Assembly (NCBI RefSeq): GCF_001634885.1 | Contig: NZ_LWEX01000146.1 | Coordinates: 1-54,373, forward strand | DNA from: Sulfitobacter sp. HI0040 | Lineage (GTDB): Bacteria > Pseudomonadota > Alphaproteobacteria > Rhodobacterales > Rhodobacteraceae | DNA length: 54,373 nucleotides | Direction: 5' to 3' | Translations under genes and position numbers: made by a program | In this document: positions 1-54,373 of the stretch, one piece after another | Layout: the number at the start of each line of letters is the position of its first letter | Numbering within the stretch: position 1 is the first letter of the stretch | The notes under the pieces: generated by a model | The model's database searches: none | What the model saw: only the letters and a program-made list of their open reading frames with translations | Told to the model about the DNA's origin: nothing

Positions 1-16
1 GACTGAAGGGACCTTC

Positions 17-817
17 ATGTCATTTTCCATCTCAGGCAAAACCGCCATCGTGACCGGGGCCGCCAGCGGCATCGGCCTGTCCATCGCCCGGCATCTGGCC
101 GATCAGGGCGCCAACGTCATGTGCGCCGATTCCGACGAAGCGAAGCTGATGGACGAGCTGGGCGAAAGCCCCGATGAAGGGGAGGTGCAGGTCTTTGCCG
201 GTGACCTGCGCCAGCGGCTCACCATCGCGAACCTCGTTTCGGCCACGATCGATGCGTTTGATCAGGTGGATATTCTGGTGAACGCCGCGCGCCAGTTTCT
301 TCCTACCGACCCGCTCGATGCGGATGACACTTCGGTGGAATCGCTGTGGGAGCAGAACGTCATGACGGCCATGCAGCTTTCGCAGCAGGTGGCGCGACGC
401 ATGATCAAACAGGCGGAGTCGCAGTCCGAGGGGCAGGTGGGGTCGATCATCAACCTCAGTTCCACGGCTGCATCGCGGACCCGGGCGGAACTGATGGGAT
501 ATTCGATGTCGTCAGCGGCGGTACAGCAGATGACGCGGTCCTTCGCGCTGGTATTGGCGCCGCATCGCATCCGGGTGAACGCCATCGCTTTCGGCTCGGT
601 CATGAGCGCCTCTTTGCGCGCTTTCGTGGCCGATAATCGTGAATGGCGGAACGATATCCGTTCCCATACACCCTTGGGGCGGATCGCCGCGCCCAACGAA
701 TTATGCGAAGCGGTGCAGTTTCTCGCGGCGGAAAGCGCCGGTTTCATGACCGGCGAAGTGATGACGATCGATGGCGGGCGTACATTGTTGGACGCCGTGG
801 AAGCGCCGGCGCACTGA
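17..817 (+). CDS. Atypical SDR-family protein lacking the catalytic lysine
   Basis: 266 residues with the classical short-chain dehydrogenase fold. The nucleotide-binding motif TGAASGIG is at residues 13-20, and the C-terminal VMTIDGG segment is typical of FabG-like SDRs. The catalytic serine (NLSST, about residue 149) and tyrosine (Y162) are present, but the YxxxK lysine position is Ser166 (GYSMSSAAV), and the usual NNAG motif reads NAAR. NAD(P) binding is probably kept, while ordinary SDR redox catalysis is doubtful. The start is the first ATG, after a purine-rich AAGGGA stretch. It converges on the desaturase gene downstream. Its true left-hand partners lie outside the window, so a role in aromatic catabolism is only a guess from proximity. 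Confidence 0.85.
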   Translation: MSFSISGKTAIVTGAASGIGLSIARHLADQGANVMCADSDEAKLMDELGESPDEGEVQVFAGDLRQRLTIANLVSATIDAFDQVDILVNAARQFLPTDPLDADDTSVESLWEQNVMTAMQLSQQVARRMIKQAESQSEGQVGSIINLSSTAASRTRAELMGYSMSSAAVQQMTRSFALVLAPHRIRVNAIAFGSVMSASLRAFVADNREWRNDIRSHTPLGRIAAPNELCEAVQFLAAESAGFMTGEVMTIDGGRTLLDAVEAPAH

Positions 818-833
818 CAGCGTTCCGGTCCCG

Positions 834-1769
834 TTACCAGCCGGCTTCGGCCAGCGCGTGCCGGTAGTTGGGGGATATGCGCATCCGATCGCGCAGACCG
901 GCATCGCAGAGCGCGCGGTGCAGGGCGGGCAGGCGCCAGCAGGGCACATGCATGACCATGTGATGCTCCAGATGGTAGTTGACCCAATAGGGCGCCACCA
1001 ACAGCCGTTCGATGGGCCCCGCGCGGGTGGTGCGCACGTTCTGCAGCGGGTCTTCTGACTGTTCGGTCGCCCCATGCTCCGCGATATTGCGAATGCGCAG
1101 GACAAGCTGGAACCAGGTCAGATAGGGCAGCAGCCAGAAGGCCAGCCCGTACCACCACTCTCCCAACAGGCTCATCAGCAGTGCAACACCGATGAAAACC
1201 GGGAAGGATTTCCAGAGATCCCGGGCCTTGAAGGCCTGCGCCGCATCCTGCGTGGCCGCATCCCGTGCTTCATCGTCGCCCGCCAGCCGGAATGACATCA
1301 GCACCTGCGCGGCAAGCTGGCGGAACCCGGTCTGCCCTGTGAGATCCCGGATGAATTTGCGGCGTAAACTGGCGTGAGATGTGGGGAATTTCGCCGACAA
1401 AACGAGGTCCGGGTCCTTTTCGGTCTGGGTATGGCGGTGATGCGTCAGGTGATAGTGCCTGTAGCTGCCCAGTTCAGCGAGGATCGGTCGCCCGCAGAGC
1501 CATTCCCCCACGAATTCATTGACCGCCCGCGTCTTGAACAATGCATTATGCGCCGCCTCATGCATCAGGATCGCAAGCCCCAGTTGCCGGGACCCGATGA
1601 CGATGACTGCCAACACGAAGGTCAGCAGGTTGGGCCAGACATGGAAAATAGCCACCACCGCGGCGATCAAACCCCAGCAATGGAGGACGAGCAGCGCCCC
1701 CATCGTGTTGGATCGCCGCGCCAATGCCCGGATAGCTTCGGGCGCAAGATATGATTTTCCGGGTGTCAT
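834..1769 (-). CDS. Membrane fatty acid desaturase family protein
   Basis: 311 residues. Three histidine clusters of the membrane di-iron desaturase/hydroxylase family are visible: HEAAH at 70-74, HYHLTHH at 105-111 and HLEHH near 265, between hydrophobic segments. The family inserts double bonds or hydroxyls into acyl chains at the membrane using O2 and an electron donor; the exact substrate cannot be told. I placed the start at the ATG at 1769, because GGGGGAGGAAC lies at ribosome-binding distance and the longer upstream frame is proline/arginine-rich and unlike the family. The 3' end faces the SDR gene. It could also be a carotenoid or sphingolipid hydroxylase-like member. Confidence 0.87.
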   Translation of the reverse strand: MTPGKSYLAPEAIRALARRSNTMGALLVLHCWGLIAAVVAIFHVWPNLLTFVLAVIVIGSRQLGLAILMHEAAHNALFKTRAVNEFVGEWLCGRPILAELGSYRHYHLTHHRHTQTEKDPDLVLSAKFPTSHASLRRKFIRDLTGQTGFRQLAAQVLMSFRLAGDDEARDAATQDAAQAFKARDLWKSFPVFIGVALLMSLLGEWWYGLAFWLLPYLTWFQLVLRIRNIAEHGATEQSEDPLQNVRTTRAGPIERLLVAPYWVNYHLEHHMVMHVPCWRLPALHRALCDAGLRDRMRISPNYRHALAEAGW

Positions 1770-1839
1770 GGTCCTATTCTGTTCCTCCCCCGGGTCTTGG
1801 TCAAGCGCGAGTCGCTGCGGGAAGGGGCCTGGGCACGAA

Positions 1840-1869
1840 AATGCCCCCCGGACGGGTCCGGGGGGCATT
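1840..1869 (-). terminator. Rho-independent terminator of the fasciclin gene
   Basis: A perfect 14-bp inverted repeat (AATGCCCCCCGGAC and its complement) with two bases between. On the - strand it is followed by a short T-run (ATTTTCG). It begins about 34 nt past the stop of the fasciclin gene and lies before the desaturase start, so it separates these two same-strand genes. Confidence 0.8.
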
Positions 1870-1902
1870 GGAAACGCTATGTGCGTTGTCTGACAGGCGC
1901 GA

Positions 1903-2466
1903 TCAGTCCTGATTTTCGGGAACGATCACACCGTCGATGACGTGGATAACACCGTTCGACTGAACAACGTCGGCAATCTCAACGAAGGCGCCGTTCTGGT
2001 TCTCGTCACCCAGCAGGATGCGGCCATCGTCAGCCATGGAGGCGTTCAGCGTGCAGCCACCCAGAGTTTCGATCGGGTGGATACCATCGTGATCGGCGAT
2101 CATGGATTTGATGGCGTCGGACATCACGGCACCGTCAACGACGTGACAGGTCAGCAGTTCAGTCAGCTGAGCCTTGTTTTCGGGCTTCAGCAGCTCTTCG
2201 ACCGTGCCTTCGGGTGTCAGGCGGTCAAAGGCGGCGTTGGTCGGGGCGAACACGGTGAAGGGGCCGGGGCCGGACAGTGTTTCGGCAAGACCTGCTGCCT
2301 GAACAGCGGCAACCAGCGTGGTGTGGTCTGCAGAGTTCACGGCGTTTTCAACAATGTTCATGTTCGCGAACATTTCGGCGCCGCCAACCATCGGGTTCTC
2401 GGCATGTGCAACACCTGCGGTCAGTGCGATTGCGGCTGCAGTCATCATTGATTTTGCAATAGTCAT
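1903..2466 (-). CDS. Secreted fasciclin (FAS1) domain protein
   Basis: 187 residues. An N-terminal signal peptide (MTIAKSMMTAAAIALTAGVAHA, cut after AHA) is followed by one FAS1 domain with the H1 motif FTVFAPTNAAFDRL and the H2-like end VIHVIDGVIVP. FAS1 proteins are extracytoplasmic adhesion or surface proteins; in alphaproteobacteria small single-domain versions are common and poorly understood. The start at 2466 is preceded by GAGGAG at good spacing; the upstream in-frame ATG at 2541 would put 25 charged residues ahead of the signal peptide. The gene is monocistronic, bounded by a strong terminator downstream and a possible ECF-type promoter upstream. Confidence 0.9.
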   Translation of the reverse strand: MTIAKSMMTAAAIALTAGVAHAENPMVGGAEMFANMNIVENAVNSADHTTLVAAVQAAGLAETLSGPGPFTVFAPTNAAFDRLTPEGTVEELLKPENKAQLTELLTCHVVDGAVMSDAIKSMIADHDGIHPIETLGGCTLNASMADDGRILLGDENQNGAFVEIADVVQSNGVIHVIDGVIVPENQD

Positions 2467-2513
2467 AACTTTTACTCCTCTGGTACTCGACGTTGTGTCG
2501 ATCCTGACGAAGC

Positions 2514-2539
2514 AACGATGAGCCGGCGAAAAAAGTTTC
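2514..2539 (-). promoter_or_regulatory. Possible ECF-sigma promoter of the fasciclin gene
   Basis: On the - strand GAAAC (2539-2535) and CGTT (2517-2514) are separated by 17 nt that begin with a T-run. This resembles the GGAAC-N16/17-CGTT form used by alphaproteobacterial ECF/EcfG stress sigma factors. A transcript would start about 40 nt before the fasciclin start codon. It is a pattern match only, one base off the consensus in the -35. Confidence 0.35.
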
Positions 2540-2716
2540 ATGCAGAGGTAGAGCGAAGGCGGGTCTTGGCGGAAACTGGCCGATCCGATGGGGCGTCGTC
2601 CGCTGGCATAAATCCTTGATTGGCAGGCGCTATCGCTTCGCTGTCTTGCAAACTGACTAACGAAAGGCTCCGCCCGAAAATGGCCAGCTTATAGGGCCGC
2701 AAAGGGGTTTTCTGCC

Positions 2717-2743
2717 TTGACGACCCTGCGGCCCTGTCATAGT
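2717..2743 (+). promoter_or_regulatory. Possible tRNA promoter
   Basis: TTGACG (2717-2722) is followed after 15 nt by CATAGT, 12 nt before the mature tRNA. The -35 is near consensus, but the -10 and spacing are imperfect. No other promoter-like sequence is evident just upstream of the tRNA. Confidence 0.4.
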
Positions 2744-2755
2744 GGACACGCCCAT

Positions 2756-2832
<77 letters not shown>

Positions 2833-3122
2833 TCCTCCCTCTCATGTGCATTTAAGTGCAGAGTCCTCCCCCTCCGCGCGCGGATCTGGTGACATTTTGC
2901 GCAACCTGCCTTAGCGTCATATCACGCCATGCTGCTTCTTCGGAAAAGAAGTAGAAGCGGGGGCATGCCCTCGGTCGCGATGTGGGCGGGGGGCGCGAAA
3001 ACGACAAACCGGGGAAAACAAAAAACCAGCGCTGATTGACGCGAAGCGCCGGCTGATGAATGAATACGACTGAATTTGCGCATGCGGGATCAACCGCAGC
3101 GCCGAACAGGGAGAGAGACCGA

Positions 3123-4163
3123 ATGACTATCACAAGAACCGGATTCCTTCGTCTGGCGGGGGCCGCGACCCTTGCGCTGGGCCTTGGTGCCGTGCCCGCG
3201 CTCGCGCAGGAAGTGACACTGCGCCTTCACCAGTTCCTGCCGCCGCAGGCCAATGTGCCGAAACTTGTACTGGATGTCTGGGCCGACAAGGTCGAAGCGG
3301 ACAGCGACGGTCGCATCAAGGTGGAGCGCTATCCCTCCATGCAGCTTGGCGGTACGCCACCCGAACTGATGGATCAGGCGATTGACGGCGTGGCCGACAT
3401 CGTCTGGACAGTGGTGGGCTATACGCCCGGTCGCTATCCCAGCACCGAGGTGTTCGAACTGCCCTTCATGATGACGAACGCCCGCGCCGCGAGTTCGGCC
3501 TATTGGCAGATGTTCGAAAAGCACATGAAAGATACCGAGTTCAAGGATGTGCATATCCTCGCGACTTGGGTGCACGGCCCCGGCCTGATCCACGCCAACA
3601 AGGAAGTCCGCACGCCCTCCGACATGCAGGGGCTGAAGATTCGCGGCGGGTCGCGGCTGGCGAACGCGCTGCTGGAAAAAACCGGCGCCACGCCTGTGGG
3701 CATGCCGGTTCCGGCCATTCCGGAAGGTCTCTCCAAAGGGGTGATCGACGGGGCCACCATCCCATGGGAAGTGACCGCCGCGCTCAAAGTGCCGGAACTG
3801 GTCAACAACCATACAGAGTTCACCGGCAATGCGCTTTACGTGCTGACGTTCGTACTGGCCATGAACAAGGACAAGTACGAGTCGCTGCCCGATGACCTGA
3901 AAAAAGTTATCGATGACAACTCGGGCCTCGAATTCTCGATCTTTGCGGGCGGTACGCAGGCTGATGCGGATGGCCCCGCGCGTGAGGCAGCCGTCGCTGC
4001 CGGCAACAACATCGTGACCCTCAACGAAGAAGAGACCCAAGTCTGGCGCGAGGCCGCGCAGCCCGTCTATGACGACTGGATCGCCGACATGGAATCCAAG
4101 GGTATCGACGGTCAGGCGCTGATCGACGAAGCGCGCGCGCTCATGGACGCCTATCAGGAATAG
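3123..4163 (+). CDS. TRAP transporter solute-binding protein (DctP family)
   Basis: 346 residues. A Sec signal peptide ends at ALAQE, and the mature protein has the DctP/SBP_bac_7 pattern: an early RLHQFLPP strand, then PELMDQ, FELPFMM, the conserved KIRGG segment (LKIRGGSRLANALL) and the VIDGATIPWE motif. It captures an organic anion in the periplasm for the DctQM permease encoded next. The ATG at 3123 follows GGGAGAGAGACC; the upstream ATG at 3060 would spoil the signal peptide. As it directly precedes a benzoate-CoA ligase and the box genes, an aromatic acid such as benzoate is the likely ligand, but this is inferred only from position. Confidence 0.93.
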   Translation: MTITRTGFLRLAGAATLALGLGAVPALAQEVTLRLHQFLPPQANVPKLVLDVWADKVEADSDGRIKVERYPSMQLGGTPPELMDQAIDGVADIVWTVVGYTPGRYPSTEVFELPFMMTNARAASSAYWQMFEKHMKDTEFKDVHILATWVHGPGLIHANKEVRTPSDMQGLKIRGGSRLANALLEKTGATPVGMPVPAIPEGLSKGVIDGATIPWEVTAALKVPELVNNHTEFTGNALYVLTFVLAMNKDKYESLPDDLKKVIDDNSGLEFSIFAGGTQADADGPAREAAVAAGNNIVTLNEEETQVWREAAQPVYDDWIADMESKGIDGQALIDEARALMDAYQE

Positions 4164-4184
4164 GCATAACCGCGATTGAACCGC

Positions 4185-4210
4185 TCCGCGGCGCTGCAGA
4201 GCGCCGCGGA
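4185..4210 (+). terminator. Intercistronic hairpin (attenuator) between dctP and dctQ genes
   Basis: A perfect 11-bp stem (TCCGCGGCGCT/AGCGCCGCGGA) with a GCAG loop, followed by TATTTCTTTC. It sits just past the solute-binding protein stop. Such hairpins between a highly needed binding protein and its permease genes often cause partial termination or protect the upstream mRNA; that role is inferred. Confidence 0.65.
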
Positions 4211-4245
4211 TATTTCTTTCGCCACGCGTAGAAGCGGATCGTCAG

Positions 4246-4827
4246 GTGCATCGTACCATCGGATTTCTTGCTCGTTTCACGGCCCTCGTCGGGGGGCTCG
4301 TTCTCGTGGCGATCATATTGCTGACCACGGCGTCCATCATTGGGCGAACCCTCAACAAGACGCTGCACGGGCCATTCTTCCAAGAGAAGATGCAGGGTTT
4401 TGCACAGTGGATGCTCGACCTCGGTATCGGCGAGATCAACGGCAACTACGAACTGCTCGAAGCCGGGGTGGCCTTTGCGATTTTCAGTTTCCTGCCGATC
4501 TGCCAGTACTACGGCGTGCATGCGACGGTGGATGTGTTCACCTCGTTCCTCGGGCGGCGCACGACGCGCTGGATCGCCGCCTTCTGGGAGGTGATCCTGA
4601 CGGCGGTCATCCTGTTGATCGTATGGCGGCTCTACGGTGGGATGGAGCGATATATCCGCAATGGCGAGACGACGCTGTTTTTGCAGTTTCCGGTCTGGTG
4701 GGCCTATGCCTGTAGTTTCGCCGCCGGTGTCGTGGCCAGTATCGTGGCGATATATTGCGCCATCATGCGGACCGGCGAAGCCCTGATCGACCGCGATCTT
4801 CTGCCCCACGAATTCGGAGCGCATTGA
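4246..4827 (+). CDS. TRAP transporter small permease (DctQ family)
   Basis: 193 residues with four hydrophobic segments, as in DctQ proteins, including the conserved LLEAGVAFAIFSFLPICQYY and a late WAYACSFAAG segment. It forms the small membrane subunit that pairs with DctM and the periplasmic binding protein for sodium-driven uptake. The chosen start is GTG at 4246, shortly after the first gene's hairpin; the ribosome site is weak. It ends one base before the dctM start, which suggests coupled translation. Confidence 0.9.
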   Translation: MHRTIGFLARFTALVGGLVLVAIILLTTASIIGRTLNKTLHGPFFQEKMQGFAQWMLDLGIGEINGNYELLEAGVAFAIFSFLPICQYYGVHATVDVFTSFLGRRTTRWIAAFWEVILTAVILLIVWRLYGGMERYIRNGETTLFLQFPVWWAYACSFAAGVVASIVAIYCAIMRTGEALIDRDLLPHEFGAH

Positions 4828-4828
4828 A

Positions 4829-6148
4829 GTGACCAATCTGGAACTGGGCTTCTGGTCCTTCCCCGTCCTGTTGCTGATGATTTTTCTGCGCGCGCCGATC
4901 GGGTTGGCCATGTTGCTCTGCGGGTTCGGGGGCTGGTACCTTGCGATGGGGGGCAACCCGACACCGCTGCTCGCAAAACTGAAATCCGAGACCTACACGA
5001 CGTTTTCCAGCTATTCCCTTTCCATCATTCCGATGTTCCTGCTGATGGGGCAGTTCGCGACGCTTTCGGGCATGTCGTCATCGCTGTTCAAGGCGGCGGA
5101 AAGTTTTCTGGGGCACAGGCGCGGGGGCGTCGCCATGGCGGCGGTGGGTGCCTGCGCAGGCTTCGGCGCGATCTGCGGTTCGTCACTGGCGACTGCGGCA
5201 ACGATGTCCAAGGTCGCCTTGCCGGAGTTGCGGCGCTACGGATATTCAGGCGGGTTCTCGACCGCCACGCTTGCCGCCGGGGGAACGCTGGGGATCCTCA
5301 TCCCGCCCTCCGTCATCCTCGTTATCTATGCGATCCTGACCGAGCAGAACATCGCCAAACTGTTCCTTGCCGCCTTTCTGCCCGGTGTGTTGGCGGCCAT
5401 CGGCTATATCATCACCATTTCGATCTACGTGCGGCTCAACCCGGGAAGCGCCGGAACACGCCCTGCGCAACCGATGTCGGAAAGGTTCCGCGCGTTGGCG
5501 GAGACTTGGCCGGTACTGGTGATCTTCTTCGTGGTGGTTGGCGGCATTTACCTTGGCTGGTTCACCCCGACCGAAGGTTCTGCGATCGGTGCCGCGGGCA
5601 CCGGGCTGGCGGCGCTGCTGTCGGGGAACCTCAACTGGGCCATGCTGCGCGACAGCCTGCTGGGGACGGCCAAAACAACCGCGATGATCTTTTTCATCGT
5701 CCTTGGCGCCGCTTTCTACAACGGCTTCCTCGCGCTTTCGGGCGTGCCCCAGTTCATGGCCGAATGGGTGACGACGCAGGGGTTCTCCCCCTGGCTGGTG
5801 CTGTCCATCATCCTTGTGTTCTACCTGATCTTCGGGTGCCTGATGGATAGCCTGTCGATGATCCTGCTGACCGTCCCGATCTTCTTTCCGGTAATCTCCG
5901 TCATGGATTTCGGGATGACGCCGGAGCATGTGGCGATCTGGTTCGGTATCCTCGTCCTCATCGTGGTTGAGGTCGGATTGATCACGCCGCCTGTGGGCAT
6001 GAACCTTTTCATCATCAATTCTATGGACCGGGACACTCCGATGACGGAAACTTACCGGGCGGTCATGTATTTCGTGGGCTCCGACATCATCAGGGTCGTC
6101 ATTCTCGTTCTCTTTCCAGCGATTACCCTGTTCTTGCTGCCTGCCTGA
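4829..6148 (+). CDS. TRAP transporter large permease (DctM family)
   Basis: 439 residues, about a dozen hydrophobic helices, matching DctM. Visible family motifs include FLLMGQFATLSGMSSSLF, the GGVAMAAVGACAGFGAICGSSLATAATM stretch, LAAGGTLGILIPPS and the late LITPPVGMNLF. It forms the ion-coupled translocation channel. The GTG start at 4829 follows GGAG and is one base after the dctQ stop. The three TRAP genes form one operon and end 132 nt before the benzoate-CoA ligase gene, which has its own putative operators. Confidence 0.94.
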   Translation: MTNLELGFWSFPVLLLMIFLRAPIGLAMLLCGFGGWYLAMGGNPTPLLAKLKSETYTTFSSYSLSIIPMFLLMGQFATLSGMSSSLFKAAESFLGHRRGGVAMAAVGACAGFGAICGSSLATAATMSKVALPELRRYGYSGGFSTATLAAGGTLGILIPPSVILVIYAILTEQNIAKLFLAAFLPGVLAAIGYIITISIYVRLNPGSAGTRPAQPMSERFRALAETWPVLVIFFVVVGGIYLGWFTPTEGSAIGAAGTGLAALLSGNLNWAMLRDSLLGTAKTTAMIFFIVLGAAFYNGFLALSGVPQFMAEWVTTQGFSPWLVLSIILVFYLIFGCLMDSLSMILLTVPIFFPVISVMDFGMTPEHVAIWFGILVLIVVEVGLITPPVGMNLFIINSMDRDTPMTETYRAVMYFVGSDIIRVVILVLFPAITLFLLPA

Positions 6149-6194
6149 CCTTTCGCCGCTGCGCTTCGCGCACGGTTCAACGCCCGGGGAATTG

Positions 6195-6212
6195 TTGCAC
6201 AAAATTGCACAA
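6195..6212 (+). promoter_or_regulatory. TGCA-N6-TGCA direct repeat, possible BoxR operator
   Basis: Two copies of TTGCACAA separated by AA, giving TGCA at 6196-6199 and 6206-6209 with 6 nt between. TGCA repeats of this spacing are known for BzdR, the close relative of BoxR that represses benzoate genes in Azoarcus and senses benzoyl-CoA. The site lies about 70 nt ahead of the benzoate-CoA ligase start. Confidence 0.5.
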
Positions 6213-6247
6213 CCTTAGCCTGACGGTTGAGGGTTGGACAAATTGTC

Positions 6248-6259
6248 GCAATATTTCGC
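6248..6259 (+). promoter_or_regulatory. GCAATATTTCGC motif shared with the boxR promoter
   Basis: This 12-mer differs by one base from GCATTATTTCGC at 14087-14098, ahead of boxR. It overlaps a possible -10 (AATATT, 17 nt after TTGAGG at 6227-6232) and ends 21 nt before the ligase start, where a bound repressor could block transcription. Confidence 0.45.
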
Positions 6260-6280
6260 ATCGGGAGAGGGAGTATTGTC

Positions 6281-7828
6281 ATGTTGAGCAAGACCGCGAA
6301 TGCCGCGAGCTATTTCGTGGATCGCCACCGGGAGGAGGGGCGGGGGGCCAAAACCGCTTACCGCGAAGTCGAATCCGGCAGGTCCATCACCTATGAAGAC
6401 CTCACCCGGGGTGCCGAAACACTTGCCGGCGCGCTCAAACGGGCAGGGGTGCGGCCCGAAGAGCGGGTCGCGATGCTGGTGCTCGATCAGGTCGAGTTTC
6501 CGCAAATCTTCTGGGGCGCGTTGAAATGCGGTGTCATACCTGTCCCGCTGAACACATTGCTCGCACCGCAGGTCTATGACGCCATCCTGCAGGATTCCCG
6601 CGCCTCGGTGCTCTTCGTTTCGGCCCCCCTGTGGGATGCTGTGGGGCCGGTCGTTGGGGATAATCCCTACCTGCGCCATGTCGTGGTGATCGGGGATGCG
6701 CCCGAGGGCACAAAATCCTACGACGCATTCATAGAGGGTGCCGAACCGCAGGAAACCTGTGCCGTCAGCAGCGATGAGGTCGCCTTCTGGCTTTATTCTT
6801 CCGGCTCCACCGGCCAGCCCAAGGGCGTCGCACATGTGCACAGCGCCCTCAGGGCCACCGCGGATACCTATGGGGCAGAGGTTCTGCAGATTGCCGAGGA
6901 TGACGTCGTGCTTTCGGCGGCGAAGTTCTTTTTTGCCTACGGGTTGGGGAACGCCATGACGTTTCCGCTTTCCGTGGGCGCGACCACGCTGCTGTTCGGG
7001 GGGCGACCGACGCCGCAGGGCATGATCGAGACGATCCGCGACCATCAGCCGACGGTCTTCTGCGGCGTGCCCACCCTCTTTGCGGCCATGGTGGCCCAGA
7101 TGGGACGCGAAGGCGCGCCCGATGCGCCTTTGCGCATCTGTATCTCCGCCGGTGAAGCGCTGCCCGAAGACGTGGGGCGGCGCTGGCGCGAACATATGGG
7201 CGTCGATATTCTCGATGGCGTCGGTTCCACCGAAATGCTGCATATTTTCCTGAGCAACCGGCCCGGGGATGTCGTATACGGCACCTCCGGCGTGGCGGTG
7301 CCGGGGTACGCCCTGCGGGTGGTGGACGAGGACGGAAACGAGGTTCGCCCGGGCGGGGTGGGGGAGCTGCTCGTCAACGGAGCCTCGTCCGCGAATTGCT
7401 ACTGGAACCAGCGGGACAAGAGTCGCAACACCTTCGAAGGTGTCTGGACGCGGACGGGCGACAAATACATCCTGCGCGATGACGGGCGGCTCGAATACTG
7501 CGGCCGGACGGACGACATGTTCAAGGTCTCCGGCATCTGGCTTTCCCCGTTCGAGGTCGAAGGCGCGCTCGCCAGTCATCCCCAGGTGCTGGAGGCCGCC
7601 GTGGTCGCCGCGCGGGACGAAGAAGGGCTCGAAAAGCCGAAAGCCTTCGTGGTGCTGGATTCCGGCACCCCCGATGACGATTTGCGGACGGCCCTGAAGG
7701 AGCACGTGAAATCGAAGATCGGCAAATGGAAATATCCGCGCTGGATCGAGTTCGTGGAAGAACTGCCCAAGACCGCGACCGGCAAGATACAACGTTTCAA
7801 GTTGAGGGATGAACCGAATGGCTGCTGA
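6281..7828 (+). CDS. bclA: Benzoate-CoA ligase family protein
   Basis: 515 residues of the acyl-adenylate/ANL family. The AMP-binding P-loop reads YSSGSTGQPKG, followed by a second motif with GVGSTEM, the hinge region RTGDKY...GRTDDMFKVSGIWLSPFEVE, and the C-terminal catalytic lysine in PKTATGKIQRF. The short GVGSTEMLHIFLSN region and overall length fit the benzoate-CoA ligase subfamily. It would make benzoyl-CoA from benzoate, CoA and ATP, the entry step of the box pathway encoded downstream. The ATG at 6281 follows GGGAGAGGGAG; the in-frame ATG at 6227 lacks such a site. A related aryl acid (for example 2-aminobenzoate or hydroxybenzoate) cannot be ruled out as substrate. Confidence 0.9.
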   Translation: MLSKTANAASYFVDRHREEGRGAKTAYREVESGRSITYEDLTRGAETLAGALKRAGVRPEERVAMLVLDQVEFPQIFWGALKCGVIPVPLNTLLAPQVYDAILQDSRASVLFVSAPLWDAVGPVVGDNPYLRHVVVIGDAPEGTKSYDAFIEGAEPQETCAVSSDEVAFWLYSSGSTGQPKGVAHVHSALRATADTYGAEVLQIAEDDVVLSAAKFFFAYGLGNAMTFPLSVGATTLLFGGRPTPQGMIETIRDHQPTVFCGVPTLFAAMVAQMGREGAPDAPLRICISAGEALPEDVGRRWREHMGVDILDGVGSTEMLHIFLSNRPGDVVYGTSGVAVPGYALRVVDEDGNEVRPGGVGELLVNGASSANCYWNQRDKSRNTFEGVWTRTGDKYILRDDGRLEYCGRTDDMFKVSGIWLSPFEVEGALASHPQVLEAAVVAARDEEGLEKPKAFVVLDSGTPDDDLRTALKEHVKSKIGKWKYPRWIEFVEELPKTATGKIQRFKLRDEPNGC

Positions 7829-8645
7829 ATGGGAGCACGGCGCAACCGCGCATATCGAGGTGGACGGCAAGCGGCTGGAATATGCCTGCTGGGGGCCGCC
7901 GCCCGCGCAGGCTCCGACAATCGTGATGCTGCACGAAGGGCTGGGCAGTGTCGGACTTTGGCGTGATTTTCCGGCGGAGCTGGCAGAACACACCGGGTTG
8001 GGCGTTATGGCCTATTCCCGTGCAGGCTATGGCGGGTCCGACCCTTTCGAACTGCCCCGCCCGCTCGATTACATGACGCGGGAGGCGACGCAGGTACTGG
8101 GGCCGGTGCTCGACAGGTTCGGTATCGAAGATGCGATCCTGCTCGGCCATTCAGACGGGGCCACGATCTGCGCGATCTATGCGGGATCGGTTTCGGATAT
8201 GCGCGTGCGGGGCCTTGTGCTGATCGCGCCGCATTTTTTCACCGAGCCGGATGGACTGGCCGCTATCCGTGAGGCGGGCCGCCAGTATGAGGAAGGCGAT
8301 CTGCGGACCCGGCTGGAGCGGCATCACGACAATGTGGATAACGCCTTTCGGGGCTGGCATGACGCATGGACCGACCCGAAGTTCGCCGCGTGGAATGTAG
8401 CGGACGTGATCGACCACTGGCGCATTCCGGTGCTGGCGATCCAAGGACTGGACGATCCCTACGGCACCAAACTGCAGATCGAGGAGATCGACTCGCGCAT
8501 TTACTCGCCGCTCGAAACCCTGCTCTTGCCCGATTGCGGACATGCGCCGCAGAAGGAAAAGCCGGAGCAAACCCGCGAGGCGATTGCAGAGTTCACGGCC
8601 CGACTGATCCGGCTGGAACGTGAAGCCGTCCCGGTTGGCAGATAA
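7818..8645 (+). CDS. Alpha/beta hydrolase of the box cluster
   Basis: 275 residues. The nucleophile elbow is GHSDG with Ser112, an oxyanion-type segment LHEGLGSVGLW lies near residue 39, the acid is likely in GLDDPYG, and the histidine in DCGHAP. The triad therefore looks intact. The gene overlaps the end of the ligase gene by 11 nt, and GAGGG lies at proper distance from the ATG at 7818, less so from 7809. Its place between ligase and boxC suggests hydrolysis of a pathway ester, thioester or lactone, but no substrate can be read from sequence. Confidence 0.85.
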   Translation: MAAEWEHGATAHIEVDGKRLEYACWGPPPAQAPTIVMLHEGLGSVGLWRDFPAELAEHTGLGVMAYSRAGYGGSDPFELPRPLDYMTREATQVLGPVLDRFGIEDAILLGHSDGATICAIYAGSVSDMRVRGLVLIAPHFFTEPDGLAAIREAGRQYEEGDLRTRLERHHDNVDNAFRGWHDAWTDPKFAAWNVADVIDHWRIPVLAIQGLDDPYGTKLQIEEIDSRIYSPLETLLLPDCGHAPQKEKPEQTREAIAEFTARLIRLEREAVPVGR

Positions 8646-9087
8646 CCTTGGCGGCATCGCCCAGCCGCCTCACGCCTATGTGCCGGGGCGGACGGCGCGC
8701 CATGCGGAGGATGCTTTCGATGTGATTACCGCATCTGTCGTTCCCGGTATGAAGCCTGCGGAGCTTGTGCGCACCAAGGCGTGGAGGGCCGGGCTGCACT
8801 ATCTGCAGGCTGGATACTATTGGGAATGTCACGAAGTGCTCGAACCCGTCTGGATGCAATTGGAAGAAGGCACGCCGGAACGTGATATGGTGCAGGCGCT
8901 GATTCAACTGGCCAATGCGCGGCTGAAGCTGCGGATGGGCCGCCCGAGAGCAACCTTGAGGCTCTGCGCTATGGTAGAGGCCCATCTGGCCCGCTGCGGT
9001 AGGGGCGGGGCCATCATGGGCCTTTCCCCCGCGGAGGTCGCGGACTGGATACAGCAGGTGCGGCGCGAGGCGCAGGGGGCATCATAG
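8620..9087 (+). CDS. DUF309 family protein
   Basis: 155 residues. The segment YLQAGYYWECHEVLEPVW followed by VQALIQLANARLK matches the DUF309 helical family, whose conserved histidine and glutamates (HEVLE) suggest a buried polar or metal site. Function is unknown. It starts with GTG inside the last codons of the hydrolase gene (26-nt overlap), which argues for translational coupling and co-expression with the benzoate genes. A short basic N-terminal region of about 45 residues precedes the domain. Confidence 0.83.
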   Translation: MKPSRLADNLGGIAQPPHAYVPGRTARHAEDAFDVITASVVPGMKPAELVRTKAWRAGLHYLQAGYYWECHEVLEPVWMQLEEGTPERDMVQALIQLANARLKLRMGRPRATLRLCAMVEAHLARCGRGGAIMGLSPAEVADWIQQVRREAQGAS

Positions 9088-9113
9088 TGCACATGGTCTA
9101 GCATTTGTGTGCA
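9088..9113 (+). promoter_or_regulatory. TGCACA inverted repeat ahead of boxC, possible operator
   Basis: TGCACA (9088-9093) and TGTGCA (9108-9113) form an inverted repeat with 14 nt between, starting right after the DUF309 stop and ending 72 nt before boxC. A TATAGT at 9146-9151 could be a -10 sequence downstream. The TGCA core recalls the BzdR/BoxR type of operator; the assignment is inferred. Confidence 0.4.
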
Positions 9114-9185
9114 TGTCGCGGCGCGGTAAGTTAAAAAAGATGAAATATAGTACTGTTTCGTGAATTGAACCCGAGGAGTTAGCGC

Positions 9186-10844
9186 ATGGGCAAGGTTATC
9201 GACTTTCAGACCGATCCTTCCAAGTACCGCCACTGGAAGGTGGAATACGACGGGCCCGTTGCGCGGCTTTCGATGGATGTTGACGAAAAGGGCGGCCTTT
9301 TCGAGGGGTATGAGCTGAAGCTGAACAGCTATGACCTAGGGGTGGACATCGAACTGGCCGACATCGTCCAGCGGATGCGATTCGAACATCCCGAGGTGAA
9401 AGTGGTCGTGATGCAGTCCGCCAAGGACAAGGTGTTCTGCGCCGGGGCGAATATCCGCATGCTGGGCGGCGCGGAACATGCGCATAAGGTCAATTTCTGC
9501 AAATTCACGAATGAAACGCGCAATACTTACGAAGCGGCGCTTGCCGACAGTGGCCAGAACTACATCTGCGCCATCCGGGGCGCCTGCGCGGGGGGCGGTT
9601 ATGAATTGGCACTCGCGTGCAACCACCTGATGCTGACCGACGACAGCACGTCATCCGTGGCGCTGCCGGAGGTGCCGCTTCTCGCGGTTCTGCCGGGGAC
9701 CGGCGGGCTGACCCGCGTGACCGACAAGCGCAAGGTGCGGCGCGATCTGGCGGATGTCTTCTGCGCCATCGAGGAAGGCGTGAAAGGCAAGCGCGCGGTC
9801 GAATGGCGGTTGGTGGACGAGGTGATCCCGAATTCGAAATTCGATGACGTGGTGGCCGAGCGGGCGGCGGAACTGGCAGAAAGCTCCGACAAACCCGACG
9901 TCGAGAAGGGGATCGAACTGAAGCCCCTTGATCGTACTTTTGCCGAGGATGGCGTGAACTATTCTTCCGTCGAGGTCGCCCTGCACCGGGAGGGGCGCCG
10001 CGCGACCATCACGATCAAGGGCCCCGAAGGCGACGCGCCCGCGGACATGGATGCCTTCGTCGCCGAAGGGGCGGACAACTGGATCCTGCGCTGCGCACGC
10101 GAGTTGGACGATGCCATCTTGCACCTGCGCAACAACGAAAAGGAGCTCGGCTTGATCGAGTTCCAGACGCAGGGCGATCCGGAAAGGGTCATCGCACACG
10201 AAGCGCTGCTGCTGAAAAACCGGGAGCACTGGCTCGCCAACGAGGTTCTGCAGTATTGGAAGCGTGTACTGAAACGGGTGGACATGACTTCCCGCAGCCT
10301 CGTGGCGATTGTTGAGCATGGGTCGTGCTTCGCCGGTCCGCTGGCCGAACTGCTTTGGGCCGCTGATCGCAGCTACATGATGCTGGAGGAGTTCGATGGC
10401 GACAATCGGCACCTCGCCACCGTGACGCTGAGCGATGGCAACTTCGGCAGCTACCCGATGGGCAACGATCTGACCCGGCTGGAAACCCGGTTCCTCGGTA
10501 CGCCCGAACAGGTGGAAACGCTGAAAGACAGCATCGGCGATGCGCTGGAGGCCGATGAGGCCGAAAAGCTCGGCCTTGTCACCTATGCCTATGACGATAT
10601 CGACTGGGAAGACGAGGTGCGCCTGTTCATGGAAGAGCGCGCGAGCTTCAGCCCCGACGCAATGACCGGCATGGAAGCGAATTTGCGCTTCGCCGGTCCT
10701 GAGACGATGGAAACACGCATATTCGGGCGGCTCACCGCTTGGCAGAACTGGATTTTCCAGCGGCCCAATGCCGTGGGCGAAGAAGGTGCATTGCAGCGCT
10801 ATGGCACCGGCGTGCGGGGCAAATACGACATGGAACGCGTCTGA
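9186..10844 (+). CDS. boxC: 2,3-epoxybenzoyl-CoA dihydrolase (BoxC)
   Basis: 552 residues, the expected size for BoxC, with a crotonase/enoyl-CoA hydratase domain (MQSAKDKVFCAGANI oxyanion region, then IRGACAGGGYELALACNHL) and the long BoxC-specific C-terminal half. BoxC opens the ring of 2,3-epoxybenzoyl-CoA hydrolytically, releasing formate and giving 3,4-dehydroadipyl-CoA semialdehyde. It is the first of boxC-boxB-boxA and has its own upstream region with a TGCACA inverted repeat. The start follows GAGGAG. Confidence 0.96.
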   Translation: MGKVIDFQTDPSKYRHWKVEYDGPVARLSMDVDEKGGLFEGYELKLNSYDLGVDIELADIVQRMRFEHPEVKVVVMQSAKDKVFCAGANIRMLGGAEHAHKVNFCKFTNETRNTYEAALADSGQNYICAIRGACAGGGYELALACNHLMLTDDSTSSVALPEVPLLAVLPGTGGLTRVTDKRKVRRDLADVFCAIEEGVKGKRAVEWRLVDEVIPNSKFDDVVAERAAELAESSDKPDVEKGIELKPLDRTFAEDGVNYSSVEVALHREGRRATITIKGPEGDAPADMDAFVAEGADNWILRCARELDDAILHLRNNEKELGLIEFQTQGDPERVIAHEALLLKNREHWLANEVLQYWKRVLKRVDMTSRSLVAIVEHGSCFAGPLAELLWAADRSYMMLEEFDGDNRHLATVTLSDGNFGSYPMGNDLTRLETRFLGTPEQVETLKDSIGDALEADEAEKLGLVTYAYDDIDWEDEVRLFMEERASFSPDAMTGMEANLRFAGPETMETRIFGRLTAWQNWIFQRPNAVGEEGALQRYGTGVRGKYDMERV

Positions 10845-10853
10845 CGCATCGCC

Positions 10854-10873
10854 GCGGCCCCTGTCCGGGCCGT
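10854..10873 (+). other. Small intercistronic hairpin, boxC-boxB
   Basis: CGGCCC and GGGCCG pair around a 6-nt loop, with one additional G-T pair, ten bases after the boxC stop. No T-run follows, so it is more likely an mRNA stability or processing element than a terminator. Confidence 0.4.
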
Positions 10874-10928
10874 GGTCTGAAACATCGAAAGGCCGGGCAG
10901 CGATCCCGCCTAACTGGAGGAACTTCGA

Positions 10929-12380
10929 ATGCTTGATCTGATCAACGTCAGCTATGATACGCAGATCCCGAACAACGTGGGGCTGTCCGAAGACAAGAAG
11001 GTGCTGAAGGCGCTGGAAAAATGGCATCCCGGTTACATCAACTGGTGGAACGACCTGATCCCGCAGAACTTTCAGGAATCCATGGTTTACCTGCGCACCG
11101 CCGTCAGCGTGGACCCCAAAGGCTGGGCCAAGTTCGATTACGTGAAGATGCCGGAATATCGCTGGGGTGTCCTGCTCGCTCCGCAGGTCGAAGACCGAAA
11201 GATTCCCATGGGCGAACATTACGGCGAACCCGCGTGGCAGGAGGTGCCGGGCGAATACCGCAACATGCTCAAGCGGCTCATCGTCATCCAGGGCGATACG
11301 GAGCCCGGCTCCGTCGAACAGCAGCGCTTCCTCGGTCTGACGGCGCCGTCGCTCTATGACATGCGCAACCTGTTTCAGGTCAACGTGGAAGAAGGCCGCC
11401 ACCTCTGGGCAATGGTCTATCTGCTGCAAAAGTATTTCGGACGCGATGGCCGCGAAGAGGCGGACGACCTGCTGGTCCGCTCCTCCGGGTCGGACGAAGC
11501 ACCGCGGATGTTGGGTGCCTTCAACGAGGAAACGCCGGATTGGCTGTCGTTCTTCATGTTCACCTATTTCACCGACCGCGACGGCAAGATGCAGCTTGAA
11601 AGCCTTGCGCAGTCGGGCTTCGACCCGCTGTCGCGCACCTGCCGCTTCATGCTGACCGAAGAGGCGCATCATATGTTCGTGGGCGAAACGGGCGTGGGCC
11701 GCACCATCCAGGCGACGCTGGAGGCGATGGCGAAGCACAACATCACCGACCCCTACGACATCAACAAGATCCGCGACCTCGGGGTGATCGACCTGCCCAC
11801 CATCCAGAAAAAACTGAACCTGCACTACACGCTGTCGCTCGACCTGTTCGGGCAGGAGGTTTCCACCAACGCGGCCAATGCCTTCAACTCCGGCATCAAG
11901 GGCCGCTATATGGAGCAGCGGATCGACGATGATCACAAGCTGACGGATGACACCTATCCCGTGACCTCCATCGTCGACGGCAAGATCGTGACGGAAGACG
12001 TACCCGCATTGACAGCCATCAATATGCGGTTGCGGGACGATTACGTGCGCGATGCCGCGGGCGGTGTGGGCCGCTGGAACAAGCAGATCCAGAAGGCGGG
12101 CGTGGAGTTCGAACTGAAGCTGCCGCATGAAGGGTTCCACCGACAGATCGGTGTGTTCAGCACGGTCGCAGTCGATCCGGGTGGCAACATCATCAGCGCC
12201 GACGAATGGCACAAGCGCCGGGACGAATGGCTGCCCACGAAAGCAGATGGCGATTATATCAGCTCGTTGATGAAACCCTGCTACGAGCCGGGCAAATACG
12301 CCAGCTGGATTGCTCCGCCCAAGGTGGGCATCGACAACAAGCCCGGCGATTTCGAATATGTGAAGCTGCACATGGCCTGA
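10929..12380 (+). CDS. boxB: Benzoyl-CoA 2,3-epoxidase oxygenase subunit (BoxB)
   Basis: 483 residues with the di-iron ligand pattern of BoxB: E155-x-x-H158 in VNVEEGRHLW and E244-x-x-H247 in LTEEAHHMF, close to the spacing known from the Azoarcus enzyme. BoxB uses O2 and electrons from BoxA to convert benzoyl-CoA to its 2,3-epoxide in the cytoplasm. A clear GGAGG precedes the ATG. It sits between boxC and boxA, with hairpins on both sides that may tune the amounts of the three proteins. Confidence 0.97.
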   Translation: MLDLINVSYDTQIPNNVGLSEDKKVLKALEKWHPGYINWWNDLIPQNFQESMVYLRTAVSVDPKGWAKFDYVKMPEYRWGVLLAPQVEDRKIPMGEHYGEPAWQEVPGEYRNMLKRLIVIQGDTEPGSVEQQRFLGLTAPSLYDMRNLFQVNVEEGRHLWAMVYLLQKYFGRDGREEADDLLVRSSGSDEAPRMLGAFNEETPDWLSFFMFTYFTDRDGKMQLESLAQSGFDPLSRTCRFMLTEEAHHMFVGETGVGRTIQATLEAMAKHNITDPYDINKIRDLGVIDLPTIQKKLNLHYTLSLDLFGQEVSTNAANAFNSGIKGRYMEQRIDDDHKLTDDTYPVTSIVDGKIVTEDVPALTAINMRLRDDYVRDAAGGVGRWNKQIQKAGVEFELKLPHEGFHRQIGVFSTVAVDPGGNIISADEWHKRRDEWLPTKADGDYISSLMKPCYEPGKYASWIAPPKVGIDNKPGDFEYVKLHMA

Positions 12381-12413
12381 GGGCCACGCGGCTGCGTAAG
12401 ATAAAGGACCGGA

Positions 12414-12435
12414 GGCGGGCCGGGCACGGCCCGCC
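12414..12435 (+). other. Intercistronic hairpin, boxB-boxA
   Basis: A perfect 9-bp GC-rich stem, GGCGGGCCG/CGGCCCGCC, with a GGCA loop, located 34 nt after boxB and 27 nt before boxA. There is no T-run. It could protect the boxCB mRNA from 3' decay or reduce boxA expression. Confidence 0.55.
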
Positions 12436-12461
12436 CTATCCATGTTTCAGGGGAGGGCGCC

Positions 12462-13640
12462 ATGAACAAGCCGATCAAACAGCATCTCATCGATCCGGAG
12501 ATCTGCATCCGGTGCTACACGTGTGAAATGACCTGCCCGATCAACGCGATCGAGCATGACGACAACAACGTGGTCGTGAACCCGGACATCTGCAATTTCT
12601 GCATGGACTGCATTCCTGTCTGCCCGACAGGCTCTATCGACGAATGGCGCGTCGTCGAAACGCCCTACACGCTCGAACAGCAGTACGAGATGGATGAACT
12701 GCCCGAGCAGGAGGATATCGAAGGCCCCGCCGTCCCGGAGGAGGAGGAATCCACCGATCCCGTCGCCGCCCTTCTGGCCGAGGCGCACAAGGGGGCGGGC
12801 GGGAAGGCCCGCGCGCCGGTCACCGCGGCTAAGCCGACTGTGAACATGTATAACCTCGGAAGGCCTGCGCGTATGAAGGTGCAGGGGAACTACCGCCTTA
12901 CGGATGATCCCGAACATGATGTGCGCCACATCATCCTTGATCCGGGCGCACAGCCTTTCCCCGTGCTCGAAGGGCAATCGGTTGGGATCATTCCGCCCGG
13001 AACGGACGCGGAGGGCAAGCCGCATCTGCCCCGGCTCTATTCGGTGTCCAGCCCGCGCGACGGGGAGCGGTCGGGCTATCACAACATCTCGCTCACCGTG
13101 AAGCGGGAGGTGGAGGGGCTTGCTTCCAACTACCTTTGCGATCTCGAACAGGGGGCGGAGGTTGACGTCACCGGGCCCTTCGGTGCGACCTTCCTTATGC
13201 CGGGCGATCATTCGGCGCATCTGCTGCTGATTTGCACGGGCACCGGTTCCGCCCCGATGCGGGCCTTTACCATGCAGCGTCAGCGCAGCGGTGCCACCGG
13301 GGGCATGACCATGTTCTTCGGCGCTCGCGCCCCCGAAAGCCTGCCCTATTTCGGCCCGCTCAAAAAGGTGCCTGAAAGCCTGCTGAAACAGCATCTTGTC
13401 TTCAGCCGGCTTGAGGACTGCGAAAAGGAATATGTGCAGGATCGCATCGTTGCGGAGCAGGAAGTGGTCGCGGAGCTTCTGGCCAATGACAAGACCCATA
13501 TCTACATTTGCGGGCTGCGCGGTATGGAGGAAGGCGTCGAACAGGCGATGACTTCCATCGCCGAGGGCATGGGGCAGCAGTGGTCGGACCTGCGCGACAC
13601 CATGCGCGAAGACGGACGTTATCACGTGGAAACCTATTGA
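12462..13640 (+). CDS. boxA: Benzoyl-CoA 2,3-epoxidase reductase subunit (BoxA)
   Basis: 392 residues. The N-terminal ferredoxin part has two 4Fe-4S cysteine sets (C15, C18, C21, C25 and C44, C47, C50, C54). An acidic linker rich in Glu follows, then a ferredoxin-NADP reductase part with the FAD motif RLYSVSSPRDG and the NADPH-binding LLLICTGTGSAPMRAF, ending in the typical aromatic tail HVETY. BoxA passes electrons from NADPH to BoxB. The stop overlaps the thioesterase start (ATGA), so those two are coupled. Confidence 0.96.
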   Translation: MNKPIKQHLIDPEICIRCYTCEMTCPINAIEHDDNNVVVNPDICNFCMDCIPVCPTGSIDEWRVVETPYTLEQQYEMDELPEQEDIEGPAVPEEEESTDPVAALLAEAHKGAGGKARAPVTAAKPTVNMYNLGRPARMKVQGNYRLTDDPEHDVRHIILDPGAQPFPVLEGQSVGIIPPGTDAEGKPHLPRLYSVSSPRDGERSGYHNISLTVKREVEGLASNYLCDLEQGAEVDVTGPFGATFLMPGDHSAHLLLICTGTGSAPMRAFTMQRQRSGATGGMTMFFGARAPESLPYFGPLKKVPESLLKQHLVFSRLEDCEKEYVQDRIVAEQEVVAELLANDKTHIYICGLRGMEEGVEQAMTSIAEGMGQQWSDLRDTMREDGRYHVETY

Positions 13641-14065
13641 TGGCGGCGCAACCTTTCGTCCATCCGGTCAATGTCACCTGGGGGGACTGCGATCCCGCGC
13701 GCATCGCCTATACCGCGCGCCTGCCATGGTTCGCGCTGGATGCGATCAATGCATGGTGGGAAGCGCATTTCGACGGCGAAGGCTGGTACCAGCTTGAACT
13801 CGATCGCAATATCGGCACGCCCTTCGTGAACCTGTCGATGGACTTCCGCAGCCCCGTTACCCCCCGGCACAAGCTGCTGTGCGAAACCTACCCGACACGG
13901 TTGGGCGAAAAGTCCATCACCTTCGGAATGAAGGCACGGCAAGACGGGATCCTGTGTTTCGAAGGCAGCTTTACCTGCGTGTTTACCATCGCCGATCAAT
14001 TCAAGAGCCAGCCCGCCCCGCAGCGTCTGCGGGACGTGATCGAACCTCTGGTTCGGACGGGTTAA
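13640..14065 (+). CDS. Box-cluster acyl-CoA thioesterase (4HBT hot-dog family)
   Basis: 141 residues, a single hot-dog domain. The N-terminal motif WGDCDPARIAYTARLPWF matches 4-hydroxybenzoyl-CoA thioesterase, with the catalytic aspartate in CDPARI. In box clusters such enzymes are thought to hydrolyse benzoyl-CoA or dead-end CoA esters and so protect the CoA pool; here that is inferred from context. It begins within the boxA stop codon. Confidence 0.9.
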   Translation: MAAQPFVHPVNVTWGDCDPARIAYTARLPWFALDAINAWWEAHFDGEGWYQLELDRNIGTPFVNLSMDFRSPVTPRHKLLCETYPTRLGEKSITFGMKARQDGILCFEGSFTCVFTIADQFKSQPAPQRLRDVIEPLVRTG

Positions 14066-14086
14066 TGCCGGGTACCCGCCCTTCAT

Positions 14087-14139
14087 GCATTATTTCGCGC
14101 AATCGGCCTTGATGTTTTGATTCCTGCATTATTTTTCGC
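14087..14139 (+). promoter_or_regulatory. Twin boxR-upstream repeats, candidate BoxR operators
   Basis: GCATTATTTCGC (14087-14098) and GCATTATTTTTCGC (14126-14139), both preceded by T to give TGCA, are spaced 39 nt apart just before boxR. The second ends four bases from the start codon. The first is nearly identical to the motif ahead of the benzoate-CoA ligase, which fits autoregulation plus control of the ligase gene by the same repressor. Confidence 0.5.
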
Positions 14140-14142
14140 GAA

Positions 14143-15042
14143 ATGAACGATATGTCTGACAGCACCCGAGACCGGGATACCGGCGCCGAACTGATCGCAC
14201 GCCTTGCCGCGCGGGTCGCCGAAGCGAGGAAGGCGCGGGGGCTGCCACGGCGCGTGCTTTCCGAACTTTCCGGTGTATCCCCGAGGTACCTTGCCCAGTT
14301 GGAAGCCGGGGAAGGAAATATATCCATCCGACTTCTGGAACGGGTCGCTACGGCGCTGAACCTCAAAGTCGAAAACCTCATCGCGGAAGAACTGCCGATG
14401 GATCATGATGTCCAGCGGCTCGTCGCGCTTTTCCGTCAGGCCCCGGACGACGTTCAACAGCGTGTGCGTTCGATCCTTGCGCCCGAAAACCCGAAGCTGA
14501 TGCGGGCGGGCCGAATCTGTCTGATTGGCCTGCGGGGCGCGGGTAAATCGACATTGGGGCGGATGGCCGGCGAGGCGCTGAAAATTCCCTTTGTCGAACT
14601 CAACAAGGACATAGAGGCCCATAACGAGATGCCCCTCTCGGAGATCATGGCGCTCTACGGGGAAGAGGGCTACCGGGAGATGGAGGCCGAGGCGCTGGAG
14701 CGTGTCAGCGCCCGGCACGATCGGATCATCCTTGCCGTGGCGGGCGGTATCGTCGCGGAAAAGACGACCTATGCGCGGCTGCTTGAACGCTTCCATACCG
14801 TCTGGCTGAAAACCAGCCCGGCCGAACATATGCAGCGCGTGCGTGCGCAGGGCGATGTCCGCCCCATGCAGGGCAACCCTGCCGCGATGGCGCAGCTTAA
14901 ATCCCTGCTCGAAGGCCGCAAGCCGCTTTATGAAAAGGCCGAGGCGCAGTTGAACACCTCCAACCGGACGGTGCGAAGCTCTCTCAACGATCTGCTGGCT
15001 ATCGTCGCGAGCCGGGGGTTCCTCGACCGCGGCGAAGGATGA
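14143..15042 (+). CDS. boxR: Benzoyl-CoA-responsive repressor BoxR (XRE-shikimate kinase fusion)
   Basis: 299 residues. The N-terminal XRE-type helix-turn-helix spans about residues 25-75 (RRVLSELSGVSPRYLAQLE). A linker leads to a shikimate-kinase-like domain with the P-loop GLRGAGKST at about 129-137 and an NKDIE acidic motif. This architecture is characteristic of BzdR/BoxR, in which the kinase-like domain binds benzoyl-CoA and releases the operator. The gene lies at the end of the box operon, overlapping the next gene by ATGA, and has repeats in its own upstream region. Confidence 0.95.
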   Translation: MNDMSDSTRDRDTGAELIARLAARVAEARKARGLPRRVLSELSGVSPRYLAQLEAGEGNISIRLLERVATALNLKVENLIAEELPMDHDVQRLVALFRQAPDDVQQRVRSILAPENPKLMRAGRICLIGLRGAGKSTLGRMAGEALKIPFVELNKDIEAHNEMPLSEIMALYGEEGYREMEAEALERVSARHDRIILAVAGGIVAEKTTYARLLERFHTVWLKTSPAEHMQRVRAQGDVRPMQGNPAAMAQLKSLLEGRKPLYEKAEAQLNTSNRTVRSSLNDLLAIVASRGFLDRGEG

Positions 15043-16100
15043 AGGCAACAGGTTCGCCGCAGGTCGTTCTCTGCGAGGCGGGGGCGGGCGCGGCGCCCTT
15101 CATCGATGCGCTGCTGTCCAACGGTATTTTAGTGACCGTGCAGGAAGAAGACGCCACCACGTTGGAACGTGTGGCAGATGGTCTGAAGGGTCGTCTCAAA
15201 GGGCCGTTGCCGGAGTTTGTCGATAGCTCCGCCCGTTTTGCCAAGGATGCCAACGTGATTGCCGCGCCTTCGGCCCTTGGCTGGGTGCCCCAACCCCCCA
15301 CTGCCGTCTTGGCCGAACCCATCACGGTGGGCGGGGCGGGGCCCCTTTACCTCGATCTTTCGGCTTTCCCGCTGGTTGAACTTTGCGCGGTGGGGAGGGA
15401 AGGGGCCGCGGGAGAGTTGCGGGCCATATTGGCCGCCTCTGGCGCCCAGATCCTGTCGGCCCCGGCAGGTGCCCTCTTTCCCGGCAGTCGCCTGCAAAAC
15501 CGGATGGTTGCCATGGTGGAGGCATTGCTGATGGCAGGCGCCGCCCCTTGGGATATCGACGAGGCGCTGGAAGCGGCGGGTTGGTCACCCGGCCCCTTGG
15601 CCCTGCAGGACGGGCAGGGCCTTGATGGCACGCTTGCACGTTGGCGCGCCGGGGGAGGGCACCGGCATACGATATTGGAACGCATGGTGCAGGAAGGCCG
15701 CCTTGGACGCGCGGTCGGGGTCGGCTGGTATCGGTATCCCGGCGGGGGCGGTGCGGTGATCGACCCCCTGCTGGAAGACATGATTGAGGAAGAGGCGCGG
15801 TTTGCCGGCCACAGGCGGGGCGACATGACCGCGCCCTGTATCGTGCAAGCGGTCACGCTGGGACTGCTGGCGGAATTAGTTGAGATTTTTGAGGCAGGGA
15901 TGGCGGAGCGGATGCTTGACCAGCTTGTAGGCGCGAAGACCGGCTACGGCCCTTCGGGTAAAGGCCTTTGCGCTGAAGCAAAGCGCATGGGGCAGGCAGA
16001 GATGGCGGAGGCCTTGGCCGCTTTGCGCGGGCGCTTCGGATCGGCATGGGAACTTCCGGCAGCGCTCCGCAGCACGGGGGAGGCGCGGCTGTTCCGGTAG
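15039..16100 (+). CDS. Degenerate 3-hydroxyacyl-CoA dehydrogenase-like protein
   Basis: 353 residues. The C-terminal part has two 3HCDH C-terminal-type domains: one with VAMVEALLMAGAAPWDIDEAL and GWSPGPLALQDGQGLD, then RLGRAVGVGWYRYP, then a second with GLLAELVEIFEAGMA and GYGPSGKG. The N-terminal half is the size of an NAD domain, but its GxGxxG has decayed to EAGAGAAP, and the HFFNP motif with the catalytic histidine reads LSAFP followed by LVEL. Dehydrogenase activity is unlikely; a binding or structural role in CoA-ester metabolism is possible. It starts inside the boxR stop (ATGA) and is the last gene of the box operon. Confidence 0.8.
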   Translation: MKATGSPQVVLCEAGAGAAPFIDALLSNGILVTVQEEDATTLERVADGLKGRLKGPLPEFVDSSARFAKDANVIAAPSALGWVPQPPTAVLAEPITVGGAGPLYLDLSAFPLVELCAVGREGAAGELRAILAASGAQILSAPAGALFPGSRLQNRMVAMVEALLMAGAAPWDIDEALEAAGWSPGPLALQDGQGLDGTLARWRAGGGHRHTILERMVQEGRLGRAVGVGWYRYPGGGGAVIDPLLEDMIEEEARFAGHRRGDMTAPCIVQAVTLGLLAELVEIFEAGMAERMLDQLVGAKTGYGPSGKGLCAEAKRMGQAEMAEALAALRGRFGSAWELPAALRSTGEARLFR

Positions 16101-16119
16101 GAAGTGACCCGAACCAAAA

Positions 16120-16141
16120 AGGCCGCCCCGAAGGGCGGCCT
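16120..16141 (-). terminator. Terminator after the ABC solute-binding protein gene
   Basis: A 9-bp stem AGGCCGCCC/GGGCGGCCT with a four-base loop; on the - strand it is followed by TTTTT. It lies just downstream of the - strand solute-binding protein gene and also close behind the + strand gene ending at 16100. Confidence 0.85.
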
Positions 16142-16162
16142 CCATTCGCTGGTTCGGTTCGA

Positions 16163-17830
16163 TTACATCGTCCACGCCATGCGGGCGGGGTGGTATTCAA
16201 AGCCGATGTGGTGGCCTGCGCCAACCAGACCTTCCTTGGTGTGGTTGTAGAGCGAGCGCCAGTAGGGCTGAATCGTGACCCCGGAGTTCTGGATCATCGC
16301 TTCGCCTTCGGCCATCAGTGCGCGGCGCTTCTCAACGTCGGCTGTGGCAAGTGCTTTTTCCAGCAAGGCGTCGAATTCGGGGTTGGACCAGCCGAATTCG
16401 TTCCACGCTTCACCCGAACGATAGGCAAGCGCCCAGATCTGCACGCCAAGGGGGCGCGCGTTCCAGTTGGTGGAGGAGAAGGGATATTTCGTCCAGTCGT
16501 TCCAGAAGGTGGAACCGGGCAGGATCGTGCGCTTCACCTTGATACCTGCATCGCGCAGCTGTGCCGCAACCGCGTCGGTCGTGTCCTTGCGCCAGGCGTC
16601 GTCGATGGAGAAGAGCTCATGCTCGAAATCGGCCATGCCGGCTTCTTCCATGAGCGCCTTCGCCGCCGCCGGGTCCACCGTACGGGGTTCGAGTTCCGCG
16701 TATTCCGGATGCATCGGGCCGACGTGGTGGTTTTCCGCCACGATACCGCGACCGGCATAGCCCAGTTCGAGCAGAACCGCGTTGTCCACCGCCATGGTGA
16801 GGGCGCGGCGCACGCGCTCGTCCTCGTAGGGGCGCATCCCGTCCACTTCGGCCAGCTGGTTCGGCCGGATGACGATGGTTGCAGCCGACGCGATGCTGTT
16901 TTCGACCCAGCCGTCCAGCGTGCTCATGATGTCGATGTATTCGCCTTCCATGGAGTAGAAGGCATCGACCTCATCCGCTTCGGCGGCCGCGATCCACGCA
17001 GAGGGGTCGGTGCCGTAATCGATATATTCGAGCCGGTCGATATAGGGTCCGCCGAAGACTTCGGTGCCCCACCATTCAAAGCCCTCGTTGCGGACCAGAA
17101 CGCTCTTCACCCCGACTTCGAGCGACTCGGGCAGATAGGGGCCGGTGCCGACGGGATTTTCCAGCATGTTATCGGCATCGAAGCCTTCAGGTACGATGGC
17201 CGCGGGATAGTCCGCCATACCGGGAACAAGCGTGATGTCAGGGCGCGGCAGCATCAGCTTGACGGTGTGGTCATCCACGACCTGAATCGCCCCTTCGATG
17301 GCCTTGCCGGTTTCCTCGTCGATCAGCGTCGCGAAACGCCCGGCCATGGAGTTGCCTTCCACGTCCTTCTCGCACCAGCCTTCGATGTTGCGCGCAACGT
17401 CGGCGGCGGTGAAGTCGGAGCCGTCGTTCCACTTCACGCCCTTGCGGACGTTGAGCGTGTATTCGGTCGCGTTATCGTTGATTTCCCAGCTCTCCAGCAG
17501 GGCAGGGGTGAATGTGCCGTCGTTTTCCCAGATGGCGAGGTATTCCAGCCACCCGCGGGAGAAGTTTGCGATCTGCGACCAGTCATAGGTGCGCGGATCC
17601 TTCAGCGCGCGTACTTCCATCTGCATGCGGACGGTGCCGCCTTCCTTGTGGGCTGCGGCCTGAGCGGGGGCCGGCATGCCGATCATGGCATAGGCGGTCG
17701 CCGTGGTGGCGCCGAACGCGCTGGCAAGGGCCAGGAATTCGCGGCGGTTCACTGGGTCTTTCTTCGCAGCTTCCGCCGAGTCGATGACCGACTGGGGCAG
17801 CGGTTTGCCGGTGCGTGTCAGAAATGTCAT
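16163..17830 (-). CDS. ABC transporter solute-binding protein (SBP_bac_5, peptide/opine type)
   Basis: 555 residues. A Tat-like signal is visible ([10 protein letters not shown], then a hydrophobic stretch and AQAAAH), set unusually deep at about residue 30. The mature part has family 5 features: [25 protein letters not shown] and [10 protein letters not shown]. It binds oligopeptides, dipeptides or similar solutes in the periplasm. The start at 17830 follows GAGAGGAAG. No ABC permease or ATPase genes flank it, so it is an orphan binding protein within this window. Confidence 0.92.
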
Positions 17831-18333
17831 GTTCTTCCTCTCTGTTACGATGCCGAAGTACCGGCACATGCGACGACCGCCTTCGGAAGCGGTGCCAGGT
17901 GACGCAGTTGTCCTGCTGTTGCAAGCAATCCCCTTGGGGGTGCCGCGCGATAGTCAAACACACGGACCACGCGCGTCAAGCCCATCGGCCCCAGATGTGA
18001 GACTGCGTGTATTATCAGGGGCGTGTGCGATTTGCCGGTTGACGGGGACTGACCCGCTGTGACGCGGGGGCAGAGATATGGGGAAAGGCGTGCTGTGAAA
18101 AAGAAAATACGCGGGTCATCGGGTAAGTAATTGTAATTATTAAAATATTATTGGTGTGCCGGCGAGGCGCTAGCAAATACGCCCATCAGCGCAGAAGCAG
18201 GGTAAAGATGAGACCCGGCATCTCGTTTCCAATATGTCGATCACTCCGCGCGGACCGCTAGCACAGTTCCCTTACGTCACTTTTAAGAGACCGAAGCACA
18301 ATACCGACCTATGAGCCGGTGAGGTGACCGAAT
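17831..18333. other. Gene-free 0.5-kb intergenic region
   Basis: No credible coding frame was found. It must hold the promoter of the solute-binding protein gene on the - strand; two TTGAC(T/G) hexamers lie at about 17955 and 17977 on that strand without a convincing -10. A conspicuous AT-rich island at about 18122-18156 (around TAATTATTAAAATATTATT) contrasts with the GC-rich surroundings. No terminator is evident for the DUF2783 gene that ends at its right. Confidence 0.6.
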
Positions 18334-18546
18334 CTAGATTTCTCGACGGTCCGTTGCAAAGCCCATGTCGCGGGCTGCAGCGAAAAGCTCGCGCAGGCGT
18401 GTTGCATCCCCGACTTCGTTGGAAAGCAGCAAGACGAGCCGGGCGTTGAGCGCGTGGCTATGTTCGGCGCTCAGGCCCTGATGCGCCTTCATCAACGCTT
18501 CGTAAACCGCGTCCCCCGCGGGGCCGAGCCTGTCTTCTTCGGTCAT
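18334..18546 (-). CDS. DUF2783 domain protein
   Basis: 70 residues, matching the small DUF2783 family through the segment AHQGLSAEHSHALNARLVLLLSNEVGD. Function is unknown; the family is regularly encoded right after aromatic-ring FAD monooxygenases, as here, where its start overlaps the monooxygenase stop by ATGA. A role as a small partner or stabiliser of that enzyme is a reasonable inference. Confidence 0.82.
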   Translation of the reverse strand: MTEEDRLGPAGDAVYEALMKAHQGLSAEHSHALNARLVLLLSNEVGDATRLRELFAAARDMGFATDRREI

Positions 18547-20144
18547 AGGAAGCCTCCTTTCGCACGGGCCAGAGCCTCTTTCACCTCTTCAACCTGTGGT
18601 GTGTCGAAGAACGCACAGACATGTCCATCCGGGCGCAAGAGATAGGCGCCCCGACCGTATCGCTGTTCCACCAGCCCTTCGGTATCTTCCACCTCCGCGC
18701 CGCTGCCTCTGGGCCCGACGATAACAGATTCCAGGCCCGGCACTTCGGGGAGCACGGCGCCCCCGACGCCCAGCAGAACAAAGCGTCCTTGCAGCGCCTC
18801 GATCAGCCAGCGACACCCGTTTTTGCCGACCACCGGGGCATCCGGCATCGCGCTACCGGGCGCTATGGGCGCCTCCCCCCGGGTTTGCAGGGGGCGGCCA
18901 TCGAGGCTGCAGGGCTGAGATAACCGGCCCGAATTGATGAGCCGCCGGGCAAAAGGTTGCGTTTCGGCGAGGCGCAGTACCTCGTGGCGGAGAAGCGCTT
19001 CCATCTCCGATTTCGGCGTCATGAAATTGGTGGCGCGGCCCGAATGGAGGATGTTTTCGCGTGCCCCGTGGCGGCGCTCGTCATCATAGCTGTCCAGCAG
19101 GGCCGACGACGCCTCTCCCTTCAGCACCAGCGCCAGTTTCCAGCCTAGGTTGTCCACATCTTGAATGCCGCCGTTTCCGCCACGCGCGCCGAAGGGACTG
19201 ACAACATGGGCGCTGTCGCCGACAAAGATCACCCGCCCATGAACGAAGTTGTCCAGCATGGCGCAGCGGAAGCGATAGACGCTCATCCAGTCGAGCCGAA
19301 AGGGCGTATCGCCGACGATGGCCCGGATACGGGGCAGAACCCGTTCCTCCGTCGCCTCCACCTCCGGGTCCGCGTCGGGGCCAAGCTGCAGGTCGATCCG
19401 ATAGATGTCATCGGGTTGCTTGTGCAGCAGCGCGGATTGCCCTTCGTGAAAAGGCGGGGCGAACCAAAACCATCGTTCCGGGCGGTCGGCGACGGCAAAG
19501 GGGCTTTGGGGCATTTCGACGTCCACGATCAAAAAGCGTTCCTCGAAGGACTGACCTTCGAAAGGCAGGGCCATCCGGCTGCGGGTTGCGCTGCGGGCCC
19601 CGTCGCAGGCGAGGTACCAATCCGCTTCCAGCGTATAGTCGCCATCAGGGGTTTCGATGATCAGTTCGACGTGATCGCCGCGCTCCGCATGGTCTGTCAC
19701 CCTGTTGCGAAACCGCAGATCGATGAGGTCGGGAAAGGCATGCGCCCGTTCGAGCAACATGCGTTCCACATGGTACTGCTGAAGGTTGATGAAGGCCGGG
19801 TATTTGTGCCCCGTCTCGGGCAGAAGGTCGAATTCCCAAACCTGCTTTTCGCCGTGAAACAGGCGGCCCACCTGCCATGTGACACCCTTTGCCAGCATGG
19901 TTTCGCCCACGCCCAGCCTGTCGAAGATTTCAAGCGTGCGTTTGGCCCAACAAATCGCGCGGGACCCGACGGAGACGGTATCGCCGTCATCCAGAACCAC
20001 GCAGCGGATACCCTGCTGGGCCAGATCGATTGCAATGGAAAGGCCGACGGGTCCGGCGCCGACGATTACCACCGGATGGCGGGGTTCAGGCGCCCCAAGG
20101 CCGGGGGGCGGGGTGTAGGGATAGGGCGGGTACCGGTCGGTCAT
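18543..20144 (-). CDS. FAD-dependent aromatic-ring monooxygenase
   Basis: 533 residues of the group A flavoprotein hydroxylases (UbiH/MhpA/PHBH-like). It has the Rossmann motif VIVGAGPVGLSIAIDLAQQG, the DG motif YLACDGARSATR and the GD motif GRVIFVGDSAHVVSPFGARGGN. These enzymes use NAD(P)H and O2 to hydroxylate phenolic acids. Being in an operon with homogentisate dioxygenase and fumarylacetoacetase, it might make homogentisate from a hydroxyphenylacetate; that is inferred. The proline-rich start MTDRYPPYPYTPPPG is seen in homologues. It is 22 nt behind the MBL gene. Confidence 0.88.
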   Translation of the reverse strand: MTDRYPPYPYTPPPGLGAPEPRHPVVIVGAGPVGLSIAIDLAQQGIRCVVLDDGDTVSVGSRAICWAKRTLEIFDRLGVGETMLAKGVTWQVGRLFHGEKQVWEFDLLPETGHKYPAFINLQQYHVERMLLERAHAFPDLIDLRFRNRVTDHAERGDHVELIIETPDGDYTLEADWYLACDGARSATRSRMALPFEGQSFEERFLIVDVEMPQSPFAVADRPERWFWFAPPFHEGQSALLHKQPDDIYRIDLQLGPDADPEVEATEERVLPRIRAIVGDTPFRLDWMSVYRFRCAMLDNFVHGRVIFVGDSAHVVSPFGARGGNGGIQDVDNLGWKLALVLKGEASSALLDSYDDERRHGARENILHSGRATNFMTPKSEMEALLRHEVLRLAETQPFARRLINSGRLSQPCSLDGRPLQTRGEAPIAPGSAMPDAPVVGKNGCRWLIEALQGRFVLLGVGGAVLPEVPGLESVIVGPRGSGAEVEDTEGLVEQRYGRGAYLLRPDGHVCAFFDTPQVEEVKEALARAKGGFL

Positions 20145-20166
20145 CTCTCACACCTCCCCGTTCCGG

Positions 20167-21117
20167 TTAGTCCTGAAGGGAGGCCCACATCTCGCGGTCA
20201 CGTTCTGCCGTCCAAATGCGGGGCGTGTCGATGCCTTGGGCTTCGTCATAGGCACGTGCGACGTTGAAGGGCAGGCAGTGTTCGTAGATGGCGTAATCAC
20301 CGAACTTCGGATCGCATTCGGCGCGCACCGCGTCGTAGGCTTGTTTGAGCGAGCCGCCCCGCAGTGCCACCCGCGCGGCAGGCCGATAGGTGGAGCGGAT
20401 GAAGTCGGCCGTGGAGTCGATGGCGGCGTTGACCTGATCGCGACCGACAAGCGCATCGCCGCGCCCGGGGGCGATGGCGTCAAGGTCGAAGGCACGGATG
20501 CGTTCCAGCGTCGCGGGCCAGTCGCCAAAGTGACCGTCCCCGCAATAGCAGGCAGAGTGGTATTCGACGATATCGCCGGTGAACATCACGTTTTCGTCCG
20601 GCACATGGATGACCGCATCGCCCGCTGTATGGGCGCGGCCCAGTTGCATAATGTCGACGCGGCGCCTGCCAAGGTAGACGGACATACGCCCCTCGAATGT
20701 CGTTGTGGGCCACGTGAGGCCGGGAATGCTTTCATGGCCTTCGAAAAGCCGCGGGAAGCGTTCGAATTCGCTGTCCCAATCCTGCTGACCACGTTCCGCC
20801 ACCATGGACCGCGCACGGTCCGACATGATGATCTGATGGGCATTGTAGGCCGAGGCCCCCAATACCCGCACAGCGTGATAATGCGTCAGCACGAGATGGC
20901 TGATCGGCTTGTCGGTGACCGAACGAACGCAATCGATCACCTTGCCCGCAAGCCGCGGGGTTGCCTGCGCCTCTACGATCATGACGCTGTCATCCCCGAT
21001 AATGACGCCGGAATTTGGATCGCCTTCTGCGGTGAAGGCGTAAAGACCTTCGCCTACTTCGGTGAAGGAGATTTTCTTTTCAGTGAGGTCGGCTTGGGAG
21101 GCGAATTTGGCAGCCAT
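20167..21117 (-). CDS. MBL-fold protein with degraded metal site
   Basis: 316 residues with a metallo-beta-lactamase fold. The first motif should be HxHxDH but reads H79-Y-H81-A-V83-R84, so Asp and the next His are gone. H163 (GRAHTAGD) and D182 (FTGDIVE) remain, but the late PGHG is PGRG (R219). At least three dinuclear-zinc ligands are therefore replaced, and ordinary MBL hydrolase activity is doubtful; one metal might still bind. It sits between fumarylacetoacetase and the FAD monooxygenase, so it belongs to the homogentisate operon, where maleylacetoacetate isomerase would often be found. Confidence 0.85.
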   Translation of the reverse strand: MAAKFASQADLTEKKISFTEVGEGLYAFTAEGDPNSGVIIGDDSVMIVEAQATPRLAGKVIDCVRSVTDKPISHLVLTHYHAVRVLGASAYNAHQIIMSDRARSMVAERGQQDWDSEFERFPRLFEGHESIPGLTWPTTTFEGRMSVYLGRRRVDIMQLGRAHTAGDAVIHVPDENVMFTGDIVEYHSACYCGDGHFGDWPATLERIRAFDLDAIAPGRGDALVGRDQVNAAIDSTADFIRSTYRPAARVALRGGSLKQAYDAVRAECDPKFGDYAIYEHCLPFNVARAYDEAQGIDTPRIWTAERDREMWASLQD

Positions 21118-21216
21118 TGTTAAACCTTTCGAATGTCGGTGCCGGAAGAGTCGTAGGGAGCCTCCGGCGGGGATTTTGGGCCATTTGGAAATGACCGTCG
21201 AGCGACCTGTATCGGC

Positions 21217-22467
21217 TCAGGGCCAGTCGAGCGCGGGCAGGACGGCGCCTGCGCAGGCGCCGAAACCGATCCGGTAGCCGTCGCCGGAGGCATGACCGGT
21301 CAGGATGAGCGTATCGCCGTCTTCGAGGAAGCTGCGGGTTTCCCCGTTCTGCAGTTTCACCGGGGTCTTTCCGCCCCAGGACAACTCCAGCAGGCAGCCG
21401 CGTGCATCCTCCTCCGGCCCGGACACCGTGCCGGAGCCGAGCAGGTCGCCCGCGTTCATCGCACAGCCCGAGGACGCGTGATGCGCAAGTTGCTGGGCGG
21501 CGGAGTAATACATCTGGTCGTAGTTCGTGCGCGCGATCACTTCCTGCTCCCCGCCTTCGGGCTGCAGGATCACGCTCAGTTCGATGTTATAGATCATGGG
21601 GCTGGGTTCCTGCAGGTAGGGGAGCAGGGCGCGTTCCCGGTCGGGTGTCGGGGCGCGAAAGGGCTCCAGCGCGTGGCGCGATACGATCCAGGGGCTGATG
21701 GAGGTGGCGAAGGCCTTTGCCTGAAACGGACCGAGCGGCTGGTACTCCCACGCCTGTATGTCCCGCGCGGACCAATCGTTCAGCAGAACGTAGCCAAAGA
21801 TCATTTCATCCGCTTCCGCGACGGTGAGGGGCTGGCCCATTTCAGTCGACGTGCCGACGACGGCGCCCAGCTCAAGCTCGAAATCGAGGCGCTGGGAGGG
21901 GCCGAAGGAGGGGCTTTCATCCGGCCCCTTGATCTGGCCGTTGGGCCTGCGGATATCCGTGCCGGACACCACCACCGTAGAGGCGCGCCCGTTGTAACCG
22001 ATCGGCATGTGCAGCCAGTTGGGGGGCAGGGCGTTTTCGGCCCCGCGGAACATCGTGCCGACGTTTGTGGCATGGTGTCGACCTGCATAGAAATCGGTGA
22101 ATTCGCTGACCACGAAGGGCAGGTGCAAGCGTACTTCGGACATCGAGATGAGGTGACCGGCGACCTGGGCCTGTTCGGGGGCGTCGGCGGCAAGCAGTTC
22201 GGTCAGCCGCTCGCGGAGCGCGGCCCAGCGGGAGGGGCCAAGCTCCATCACGTCGTTCCAGCAGGGCACGTCGAACACCGGCTCATCGCCCAGGCTGATC
22301 AACCCGTCTTCTTCCAGTGCTGCCATGTCCAGCACCATATCGCCGATGGCCACCCCGCACCGCGGTTCGAGGCTGTTGGTGGAAAAGACCCCGTAGGGCA
22401 GGTTGTTGAGCGGAAAATCGGTATCGGTGCTGTTGGCGCTTTCCACCCAGGACGGGAGTAATGTCAT
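21217..22467 (-). CDS. fahA: Fumarylacetoacetase
   Basis: 416 residues, normal for the family. Metal and active-site motifs are visible: the aspartate of VVSEFTDFYAGRHHATN, the paired glutamates of LDFELELGAVVG, and the aspartate of LLNDWSARDIQAWEY. It splits fumarylacetoacetate to fumarate and acetoacetate, the last step of homogentisate breakdown. The ATG at 22467 lies 37 nt behind hmgA; the longer frame upstream runs antisense-like through the hmgA end and is rejected. Confidence 0.96.
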   Translation of the reverse strand: MTLLPSWVESANSTDTDFPLNNLPYGVFSTNSLEPRCGVAIGDMVLDMAALEEDGLISLGDEPVFDVPCWNDVMELGPSRWAALRERLTELLAADAPEQAQVAGHLISMSEVRLHLPFVVSEFTDFYAGRHHATNVGTMFRGAENALPPNWLHMPIGYNGRASTVVVSGTDIRRPNGQIKGPDESPSFGPSQRLDFELELGAVVGTSTEMGQPLTVAEADEMIFGYVLLNDWSARDIQAWEYQPLGPFQAKAFATSISPWIVSRHALEPFRAPTPDRERALLPYLQEPSPMIYNIELSVILQPEGGEQEVIARTNYDQMYYSAAQQLAHHASSGCAMNAGDLLGSGTVSGPEEDARGCLLELSWGGKTPVKLQNGETRSFLEDGDTLILTGHASGDGYRIGFGACAGAVLPALDWP

Positions 22468-22504
22468 CGTTTTTCTTGCCTTTGCATCAGGGCGAGGGCG
22501 GCGT

Positions 22505-23869
22505 TCATTTCTTGCCCGGTGTGCCGTCGAATTTCTTTTCCAGACTTTCCCAGCAATCGATGTAGTCATCCTGCAGGGGCGCCTCGCGCGCGGCGAATTC
22601 CGTGAGGTGCTGCGGAAAGCGGGTTTCGAACATGAAGGACATCGTATCGGCCAGTTTCTGCGGTGCGAGCTCTGCATTGGACGCGCCCTCAAACGCGGTC
22701 TTGTCCGGCCCGTGGGGCAACATCATGTTGTGCAGGGACATGCCGCCGGGGACGAAGCCCTTGGGCTTGGCATCGTACTGGCCGTAGATGTTCCCCATCA
22801 GTTCGGACATGACGTTCTTGTGGTACCATGGCGGGCGGAAGGTATCCTCCGCCACCATCCAGCGGTCTCGGAAAAGGACGAAATCGATGTTAGCGGTGCC
22901 TTCGACGCCCGAGGGGGCGGTCAGCACGGTGAAGATCGACGGATCCGGGTGGTCGAAGAGAACCGCACCGACCGGGCAGTAGGTGTTGAGGTCGTATTTC
23001 ACCGGGGCGTAGTTTCCGTGCCACGCGACCACGTCCAGCGGCGAATGACCGATACGTGTCCGGTGGAACTGCCCGCACCATTTGATGGTGACGGTTGACG
23101 GGACCTCGCGGTCTTCGAAGGCGGCGACAGGCGTCTTGAAATCGCGCCGGTTCGCCATGCAGTTGGCCCCGATGGGGCCGCGGGCGGGCAGGTGGAATTT
23201 CTGGCCGTAGTTCTCACAGACGAAACCCCGGGCCGGTCCTTCGATGACCTCCACCCGATAAACAAGGCCGCGCGGAATGATCGCGATTTCCTGCGGGGCA
23301 ATCTCCATCACGCCCAGTTCAGTGCAAAAGCGCAGGCGGCCTTCCTGCGGCACGATCAGCAACTCGCTGTCGGCGGAATAGAAATAGGCGTCCTCCATCG
23401 AGGCGGTCACGAGGTAGATATGGCTGGCCATGCCGACCTGCGTGTTCACGTCCCCCGCCGTCGTCATGGTGCGCATGCCGGTGAGCCATGTCAGTTCCTC
23501 TTCGCTATGGGGTACCGGATCCCAGCGATATTGCCCTAGGCTGGTGACATCCTGCGGCATGTGGGGCGCGGATTTCCAATAGGGCAGCTCGATCCTTTCG
23601 TAGCGATGGGAATGATGGACAGACGGTCTGATGCGGTAGCACCACGTCCTTTCGTTGGCGTGTGAAGGCGCGGTGAAAGCCGTTCCCGATAGCTGTTCGC
23701 CATAGAGGCCATAGTTGCATTTCTGGGGGCTGTTCATGCCCTGAGGCAGGGCGCCGGGCAGCGCCTCGGTTTCGAAATCGTTGCCGAAGCCGGACATGTA
23801 GCCTCTGTTCAGGGTCGCCCCGTCGCCGGGTGCCTGGGCTTCTTTCAGTCGGGTATCAAGGGTGTTCAT
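22505..23869 (-). CDS. hmgA: Homogentisate 1,2-dioxygenase
   Basis: 454 residues. The N-terminal [20 protein letters not shown] and the iron-ligand segments [15 protein letters not shown] (His, Glu) and MMLPHGPDK (His) identify the family. It opens the homogentisate ring to maleylacetoacetate with O2 and Fe(II). First gene of the - strand homogentisate operon; GGGAGG precedes its start. A small inverted repeat lies 34-51 nt upstream and may be an operator, since no regulator gene is next to it. Confidence 0.97.
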
Positions 23870-23902
23870 GGTGCAACCTCCCGTCGGTTGAGATCGGTGT
23901 AA

Positions 23903-23920
23903 TAGTTGGTTTTGTAACTA
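23903..23920. repeat. Inverted repeat TAGTT-N8-AACTA in the hmgA/DMT intergenic region
   Basis: TAGTT at 23903-23907 and AACTA at 23916-23920, spaced 8 nt, lie between the divergent hmgA and DMT exporter genes. The size and AT-rich arms resemble MarR- or TetR-type operator sites. It is short and could be chance. Confidence 0.35.
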
Positions 23921-23973
23921 ACAAGGGTTTGGCAGGGCTTTACACGGCACCCGCTTCGGGGCACCGCTGGGAC

Positions 23974-24876
23974 ATGTCGGACCAGTTGCGCGGATTGATC
24001 ATCACATTTTTCGGGGTGCTATTCGTCGTTCCCGACTCCCTCTTCGTACGTCTGATTGACGCGGATGCGCTTACGATCGCCTTCTGGCGTTTGCTCCTTG
24101 CCGGTGGCGGTACGGCGGTCTGGCTATTGCTGCGCAAGGGGGCGACCCCCTTTGCCGCGCTATCCCGGACCGGTCGTTACGGCGTGATCTACGTCGCTGG
24201 AGTGGGAGCGAGCGGGGTTTTCTTTGTCGTGGCGGTCAGCCTGACCTCGGTCGCGAACGTGGTATTCATCATCGCCTCACTGCCCGTCTTTGCCGCGATT
24301 TTCAGCAAGGTGTTTCTGGGTGAGCGGTTCAGCCCGCGCATGATGATGACCTGTGCCGCTGTTCTGCCGGGGCTTGCCGTGATCGCTTATGGATCCGGCG
24401 AAACGGAAGGGGCCAGCCTGAAGGGCGATCTGTTGGCGCTGGGCGTCTCGGCCTGTTTTGCCGCCGCCCTCACGGCGGCCCGGCGTGTGCGGAACACATC
24501 CATGGTTCCGGGTGTCGCGGTTGGCTATCTGCTGGGAGCAGTGGCGGTCCTGCCCTTTGCGGCGCCCTTTTCCGTACCATCGGGGCAGGTGGCGCTGGTC
24601 TTGGCGCACGCGGGCTTCATCCTCGCCAGTTCGGTGCTGCTGGCGCAGGGGCCGCGCTATATTACCTCGGCGGAAGTGGGGTTGCTGGTGCTGCTGGAAT
24701 CCGTCCTCGCCCCTCTGTTGGCGTGGATGGTGATAGACGAAAATCCGGGCGCCCACGCGGTATTGGGAGGCATGATCGTGATCGGGGCCTTGCTGGTATC
24801 GAACATCGTGGCATTGCGCCGTGAAAGGCGCAGGAGGGCTACAGCGGCGCCGGGGCCGTTCAGAAATCCACGGTGA
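23974..24876 (+). CDS. EamA/DMT-family transporter
   Basis: 300 residues with about ten predicted membrane helices in two EamA repeats (first FWRLLLAGGGTAVWLLL, second ending ESVLAPLLAWMVIDENPG and then ALLVSNIVAL). These are metabolite exporters or importers of undefined substrate. The ATG at 23974 begins a proper first helix; the frame upstream overlaps hmgA and is not used. Its 3' end overlaps the convergent mipZ gene by 17 nt. Confidence 0.88.
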   Translation: MSDQLRGLIITFFGVLFVVPDSLFVRLIDADALTIAFWRLLLAGGGTAVWLLLRKGATPFAALSRTGRYGVIYVAGVGASGVFFVVAVSLTSVANVVFIIASLPVFAAIFSKVFLGERFSPRMMMTCAAVLPGLAVIAYGSGETEGASLKGDLLALGVSACFAAALTAARRVRNTSMVPGVAVGYLLGAVAVLPFAAPFSVPSGQVALVLAHAGFILASSVLLAQGPRYITSAEVGLLVLLESVLAPLLAWMVIDENPGAHAVLGGMIVIGALLVSNIVALRRERRRRATAAPGPFRNPR

Positions 24877-25669
24877 CGCCGGGCAGATCGAGCGCCTTCA
24901 TCAGGTCGCGCAGTTCCTGCCGTGCTGCCACGTTGGAGATGTTGAGCTGTTTGACCCCGATATCGAGCAGGTCCAGCAGCGTCAGGCCGCGCGGAAAAAG
25001 CTCCCGAAAAATGACACGTTCGTTGAAGCCGGGCGCCACGCGAAAGCCGATGCGCTTGCTGAGGTTCGCAAGGGCGCGTTCCATCTTTTCCTTGTTGACC
25101 ATCCGCTGCGCCCCCATCCGGTTGCGCACGACGATCCAGTCGATTGCCGCCAGCCCGGCCTGTGCCCGCAGTTGACGCGCATTCCAGACCATTTCGGAAT
25201 AGACCGAAGGCCCGGTGATCTTCTCGCCTGCGCTATCGGTATGGGCCAGCAGATCGAAATCCACGAAGCTGTCGTTCAGTGGTGTGATCAGCGTGTCGGC
25301 CAGCGAATGTGCCACCTGGCTGAGACGGGTGTGCGAACCGGGGCAATCGATCAGGATGAAATCGTTGGAAGGTTCCATCGATGCCACGGCGGCACTGAGC
25401 CGGTGATCGTAGATGTTTTCACCCGGCCGCAGGGTTTCCGGCGCGATCTCGGGCAGTTCGCATAAGGTCGGACTGGGCAGGTCGAGGTTGGCGCTGGCGA
25501 GGAAGCTTTTCCGGTTTTCGATGTAGCGCCCGAAGGTTCGCTGCCGCAGGTCGAGATCAAGCGCACTGATCTTGTGCCCCATCCGGGCGAGGGCGGTCGC
25601 CACATGCATGGAAACGGTCGATTTGCCTGCACCGCCCTTTTCGTTCCCGACGACGATGATATGCGCCAT
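24860..25669 (-). CDS. mipZ: Division-plane positioning ATPase MipZ
   Basis: 269 residues of the ParA/MinD family with the deviant Walker A KGGAGKST at 11-18, a Walker B region DFILIDCPGSHTRLSQ and the MipZ-type sequence LDLDLRQRTFGRYIENR. MipZ forms a gradient from the ParB-bound origin and inhibits FtsZ assembly near the poles, a system specific to alphaproteobacteria without MinCD. It is a single gene with a convergent overlap with the DMT exporter. Confidence 0.94.
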   Translation of the reverse strand: MAHIIVVGNEKGGAGKSTVSMHVATALARMGHKISALDLDLRQRTFGRYIENRKSFLASANLDLPSPTLCELPEIAPETLRPGENIYDHRLSAAVASMEPSNDFILIDCPGSHTRLSQVAHSLADTLITPLNDSFVDFDLLAHTDSAGEKITGPSVYSEMVWNARQLRAQAGLAAIDWIVVRNRMGAQRMVNKEKMERALANLSKRIGFRVAPGFNERVIFRELFPRGLTLLDLLDIGVKQLNISNVAARQELRDLMKALDLPGVTVDF

Positions 25670-25837
25670 AGTTTGTCCCTTGGTGACCCGCGGTTGATCC
25701 GCGGGCGCTCTTTATCGGCAACTCTATGTTGCGGCTGTCATTTTGAAAAGCGCCCCAGCCCGTGAATTGACGCGGTGGGGGCGCATTTGTCACGTTTTGA
25801 GCCGGGGTCCAGACTCCACCGTGGCCTCAAACCGAAA

Positions 25838-25865
25838 CAGGCGCCGCCCGGTGGGGCGACGCCTG
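25838..25865 (-). terminator. Terminator of the rplS-rpmE operon
   Basis: CAGGCGTCGCCC and GGGCGGCGCCTG (- strand) form a 12-bp stem with one imperfect pair and a short loop, followed by TTTCGG. It starts 23 nt after the rpmE stop. Confidence 0.75.
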
Positions 25866-25888
25866 CGCATTCTTCAGGTCGGTGCGGT

Positions 25889-26110
25889 TCAGAAGCCGAG
25901 GCCGGCGTACTTGCTCTTGAACTTCGAAACGCGACCGCCGGTGTCCATCAAGCGGGAGGTGCCGCCGGTCCAGGCCGGGTGCACCGAAGGATCGATATCC
26001 AGCGACAGCTGGTCGCCTTCCTTGCCCCATGTCGACTTCATCTTCACGACGGTGCCGTCGGTCATCTTGACGTCGATCATGTGGTATTCGGGATGTGTAT
26101 CGGCTTTCAT
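25889..26110 (-). CDS. rpmE: 50S ribosomal protein L31
   Basis: 73 residues. The sequence around [14 protein letters not shown] and the [15 protein letters not shown] motif, plus the ending [12 protein letters not shown], is the alphaproteobacterial L31 form. It has no CxxC zinc motif, so it is the zinc-independent (C-minus) kind. It lies 5 nt behind rplS and is surely co-transcribed, then followed by a strong terminator. Confidence 0.97.
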
Positions 26111-26115
26111 CGGGC

Positions 26116-26505
26116 TTATCCTTTCGCGTCGGCAGCCGCTTTGGGCTTGTAGTTTGCGTTCTCGGTGATGCGGGCGGATTTGCCCCGGCGGCTGCGCAGG
26201 TAGTACAGCTTCGCACGGCGCACACGACCGCGGCGCACGACGGTGATGCTGTCGATATTGGTCGAATGCAGGGGGAAGACCCGCTCCACGCCTTCGCCAA
26301 AGCTGATCTTGCGAACGGTGAACGAGCCGGCGATGCCGTGGCCGTTGTTGCGCGCGATGCAGACGCCTTCGTAATTCTGTACCCGTGTGCGTGTGCCTTC
26401 GGTAACCTTGAAGCCGACGCGTACGGTGTCTCCGGCGCGGAAATCAGGAATTTCCTTGCCCAGTTCGGCGATTTGTTCCGCCTCGATCTCTGCGATCAGG
26501 TTCAT
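26116..26505 (-). CDS. rplS: 50S ribosomal protein L19
   Basis: 129 residues with the L19 signatures [22 protein letters not shown] and [23 protein letters not shown]. It lies at the 30S-50S interface. In many bacteria rplS directly follows trmD; here an opposite-strand SDR gene lies between, and a good promoter of its own is seen about 180 nt upstream. A small hairpin lies just before the start. Confidence 0.97.
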
Positions 26506-26526
26506 CTGACCTACTCCTTGAATTGC

Positions 26527-26542
26527 TCGTGGTGTTCCACGA
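26527..26542 (-). other. Hairpin in the rplS leader
   Basis: TCGTGG and CCACGA pair across a 4-nt loop, ending 22 nt before the rplS start on the - strand. It might take part in ribosomal-protein feedback, but there is no direct evidence. Confidence 0.3.
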
Positions 26543-26680
26543 AGTTATTGCGCGACCCAGAGCTTCGGGTACTGTCGGTGCCACCCGTGGGGGCCCGCCG
26601 AAGGTATCGTCGTCCTTGCTTGTTCTCGATCCGCGCACAGCGGAAAGCACCGGAGGCGACGTGCGACTCCGGATCGGCGC

Positions 26681-26709
26681 TCTATAGGCAGGAACGCCGT
26701 GGCGATCAA
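26681..26709 (-). promoter_or_regulatory. Promoter of rplS-rpmE
   Basis: On the - strand TTGATC (26709-26704) and TATAGA (26686-26681) are separated by exactly 17 nt, a good housekeeping-sigma promoter. The transcript would start near 26674 and have a leader of about 170 nt before rplS. This explains how rplS is expressed although it is cut off from the trmD operon. Confidence 0.6.
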
Positions 26710-26821
26710 GAGGAGTCTTGGCAGACGCTTCGGGCGCCTGACGTGGCGTTGGCCGGAAAGGGGCATTGTGCCTCAGGCGCGGCGCATTACGTCGGGTCGC
26801 AAAGATCGAAAGGAGATCTCC

Positions 26822-28534
26822 ATGGTACGCAAGACCCCCGGAACCGCGCTCGTCACCGGTGCCTCCTCCGGCATCGGACGTGAATTCGCCCGCTATCACG
26901 CCTCCAAGGGCGGGGCGGTTATTCTGACCGCACGGCGCGAGGAGGCGCTGGAAAGCCTCAAGGCCGAGATCGAAGAGCGCCACGGGGTGGACGCCCATGT
27001 CTTCGCGCTCGACCTCGGGGCGGCGGGAGGTGCCAAAAAGCTCTATGACGCGGTGAAAGCCGCAGGGCTGGACGTGGATATCCTCATCAACAACGCGGGT
27101 TTCGGCGGGCATGGCGCGCATCTTGACCGCCCGCTTGAAGACGAACTGGCGATGATCGACCTCAACGTGAAGGCGCTGGTCGAACTGACCCACCGGTTCG
27201 GGCAGGATATGGTCGCAGGCGGCGGCGGGCACATCCTGAATGTCGGGTCCACCGCTGGCTTCATGCCCGGTCCGATGCAGGCCACATATTTTGCGACGAA
27301 GGCTTTCGTCAAATCCTTCAGTCAGGCCATCGACCATGAAATGCGCCCCAAGGGCGTCAATTGCACGGTGCTCGCCCCCGGTTACGTCGAAACCGAATTT
27401 GCAGACCGCAGCGATCTGAACGGCACCGATCTGGTCAAGGGCGGGGGTGCCAGCGCAGAAAGCGTCGCCCGCCATGGCTACGACGCGATGATGAAGGAAA
27501 AGCTGGTCACCGTGAACGATCCGAAGCTGAAAATCGCGGTCGACTGGATCATTCCGATGCTGCCGCGTCGTCAGGTGTTGAAGATGGTCAAGGGCATGCA
27601 GACCAAGGAGGGGCAGTCAGCCTTCGGGGGTGTCCTTTCCGTGGCGTTCCCAAAGGTCAGGGCGCCGCTCCCGGGTCAGTTCCTCGGCCCGGGCGCGGCG
27701 CCAGCGCGCAACCTCGGCATGGTTGCCGGATGTCAGCACGGGTGGAATCTCTCGGCCTTCCCAGACGGCGGGGCGGGTATATTGCGGATGTTCCAGAAGG
27801 CCTGCGGAGTGGCTTTCCTCGACCGTGCTTTCGGCGTTGCCCAAAACGCCGGGAAGAAGCCGGACGGTTGCATCGATCATGGCCTGAGCGGCCAGTTCGC
27901 CGCCGGTCATCACGAAATCACCCAGGCTGACCTCGGTTACGCCGAAATGCTCCAGCACACGTTCGTCCACGCCCTCGAAGCGCCCGCAGAGCATCGTGGC
28001 CCCCTGCGCCGCCGCCAAATCACGGGCCATCCCCTGATCGAAGCGCCGCCCGCGCGGCGACATATAGAGCACAGGCCAGCGCCCAGACGCGCGGCTTCCG
28101 GCTTCCTGCAGGGCGGCGCCCACGACATCGGCGCGCATGACCATGCCCGCGCCCCCGCCCGCCGGGGTGTCATCCACGTTCCGGTGCCGCCCGACCCCGT
28201 GTTCGCGCAAATCGATGGTATGCAGTCCCCACAGCCCATCCGACAGGGCGCGCCCGGTGAGGCTGAGGCCGAGTGTGCCGGGAAACGCCTCGGGGAAGAG
28301 CGTGACAACCTGCGCGTGCCAGACATCGCGGGGCAGGGCGGTTTCCGCCATCAGATCCCGCGGCTTTGCGTTCGCCGCCACGCTCTTGCGCCCGTGGGAG
28401 CGGTTCATGGCGGTCATTGGGCAGCCCCCTGCAGAAGCGCTTTCTTCGCGGCACGCCGGTCTTCCGAGTCCTCGATCCGCCGATTGATGCGCAGCAGTTC
28501 CTGCAGGGTATCCGCATCGGGGCGCTTGTTCTGA
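26822..28534 (+). CDS. SDR-family oxidoreductase without a normal stop, open through antisense trmD
   Basis: The first 263 codons (to about 27610) encode a complete classical SDR: TGASSGIGREFARYHASKG near residue 12, NNAGFGG, the serine of LNVGSTAGFMPGP, and YFATK with catalytic Tyr and Lys, ending where relatives end (VLKMVKGMQTK). A strong AAAGGAG precedes the ATG. No stop codon follows: the frame stays open across all of trmD on the opposite strand and part of the next gene, closing only at 28534 (570 residues). The tail is arginine/proline/glycine-rich and looks like antisense of trmD, not protein sequence. Either translation really continues or the stop has been lost. The functional part is the first 263 residues; substrate unknown. 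Confidence 0.7.
   Translation: MVRKTPGTALVTGASSGIGREFARYHASKGGAVILTARREEALESLKAEIEERHGVDAHVFALDLGAAGGAKKLYDAVKAAGLDVDILINNAGFGGHGAHLDRPLEDELAMIDLNVKALVELTHRFGQDMVAGGGGHILNVGSTAGFMPGPMQATYFATKAFVKSFSQAIDHEMRPKGVNCTVLAPGYVETEFADRSDLNGTDLVKGGGASAESVARHGYDAMMKEKLVTVNDPKLKIAVDWIIPMLPRRQVLKMVKGMQTKEGQSAFGGVLSVAFPKVRAPLPGQFLGPGAAPARNLGMVAGCQHGWNLSAFPDGGAGILRMFQKACGVAFLDRAFGVAQNAGKKPDGCIDHGLSGQFAAGHHEITQADLGYAEMLQHTFVHALEAPAEHRGPLRRRQITGHPLIEAPPARRHIEHRPAPRRAASGFLQGGAHDIGAHDHARAPARRGVIHVPVPPDPVFAQIDGMQSPQPIRQGAPGEAEAECAGKRLGEERDNLRVPDIAGQGGFRHQIPRLCVRRHALAPVGAVHGGHWAAPCRSAFFAARRSSESSIRRLMRSSSCRVSASGRLF
27617..28417 (-). CDS. trmD: tRNA (guanine-N1)-methyltransferase TrmD
   Basis: 266 residues with the trefoil-knot SPOUT signatures: HNPDDTP-like HRNVDDTPAGGGAGMVM, YMSPRGRRFDQ, LCGRFEGVDERV and DFVMTGGELAAQ. 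It methylates G37 of tRNAs reading CNN codons. The start at 28417 overlaps the stop of the gene before it (ATGA); about 30 N-terminal residues precede the core domain, as I believe is usual in this family of bacteria. The whole gene lies antisense to the stop-less SDR frame. Confidence 0.96.
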   Translation of the reverse strand: MTAMNRSHGRKSVAANAKPRDLMAETALPRDVWHAQVVTLFPEAFPGTLGLSLTGRALSDGLWGLHTIDLREHGVGRHRNVDDTPAGGGAGMVMRADVVGAALQEAGSRASGRWPVLYMSPRGRRFDQGMARDLAAAQGATMLCGRFEGVDERVLEHFGVTEVSLGDFVMTGGELAAQAMIDATVRLLPGVLGNAESTVEESHSAGLLEHPQYTRPAVWEGREIPPVLTSGNHAEVARWRRARAEELTRERRPDLWERHGKDTPEG

Positions 28535-29199
28535 GGTGCCACCGGTTCGACGGCCGCGATCAGTTCATCAGGCAAGTCGCACAGCCGCAGCAAATCACCC
28601 GCCGGTCCCAACGGGTCATCGGCGCAGTCTTCCAGCCGGGTCACGTGAACGGGGCAGGGAACACGGCTCGCGATTTCGGCTGCCATGTCATCCAGCGCGG
28701 GAGCTTGCGGGTATAGTTCGGCAAAGCGCTCGTAATCCATGGTCATGTCAGAGCTTTTGACGTGTTCCCAATAGGCGGAGGCGCGCCATTCCGCGGCGTC
28801 GCGTGTCGTCAGATAGATCATGATGTCAGCCGCGGGGAAACGCCGCGCCGCGATGTCGCGCAGAACATAAAGCAGTTCGGGTGCCGCCCCGTAATCGGAG
28901 AGATCGCCCCGGCCCGGCAGATGGCCGCAAAGCTCCTCCGCCGATAGGATCAGGCTGCGGCGCGGCATGCCGGGCAGATCGTCGAGCAGGGCGGCAAAGC
29001 GGTCTTCGACCTTGATCATCGTCAGTGGATCGCGCCAGGTGGAATATCCCCGTGTCGCATGCAGAAGGTCGCGCATCTGGGCGCGCAGGCGGATCGCCAC
29101 ATGCTGTTTGAGCGTGGCGCGGTTCGTTCGCAGGATCGCCTGCACCGTCTTCGTTCCGGTCTTGTGAAAGCCCGCATGCAGGATGATCCGGCGCGGCAT
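28414..29199 (-). CDS. Sulfotransferase-like P-loop protein
   Basis: 261 residues. The N-terminal HAGFHKTGTKTVQ resembles the 5'-PSB loop of PAPS-dependent sulfotransferases, and later VLRDIAARRFPAADIMIYLTTRD fits the second nucleotide-binding part. Many such proteins in marine alphaproteobacteria have no known acceptor. It lies between rimM and trmD with ATGA overlaps on both sides, so it is translated with tRNA and ribosome maturation genes. That placement is odd for a sulfotransferase. Confidence 0.78.
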   Translation of the reverse strand: MPRRIILHAGFHKTGTKTVQAILRTNRATLKQHVAIRLRAQMRDLLHATRGYSTWRDPLTMIKVEDRFAALLDDLPGMPRRSLILSAEELCGHLPGRGDLSDYGAAPELLYVLRDIAARRFPAADIMIYLTTRDAAEWRASAYWEHVKSSDMTMDYERFAELYPQAPALDDMAAEIASRVPCPVHVTRLEDCADDPLGPAGDLLRLCDLPDELIAAVEPVAPQNKRPDADTLQELLRINRRIEDSEDRRAAKKALLQGAAQ

Positions 29200-29720
29200 C
29201 AGTCCTCGTCCGGCCCGGGCAGGACACCCAGCGGCGGATCGGCGATGATGCGCCCTGCCGAAAGGTCCACGGTAGGGACGGCGCTGCGGGTAAAGGGCAG
29301 GTAGACCGTGGCGGAGCTTCCGGCCAGCTGGAGTTCGAGCAGATCGTCCGCGCCGTGGTTCTGCACCGTCCGGACTTTGCCGATGAGGGTGCCGCCGGTG
29401 TCGTATACCTCCAGCCCGATGAGATCGGCGTGGTAGAATTCATCGTCCGGAAGCGATGGCAGATCGCCCCGTGCTGCATAGAGGTCGACGCCGCGCAACG
29501 CGTCCGCCTCTTCCTTGGTCGACACTTCGGCGATACGGGCGGCGAAGCCGTTCTTGATGGGGCGCAGGATGGCCAGGGCAAAGCTGCGCGCTCCTGCCGC
29601 ATCCGTGAGGGGGCTGTAGGTTTCGATATCCTCCGGATTGGCGCAGAAGCTCTTCACGCGCACTTCGCCCCGCACCCCATAGGCGCCGGCGATGGCCCCC
29701 ACGCACACCCTGTCCGTCAT
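29199..29720 (-). CDS. rimM: Ribosome maturation factor RimM
   Basis: 173 residues. The N-terminal [19 protein letters not shown] and the PRC-barrel portion [24 protein letters not shown] are typical. RimM binds ribosomal protein S19 and helps 30S head assembly. I set the start at 29720, because there it overlaps the stop of the small membrane protein (ATGA) and matches the family N-terminus; the longer frame is rejected. Confidence 0.95.
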
Positions 29721-29869
29721 TGCAAAAGCTCCGAGCCCACGCAGATCGTGCCGGTCCACTGGCCTTCGCCCGCGCTGCATTCGCCCCGCATGAGCGAGCG
29801 TTCGAAGAGGACGCCCATGAAGAAGCCGACCGCCATTACCATGATCATTATGCCCATCCGCAATATCAT
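29717..29869 (-). CDS. Small single-pass membrane protein
   Basis: 50 residues. A hydrophobic helix of about 20 residues ([18 protein letters not shown]) is followed by a short tail with two cysteines ([10 protein letters not shown] and TICVGSE). It starts inside the bluB stop and ends inside the rimM start (both ATGA), which makes it very likely translated. A GAGGAG is only 2 nt before the first ATG, so a start 12 nt further in is possible. Function unknown; the cysteines could sit in the periplasm as a disulfide. Confidence 0.65.
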
Positions 29870-30495
29870 CGCTCCTCGATCCGCAGGGCGGGGGCGCGCG
29901 TCTCCCATCCCTTGGTTTCAAGTTCCGGGGTCAGGGATACATCCTGTGGCCAGCCAAGGCAAAGATAACCGATCAGTTTCCAGTCTTCCGGCAGGTCAAG
30001 ATCCGCTGTCAGCCGGTCGGGATCGAGGATCGAGACCCAGCCCAGTCCCAGACCATGGGCGCGGGCGGTCAACCACATCAAATTGATCGCCCCCACAACG
30101 GAATAGCGCCGCATCTCGGGCATGGTGGCGGCCCCCAGCCCGTGGCCCTTGGTGGTCGCGTCATCGCAAAAAACGGCGAGATGTTCGGGCGCGTCCCGCA
30201 GACCGGCGAGTTTAAGCGAGGCATAGCGTTCCGCGCGCTCCCCCTCATAGCCCGAAAGCGCCTTGGTATTGGCATCGAGGAAATTGGCGAGTGCTGCATC
30301 CCGCGCGGATTGCGAGCGCACCTTCACGATGCGCCACGGTTCGGACAATCCTACGGAGGGGGCAAGGTTGAACGCGTCAAGGCAGACATCCAGCAGGGCC
30401 GGGTCCACCGGATCCTTGCGGAAATGGCGCACGTCGCGCCGCCAGCGCATCAGGTCGTGCAGCCCGGCACGGAAGTCTTTCGAGAACCGCTCCAT
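29866..30495 (-). CDS. bluB: 5,6-dimethylbenzimidazole synthase BluB
   Basis: 209 residues of the nitroreductase fold with the BluB motifs RWRRDVRHF near residue 17, [13 protein letters not shown] and [12 protein letters not shown]. It breaks down reduced FMN with O2 to form the lower ligand of cobalamin. The start at 30495 is 17 nt behind rpsP; the longer frame upstream is rpsP in another frame. Finding it inside the rpsP-rimM-trmD operon links B12 ligand supply to ribosome expression. Other B12 genes in the window (cbiB, cobD) lie 15 kb away. Confidence 0.92.
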
Positions 30496-30511
30496 GCCGG
30501 GCCTTTTGGTC

Positions 30512-30898
30512 TTATTCCGCGGAGTCGTCAGCAGCGGGTGCCGCTGCGGCTTCCTCGGCAGCGGCCTTCTTGGCGGCTTTCTCTTCGGCGCGTTCCTGCG
30601 CCTTCTTGCCGGGCTTGGCGCGGTTGGGGTTGTTGCGCTCGGTCTTTTCACGAACGCCGGCAGCTTCCAGCATGCGTGCAACGCGGTCGGTCGGCTGGGC
30701 GCCCTTGGAAATCCATTCCTGGATTTTCTCGACGTCCATCTTCACGCGGTCTTCGCTGTCCTTCGGCAGGAGCGGGTTATATGTGCCCAGCTTCTCGATG
30801 AAGCGGCCATCACGCGGCATGCGGCTGTCGGTGGCGACGATCCGGTAGAAGGGGCGCTTTTTGGAGCCGCCGCGGGCGAGACGAATTTTCATTGCCAT
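30512..30898 (-). CDS. rpsP: 30S ribosomal protein S16
   Basis: 128 residues. The core starts [40 protein letters not shown]; the C-terminal third is an Ala/Lys/Glu-rich extension typical of alphaproteobacteria. The ATG at 30898 has AAGGA at correct distance; the second ATG, two codons on, is also possible. It begins 12 nt behind the chorismate mutase gene. Confidence 0.97.
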
Positions 30899-30909
30899 GG
30901 TAGATATCC

Positions 30910-31212
30910 TTAGGTGTCTTGTTGCTGAGATTTGTGGTGCTGAATGACTTCAGCGATGATGAAGTTCAGGAACTTCTTGGCGAATTCGGGGTCCAGATCG
31001 GCCTCCTTCGCCAAATCTTCGAGCCGCGCGATCTGGGCCGCTTCGCGGCTGGGATCGGACGGGGGAAGGTCGTGTTGGGCCTTGAGCTTGCCGACGGCCT
31101 GCGTGTGCTTGAACCGCTCACCCAGGGTATAGACGAGGATCGCGTCCAGCCGGTCGATACTGGCGCGGTGGCCTTTGAGCAGCTCGGCGGCGCGGGTCAC
31201 AGGATCGGTCAT
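30910..31212 (-). CDS. Chorismate mutase (AroQ class)
   Basis: 100 residues, all-helical AroQ form. The first helix [41 protein letters not shown] contains the usual Arg, Lys and Glu/Asp active-site positions, followed by [17 protein letters not shown]. It turns chorismate into prephenate for Phe and Tyr. The start overlaps the stop of the acetyltransferase gene (ATGA). Confidence 0.93.
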
Positions 31213-31730
31213 GCGGCCTCCTTGGGGTGGCGGTGGATTTCCACGGGCTGGCCATGCAGGGTGCCGTCGCCTTCGTGCACCGCGCCCAGCCGGGCCGCCA
31301 ATGCGCGTGATCGGGTGTTGTCCGGCGCGATATAGCTGATCACCCCATCGAGACCCTGGTTGGTAGCCGCATGGCTGCGTGCCGCGCAGGCGGCCTCAAA
31401 GGCGAGGCCGCGGCCTTCGAACCCGTCAAAGACATGCCAGCCGAGTTCGGGCTCATCCCAACCTTCGTTAAAGATCATGCCGACGCGGCCCGCGGTCGCA
31501 CCGGTCTCGCGCTCTTCGAGCATCCACATGCCATAGCCGCGCAGCATCCAATGACCGAGTGTAGCAAGGAAACCGCCCCACGCCCGGGGCCGCGAGTAAG
31601 GGCCACCTATCCATTGGGCGCGGTCAGACGCGCCGAAGGCCGCGAAGGCCTCGAAATCCGCCTCGCGCGGGGCGCGCAGGATCAGGCGCTCGGTCTTGAT
31701 GACCGGGATATCCACGACCGCGCGTGTCAC
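31209..31730 (-). CDS. GNAT-family N-acetyltransferase (RimJ/RimL type)
   Basis: 173 residues. The N-terminal IKTERLILRAPREADFEAFAAF is characteristic of the RimJ/RimL type, and the acetyl-CoA loop region ELGWHVFDGFEGRGLAFEAACA fits motif A. The substrate is unknown; neighbours suggest a ribosomal protein or protein N-terminus. It is coupled by ATGA overlaps to ffh before and chorismate mutase behind. Confidence 0.88.
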   Translation of the reverse strand: MTRAVVDIPVIKTERLILRAPREADFEAFAAFGASDRAQWIGGPYSRPRAWGGFLATLGHWMLRGYGMWMLEERETGATAGRVGMIFNEGWDEPELGWHVFDGFEGRGLAFEAACAARSHAATNQGLDGVISYIAPDNTRSRALAARLGAVHEGDGTLHGQPVEIHRHPKEAA

Positions 31731-33223
31731 TTCTTCTTCCCGAACCCCGAAAGGCCGGGGGGCAGGCCCATGCCGCCGCCCATACCGCCAAGCCCGCCGG
31801 GTAGCTTGCCGCCCATCTGCTTGGCCGCGGCTTCCAATGCCTTCGGGTCCATCTGGGACGGGTCCATGCCGCCCTTGCCCATCATGCCCTTCATCGCCTG
31901 CTTGAGCATGCCGCCTTTACCCATCTTGCCCATCTTCTTCATCATGTCGGACATCTGGCGGTGCATCTTCATCAGCTTGTTGAGTTCGGAGACCTCAAGC
32001 CCCGCCCCCTTGGCGATACGCTTCTTGCGGCTTGCCTGAAGAAGCTGCGGATTGGCGCGCTCCTTCTTGGTCATGGACTGGATCAGGGCGATCTGATGCT
32101 TGAGTATCTTGTCGTCGAAGCCCGCGTCCTCGACCTGTTTGGCCATTTTGCCCATGCCGGGCATCATGCCCATCATGCCCTGCATGCCGCCCATCTTGAT
32201 CATCTGTTCAAGCTGCATTTTCAGGTCGTTCATGTTGAACTGACCCTTGGCCATGCGCTTCATCATCTTCTCGGCCTGTTCGGCCTCGATCGTCTGCTGT
32301 GCCTTTTCGACCAGTGCGACGATGTCGCCCATGCCGAGGATACGGCCCGCGATGCGCTCGGGCTCGAAGGTTTCGAGCGCATCCATCTTCTCGCCCAGAC
32401 CGACGAATTTGATCGGTTTGCCCGTCACGGCCCGCATGGACAGCGCAGCACCGCCGCGGCCGTCGCCGTCCATCCGGGTCAGGACCACGCCGGAGATGCC
32501 GATGCGCTCATCGAAGTTCTGCGCGGTATGCACCGCGTCCTGACCGGTGAGTCCGTCCACTACCAGCAGCGTTTCGCGCGGATTGGCGACATCGCGGACC
32601 GCTTCGACCTGCGCCATCAACTCTTCGTCGATCGACAGGCGGCCCGCGGTATCGAGCATGTAGACGTCGTAACCGCCCAGCCCCGCCTGCGTCTTGGCGC
32701 GTTTGGCGATGGCCACTGGGTCTTCGCCTTTTACGATGGGCAGCGTATCAACGCCGATCTGCTGCCCGAGAATGGCGAGCTGTTCCATGGCAGCGGGGCG
32801 GTTCACGTCGAGCGAGGCCATCAGCACGCGCTTGCCGTCGCGGTCTTTCAACCGCTTGGCCAGTTTCGCCGTTGTCGTCGTCTTGCCGCCACCTTGCAGG
32901 CCGACCATCAGGATCGGCGCTGGCGGATTGTCGATCTTCAGGGCGCCGGGTTCGCCTTCGCCGGTCAAGGTATCAATCAGTGCGTCGTGCACGATCTTGA
33001 CGACCTGCTGGCCCGGCGTGATCGATTTGGTCACCGCCTGCCCGGTGGCCTGATCCTGCACCGCTTTCACGAAATCGCGCGCCACGGGCAGCGAAACGTC
33101 GGCTTCCAGCAGGGCGACCCGCACTTCGCGCAATGCGGTTTTCACGTCCTCTTCGGACAGGGCGCCCTGCTTGGTGAGGCGGTCGAATACGCCGGACAGG
33201 CGTTCGCTCAGGTTCTCGAACAT
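31727..33223 (-). CDS. ffh: Signal recognition particle protein Ffh
   Basis: 498 residues. N-domain, GTPase domain (P-loop GLQGGGKTTTTAKLA, then DTAGRLSIDEELM and TRMDGDGRGGAALSM) and a methionine-rich M domain from about residue 330, ending in a Gly/Met/Pro tail with GMGGGMGLPPGLSGFGKKK. With 4.5S RNA it targets membrane proteins. It heads the long - strand operon, with a good promoter 37-65 nt upstream of its start. Confidence 0.97.
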   Translation of the reverse strand: MFENLSERLSGVFDRLTKQGALSEEDVKTALREVRVALLEADVSLPVARDFVKAVQDQATGQAVTKSITPGQQVVKIVHDALIDTLTGEGEPGALKIDNPPAPILMVGLQGGGKTTTTAKLAKRLKDRDGKRVLMASLDVNRPAAMEQLAILGQQIGVDTLPIVKGEDPVAIAKRAKTQAGLGGYDVYMLDTAGRLSIDEELMAQVEAVRDVANPRETLLVVDGLTGQDAVHTAQNFDERIGISGVVLTRMDGDGRGGAALSMRAVTGKPIKFVGLGEKMDALETFEPERIAGRILGMGDIVALVEKAQQTIEAEQAEKMMKRMAKGQFNMNDLKMQLEQMIKMGGMQGMMGMMPGMGKMAKQVEDAGFDDKILKHQIALIQSMTKKERANPQLLQASRKKRIAKGAGLEVSELNKLMKMHRQMSDMMKKMGKMGKGGMLKQAMKGMMGKGGMDPSQMDPKALEAAAKQMGGKLPGGLGGMGGGMGLPPGLSGFGKKK

Positions 33224-33259
33224 GGGCCTATGCCCCCTCTGGTCGGTTGCGACCCAACC

Positions 33260-33288
33260 TATCTAGGAAGGATCGCGTTGTGTCGCAA
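33260..33288 (-). promoter_or_regulatory. Promoter of the ffh-trmD operon
   Basis: On the - strand TTGCGA (33288-33283) and TAGATA (33265-33260) are spaced by 17 nt, ahead of ffh by a leader of roughly 30 nt. The -10 is close to consensus. It is the only good candidate in front of this operon. Confidence 0.5.
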
Positions 33289-33316
33289 ACCCGCCCCCGG
33301 CCCGTGCCGAAGAGAC

Positions 33317-33332
33317 GAAACCAACTGGTTTC
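33317..33332. repeat. Palindrome in the ffh-azoR intergenic region
   Basis: GAAACCA and TGGTTTC flank AC. Together with a TCCCCGC/GCGGGGA hairpin at about 33370-33388, it gives the 297-nt gene-free stretch between azoR and ffh several stable stems. No coding frame is supported there. Confidence 0.45.
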
Positions 33333-33443
33333 GCCCCCACGGGCGTAACACGCTGGTGGGGGGCGATCCCCGCGCCGGGCGGGGACCGGAAGGCGATGCT
33401 CCCGGAAGTCGGGTTGCCATACGCAAGCAGGCATCAAGAGTCA

Positions 33444-33473
33444 ACGGCCCCGACGCAGGCGCGCCGGGGCCGT
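33444..33473 (-). terminator. Likely terminator of azoR
   Basis: A 9-bp GC-rich stem (ACGGCCCCG/CGGGGCCGT) with a 12-nt loop, 47 nt past the azoR stop on the - strand. The T-run behind it is poor (TTGACTCTTG), so termination may depend on Rho. Confidence 0.5.
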
Positions 33474-33520
33474 CAAACGGAACTGTATCAGCGGGAGCTT
33501 CGCCCCGCCTAAAGCGGATG

Positions 33521-34105
33521 TCAGGCGGCGGCCTTGAGTTCGCCAATCTGTTCATGCGCCTTGGCCACGGTGCCTTCGGCGTCCTGTGCCAGCGCGTCGG
33601 CGGCGACGAAGGTCACATCCGTGATGCCCATGAAGCCGAGAATGAATTTCAGGTAGCCGGTGTTGAAGTCCATGTCGGACCCGATTGGCGTTCCGCCGGA
33701 GGCCATGGCGACGATCGCGCGCTTGCCTTCCAACAGGCCTTCGGGGCCATTCTCGGTATAGCGGAAGGTTTCGCCTGCCCGCGCCACAAGGTCGATCCAT
33801 GCCTTGAGCGATGCGGGCACGGTGAAGTTATAGACAGGCGCGCCGAGCACGATGGTATCGGCGGCACGCAGTTCCGCGATCAGTTCATCGGATTGCTTGA
33901 GCGCCTCTTTCTGTTCGTCGCTGCGGCCTTCCGCCGGGGCGAAGTTGGCCTGCTGCCACGTGTTCGTGATCTGGGGCAGGGGAGTGCGCGCGAGGTCCCG
34001 GACGGTGACGTCGGAATCGCCCAACTGCTCCACGATCTTGTCCGTGAGATCCCGGGTAACGGATGTCTCGGTATTGGCGGAGGAGTCGATGCGAAGAATG
34101 GCCAT
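33521..34105 (-). CDS. azoR: FMN-dependent NADH-azoreductase
   Basis: 194 residues, flavodoxin-like fold. The N-terminal ILRIDSSANTETSVTRDLTDK and the FMN-binding LGAPVYNFTVPASLKAWIDLVARAGETFRYTENGPEGLLEGKRA with ASGGTPIGSDMDF are typical. It reduces quinones or azo compounds with NADH, protecting against electrophiles. It is divergent from a LysR-type gene, which likely controls it. Confidence 0.94.
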   Translation of the reverse strand: MAILRIDSSANTETSVTRDLTDKIVEQLGDSDVTVRDLARTPLPQITNTWQQANFAPAEGRSDEQKEALKQSDELIAELRAADTIVLGAPVYNFTVPASLKAWIDLVARAGETFRYTENGPEGLLEGKRAIVAMASGGTPIGSDMDFNTGYLKFILGFMGITDVTFVAADALAQDAEGTVAKAHEQIGELKAAA

Positions 34106-34220
34106 GTAAGGTTCCTTTCAATGGGTGCTGTTGTCTGTTGTTAGCCAAAATGGTTCTTGCATCGGCAAACACAACGATCAGAATGATCAGCATCATGTTC
34201 ATTCATGCACAGGTTAGCCG

Positions 34221-35099
34221 TTGGACAACTGGGACGAGATCAGAACCGCTTTTCAGGTCGCCCGGATCGGCACCGTCAGCGGGGCGGCTGAACATCTGGG
34301 CGTGCATCACGCCACGGTCATCCGGCATATCGACGCGCTGGAGCGGCGGCTGGGCGTCAAGCTGTTCCAGCGCCATGCGCGCGGCTATACGCCGACCGAG
34401 GCGGGATTGGACCTGTTGCAGGTCGCCCGCGCAACCGACGACCAGTTCAACCAGCTCGCAGCCAAGCTGAAAGGTCGCGGAACAGAGGTCGCGGGCGAAA
34501 TCGTTGTGACCTCGCTCGCGTCGATCGTACCTTGGGTGGTGCCCGCTCTCGCTGCGTTCCAGCGCGCCCATCCCGGTGTCATCCTGCGTTACCTGACGGG
34601 AGAGCGGCTCTTCCGGCTCGAATACGGCGAGGCGCATCTCGCCATCCGGGCGGGCAGCGCCCCGGAAGAGCCGGATAACGTCGTCCAGCACTTCAGGAAT
34701 GTCGAGATCGCCGCATTTGCCAACAAGGATTATGTCGCCGAACACGGCATTCCCACGGGGCCGGAAGATCATGCGCGGCATCGTTTCGTGGCGGGCGACG
34801 ATGCCGACAGCCGCGCGCCTTTCGAGAAATGGTTGCGCGCGAACGTGCCGACAGAGGCGATTACCTTCCGTGCGAGCGATACCGAAGCCACGAATGCTGC
34901 CGTCCGCGCGGGCGCTGGCATCGGTTTCATGGTGGCACCCGAAGGCCGGGCCGATCCGTCGCTGGTGGAGATATACGGCCCCCGCACTGAATGGAGCGCA
35001 CCGCTGTGGCTGGTCACGCATGTTGACCTGCATCGCACGACGAAGGTGCAGGCGCTGCTCAGGTTCCTCAAGCGGCACCGGCAGGAGGGCGGCGGGTGA
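34221..35099 (+). CDS. LysR-family transcriptional regulator
   Basis: 292 residues. N-terminal winged helix (FQVARIGTVSGAAEHLGVHHATVIRHIDALERRLGVKLFQR) and a periplasmic-binding-like effector domain with GEIVVTS...GVILRYLTG and RAGAGIGFMVA. The start is a TTG at 34221, shortly after AGG; no ATG or GTG gives the full HTH. It is divergent from azoR, 115 nt apart, and overlaps the next exporter gene by GTGA. The divergent arrangement suggests that it regulates azoR and perhaps the exporter. Confidence 0.92.
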   Translation: MDNWDEIRTAFQVARIGTVSGAAEHLGVHHATVIRHIDALERRLGVKLFQRHARGYTPTEAGLDLLQVARATDDQFNQLAAKLKGRGTEVAGEIVVTSLASIVPWVVPALAAFQRAHPGVILRYLTGERLFRLEYGEAHLAIRAGSAPEEPDNVVQHFRNVEIAAFANKDYVAEHGIPTGPEDHARHRFVAGDDADSRAPFEKWLRANVPTEAITFRASDTEATNAAVRAGAGIGFMVAPEGRADPSLVEIYGPRTEWSAPLWLVTHVDLHRTTKVQALLRFLKRHRQEGGG

Positions 35100-36040
35100 A
35101 TACGCAGATGCAGGGCCATCTGGCGATGCTGGCCTTTTCGGCCCTCGTGGCGGGCTCCTTCTCGCTCGGGGCGATCATGGCGAACGACATTTCGCCGGTG
35201 GCCTTCACCGCCGTCCGGTTCTGGCTGGCAGCGATGCTGGTGGGGCTGCTTGTCGCGGCGGGCCGTGGGGGCGGGCGAAAGAGCGCGCTGGGAAAAGCCA
35301 GCGAAGCGCCCTGGCGGTACGGGGTGCTCGGCGGTCTTTTTGCCGTCTATTTCGTGCTGATGTTCGAAGGGCTGAAGACCGCGCCGCCGGTGAGTGCGGC
35401 GGCGGTCTTTACCCTCGTACCCGCGATGGCCGCCGGCTTTGCCTATATTCTGCTGCGCCAGATCCTGACACGGCGCATGGCGCTGGCACTGGGGATCGGG
35501 GCGGTCGGGGCGCTATGGGTGATCTTTCGCGGGCAGATCGCGGCGTTTGTGGCGCTCGACGTGGGCCGGGGTGAGGCGATCTATTTCCTCGGCTGTGTCA
35601 GCCATGCGCTCTATACGCCGATGGTTCGGCGCTTGAACCGGGGCGAGGGGCCTGCGGTATTCGCGCTGGGCACATTGCTGGCCGGGGCGCTGATCCTCAC
35701 GGTTTATGGCTGGGGAGAGATCAGGGCTACCGACTGGTCCGCTTTGCCCATGCGGGTCTGGGTCGCGCTGATCTACGTGTCGGTTTTCGCCTCTGCCGTG
35801 ACGATCGTTCTGCTGCAGTTCGCCACGCTTCGGCTGCCGTCCGCGAAGGTCATGGCCTACACATACCTTACGCCGAGTTGGGTGATCGTCTGGGAAATCG
35901 CGCTGGGGAACGATGCACCGGGCTTGATCGTGCTGGGCGGTATCGGTCTGACTGTTCTGGCCCTTGTGCTGCTACTGCGCGACGATGATCCGCGGGTTGT
36001 GCAAGAATTCCGGGAACCGGGACCTGCCCGGACACGTTGA
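35096..36040 (+). CDS. EamA/DMT-family transporter
   Basis: 314 residues with ten hydrophobic helices and two EamA repeats (AFTAVRFWLAAMLVGLLVA in the first, PSAKVMAYTYLTPSWVIVWEIALGND in the second). Likely a metabolite exporter. The GTG start lies within the LysR stop, so both are translated together. Substrate unknown; link to azoR suggests quinone or aromatic stress, as inference only. Confidence 0.89.
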   Translation: MNTQMQGHLAMLAFSALVAGSFSLGAIMANDISPVAFTAVRFWLAAMLVGLLVAAGRGGGRKSALGKASEAPWRYGVLGGLFAVYFVLMFEGLKTAPPVSAAAVFTLVPAMAAGFAYILLRQILTRRMALALGIGAVGALWVIFRGQIAAFVALDVGRGEAIYFLGCVSHALYTPMVRRLNRGEGPAVFALGTLLAGALILTVYGWGEIRATDWSALPMRVWVALIYVSVFASAVTIVLLQFATLRLPSAKVMAYTYLTPSWVIVWEIALGNDAPGLIVLGGIGLTVLALVLLLRDDDPRVVQEFREPGPARTR

Positions 36041-36068
36041 GGTCGAGGTAAAGTCAAAGGAAGTCGAA

Positions 36069-36137
36069 ATGCGTAATATCATCTATATCGTCGGTCTCGT
36101 GGTCATTGTTCTGGCTATCGTAAGCTTCGTATTCTGA
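36069..36137 (+). CDS. 22-residue membrane peptide
   Basis: A very short frame with a strong AAAGGAAG 5-6 nt before the ATG. After MRN, nearly all residues are hydrophobic (IIYIVGLVVIVLAIVSF), so it is a single transmembrane helix with no soluble part. It lies 28 nt behind the DMT exporter gene. No matching family is known to me. The good ribosome site and clean helix favour a real small membrane protein. Confidence 0.55.
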   Translation: MRNIIYIVGLVVIVLAIVSFVF

Positions 36138-36181
36138 TATCCGACGGTGGCGCCGCGCGGCGAGACGGTCGCGCGGGCGCT

Positions 36182-36526
36182 TCACTCTGACGGCCCTTTT
36201 TCGCCTCCCGGCAGTTCGCTTTCGAGAAACCGCTCGAACGCATCCAGATTGACCGGTTCGAACTGTCCGAAGCCCTGCATCCAGACCGAGGCGTCGCGCA
36301 GGGCGTCCGGCTCCAGCCGACACCATTTGACCCGCCCCCTCTTTTCCTGAGAAATGAGCCCCGCCGCCGTCAGCACCGTGAGGTGTTTCGATATCGCCGC
36401 AAGCGACATCTCGAACGGTTCGGCCACGTCGGTCACCGCCATGTCGTCTTCAAGCAGCATGCCGAGGATCCGGCGCCGGGTCGGATCTGCAAGGGCCGCG
36501 AAAACGGTATCGAGGGAGTGAGCCAT
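36182..36526 (-). CDS. ArsR/SmtB-family transcriptional repressor
   Basis: 114 residues. Winged helix with FAALADPTRRRILGMLLEDDMAVTDVAEPFEMSLAAISKHLTVLTAAGLISQEKRGRVKWCRL, a form typical of the non-metal ArsR subgroup often paired with SRPBCC proteins, and it lacks the ELCVCDL metal-site cysteine. No SRPBCC gene lies beside it here. A TCAACC-N4-GGTTGA palindrome upstream of its start is likely its own operator, giving autoregulation. Confidence 0.92.
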   Translation of the reverse strand: MAHSLDTVFAALADPTRRRILGMLLEDDMAVTDVAEPFEMSLAAISKHLTVLTAAGLISQEKRGRVKWCRLEPDALRDASVWMQGFGQFEPVNLDAFERFLESELPGGEKGPSE

Positions 36527-36557
36527 GGTACCGCAGTGCCCCGGCCCGGACCTATCG

Positions 36558-36573
36558 TCAACCGATAGGTTGA
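36558..36573. promoter_or_regulatory. ArsR operator palindrome
   Basis: TCAACC-GATA-GGTTGA, 32-47 nt upstream of the ArsR start. The CAACC/GGTTG arms match the operator type used by this ArsR subgroup. The arms are perfect. Confidence 0.6.
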
Positions 36574-36689
36574 ATATGGATAACGGGCTGATCGACGGCG
36601 TTGGCGCGTTTAGCCGCAGCCTGCCTGCACACCGGGTTCTATAATTATCTATTTATGTCAGCATGTTGACCGCCTATCAGCTTGCGTTG

Positions 36690-36710
36690 ACTCCGGCGCG
36701 GTGCCGGAGT
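36690..36710 (+). repeat. Inverted repeat in the atpI leader
   Basis: ACTCCGGC and GCCGGAGT around GCGGT, 36 nt before the atpI start. TTGACT at 36687-36692, partly inside the left arm, could be a -35, with TAGCAC 17 nt on. The repeat may be a binding site or an RNA hairpin. Confidence 0.4.
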
Positions 36711-36745
36711 AGCACCAGCGCAACATATTCTGGGAGGCTAAAGGC

Positions 36746-37099
36746 GTGTCGGACGGCGATCGAAAGCAGCAGATGCAGCAGCTCGACGCCCGGATCGCCG
36801 CCGCGAAGAAGCGCGGCGCGCCAAAGCCCCGTCAGGATGAACATTATTCTCAGGCCAATCTGGCCTGGCGCATGGTGATCGAACTCGTTGCCGGTCTGGG
36901 GATCGGTTTCGGCATTGGATATGGGCTTGATGTCCTCTTCGGGACGATGCCGATTTTCATGGTTGTGTTCATCATGCTGGGTCTCGCGGCCGGGGTGAAG
37001 ACGATGCTTCGTTCCGCACGCGAGATACAGGAAAAGAAAGTGGCCGAAGAGGCCGACGGTATCGCAGCCCCCCGGGGCGGCACAGACGAAGGGGCCTGA
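36746..37099 (+). CDS. atpI: ATP synthase protein I
   Basis: 117 residues. A charged N-terminal region of 37 residues is followed by two hydrophobic helices ([23 protein letters not shown] and [21 protein letters not shown]), as in AtpI. It helps assemble the c-ring of F0. GTG start with GGGAGG nearby. First gene of the F0 operon, one base before atpB. Confidence 0.93.
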
Positions 37100-37100
37100 A

Positions 37101-37868
37101 ATGGCAACAGTGGTTACGGACGGCGCGGTTGAGGAAAAGGGCGGACTGGAGTTCCACCCGATGGACCAGTTCGAGGTTCTTCCCTTTTTCGGCGATGGCG
37201 GGGTCGCATGGTACACGATCACCAATGCCGCCGTATGGATGGCGCTGGCGGTTGTCGCCGTATTCGCGTTGCTCGTGCTCGGCACGTCCAAGCGGTCCAT
37301 CGTGCCGACGCGGATGCAGTCCGTCGCTGAACTGGCCTACGGGTTCATTCACAAGATGGTCGAAGACATCTGCGGCAAGGAAGGGCTGAAGTATTTCCCC
37401 TACATCATGACGCTGTTCATGTTCATCGTTACCGCGAATTTCCTCGGTCTGATCCCCGCCTCCTTCACGCCGACTTCGCATTTTGCCGTGACGGTGGTAC
37501 TGGCGCTTGCGGTCTTCCTGACCGTGACGATCCTTGGCTTCGTCAAGAACGGCACGGCTTTCCTTGGCCTTTTCTGGGTGGCTTCCGCCCCGCTGGCGCT
37601 GCGCCCGATCCTCGCCATCATTGAGCTGATCTCCTACTTCGTGCGCCCTGTCAGCCACTCCATCCGTCTTGCCGGTAACGTCATGGCCGGCCACGCGGTG
37701 ATCAAGGTATTCGCTGGCTTTGCGGCTATTGCGGTCATCAGTCCCCTGTCCGTCGTCGCGATCACGGCGATCTACGGACTCGAAATTCTCGTGTCCTTCA
37801 TTCAGGCCTATGTCTTCACGATCCTGACCTGTGTTTACCTCAAGGACGCGCTGCACCCCTCACACTGA
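37101..37868 (+). CDS. atpB: ATP synthase subunit a
   Basis: 255 residues, with the half-channel helices of subunit a. The essential arginine is in [14 protein letters not shown], and the N-terminal HPMDQFEV and [14 protein letters not shown] are as expected. It forms the proton channel with the c-ring. Confidence 0.97.
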
Positions 37869-37923
37869 CACGGGCGACTTTCACCGCTCACCTACTCAAC
37901 TTCCAATCGTAAGGAGAATTCAC

Positions 37924-38148
37924 ATGGAAGGCGATCTCGCACACATCGGCGCAGGCCTGGCAGCAATCGGTTCCGGCGTCGCCGCTATCGGTGTTGGCCA
38001 AGTTGCAGGCAACTTCCTGTCCGGCGCACTGCGCAACCCGTCGGCAGCGACCGGCCAGACAGCCACACTGTTCATCGGCATCGCCTTTGCGGAAGCCCTG
38101 GGGATCTTCGCGTTCCTCGTCGCGCTTCTGCTGATGTTCGCTGTCTAA
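37924..38148 (+). CDS. atpE: ATP synthase subunit c
   Basis: 74 residues, two helices joined by a polar loop with RNPSA. The proton-binding glutamate is in [13 protein letters not shown]. The start at 37924 follows AAGGAG; the longer frame into atpB is not used. A GC-rich hairpin follows, as usual for the highly expressed c subunit. Confidence 0.97.
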
Positions 38149-38174
38149 GCCTTAGAAACCGACATCCTTACGAA

Positions 38175-38201
38175 CGGGCGGGCGCTTTACGGGCCTGCCC
38201 G
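38175..38201 (+). other. Hairpin after atpE
   Basis: CGGGC(G)GGC pairs with GCC(T)GCCCG over a 9-nt loop, between atpE and the b' gene. It could stabilise the atpE mRNA, consistent with the high need for subunit c. The stem is imperfect. Confidence 0.4.
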
Positions 38202-38235
38202 ACAGTAACGGCAGAGTTTCCAGGGAGACGCCGAA

Positions 38236-38796
38236 ATGGCAACTGATACAGTGACACATGACGGGTTGGCCGATGCAACGGGCGTCGCTACCCAGGCCGC
38301 CGACGCACCCGGCATGCCGCAGCTCAACTTCGAGACCTGGGGAAACCAGATTTTCTGGCTTCTGCTGGCTCTGCTGGCGATTTATTTCATCCTGTCGCGC
38401 GTGGCCCTGCCACGTATCGGCGGTGTTCTGGCCGAACGTCAGGGCACGATCAGCAACGACATCGCAGCTGCCGAAGACCTGAAGGTCAAGGCGAGCGAAG
38501 CCGAAGCTGCCTATGACAAGGCGCTGGTGGATGCCCGTGCCGAAGCGAACCGTATCGTCGCCGAGGCGAAGGCCGAAATCCAGAGCGATCTGGATGCCGC
38601 AATCGCCAAGGCCGATGCTGAAATAGCCGCGAAATCGGCGGAGTCCGAAAAGGCCATCGCGGAAATCCGCGCCGGCGCGATGGATAACGTCCGCGCCGTG
38701 GCAAAGGATACCGCACAGGAACTGGTCGCGGCACTTGGCGGCAAAGCCGACGCGCAAACGGTTTCCGCCGCGGTCGATAGCCGGATGAAAGGGTAA
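38236..38796 (+). CDS. atpF2: ATP synthase subunit b'
   Basis: 186 residues. About 30 soluble residues, one helix ([26 protein letters not shown]) and a long Ala/Glu/Lys coiled coil form half of the peripheral stalk. Having separate b and b' proteins is typical of photosynthetic and related alphaproteobacteria. It follows atpE. Confidence 0.95.
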
Positions 38797-38799
38797 ACC

Positions 38800-39360
38800 A
38801 TGCGTCTCATTCTTTCAGCCACTTTCGCCGGGTTGGTCGCATCCCCCGCTCTGGCGGCGGGCGAGGTTTTTTTCTCGCTCAAGAACACCGATTTCATCGT
38901 TCTGCTGGCGTTCCTGCTCTTCATCGCGATCCTGATCTACTTCAAGGTTCCGACGATGCTTGCCGGAATGCTCGACAAGCGGGCGGACGGTATCAAGAGC
39001 GAGCTCGAAGGGGCCCGCGCCCTGCGCGAAGAGGCGCAGACTCTGCTGGCCAGCTACGAGCGCAAGCAGAAGGAAGTGCAAGATCAGGCCGACCGGATCG
39101 TATCCGCGGCCAAGGACGATGCACAGAAGGCGGCAGAAAAGGCGCGCGCCGATCTGGCAAAATCGCTTGAGCGTCGGATGGCGGCTGCCGAGGACCAGAT
39201 TGGTTCGGCACAGGCTGCCGCGGTCAAGGAAGTGCGCGATCAGGCGATTACCATCGCCGTTGCCGCAGCGCGGGAAGTCATCGCCAAGCAGATGACCGCC
39301 GCCGAAGGCAATGCGCTGATCGACGATGCCATCCGTCAGGTCGACGCCAAGCTGCACTGA
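38800..39360 (+). CDS. atpF: ATP synthase subunit b
   Basis: 186 residues. An N-terminal, signal-like stretch ends at ALAAGE, then a helix (DFIVLLAFLLFIAILIYFKVP) and a long coiled coil. It pairs with b' in the stator. The cleavable-looking N-terminus is found in many alphaproteobacterial b subunits. The gene ends the F0 operon, followed by a strong terminator; the F1 genes are not here. Confidence 0.96.
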   Translation: MRLILSATFAGLVASPALAAGEVFFSLKNTDFIVLLAFLLFIAILIYFKVPTMLAGMLDKRADGIKSELEGARALREEAQTLLASYERKQKEVQDQADRIVSAAKDDAQKAAEKARADLAKSLERRMAAAEDQIGSAQAAAVKEVRDQAITIAVAAAREVIAKQMTAAEGNALIDDAIRQVDAKLH

Positions 39361-39385
39361 GGCGCCTACCGCTTCGAAAGTCAGA

Positions 39386-39412
39386 AAACCCCGGCCATGC
39401 GCCGGGGTTTTT
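39386..39412. terminator. Bidirectional terminator, atpF and FadR-type regulator
   Basis: A perfect 10-bp stem AAACCCCGGC/GCCGGGGTTT with a 5-nt loop, T-run on the + strand and T-rich on the - strand as well. It ends the F0 operon and the convergent regulator gene. Confidence 0.9.
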
Positions 39413-40185
39413 CATTTCCCGCCCTGTTGTTCGTGTTGCAACCGCTGACGCGCGATCACGTCGTGCCGCGCGGCCTTCTGCGCGTCCGCCAGCGCGCGCC
39501 CCACGAAGTCGAGATGGGATTCCACCGCCGCCCGTGCGCCCCCGGGATCCCGGGCCTGCAGGGCCGTATTGATCGCGCCGTGCTGATCCAGAAGGGCGGC
39601 GCGGGTGGTCCGCTGCTGGAACATGATCTGCCGGTTGTAAAAGACACCTTCGCGCAGCAGATCGTACATCGAACGCATCATATGCAGCATGATGACATTG
39701 TGGCTGGCATCCACGATGGCCATGTGAAACTGCGCATCGAGCCGGGCCTCTTCATCGGGGCTGCGCTTCGCGTGGGCGGCGCGCATCTTGTCGAAAACCG
39801 TCTGAATTACCTGAAGATCCGTGTCGGTCCCCAGCCGGGCCGCACGTTCCGCGGCGAGCCCTTCAATGTCCCGCCGGAAAGACAGGTAGTCGGACGCGGC
39901 TTCGTCGTGACGTGCGAAAAGTTCGACGAGAGCCGGGGAAAAGGCGTTTCCCAGAACATCCGCGACATAGACCCCGGCCCCCGGGCGCGTCGTGAGCAAC
40001 CCGATATCCTGCAGCTGCATCACCGCTTCCCGCAGGGAGGGGCGCGACACGCCCAGACGCAATGCCAGATCGCGTTCGGAAGGCAGCCGCTCACCGGGCC
40101 GCAGGATCCCGCGGAGGATCAACTCCTCCACCTGGCGCACGACGGCATCCGCCAGCTTTTCGGGAATGACAGGTTGAAACGGCAT
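39412..40185 (-). CDS. GntR/FadR-family transcriptional regulator
   Basis: 257 residues. Winged helix with LRPGERLPSERDLALRLGVSRPSLREAVMQLQDIGLLTTRPGAGVYV and an all-helical FCD domain with metal-type histidines (FHMAIVDASHN, ESHLDFV). Members sense organic acids, such as pyruvate, lactate or glycolate. Upstream, TTGGACAAGATATATGACCA is a partial TGG...CCA symmetry that may be its operator. The effector cannot be told. The ATG at 40185 suits the family N-terminus. Confidence 0.93.
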   Translation of the reverse strand: MPFQPVIPEKLADAVVRQVEELILRGILRPGERLPSERDLALRLGVSRPSLREAVMQLQDIGLLTTRPGAGVYVADVLGNAFSPALVELFARHDEAASDYLSFRRDIEGLAAERAARLGTDTDLQVIQTVFDKMRAAHAKRSPDEEARLDAQFHMAIVDASHNVIMLHMMRSMYDLLREGVFYNRQIMFQQRTTRAALLDQHGAINTALQARDPGGARAAVESHLDFVGRALADAQKAARHDVIARQRLQHEQQGGK

Positions 40186-40301
40186 GAACCCCCCAGATTG
40201 GACAAGATATATGACCACCCCGCCAAAGCGGCAAACGGTTTCATGCCTCTCTCTTCTGGCGTTAACGGAAGGGTAAGCCTTTCGGGGGCAATCTCGGACA
40301 G

Positions 40302-40592
40302 ATGAAATCGCTGTTCCTCTTCCCACTCGCCTTGTTCCTGGCCGGGTGCAACATGCCCGGCCCGCACTTCCGCGATCTTCCCGCGACCCGTGTCACGGTC
40401 GATGGCTCAACATTCGGTGTGCGTGTGCGCGACGAACTGGCGGAAGCCATGCGGATCAACATGGAATACGCCCCCCGCTTCGGCCCAATCCGAGGCCGCG
40501 CCGCGCGGGCGATGGCACTGGTCAGCGGGTGTGAGGTAAGGGAGGTTCGCGGAGATCAGGCGCTGGCGACCGGCCTTCTGGACTGTGATTGA
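40302..40592 (+). CDS. Small putative lipoprotein
   Basis: 96 residues. The N-terminus LFPLALFLAGCN contains a clear lipobox with Cys16, followed by a small polar domain with two more cysteines (SGCEVRE and LLDCD) likely to form a disulfide in the periplasm. No family recognised. It lies on the + strand before smc, divergent from the regulator. Confidence 0.75.
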   Translation: MKSLFLFPLALFLAGCNMPGPHFRDLPATRVTVDGSTFGVRVRDELAEAMRINMEYAPRFGPIRGRAARAMALVSGCEVREVRGDQALATGLLDCD

Positions 40593-40718
40593 GCGGATTG
40601 CCGCAATATCTTGTGGATAAGGTGGCGGTTTACCCTCTCTTTGGTGTCTCGCGGTTGACGGGGCCCTGCCTGAACCTGCATTTTGGCTATCAATGCGGGA
40701 ATCAGGGAACCTCTTGCG

Positions 40719-43700
40719 GTGCGTTTCTCAAAACTCAGGCTGACCGGTTTCAAGAGTTTCGTGGACCCCACGGACCTGATCATCGCGGATGGCCTGACGG
40801 GCGTCGTCGGGCCCAATGGCTGCGGCAAGTCGAACCTGCTCGAAGCTCTGCGATGGGTCATGGGGGAAAACCGCCCCACTGCCATGCGCGGCGGCGGGAT
40901 GGAGGATGTGATCTTTGCCGGTGCCGCCACCAGACCCGCCCGCAACTTCGCCGAAGTCGCCCTGCACGTGGACAACAGCGAAAGGCTCGCCCCTGCGGGC
41001 TTCAACGACAACGATCAGCTTGAAATCGTGCGGCGGATCACCCGGGACGTGGGCAGTGCCTACAAGGCGGGGGGAAAGGACGTGCGCGCGCGCGACGTGC
41101 AGATGCTGTTTGCCGATGCCTCGACGGGCGCCCATAGCCCGGCATTGGTCAGGCAGGGGCAAATCGCGGAATTGATCAACGCCAAGCCCCGGAACCGGCG
41201 GCGTATCCTCGAAGAAGCGGCAGGTATCTCCGGACTTTACCAACGGCGGCATGAGGCGGAACTGAAGCTCAACGCGGCGGAGACGAACCTTTCCCGGGTC
41301 GACGACGTGATCGAACAGCTCGCCGCCCAGCTTGCACAGCTGGCGCGACAGGCAAAGCAGGCGGCGCGGTACCGGGAAATCGGCGAACAATTGCGCCGCG
41401 CGGAAGGCATGTTGCTTTACCGGCGCTGGCACGATGCGGATGATGCCCGGGCAAGGGCGGATGCGGAACTGCGGGAAAGGGTGAGTTCGACCGCCGCGGC
41501 GGAGGGCGTCGTGACGCGGGCGGGCAAGGAACGGCAGGCTGCCGAGGATGCCCTGCCAGCGCTGCGCGAGGAAACCACGATTGCAGCCGCGATGGTGCAA
41601 CGTCTGAACGTGCAGCGCGACACGCTCGCCGATCAGGAGGCGCGCGCGCGGGCGGCTATCGAGGCGCTGACCGGAAGGATCACCCAGCTTGCGCGGGACA
41701 TCGAACGCGAAAGTGGATTGAACCGCGACGCAGGTGAGACCATCGAGCGGTTGGACAGCGAACAGGCCGAACTGACCGCTGCAGCCGAGGGACATGATGC
41801 GGCGTTGGAGGCTGCGAGCGAGACCGCGCGAGAGGCCGCCGACATGCTTCAGGAACGGGAGGCGGACCTGACGGCGCGCACGGAAGAGACGGCGCGGCTT
41901 ATTGCCCGTCACGCTTCTGCCGAACGTCTGTTGGAGGATAGCCGCAAGACCGAAGCGAAATCCGCAGCGGACGCGCAGCGCGCACAGGACGCCGTGGCCC
42001 GCAGCCGGGACGAACTGAACAAGGCGCATCAGGATTTCGAAAGAGCGGGCACCGAGGAGACGGCTGCAAAACAGGCTGCCGCCGAGGCGGACGAAGCCCT
42101 CACGGCTGCGGAAGACGCGCGTGCAGCCACGCAGCTGCGCGAAGCGGATGCCCGCGCGGAGCGGTCCGCCGCCGAGGGTGAGATGAATGCGTTGAGCGCG
42201 GAGGCTTCCGCCCTTGCAAAGCTGGTGGCCCGCGATACTGCCGAAGGGGGGCAGATCCTTGATCGGTTGCAGGTCGAACAGGGGTTCGAAAAGGCGCTCG
42301 GGGCGGCTTTGGCGGACGATCTGCGCAGCCCCGAGGTCGATGCCGACGGTCCCTCCGGCTGGACGGTCCTGCCGCCCTATGCGCAGGCACATCCCTTGCC
42401 GCATGGGGTGACGCCGCTTTCGGGGCATGTATCGGTGCCCGATGTCCTCGTACGGCGCATGGATCAGATCGGCCTCGTGGAGCCTGATGAAGGTTCGGCA
42501 CTGCAGGCCGCGCTTGCACCGGGGCAGCGGCTCGTGTCGCTCGAAGGAGACCTCTGGCGTTGGGACGGCTATCGCGCTTGGGCAGAGGATGCGCCTTCGG
42601 CGGCAGCCCTGCGCCTGCAACAGCTCAACCGCCTCGAAGTTCTGAAGCAATCACTGGAACAGGCCACCCAGCGGGCCGGCGCGGCGGAGGATGCCCATGC
42701 CGCGCTCCAGCGCCAGTTGGCCGAGGAAACGGAGGCAGACCGGGCCGCACGTGAGCGTCGTCGCGCGGCAGATCGGGCGATGGCCGACGCGGGTCGCGCA
42801 CTTAGCCGGGCGGAGTCGGACCGCAACCTTGCCGAAGGGCGGCTGGAAGCGCTTGGCCTTGCGGTGCGCCGCCACGAAGAAGAGGCGATGGCGGCACGGG
42901 GGCGCGTGCAGGAGGCGGAGCGCGCGCTCGCGGAACTTGGCGACGTCGCACAGGCGCGCACGGCGGTCGATGATCTTCGCATGACCGTCGAGGCCGCGCG
43001 CATTACGATGATTTCCCACCGCTCTGCCCATGATGAACTCCGCCGCGAAGGCGAGGCGCGTGCCCGCCGTCTGCAGCAGGTCACCAAGGACTTGACCGGC
43101 TGGCGTAACCGCTTGGAGACCGCCGAAAAACGCAGTGCCGAACTGGTGGAGCGCAAGTCAGCCTCCGAGAAGGAATTGGCCGGGGCGCAGGCGGCCCCGG
43201 CACAGATCGCCACGCAGCAAGAGGCAATCGCCGTTGAAATCGCGCGGGCGGAATCGCGGGCCGCGGCGGCGAGCGCGGCCCAGACCGCGGCGGAAGCTGC
43301 GCTGCGCGAGACGACGCAGGCCGAACGTGATGCGGAACGCGCGGCTTCGGAGGCGCGCGAGGCCCGCGCACGGTCCGAAGCACGCGCGGAAGCCGCGCGT
43401 GATCTGGTCGCACAGGCGGCCGAACGGATCGCGGACGACCAGCAGGTTACACCCAACCAATTGCTGACCCGACTGAACGTGACGCCCGCTGATATCGGCG
43501 GGGCCGAGGTGCTGGACGGCGAGGTTGCCCGCCTCAAGCGGCAGCGGGACGCTTTGGGCGCGGTAAACCTGCGCGCGGAAGAAGACGCGCGCGAGGTGCA
43601 GGAGGAGCACGACGGTCTTGCCCACGAAAAGGCGGATCTGGAGGAAGCCATCCGCACCCTGCGCAGTGGCATCGCGAGCCTGAACCGGGAAGGGCGGGAG

Positions 43701-44174
43701 CGCCTGCTGACCGCCTTCGAGCAGGTCAACTCCAACTTCGCCATGCTGTTTCGTCACCTCTTCGGCGGCGGGGAGGCGAACCTTGTCATGGTCGAATCCG
43801 ACGATCCACTGGAAGCGGGGCTCGAGATCATGTGCCAGCCGCCGGGCAAGAAGTTGAGCACGCTCAGCCTTCTTTCCGGAGGAGAGCAGACGCTGACCGC
43901 GATGGCCCTGATCTTTGCCGTCTTCCTTGCCAACCCCGCGCCGATCTGCGTGCTCGACGAGGTGGACGCGCCGCTCGACGATGCCAACGTCACACGGTTC
44001 TGCGACCTGTTGGATGAGATGTGTCGACAGACGGACACGCGGTTTTTGATCATCACGCACCATGCGGTGACCATGGCGCGGATGGATCGCCTGTTCGGTG
44101 TCACTATGGCCGAACAGGGCGTGAGCCAGCTGGTTTCCGTGGACCTGAAAAAGGCGGAGACGCTGGTGGCGTGA
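40719..44174 (+). CDS. smc: Chromosome segregation protein SMC
   Basis: 1151 residues. Walker A GPNGCGKSN at 31-39, two long coiled-coil arms, a hinge near the middle (from ILDRLQVEQGFEKALGAAL to about LWRWDGYRAWAED), then signature LLSGGEQTLTAMAL and Walker B CVLDEVDAPLDD. It organises the chromosome with ScpAB. I chose GTG at 40719 because it is the family start (RFSKLRLTGFKSF) and has AGGGAA upstream; the TTG at 40683 is possible but without such a site. Confidence 0.96.
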   Translation: MRFSKLRLTGFKSFVDPTDLIIADGLTGVVGPNGCGKSNLLEALRWVMGENRPTAMRGGGMEDVIFAGAATRPARNFAEVALHVDNSERLAPAGFNDNDQLEIVRRITRDVGSAYKAGGKDVRARDVQMLFADASTGAHSPALVRQGQIAELINAKPRNRRRILEEAAGISGLYQRRHEAELKLNAAETNLSRVDDVIEQLAAQLAQLARQAKQAARYREIGEQLRRAEGMLLYRRWHDADDARARADAELRERVSSTAAAEGVVTRAGKERQAAEDALPALREETTIAAAMVQRLNVQRDTLADQEARARAAIEALTGRITQLARDIERESGLNRDAGETIERLDSEQAELTAAAEGHDAALEAASETAREAADMLQEREADLTARTEETARLIARHASAERLLEDSRKTEAKSAADAQRAQDAVARSRDELNKAHQDFERAGTEETAAKQAAAEADEALTAAEDARAATQLREADARAERSAAEGEMNALSAEASALAKLVARDTAEGGQILDRLQVEQGFEKALGAALADDLRSPEVDADGPSGWTVLPPYAQAHPLPHGVTPLSGHVSVPDVLVRRMDQIGLVEPDEGSALQAALAPGQRLVSLEGDLWRWDGYRAWAEDAPSAAALRLQQLNRLEVLKQSLEQATQRAGAAEDAHAALQRQLAEETEADRAARERRRAADRAMADAGRALSRAESDRNLAEGRLEALGLAVRRHEEEAMAARGRVQEAERALAELGDVAQARTAVDDLRMTVEAARITMISHRSAHDELRREGEARARRLQQVTKDLTGWRNRLETAEKRSAELVERKSASEKELAGAQAAPAQIATQQEAIAVEIARAESRAAAASAAQTAAEAALRETTQAERDAERAASEAREARARSEARAEAARDLVAQAAERIADDQQVTPNQLLTRLNVTPADIGGAEVLDGEVARLKRQRDALGAVNLRAEEDAREVQEEHDGLAHEKADLEEAIRTLRSGIASLNREGRERLLTAFEQVNSNFAMLFRHLFGGGEANLVMVESDDPLEAGLEIMCQPPGKKLSTLSLLSGGEQTLTAMALIFAVFLANPAPICVLDEVDAPLDDANVTRFCDLLDEMCRQTDTRFLIITHHAVTMARMDRLFGVTMAEQGVSQLVSVDLKKAETLVA

Positions 44175-44228
44175 CCCTTCGCAGCTTCAGGGCAGCTTAA
44201 TATTGCTTCGCGGCCAGTCGCGCAGGGT

Positions 44229-44621
44229 TTAGTCGGGCTTGCCCTCTACCGGGCCGCCCGCCTTTGTCCAACCGGTGAACCCATCGCTGAGGTGGGCGGC
44301 GTCGAACCCCATGTCCTGCAGGGTGGCGACAGACAGAGCTGACCGCCAGCCTGACGCACAGTGAAAGACAAAGGTCTTGTCCTGTGCGAAGACCTCTTTG
44401 AAATAGGGGCTGTCCGGGTCCACCCAGAATTCCAGCATGCCGCGCGGGCAGTGGAACGCGCCGGGGATGTGCCCGGTGCGTTCACGTTCTCTGGGATCGC
44501 GCAAGTCCACGAAAACGACCTCCGGATCATCCAGCATGGGGATTGCTTCGCTGCTTTCTATTTCCCTGATACGAGACCGTGCTTCGGCGACCATATCGGC
44601 GGATGATTTTTTCAGCGGCAT
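44229..44621 (-). CDS. Rhodanese-like domain protein
   Basis: 130 residues, one rhodanese domain. The active cysteine is in FHCASGWRS, and the CH2A motif DLRDPRERERTGHIPGAFHCPRG is present. It would bind sulfane sulfur; acceptor unknown. It is convergent with smc and behind the transglycosylase gene, 10 nt from its end. Confidence 0.92.
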   Translation of the reverse strand: MPLKKSSADMVAEARSRIREIESSEAIPMLDDPEVVFVDLRDPRERERTGHIPGAFHCPRGMLEFWVDPDSPYFKEVFAQDKTFVFHCASGWRSALSVATLQDMGFDAAHLSDGFTGWTKAGGPVEGKPD

Positions 44622-44631
44622 AAAGCTTTCC

Positions 44632-45810
44632 TCAGAGACTGTTCAATAGCGCGGGTGTGGGCCAGCCGTCCACCGGGAGGCCCAGCCGCTTCTGTTCGGC
44701 CCGGACAGCGGCGCGGGTACCTGCCCCCAGAATACCATCGACACCGCCGACATCGTAGCCCCGTTCCTTTAGGGTGGTCTGCAACCGCTTCATCTGCGCG
44801 CCATCGAGGCCCGGATCGGGGTTGCCCGCGTCATAAACGGGCGCGCCAGCAAGCCGCGTGGCGAAATAGGCTGCGGTCATGACGTAGGTGAAGCTCTGGT
44901 TCCAGTCGAAATAGACCCGGAAATTGGGATAGGCGAGGAAGGCAGGCCCCCCGCGTCCCTGCGGCAGCAGCAGGGAGGCTGTCAGCCCCTCGGGCAACGC
45001 GCCGTTCCGCGCGTTTACCCCCAGTGCGGCCCATTCAGAAACCGGCATCTGCGTTTCCAGCCCGGTCAGCGACCAGTCGAAATCGGACGGCACTGAAACC
45101 TCGGTCAACCAAGGTTCGCCTGCGCGCCAGCCAAGGCTTTGCAGCATCTTGCCGCCGGACATTAGCGCATCCGCCGGCGAAGTCTTGAGCGAGACCTTCC
45201 CGTCACCGTCGCCGTCCACACCGTTTTCGAGGATATCGCGGGGCAGCATCTGGACCATCCCGATCTCTCCGGCCCATGCGCCGGTCGTGCGGGCGGGGTC
45301 GAAATTGCCCTTTTCATAGAGTTCGACAGCCGCCAGCACCTGCGGGCGGAAAAGCTCGGGCCTGCGGCAATCATGGGCCAGCGTCACCAGCGCGTTCGCG
45401 GTGTTGAAATCCCCCTGAAACGCACCGTAGTCCGTCTCGAAAGCCCAGAACGCGAGGATGACGTGCCGGTCGACGCCGAACTCCTCTTCGACCCGGTCGA
45501 AGGTTGTATCATGCTTTCTGGCATTCGCGCGCCCGCGCTCGATCCGGTCATTGGAAATGAGGCGGCGGGAAAATTCGATGAATGGCTTCTGAAAGACGCC
45601 CTGTGCCTGATCGGCCCGCAGCACGGCGGGATCCTGCCGGACCCCGGCGAAGAAACGGTCCACCCTAGCAGGATCATGGCCCTTTTCGACGGCTTCGAAC
45701 TTCAACCCGTCGACGAATTCGGAAAAGCTGCCGCCGCAGGGTGTCTGGGCAATGACGGGGGAGGAAATGGCAATGCCAACGGCTGCGGCAAGAAAGAAGA
45801 AGGGGCGCAT
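44632..45810 (-). CDS. Lytic murein transglycosylase, MltB family
   Basis: 392 residues. A signal peptide (MRPFFFLAAAVGIAISSPVIAQ) is followed by the SLT_2 domain with the catalytic glutamate in LAFWAFETDYGAFQGD and the segment GAWAGEIGMVQMLPRDI, then a C-terminal peptidoglycan-binding domain (MKRLQTTLKERGYDVGGVDGILGAGTRAAV). It cleaves peptidoglycan to anhydro-muropeptides. It has no lipobox, so it is periplasmic and soluble. Confidence 0.94.
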   Translation of the reverse strand: MRPFFFLAAAVGIAISSPVIAQTPCGGSFSEFVDGLKFEAVEKGHDPARVDRFFAGVRQDPAVLRADQAQGVFQKPFIEFSRRLISNDRIERGRANARKHDTTFDRVEEEFGVDRHVILAFWAFETDYGAFQGDFNTANALVTLAHDCRRPELFRPQVLAAVELYEKGNFDPARTTGAWAGEIGMVQMLPRDILENGVDGDGDGKVSLKTSPADALMSGGKMLQSLGWRAGEPWLTEVSVPSDFDWSLTGLETQMPVSEWAALGVNARNGALPEGLTASLLLPQGRGGPAFLAYPNFRVYFDWNQSFTYVMTAAYFATRLAGAPVYDAGNPDPGLDGAQMKRLQTTLKERGYDVGGVDGILGAGTRAAVRAEQKRLGLPVDGWPTPALLNSL

Positions 45811-45819
45811 AAGAACCTT

Positions 45820-46734
45820 TCAATTCAGCGACAGGCCAAGGATGAGGGCAACGCCCAGCGTCAGCGCCCATGCCTGCCAAAGGCGCGCGACGGCAGCGTC
45901 GATCGCGCCGGGTCCGATGGATCGCGCCCCCGATCCGTGCACCCACGCGAACTGCTGCAATTCGCCGTTATAGGCCCGCGGACCGGCGAGCGCCACTCCT
46001 ATGGCCCGGGCCATAGCGGCTTCCGGCCAGCCCGCATTGGGGGAGCGGTGTCGGCCCGCATCCTTCGCGATGTCGCGCCATTGCCCGATCCGCCCCGCCG
46101 GCAGCGCGATGAGGATGGCCGTAAGCCGTGCCGGGATCAGGTTCAGCAGGTCGTCCGCCCGTGCTGCTGCCTTGCCGAATTTTTCATGCCGGGGGGTCCG
46201 GTATCCTATCATGCTGTCGGCTGTGTTGACGATCTTGTAGACCAGCAGGCCGGGAAGCCCCCCCAGCAGAAACCAGAAAGCGGGGGCGATCACCCCGTCG
46301 CTGAGATTTTCGGCGGCGCTTTCGATGGCGGAGCGGCTGACCGCGGAGGCATCCATATCGGCTGTGTCCCGGCTGACGATCCGCGCCACGGCACGCCGCC
46401 CTTCAGCGAGCGACAGGCGCAATCCGGACGCCACCGCGCGCACGTGATCGACCAGCGAGCGGTGCGCCAGCAGGATCGCCGCGACAATGATTTCGACAAC
46501 CGGACCCAACAGGCCGAGAAGCAGGCCGAGTACCAGCGCGGCAGTCATGAGAGCGGCCATGCAAAGCGTGCCGCGCAGAAAGCGATGTTCCCCCTTGTTG
46601 AACCGTCGGTCGCACCAGCCAACCGCCCGCCCCATGAGCACCGCGGGATGGGGAAATCTGCGCCAGAGCCACTCCGGCTCCCCCAGAAGGGCATCCAGCA
46701 GCAGAGCCAGCACCAGCATGAGCGCGGTGTTCAT
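45820..46734 (-). CDS. cbiB: Adenosylcobinamide-phosphate synthase
   Basis: 304 residues, membrane protein with several helices. Family motifs [23 protein letters not shown] and [35 protein letters not shown] are clear. It attaches the aminopropanol (phosphate) arm to cobyric acid in cobalamin synthesis. Its start overlaps the cobD stop by ATGA, so the two act in sequence from one operon. Confidence 0.95.
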
Positions 46735-47705
46735 GCCAATGCCTGCTCCAGCCGGGCCCATCCATCAGCCGGGGGTAGGCCGAGGCGCAGCCATTGGGGC
46801 GCGTAGCTGAACGTCCGGCTCCAGATTTGGTGCCTCGCCAGCCGTTCCTGCCAAAGCGCGGCATCCGGCGTTTCATAGAGGCGAAACAGATCGGTGCCCC
46901 CCGCAAGCTGCAGGCCCGCCTTTTTGGCGAGTTGATCCAGCCGGGCTGCATCGGCGCGCAGGCGTTGATGGGTTGCCTCCGCCCAGGCGGTATCGCGCAG
47001 CGCGGTCGTGCCGATTTCGAGCGCGGGGCCGCTTACCGGCCAGGGGCCGAGCATGTCGGCAAGCCGCGCGATCAATGCCGGGTCCCCCACCACGAAGCCC
47101 AGCCGGAGGCCGGCGAGGCCCCAGAATTTCCCGAAACTTTTCAGGATCAGCAGACCGGGCCTCGTGGCATGGGGCATGAGGCTGGCGGAAGGCATCACGT
47201 CGCAGAAGCTTTCATCCACAATCATCAATGGGGCGGTCAGCGCCGAAGCGTCGAAGGTTCTGCCGTCGGGGTTGTTCGGATGCACGATGACGGCGGCCTC
47301 GGCCTGCTCGCTCTCGGGGACCTCTGTCCAGCCGTGGGCGGCGAAGGACGCGCCGTGTTCGTTGTAGGTGGGCTGCGCGATGCTGACCCGCCCCGGCGAC
47401 GCCAGCCGGGGGATTTGCGCGATCGCGGCAGAGGCGCCCGGCACGGCAAGCAAGGCAGCGTCCGGTGGCACGTTCCAGAAATGCCGCGCGGCCTCGATCA
47501 ATCGTTCCTGTGCGCGTTTGTCGGGCAGGGCGGTCCAGCTATCCGGTGACAGGCGGGGCACTGGGTAGGGCCGAGGATTGATGCCGGTCGAAAGATCGAT
47601 CCAATCGGCGCGGTGGCCCCCGAATCGTTTCGCGGCCGCGTCCAATCCTCCGCCATGCTCCCTAATGTTTCCCGACACATATCCCCGCTTTCGCCCGCTG
47701 CGCAT
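46731..47705 (-). CDS. cobD: Threonine-phosphate decarboxylase
   Basis: 324 residues, class I/II PLP aminotransferase fold with the lysine in [19 protein letters not shown]. Near the N-terminus are EHGGGLDAA and [12 protein letters not shown], typical of CobD/CobC. It makes aminopropanol phosphate from threonine phosphate for CbiB. The ATG at 47705 is preceded by GGAGG; starts at 47735 or at GTG 47678 are also possible. No cobalamin riboswitch is visible upstream. Confidence 0.92.
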
Positions 47706-47833
47706 TTTCGCGACGCCTCCGGCGACAAAACGCAAATTGGCGCACGGATCAAGTAAAGACGCCTTTCATGCAGGGCTTTCGCTGTGCTTTGGCCTCAAAT
47801 TTTCTTGCCGGATCACGGGGCTGACCCAGATTG

Positions 47834-47861
47834 TCGCAAATAATTAACTTGATGTTTGCGA
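47834..47861. repeat. Inverted repeat upstream of the hypothetical gene
   Basis: TCGCAAA and TTTGCGA, perfect over 7 bp with 14 nt between, 35-62 nt before the next gene. The left arm lies in ATTGTCGCAA, also found at 6242-6251 ahead of the benzoate-CoA ligase. It may be an operator. Confidence 0.4.
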
Positions 47862-47895
47862 TGCTTGCGGCAGCCTGACCTGAGGGGGTGTGGAT

Positions 47896-48243
47896 ATGGA
47901 AGCGATGTTATCGACGGAAGTTCGGGCCGGGCTCAACGCTGCGCGGGCCGCCAGCATAAGAAAAGCGACGCGGCTGCGGATCGAGGTGGATGGCGCACGC
48001 CATTCCATTCTGCGCATGAAGGGGAACGGCTTTGCGCTGGACCCCAAAGAGGTGCCCCAGCTGCGCGGGCTTGTCGATGTCTATGACGGGGCCACACATC
48101 TGATGCGCTGCCTCGTCGTCGCCGTGGATGAGATCGACGGTGAAATGCACTACGAGTTCAAACGCGCGACCCGGGTTGCGGACCGGCCCGCTGCCGATTT
48201 CGTACGCGACGACAACGCACCCGTCGCGCTGATCGGTATCTGA
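47896..48243 (+). CDS. Conserved hypothetical protein
   Basis: 115 residues, no signal peptide or membrane helix. The middle has FALDPKEVPQLRGLVDVYDG and a strand-rich end (HYEFKRATRVADRPAADF). I believe similar small proteins occur in other Rhodobacteraceae, without assigned role; its strand pattern might fit a PilZ-like barrel, but I see no RxxxR motif. The ATG at 47896 is preferred over the GTG at 47890 because GAGGGGG lies 7 nt before it. Confidence 0.75.
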   Translation: MEAMLSTEVRAGLNAARAASIRKATRLRIEVDGARHSILRMKGNGFALDPKEVPQLRGLVDVYDGATHLMRCLVVAVDEIDGEMHYEFKRATRVADRPAADFVRDDNAPVALIGI

Positions 48244-48273
48244 GCGGGGCGGCCTTTCGGTACCTGCGAATGT

Positions 48274-49443
48274 CTATTGCAGGTCAGCGAATGCGCGCCG
48301 CACCCTTTCGCAGGCTTCCACCACCCGTGCCCGGGGCGTTGCGATATTGAAGCGCAGATAATCTTCGCCACCCTTGCCGAAGGTTGGCCCGTGGTTGACC
48401 GCGATCTGTGCGTCCTGTTCCACCCTGCGGGTGAACTCCTCCCTCTCCATCCCCGTGCCTGAAAAATCGACCCAAGCCAGATAGGTCGATTCAAGCGGCA
48501 TGGAGCGCAGGCCGGGTATCGCATTCATAGCCTCATCAAAGACCCGGCGATTGCCGTCGAGGTACGTGCATAGATCATCGACCCAGGCGGCGCCCTCTGG
48601 CGAGTAGGCCGCTGTCGCCATGAAAAGCCCGAAGGAGTTCGGGGACAGGCCAAGCGCGGCCATGCGCTTTCCAAATTTGGCGCGCAGTTGGGCATGGGGG
48701 ATAATGACGTTCCCGATATGGCTGCCCGCGATGTTGAAGGTCTTCGTCGTCGCCGTCATCACGATGAGCCGATCCTCGATCCCGTCCAGCAGGGCCATCG
48801 GTGTATGGCTTTGCCCGGGCATCAGAAGGTCGTGATGAATTTCGTCCGAAACGATCAGCAGATCGTGGCGCTTGGCGAAATCGGCGACACTCTGCAGTTC
48901 CGCCCGGGTCCATACGCGGCCGCCGGGATTGTGGGGAGAGCAGAGGATCAGCATTTTTTCCTGACCGGTCATCTGCGCGTCGTAGCTGTCGAAATCGAAG
49001 GTGTACCGCCCGTCATCCAGTGCGAGTTCACATTCGACCACTTCGCGCCCTGCCGCTTTTATGACCCGGGCGAAGGCATGATAGACCGGGGTGAACAACA
49101 CGATCCCGTCCCCGGGCTGGGTAAAGGCATCCACGCACATGGCGGTGCCGTTCACCAGCCCGTGTGTCGTAAAGATCCACTCAGGCGCGACATCCCAGCC
49201 GTGGCGGTTTTTCATCCACCACTGGATCGCGCCAAGGTATTCGGAATCGTCGCCGAAATAGCCGTACACGCCATGGTCGATCTGCCGCTGCAAGGCTTGC
49301 TGCACCACCTCGGGCGGGCGGAAATCCATGTCGGCCACCCACATGGCAATGCCCGTTTCGGCCGGAACGCCGTAGACTTTCTCCATCGCGTCCCATTTTG
49401 AGCAATGGGTGCCGCGGCGCTCGATGATTTCGTCAAAACTCAT
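48274..49443 (-). CDS. PLP-dependent C-S lyase, MalY/PatB family
   Basis: 389 residues. Fold type I with EVVQQALQRQIDHGVYGYF, the segment ILCSPHNPGGRVWTRAEL, SDEIHHDLLMPG and the PLP lysine in MTATTKTFNIAGSHIGN, which are signatures of the PatB/MalY group. These cleave cystathionine and similar C-S bonds to a thiol, pyruvate and ammonia. It is alone on the - strand, divergent from the deformylase operon. Confidence 0.93.
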   Translation of the reverse strand: MSFDEIIERRGTHCSKWDAMEKVYGVPAETGIAMWVADMDFRPPEVVQQALQRQIDHGVYGYFGDDSEYLGAIQWWMKNRHGWDVAPEWIFTTHGLVNGTAMCVDAFTQPGDGIVLFTPVYHAFARVIKAAGREVVECELALDDGRYTFDFDSYDAQMTGQEKMLILCSPHNPGGRVWTRAELQSVADFAKRHDLLIVSDEIHHDLLMPGQSHTPMALLDGIEDRLIVMTATTKTFNIAGSHIGNVIIPHAQLRAKFGKRMAALGLSPNSFGLFMATAAYSPEGAAWVDDLCTYLDGNRRVFDEAMNAIPGLRSMPLESTYLAWVDFSGTGMEREEFTRRVEQDAQIAVNHGPTFGKGGEDYLRFNIATPRARVVEACERVRRAFADLQ

Positions 49444-49541
49444 GGATGTCTCCTGTTGTCCCGGACCGGCAGGCTAGCCACAATCGCCCGGGCCGCAAGC
49501 CCCCGGTTGCGGCAGCCCGAGGCTTCGCCTAAATCACTGAC

Positions 49542-50060
49542 ATGATACGCCCGATCCTATTGCATCCCGATCCACGGTTGAAAAAGCCGGCCCAGGCCGT
49601 CGATGATCTGTCAGACGCCCGGCGCGCGTTGGCCGACGACATGCTGGCCACCATGTACGATGCCCCGGGCATCGGTCTTGCCGCGCCGCAGGTCGGTGTG
49701 CTGGAGCGGCTGATCGTGATGGATTGCGTCAAGGAGGAAGGCGTCGCCGCGCGCCCGCTGGTGATGTTCAACCCGCAGATCGTCGCATCCTCCGACACAT
49801 TGAACACCTACGAAGAGGGGTGCCTGTCCATCCCCGAGCAATTCGCAGACGTAACCCGCCCCGCCGAGGTTGAGGTGACATGGCTCGACCGGGAGGGCCG
49901 GGAGCAGCGCGAAACCTTCGATGGGCTTTGGGCGACGTGCGTCCAGCATGAAATCGACCATCTCGACGGGAAGCTTTTCATCGATTATCTCAAGCCACTC
50001 AAACGCCAGATGATCACGCGAAAGATGGTGAAGCTGAAGCGGGAGCTTGCACGCGAATGA
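49542..50060 (+). CDS. def: Peptide deformylase
   Basis: 172 residues. All three motifs are intact: GIGLAAPQ at 43-50, EGCLS with metal ligand C94, and QHEIDH with H136, E137 and H140. It removes the formyl group from new proteins. First of three tandem deformylase genes before fmt; the next one starts within its stop (ATGA). Confidence 0.97.
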   Translation: MIRPILLHPDPRLKKPAQAVDDLSDARRALADDMLATMYDAPGIGLAAPQVGVLERLIVMDCVKEEGVAARPLVMFNPQIVASSDTLNTYEEGCLSIPEQFADVTRPAEVEVTWLDREGREQRETFDGLWATCVQHEIDHLDGKLFIDYLKPLKRQMITRKMVKLKRELARE

Positions 50061-50557
50061 GCGTTCTGCCGATCCTGAAATGGCCCGATCCGTTTCTTCG
50101 TGTTCACTGTGCGCCGGTCGCCGAGATCACGCCGGACATCGATACGCTCATCGCGGATATGTTCGACACGATGTATGCCGCCCCGGGGCGCGGGCTTGCG
50201 GCGCCGCAGGTCGGGCGGCACGAACGTGTCTTCGTGATCGACGGAGGCTGGAAAACCGGAATCCCTACGCCTATGGCCTTCGTGAACCCTGAGATCATCA
50301 CGATGTCCGACGAGATGCAAGTGGGCGAGGAAGCATGCCTGTCCATCCCGCGCGAAAGCATGATGGTTCCGCGCGCGCGGGAGGTAACCCTGCGCTGGGA
50401 CGGGCCGGGAATGACCCGCAGCGAAGCCGTTTTTTCCGGAGTGGAGGCGGTGCTGGTCCAGCATGAGTTCGATCATCTGAACGGTGTGGTGATCTATGAC
50501 CGCATCGACCGGAACGCCGCCCCTGCGGACAGCCGGCCAAGGCCGCCACGCCCGTGA
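50057..50557 (+). CDS. Second peptide deformylase
   Basis: 166 residues, about as long as the first copy but diverged. Motif 1 is GRGLAAPQ, motif 2 is EACLS (C94, Gly to Ala before it) and motif 3 is QHEFDH (H136, E137, H140). All metal ligands and the catalytic glutamate remain, so it is probably active, maybe with different preference. The proline-rich tail ([11 protein letters not shown]) is a difference. Overlaps both neighbours by four bases. Confidence 0.92.
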   Translation: MSVLPILKWPDPFLRVHCAPVAEITPDIDTLIADMFDTMYAAPGRGLAAPQVGRHERVFVIDGGWKTGIPTPMAFVNPEIITMSDEMQVGEEACLSIPRESMMVPRAREVTLRWDGPGMTRSEAVFSGVEAVLVQHEFDHLNGVVIYDRIDRNAAPADSRPRPPRP

Positions 50558-51051
50558 ACGTCCGCCGCTGTATACCCTGGCCGGATCCCCGGCTGCGACG
50601 CGGCGCAGAGCCGGTGGAGGAGATCACGGACGAAGTGCGCGCGATCTGGGACGACATGATAGATACCATGGATGCCATGCCCGGTGTCGGCCTCGCCGCG
50701 CCACAGATCGGGATCATGTTGCAGCTTGCGGTCGTCGATGCCTCGCAGGGGCGCAACCGTCGTATCCGGCTGGCAAACCCCCAGATCATCGATGCCTCCG
50801 CGGTCATGAACGACCATGATGAAGCGAGCCCCAACCTGCCCGGCGCATCCGCGCGCATATCCCGACCCCGGGGGGTTACCGTGCGCTACATCGATGAAAC
50901 CGGGATGGTGACGCGCCGTGATTTCGTAGGGCTGGAGGCGACATCCGTGCAGCATCAGATCGATCACCTTGCCGGAAAGATGTATTTCGACCGCTTGAGC
51001 AAGACCAAGCGGGACATGCTGTTGCGCCGCGCCCGGAAGGCCGCCCGATGA
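50554..51051 (+). CDS. Peptide deformylase-like protein, catalytically dead
   Basis: 165 residues. Motif 1 is intact (GVGLAAPQ, 44-51), but motif 2, EGCLS in active copies, reads EASPN, which puts Ser92 at the metal-ligand cysteine, and motif 3 is QHQIDH, with Gln135 in place of the catalytic glutamate. Both changes should abolish deformylase activity. Yet the frame is complete, begins with GTG at the stop of the second copy, and overlaps fmt by ATGA, so it is kept and translated. It may act as a binding partner or regulator of the active deformylases, or bind nascent chains. Confidence 0.88.
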
Positions 51052-51980
51052 GCGGGCAAAAGCAGCGCCGCATCGTCTTCATGGGAACGCCGGAGTTCTC
51101 GGTGCCCGCTCTCGATGCGCTGTACGGCGCTGGGCATGACATCGCCTGTGTCTATACGCAGCCGCCCCGGCCCGCCGGGCGGGGCAAGCGCCCGCGTCCC
51201 AGCCCGGTACACCAGCGGGCAGAGGCGCTGGGCCTTACCGTACGCCATCCGGTTAGCCTGAAGGACGCCGCGGCACAGGCGGAATTCGCGACCCTTGGCG
51301 CCGATCTGGCGGTGGTGGTGGCTTATGGTCTCATCTTGCCGGCTGCCATCCTCGATGCGCCTGCGCAGGGCTGCCTCAACATCCATGCAAGCCTGCTGCC
51401 GCGGTGGCGGGGCGCCGCGCCCATTCACCGCGCGATCATGGCGGGGGATGATGAAACGGGCGTGTGTATCATGCAGATGGAAACGGGGCTGGATACGGGC
51501 CCGGTTCTGGATTGCGTGCGCATGCCGATCACGGGTGAGGATACGACCGCCGCCCTGCATGACCGGCTGGCCCGTTCCGGCGCCAATCTGATCGTGGACG
51601 TGCTGGCGCGGTTGGAAACGCTGGAGCCGATCCCCCAGCCGGATGATGGCGTGACCTACGCCTCGAAGATCGAAAAGGCCGAGGCCCGGATCGACTGGCA
51701 TCGCCCCGCGGAAGAGGTGGACCGGCAGATCCGCGGCCTCTCCCCCTTTCCGGGCGCGTGGTTCGAACATGAAGGCCAGAGGATCAAGGTGCTTCATTCC
51801 ACCCTTGCGGAAGGGTCCGGCGCAGCCGGTCTTGTTCTGGACGAGGCGCTTACAGTGGCCTGCGGGTCAGGTGCCGTTCAGCTCACCCGTTTGCAGCGCG
51901 CCGGCAAAGCCGCACAGGACGTGGCCGACTTCCAACGTGGCATGCAGATCGCGGCGGGTACCCGCCTGACCGGAGGATAG
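51048..51980 (+). CDS. fmt: Methionyl-tRNA formyltransferase
   Basis: 310 residues. The N-terminal domain has [16 protein letters not shown] and the folate site region [20 protein letters not shown] followed by [11 protein letters not shown]; the C-terminal barrel follows. It formylates initiator Met-tRNA, the opposite of deformylase action. Coupled by overlap to the deformylase genes before it. Confidence 0.97.
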
Positions 51981-51983
51981 GCG

Positions 51984-52220
51984 ATGTTTCCAACGATCAT
52001 GGGTACGGTCGTGATTGCGGGTATCGTGGGGTATCTCAGCGAAAAATCCGGATTTACCCACAATGGCATCCTGCAATCGATCATCATCTGCATCGGCGGC
52101 GCGTTCCTGTTCTATTTCGTCCGGCTGATGTTCGGCATCGGCTTCGGCAGCCCGGGGCTCAATGCCATCGCCTCCTCCATCGGGGCGCTGATCATCGTGC
52201 CGTTTCACTGGCGGCGCTGA
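51984..52220 (+). CDS. Small membrane protein, GlsB/YeaQ-like
   Basis: 78 residues, three hydrophobic helices (TIMGTVVIAGIVGYLSE, ILQSIIICIGGAFLFYFVRLMFGIGF, IASSIGALIIVPF), as in transglycosylase-associated GlsB/YeaQ proteins, although the similarity is loose. Three nt behind fmt, preceded by GGAGG, so it closes the deformylase operon. Function unknown. Confidence 0.72.
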   Translation: MFPTIMGTVVIAGIVGYLSEKSGFTHNGILQSIIICIGGAFLFYFVRLMFGIGFGSPGLNAIASSIGALIIVPFHWRR

Positions 52221-52223
52221 GCC

Positions 52224-52847
52224 TCAGGTTTTCGGCGGGCTGCTCTTGTAGACAGGCAGGTGCCATCCCCAGAAAAGCGATCCGGCCCGCAGTACCCAGG
52301 TAACAGCCGCCCCCGCCAACAGCGGCGCCGTCACTGCCGGAAGGTAGGCGGCAAGGGCAGCCGCCGTGGCTGCACCGGCGAAGGCCGCCGTAACGTAGAG
52401 TTCCCCCTGCTTCAGCACCAGCGGCACCTGACCGACGACAACATCACGCAGGAGCCCGCCCATGCAGCCAGTGATCATCCCCATCAGAACGACAACGATT
52501 GCAGTTTGCTCAAGCGCGAGAGCGACGCCCGCCCCGGCCGCCACGGCCACGCAGAGCGCCAGACTATCGAGCCAGATCAGAGTGCGAAGCCTGCTTTCCA
52601 GAAGATGCGCCGTAAAGAAGACGACGAGTGCTGCAAAGACCCCGACGGCGAGGTAGGTCGGATTGTCGATCCAGAAGATCGGATTGCGATCCAGCAGCAG
52701 GTCACGGATCGTGCCACCGCCAAGCGCCGTGAGGCAGGCCACAAAGGCAAAGCCCACCAGGTCAAGTTGCGCCCGGCTCGCTACCAGCGCGCCGGTGATG
52801 GCAAAGACCAGCACCGAGGCGTAATCCAGCAGCGCCACCAAAGTCAT
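52224..52847 (-). CDS. TRIC channel/UPF0126 family membrane protein
   Basis: 207 residues, seven hydrophobic helices in two repeats. The conserved glycine motifs [17 protein letters not shown] and [16 protein letters not shown] identify the bacterial TRIC-type cation channel (UPF0126). The ATG at 52847 overlaps the rnhA stop (ATGA); the longer frame is antisense-like and rejected. Likely potassium-selective by family. Confidence 0.92.
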
Positions 52848-53296
52848 GGCTTGAAGGGGGCCATGCCCGCGCGGGCAAGCGCATCCGCGCGTTCGTTTTC
52901 GGGATGGCCCGCGTGGCCCTTGACCCATTTCCATGTCACGTCATGGCGGGCATTGGCCGCGTCCAACCGCTGCCAGAGTTCGGCGTTCTTGACCGGCTTC
53001 TTGGCGGCGTTTTTCCAGCCGTTTTTCTTCCAGCCATGAATCCAGCTGGTGATGCCGTTCTTGACGTAATTGCTGTCCGTGACCAGCGTCAGCTTGGTGG
53101 GGCGTGCCATGGTTTCCAGCGCATTGATCGCCGCCAGAAGCTCCATCCGGTTGTTCGTGGTGGCCGCCTCGCCGCCCTTCAACTCGCGCTCCTTCACCAC
53201 CCGGTCGCCGTCCATGGCGCGGATCAGCGCGCCCCAGCCACCGGGGCCGGGATTACCGGAACAGGCGCCATCTGTGTATGCAAATATCTCAGCCAT
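52844..53296 (-). CDS. rnhA: Ribonuclease HI
   Basis: 150 residues. Catalytic residues are visible in [18 protein letters not shown] (Asp8), [13 protein letters not shown] (Glu), [11 protein letters not shown] (Asp) and [13 protein letters not shown] (His, Asp). It cleaves RNA in RNA-DNA hybrids. The start overlaps the end of the methyltransferase gene by 8 nt. Confidence 0.97.
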
Positions 53297-53882
53297 CGGC
53301 TGCGACTGCTATCCAATCCGCCATGGTGCCGTCCAGCCCTTTGTCGCGGCCCGTGGTCGTCTTGCGAACCACGAAGCCGGCCTGGCGGAGAAGAGAGGTG
53401 AGTTCCGCCGGTTCATAATAGGTGTAAAGGCGACCCAGGCTCTCACGCTTCTCTCCCTTGCCGGTTTTGACGGCTAGGTGCAGCTTTCCCCCCTTGCGCA
53501 AGGCCGCGTGAATGGCAGCGAGATGCCGGGGCATTTCGGTGCGCGGGGCATGCAGCAGGCTGAAGTTGGCCCAGACGCCACCATAGGCATCGATTTCGTC
53601 AAGATCGTCGAAACTGCCCAAGCGGGCGGTAACCCCTTCGGCAGCCGCGGCAAGCGCCACCATTTCCGGTACCGGGTCCATCGCGACCACGTCGAGCCCA
53701 GCGTCTGCCATCACTTTCGCGAACCCACCGGGCCCGCAGCCCAGGTCGAGAACCCGCGCCCCCGGCGGCAGGCCAGCGATGAAATCGGCAAGCAAGGGAT
53801 CATCCAGAATGCCGGGGGCGGTGGTGTCTGCATATTCCTGCGCGCGTTCGGCATAGACGTCGAAGGTGCGCCTGTCGTTCAT
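53289..53882 (-). CDS. Class I SAM-dependent methyltransferase
   Basis: 197 residues. The SAM motif is [28 protein letters not shown], preceded by [12 protein letters not shown], and [36 protein letters not shown] is the later part. Substrate unknown. The start at 53882 overlaps the DUF3429 stop by ATGA, and the gene overlaps rnhA by 8 nt. Confidence 0.91.
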
Positions 53883-54328
53883 GCGAGTATACCGACGCCA
53901 AGGGACAGAACGACGCCGGCTGTCAGCAGCAGCCGCAAGGACATCCACCACCGCGGGGCCAGTCCCCACCGCCAGAAGGCATAGTCCAAGAGCAGCAGGG
54001 CCACGAAACCTGAGAGCAGCGACGTCAGCGCGCTGACCGGCCCCGTACCGGGTGCGAAAAACCACCACAGGGCGGGCAGTACCGACAGGGCGTATCCCAT
54101 TGTCGCCCGCGCGCCCGTCGTTTTCGTCGCGAAACCCCAGAGCACGCCGGACATGAACGGCAGAATGATCCCGCCATAGCGCAGAAGAACCAGACGCCCG
54201 TCGCCCTGCAGCGCCGCGGGCAACGGCAGCCTGCCAGCGTCGAGACCGAGGATCAGCAGAGCGCCCCAGAAAAAGGGGATCAAACCTGCCAGCCCGAGGG
54301 TAAGCGCCCCGGACGGAATGCCCTTCAT
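53879..54328 (-). CDS. DUF3429 family membrane protein
   Basis: 149 residues with four to five hydrophobic helices. The N-terminus GALTLGLAGLIPFFWGALLIL and the central LRYGGIILPFMSGVLWGFAT match DUF3429 (TMEM69-like). Function unknown. It starts within the stop of the gene cut by the window edge. Confidence 0.87.
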   Translation of the reverse strand: MKGIPSGALTLGLAGLIPFFWGALLILGLDAGRLPLPAALQGDGRLVLLRYGGIILPFMSGVLWGFATKTTGARATMGYALSVLPALWWFFAPGTGPVSALTSLLSGFVALLLLDYAFWRWGLAPRWWMSLRLLLTAGVVLSLGVGILA

Positions 54329-54373
54329 GCCTGCCTCAGGACGCGGGGGACCTTGAATTCAACCCGCTCCTGG
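54325..54373 (-). CDS. 3' end of a gene truncated by the window edge, possibly ispH
   Basis: Fifteen codons (QERVEFKVPRVLRQA) and a TGA that overlaps the DUF3429 start (ATGA). The ending resembles, in my memory, the C-terminus of alphaproteobacterial IspH, a frequent neighbour of rnhA. Too little remains to be sure. Confidence 0.35.
   Translation of the reverse strand, partial: QERVEFKVPRVLRQA

Follow-up and report, generated by a model that had tools for sequence, protein, structure and literature searches.

Contig NZ_LWEX01000146.1 of Sulfitobacter sp. HI0040, of which positions 1 to 54,373 were analysed and are referred to here as the window, carries on its plus strand an SDR gene whose reading frame runs on without a stop codon opposite the whole of trmD. 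This arrangement raises the question of whether the stop of the SDR gene has been lost in the genome and the frame beyond it is open by chance, whether the stop is missing in the record only, or whether the frame opposite trmD has a function of its own. The frame starts with ATG at 26822 and closes with TGA at 28532 to 28534 on the plus strand, giving 570 codons as read from the ORF. This agrees with the first-pass annotation, in which an SDR frame without a stop up to 28534, across all of trmD in antisense direction, had been described. The features of the region are listed below, with the basis of each assignment in brackets.

26116 to 26505, minus strand: rplS, ribosomal protein L19 (TIGR01024.1, E 6.6e-45)
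26681 to 26709, minus strand: promoter-like site of rplS, TTGATC, 17 bases, TATAGA (alignment with 19 relatives)
26809 to 26815, plus strand: Shine-Dalgarno sequence AAAGGAG of the SDR gene (sequence)
26822 to 27607, plus strand: body of the SDR gene, codons 1 to 262, intact (Pfam, homologues, AlphaFold2)
27608 to 27616, plus strand: codons 263 to 265, sense here and the usual stop site in homologues (homologue comparison)
27617 to 28534, plus strand: read-on tail, ending with TGA (antisense to trmD and, further on, to the last part of the following gene)
27617 to 28417, minus strand: trmD, tRNA (guanosine(37)-N1)-methyltransferase (NCBIfam NF000648.1, 289 bits at a cut-off of 220)
28414 to 29199, minus strand: gene between rimM and trmD, sulfotransferase-like by eye, its stop overlapping the trmD start (conservation)

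The SDR gene and its surroundings

The family adh_short (PF00106) covers residues 8 to 196 of the SDR (E 6e-47; 160.1 bits at a cut-off of 26.6). In an alignment of 21 sequences, the body shows TGASSGIG, NNAGFGG and YFATK, which we take to be SDR motifs, the first representing TGxxxGxG and the last YxxxK, presumably the catalytic one. A single AlphaFold2 model was built from 21 sequences, those of the window and of 20 relatives, and its pLDDT is mostly above 90 through residue 263. The glycine-rich motif, NNAG and YxxxK as well as the confidently predicted structure of residues 4 to 263 are thus shared with the classical SDR family, whereas the record of the window's gene differs in having no stop after the domain. 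Assignment to the mycolate reductase equivalog NF040690 was rejected, as the 187.4 bits obtained lie below the curated cut-off of 380.

The usual end of the gene was established from 63 distinct homologue loci with 44 to 73% identity to the window's SDR, the closest one being 73% identical; this count excludes repeats of identical DNA, hits below 43% identity (the other SDRs of the same genome included) and the record of the window itself. In query positions, stops are found at codon 263 in 32 loci, at 264 in 14, at 265 in nine, at 266 in three, at 262 in three, and at 268 and 251 in one each. The domain therefore ends where the first-pass annotation had placed its completion, at about codon 263, with 62 of the 63 homologues stopping at codons 262 to 268. 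The outlier with a stop at 251 is the MAG locus L048, which contains an internal stop as well. A tail of 300 residues is present in none of the 63. In the window, every one of the codons 263 to 266 (27608 to 27619) is a sense codon, 27617 to 27619 being the complement of the trmD stop. Since homologues end at codons 262 to 268 while codons 263 to 266 are sense here, the stop is missing from an otherwise ordinary domain. The other two plus-strand frames are also open for a long way after the end of the SDR, as had been pointed out, and reach stops at 27885, after 92 codons, and at 27928, after 106.

Differences by codon position in the SDR body amount to 0.254/0.189/0.582, compared with 0.257/0.185/0.578 in the others. 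The body thus diverges like the others, which points to normal constraint until recently. A second SDR with a long frame (genome G266, locus L098; 916 aa from a TTG) was considered as a parallel case and discarded, as its extension lies upstream, antisense to another gene, and it has no tail.

The occurrence of the SDR gene is patchy. It was found in 25 of 62 genomes of the genus (E 1e-50) and in 19 of 248 genomes of the family (E 1e-60), the own genome included in both cases. In the other 24 SDR-bearing genomes of the genus, the SDR gene and trmD are on different contigs or separated by more than 300 kb. The one exception is G313 (the locus also labelled L066, Sulfitobacter marinus), in which about 2 kb separate the two and the SDR gene lies beyond rplS. 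It abuts trmD in none of these 24 genomes, and the overlap is not kept in relatives.

In the window, the SDR gene separates trmD from rplS, as stated in the first-pass annotation, and the interval between the two is about 1.1 kb. That both genes are usually adjacent does not hold for the genus, in which the interval proved variable in 20 regions fetched from the 59 relatives with trmD. In these regions, rplS has the direction of trmD and starts less than 600 bp downstream in six cases, has that direction at a distance of 1.2 to 3.1 kb in ten, is reversed in three, and falls outside the fetched stretch in one. In L123 to L142, the interval varies in length and content, with about 0.2 to 3 kb in the same-direction cases, and in L066 it harbors a 331-aa ORF which is purC-like by eye. 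As length and content differ among members of the genus, the interval seems to be a frequent insertion site.

The promoter-like site of rplS is located between the SDR gene and rplS. Among the 19 aligned relatives, TTGAT is found in all 19 and CCTATA in 17 (L132 and L133 vary), and the window has both; the site is absent from the consensus scan, which demands a final T in the second hexamer. Since this site is kept, rplS is probably independent of trmD transcription. The leader of rplS (26506 to 26710, minus strand) is conserved in the window and the 19 aligned relatives and includes an invariant CCGAAGCT as well as a hairpin TTCGTGG...CC[AG]CGA immediately 5′ of the Shine-Dalgarno sequence. 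In the RNAalifold prediction, an upstream CTYC pairs with the GGAG of the Shine-Dalgarno sequence, with two-sided changes in none of 13 pairs, and the leader has no match in Rfam. It is possibly an autoregulatory leader of L19. On the other side of trmD, the gene at 28414 to 29199 has a counterpart next to trmD in 26 of 30 relative loci with 53 to 65% identity, in some of them with a second, diverged copy adjoining; it has no family match in Pfam or NCBIfam.

Openness of the frame opposite trmD and proposed loss of the stop

Up to 28417, the codons of the tail are the reverse complements of trmD codons, so that both frames share one register. Past trmD, the tail continues for 38 codons opposite the 3′ end of the adjoining minus-strand gene, in another phase. 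Because of the codon-on-codon register, a stop of the tail opposite trmD is possible only where trmD uses TTA, CTA or TCA. Of the 15,447 codons in the 51 genes called in the window, 63 are TTA, CTA or TCA (0.41%, i.e. p 0.0041), and the probability that 266 codons remain open is 0.34 in the codon-aligned phase, a figure valid for that phase only. It is a general feature of G+C-rich genomes that codon bias yields long antisense open frames.

The genes of the window behave in this manner. Of 33 called genes of at least 200 codons, trmD and the SDR among them, 11 have no stop at all in the codon-aligned antisense phase; without trmD, the count is 10 of 32. An open antisense run of 266 codons is found in 18 of the 28 called genes of at least 266 codons, trmD included. 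These final counts are based on a codon-trained gene caller, with trmD and the SDR body entered by hand where the long frame had been chosen, and on an incomplete list, from which the genes at 28414 to 29199 and 29866 to 30495 were missing. A simple gene caller preferred the long SDR frame to trmD and took several antisense frames as genes. A frame of 727 aa starting with GTG (779 codons from stop to stop; window 31961 to 34144, plus strand), which is longer than the SDR tail, is located opposite ffh and its neighbor, where no plus-strand gene was called; it is an example of openness caused by codon bias. The SDR tail has the codon-on-codon openness across whole genes in common with such frames but differs from them in that a real gene runs into the open frame.

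A hypothetical loss of the plus-strand stop was considered for the ten convergent gene pairs of the window and would add 11 to 314 codons, more than 300 of them in two pairs (SDR/trmD and 38800/39412) and fewer than 80 in eight. With its length, the tail reaches the upper end of the range given by stop loss here and lies within chance.

Comparisons within the genus extend these counts to the trmD locus itself. The antisense strand of trmD is fully open in two of 30 loci examined in full. Across 59 relatives, the frame of the tail contains stops in 55 and is open over the matched span in four, the SDR being present there in none of the four. One of these four, genome G307, has an open frame of 646 codons opposite trmD and gave no match to the SDR at E 1e-50. 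In the window, the third positions of trmD have a G+C content of 79%, the third highest of 30, which fits the absence of TTA, CTA and TCA from this gene.

With modest confidence, we favor the explanation that the SDR stop was lost in the genome and that the frame of the tail is open by chance. An ordinary SDR gene of patchy occurrence would have come to face trmD tail to tail, the two being separated by hardly any spacer, and a point change or a small change at the junction would have removed the stop of the SDR gene. The read-on would then enter the chance-open, codon-aligned antisense of trmD, pass through 266 codons, continue for 38 more and end at the TGA; the 266 codons opposite trmD would be open owing to the rarity of TTA, CTA and TCA in a G+C-rich genome. 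The product may be an SDR carrying a disordered extension at its C terminus; on an mRNA that ends short of 28534, ribosomes may instead stall, followed by tagging by tmRNA. A gene for an alpha-type tmRNA is present in the genome. It speaks against this account that the right phase is needed in addition, since eight of the ten convergent pairs gain fewer than 80 codons.

A tentative but serious alternative is a fault of base calling or assembly at 27608 to 27619, so that the true SDR would stop at about codon 263 to 266 and the long frame would exist in the record only. One wrong base is sufficient for this, and the assembly is fragmentary, comprising 611 contigs. However, in ffh, rpsP, rimM, trmD and rplS the frames are open and alignment with relatives extends over most of each gene, so that no sign of frequent errors is seen nearby. 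What the analysis shows directly is the absent stop, the position at which homologues end, the openness due to codon bias and a tail that is not conserved; a true loss of the stop in the organism, and its effect, are inferred.

Possible coding or regulation by the tail

In the favored account, the tail is a chance translation and not an evolved protein domain, and no evidence for a protein was obtained. It has no match in Pfam, NCBIfam or PDB sequences. Conservation as a protein was considered, as 60 of 62 genomes of the genus (own included) have a match to the frame, and rejected, since these matches reflect the antisense of trmD. In the AlphaFold2 model, pLDDT is below 50 almost throughout from residue 264; this is weak evidence, because the tail is covered by the window's sequence only and any orphan sequence is expected to score low. 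The G+C content by codon position in the tail (0.79/0.53/0.75) says little by itself, as it mirrors trmD by construction. In addition, composition was given no weight, since a review (PMC7457138) argues that unusual codon use hardly speaks against a function of antisense frames.

The divergence of trmD bears on the same matter. With 267 codons including the stop, its length corresponds to the 257 to 268 codons of 30 relatives, counted from the aligned start, and its identity to orthologues of the genus is 70 to 77%. The protein is the most diverged of 21, with a mean distance of 0.251 versus 0.155 to 0.197 for the 20 relatives of the genus; rplS, ffh, rpsP, rimM and the gene between rimM and trmD occupy the second to twelfth ranks. 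The excess divergence is confined to residues 1 to 140, and it stems from the first and second positions of codons. At the third positions of trmD, which are the first positions of the tail, the difference to 29 relatives is 0.537, compared with 0.487 among the relatives, both being raw means in a set in which no pair of relatives is as diverged as the window's trmD. For residues 141 to 266, in which trmD diverges at the ordinary rate, the values by codon position are 0.150/0.127/0.526 for the window and 0.150/0.108/0.484 for the mean of the relatives, whose third positions range from 0.439 to 0.545. As the third positions are no less diverged than among relatives, no added constraint from the tail is seen. 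Dividing third-position differences by those at the first and second positions combined gives 1.39, versus 2.10 among relatives, a lowering that double coding could also give. Separately, trmD of G310 (G310:C1:1866288-1867048) gave a match split into two overlapping parts, suggestive of a frameshift, in a genome listed as 100% complete.

Against this background, it is very improbable that the 570-residue protein is made with a functional C-terminal segment born from the antisense of trmD. The frame is fully open and closes with a proper stop, and a consensus scan, of a type that misses many sites, listed no terminator-like site on the plus strand from 26917 to 29300. The high rank of trmD in divergence and the lowered share of third-position differences are readable as double coding, and the odd codon use hardly counts against function, according to PMC7457138. 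All this is opposed by the lack of the tail in every homologue and of any family match, by third positions of trmD that are unconstrained in absolute terms, by the confinement of the excess divergence to residues 1 to 140 and, weakly, by the absence of a confident fold from the model. We give hardly any credence to the extended version of this proposal either, in which a newborn segment of about 305 residues arose from the antisense of trmD and the divergence of trmD is its adjustment to double coding. Concerning the two options offered in the first-pass annotation, a lost stop thus finds support, and a meaningful tail of 300 residues does not.

It is likewise most unlikely that SDR transcription through the antisense of trmD controls trmD: overlapping transcription of neighbors is discussed as regulatory in PMC7154746, and no terminator-like site is listed between the SDR gene and trmD, but the arrangement occurs in one genome, the SDR not lying against trmD in the other 24 SDR-bearing genomes of the genus, and therefore provides no conservation argument for regulation. 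The region has no match in Rfam.

Relation to known overlaps

Mutation of a stop codon as a route to gene overlaps is described in PMC2174442 and in PMC4161906. With convergent overlaps of this origin, as presented in these two papers and as class iii in PMC2478687, the SDR/trmD pair shares a read-on opposite the convergent neighbor to a chance stop. As in class iii, the 3′ end of the SDR gene exceeds that of its orthologues and trmD has a normal length. In contrast to these overlaps, the one described here spans the entire neighbor, which results from the codon-aligned phase together with the rarity of TTA, CTA and TCA. Among the literature matches listed, none deals with a convergent stop-loss arrangement of an SDR gene and trmD. 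The event, a probable stop loss, is of a known kind and its length is ordinarily explained.

For the annotation of G+C-rich genomes, this locus calls for caution, as one lost stop can produce an apparent fusion of 300 codons across a neighboring gene. If the loss is real, Sulfitobacter sp. HI0040 would offer a natural case in which an extended protein can be set against ribosome rescue after a very long antisense read-on.
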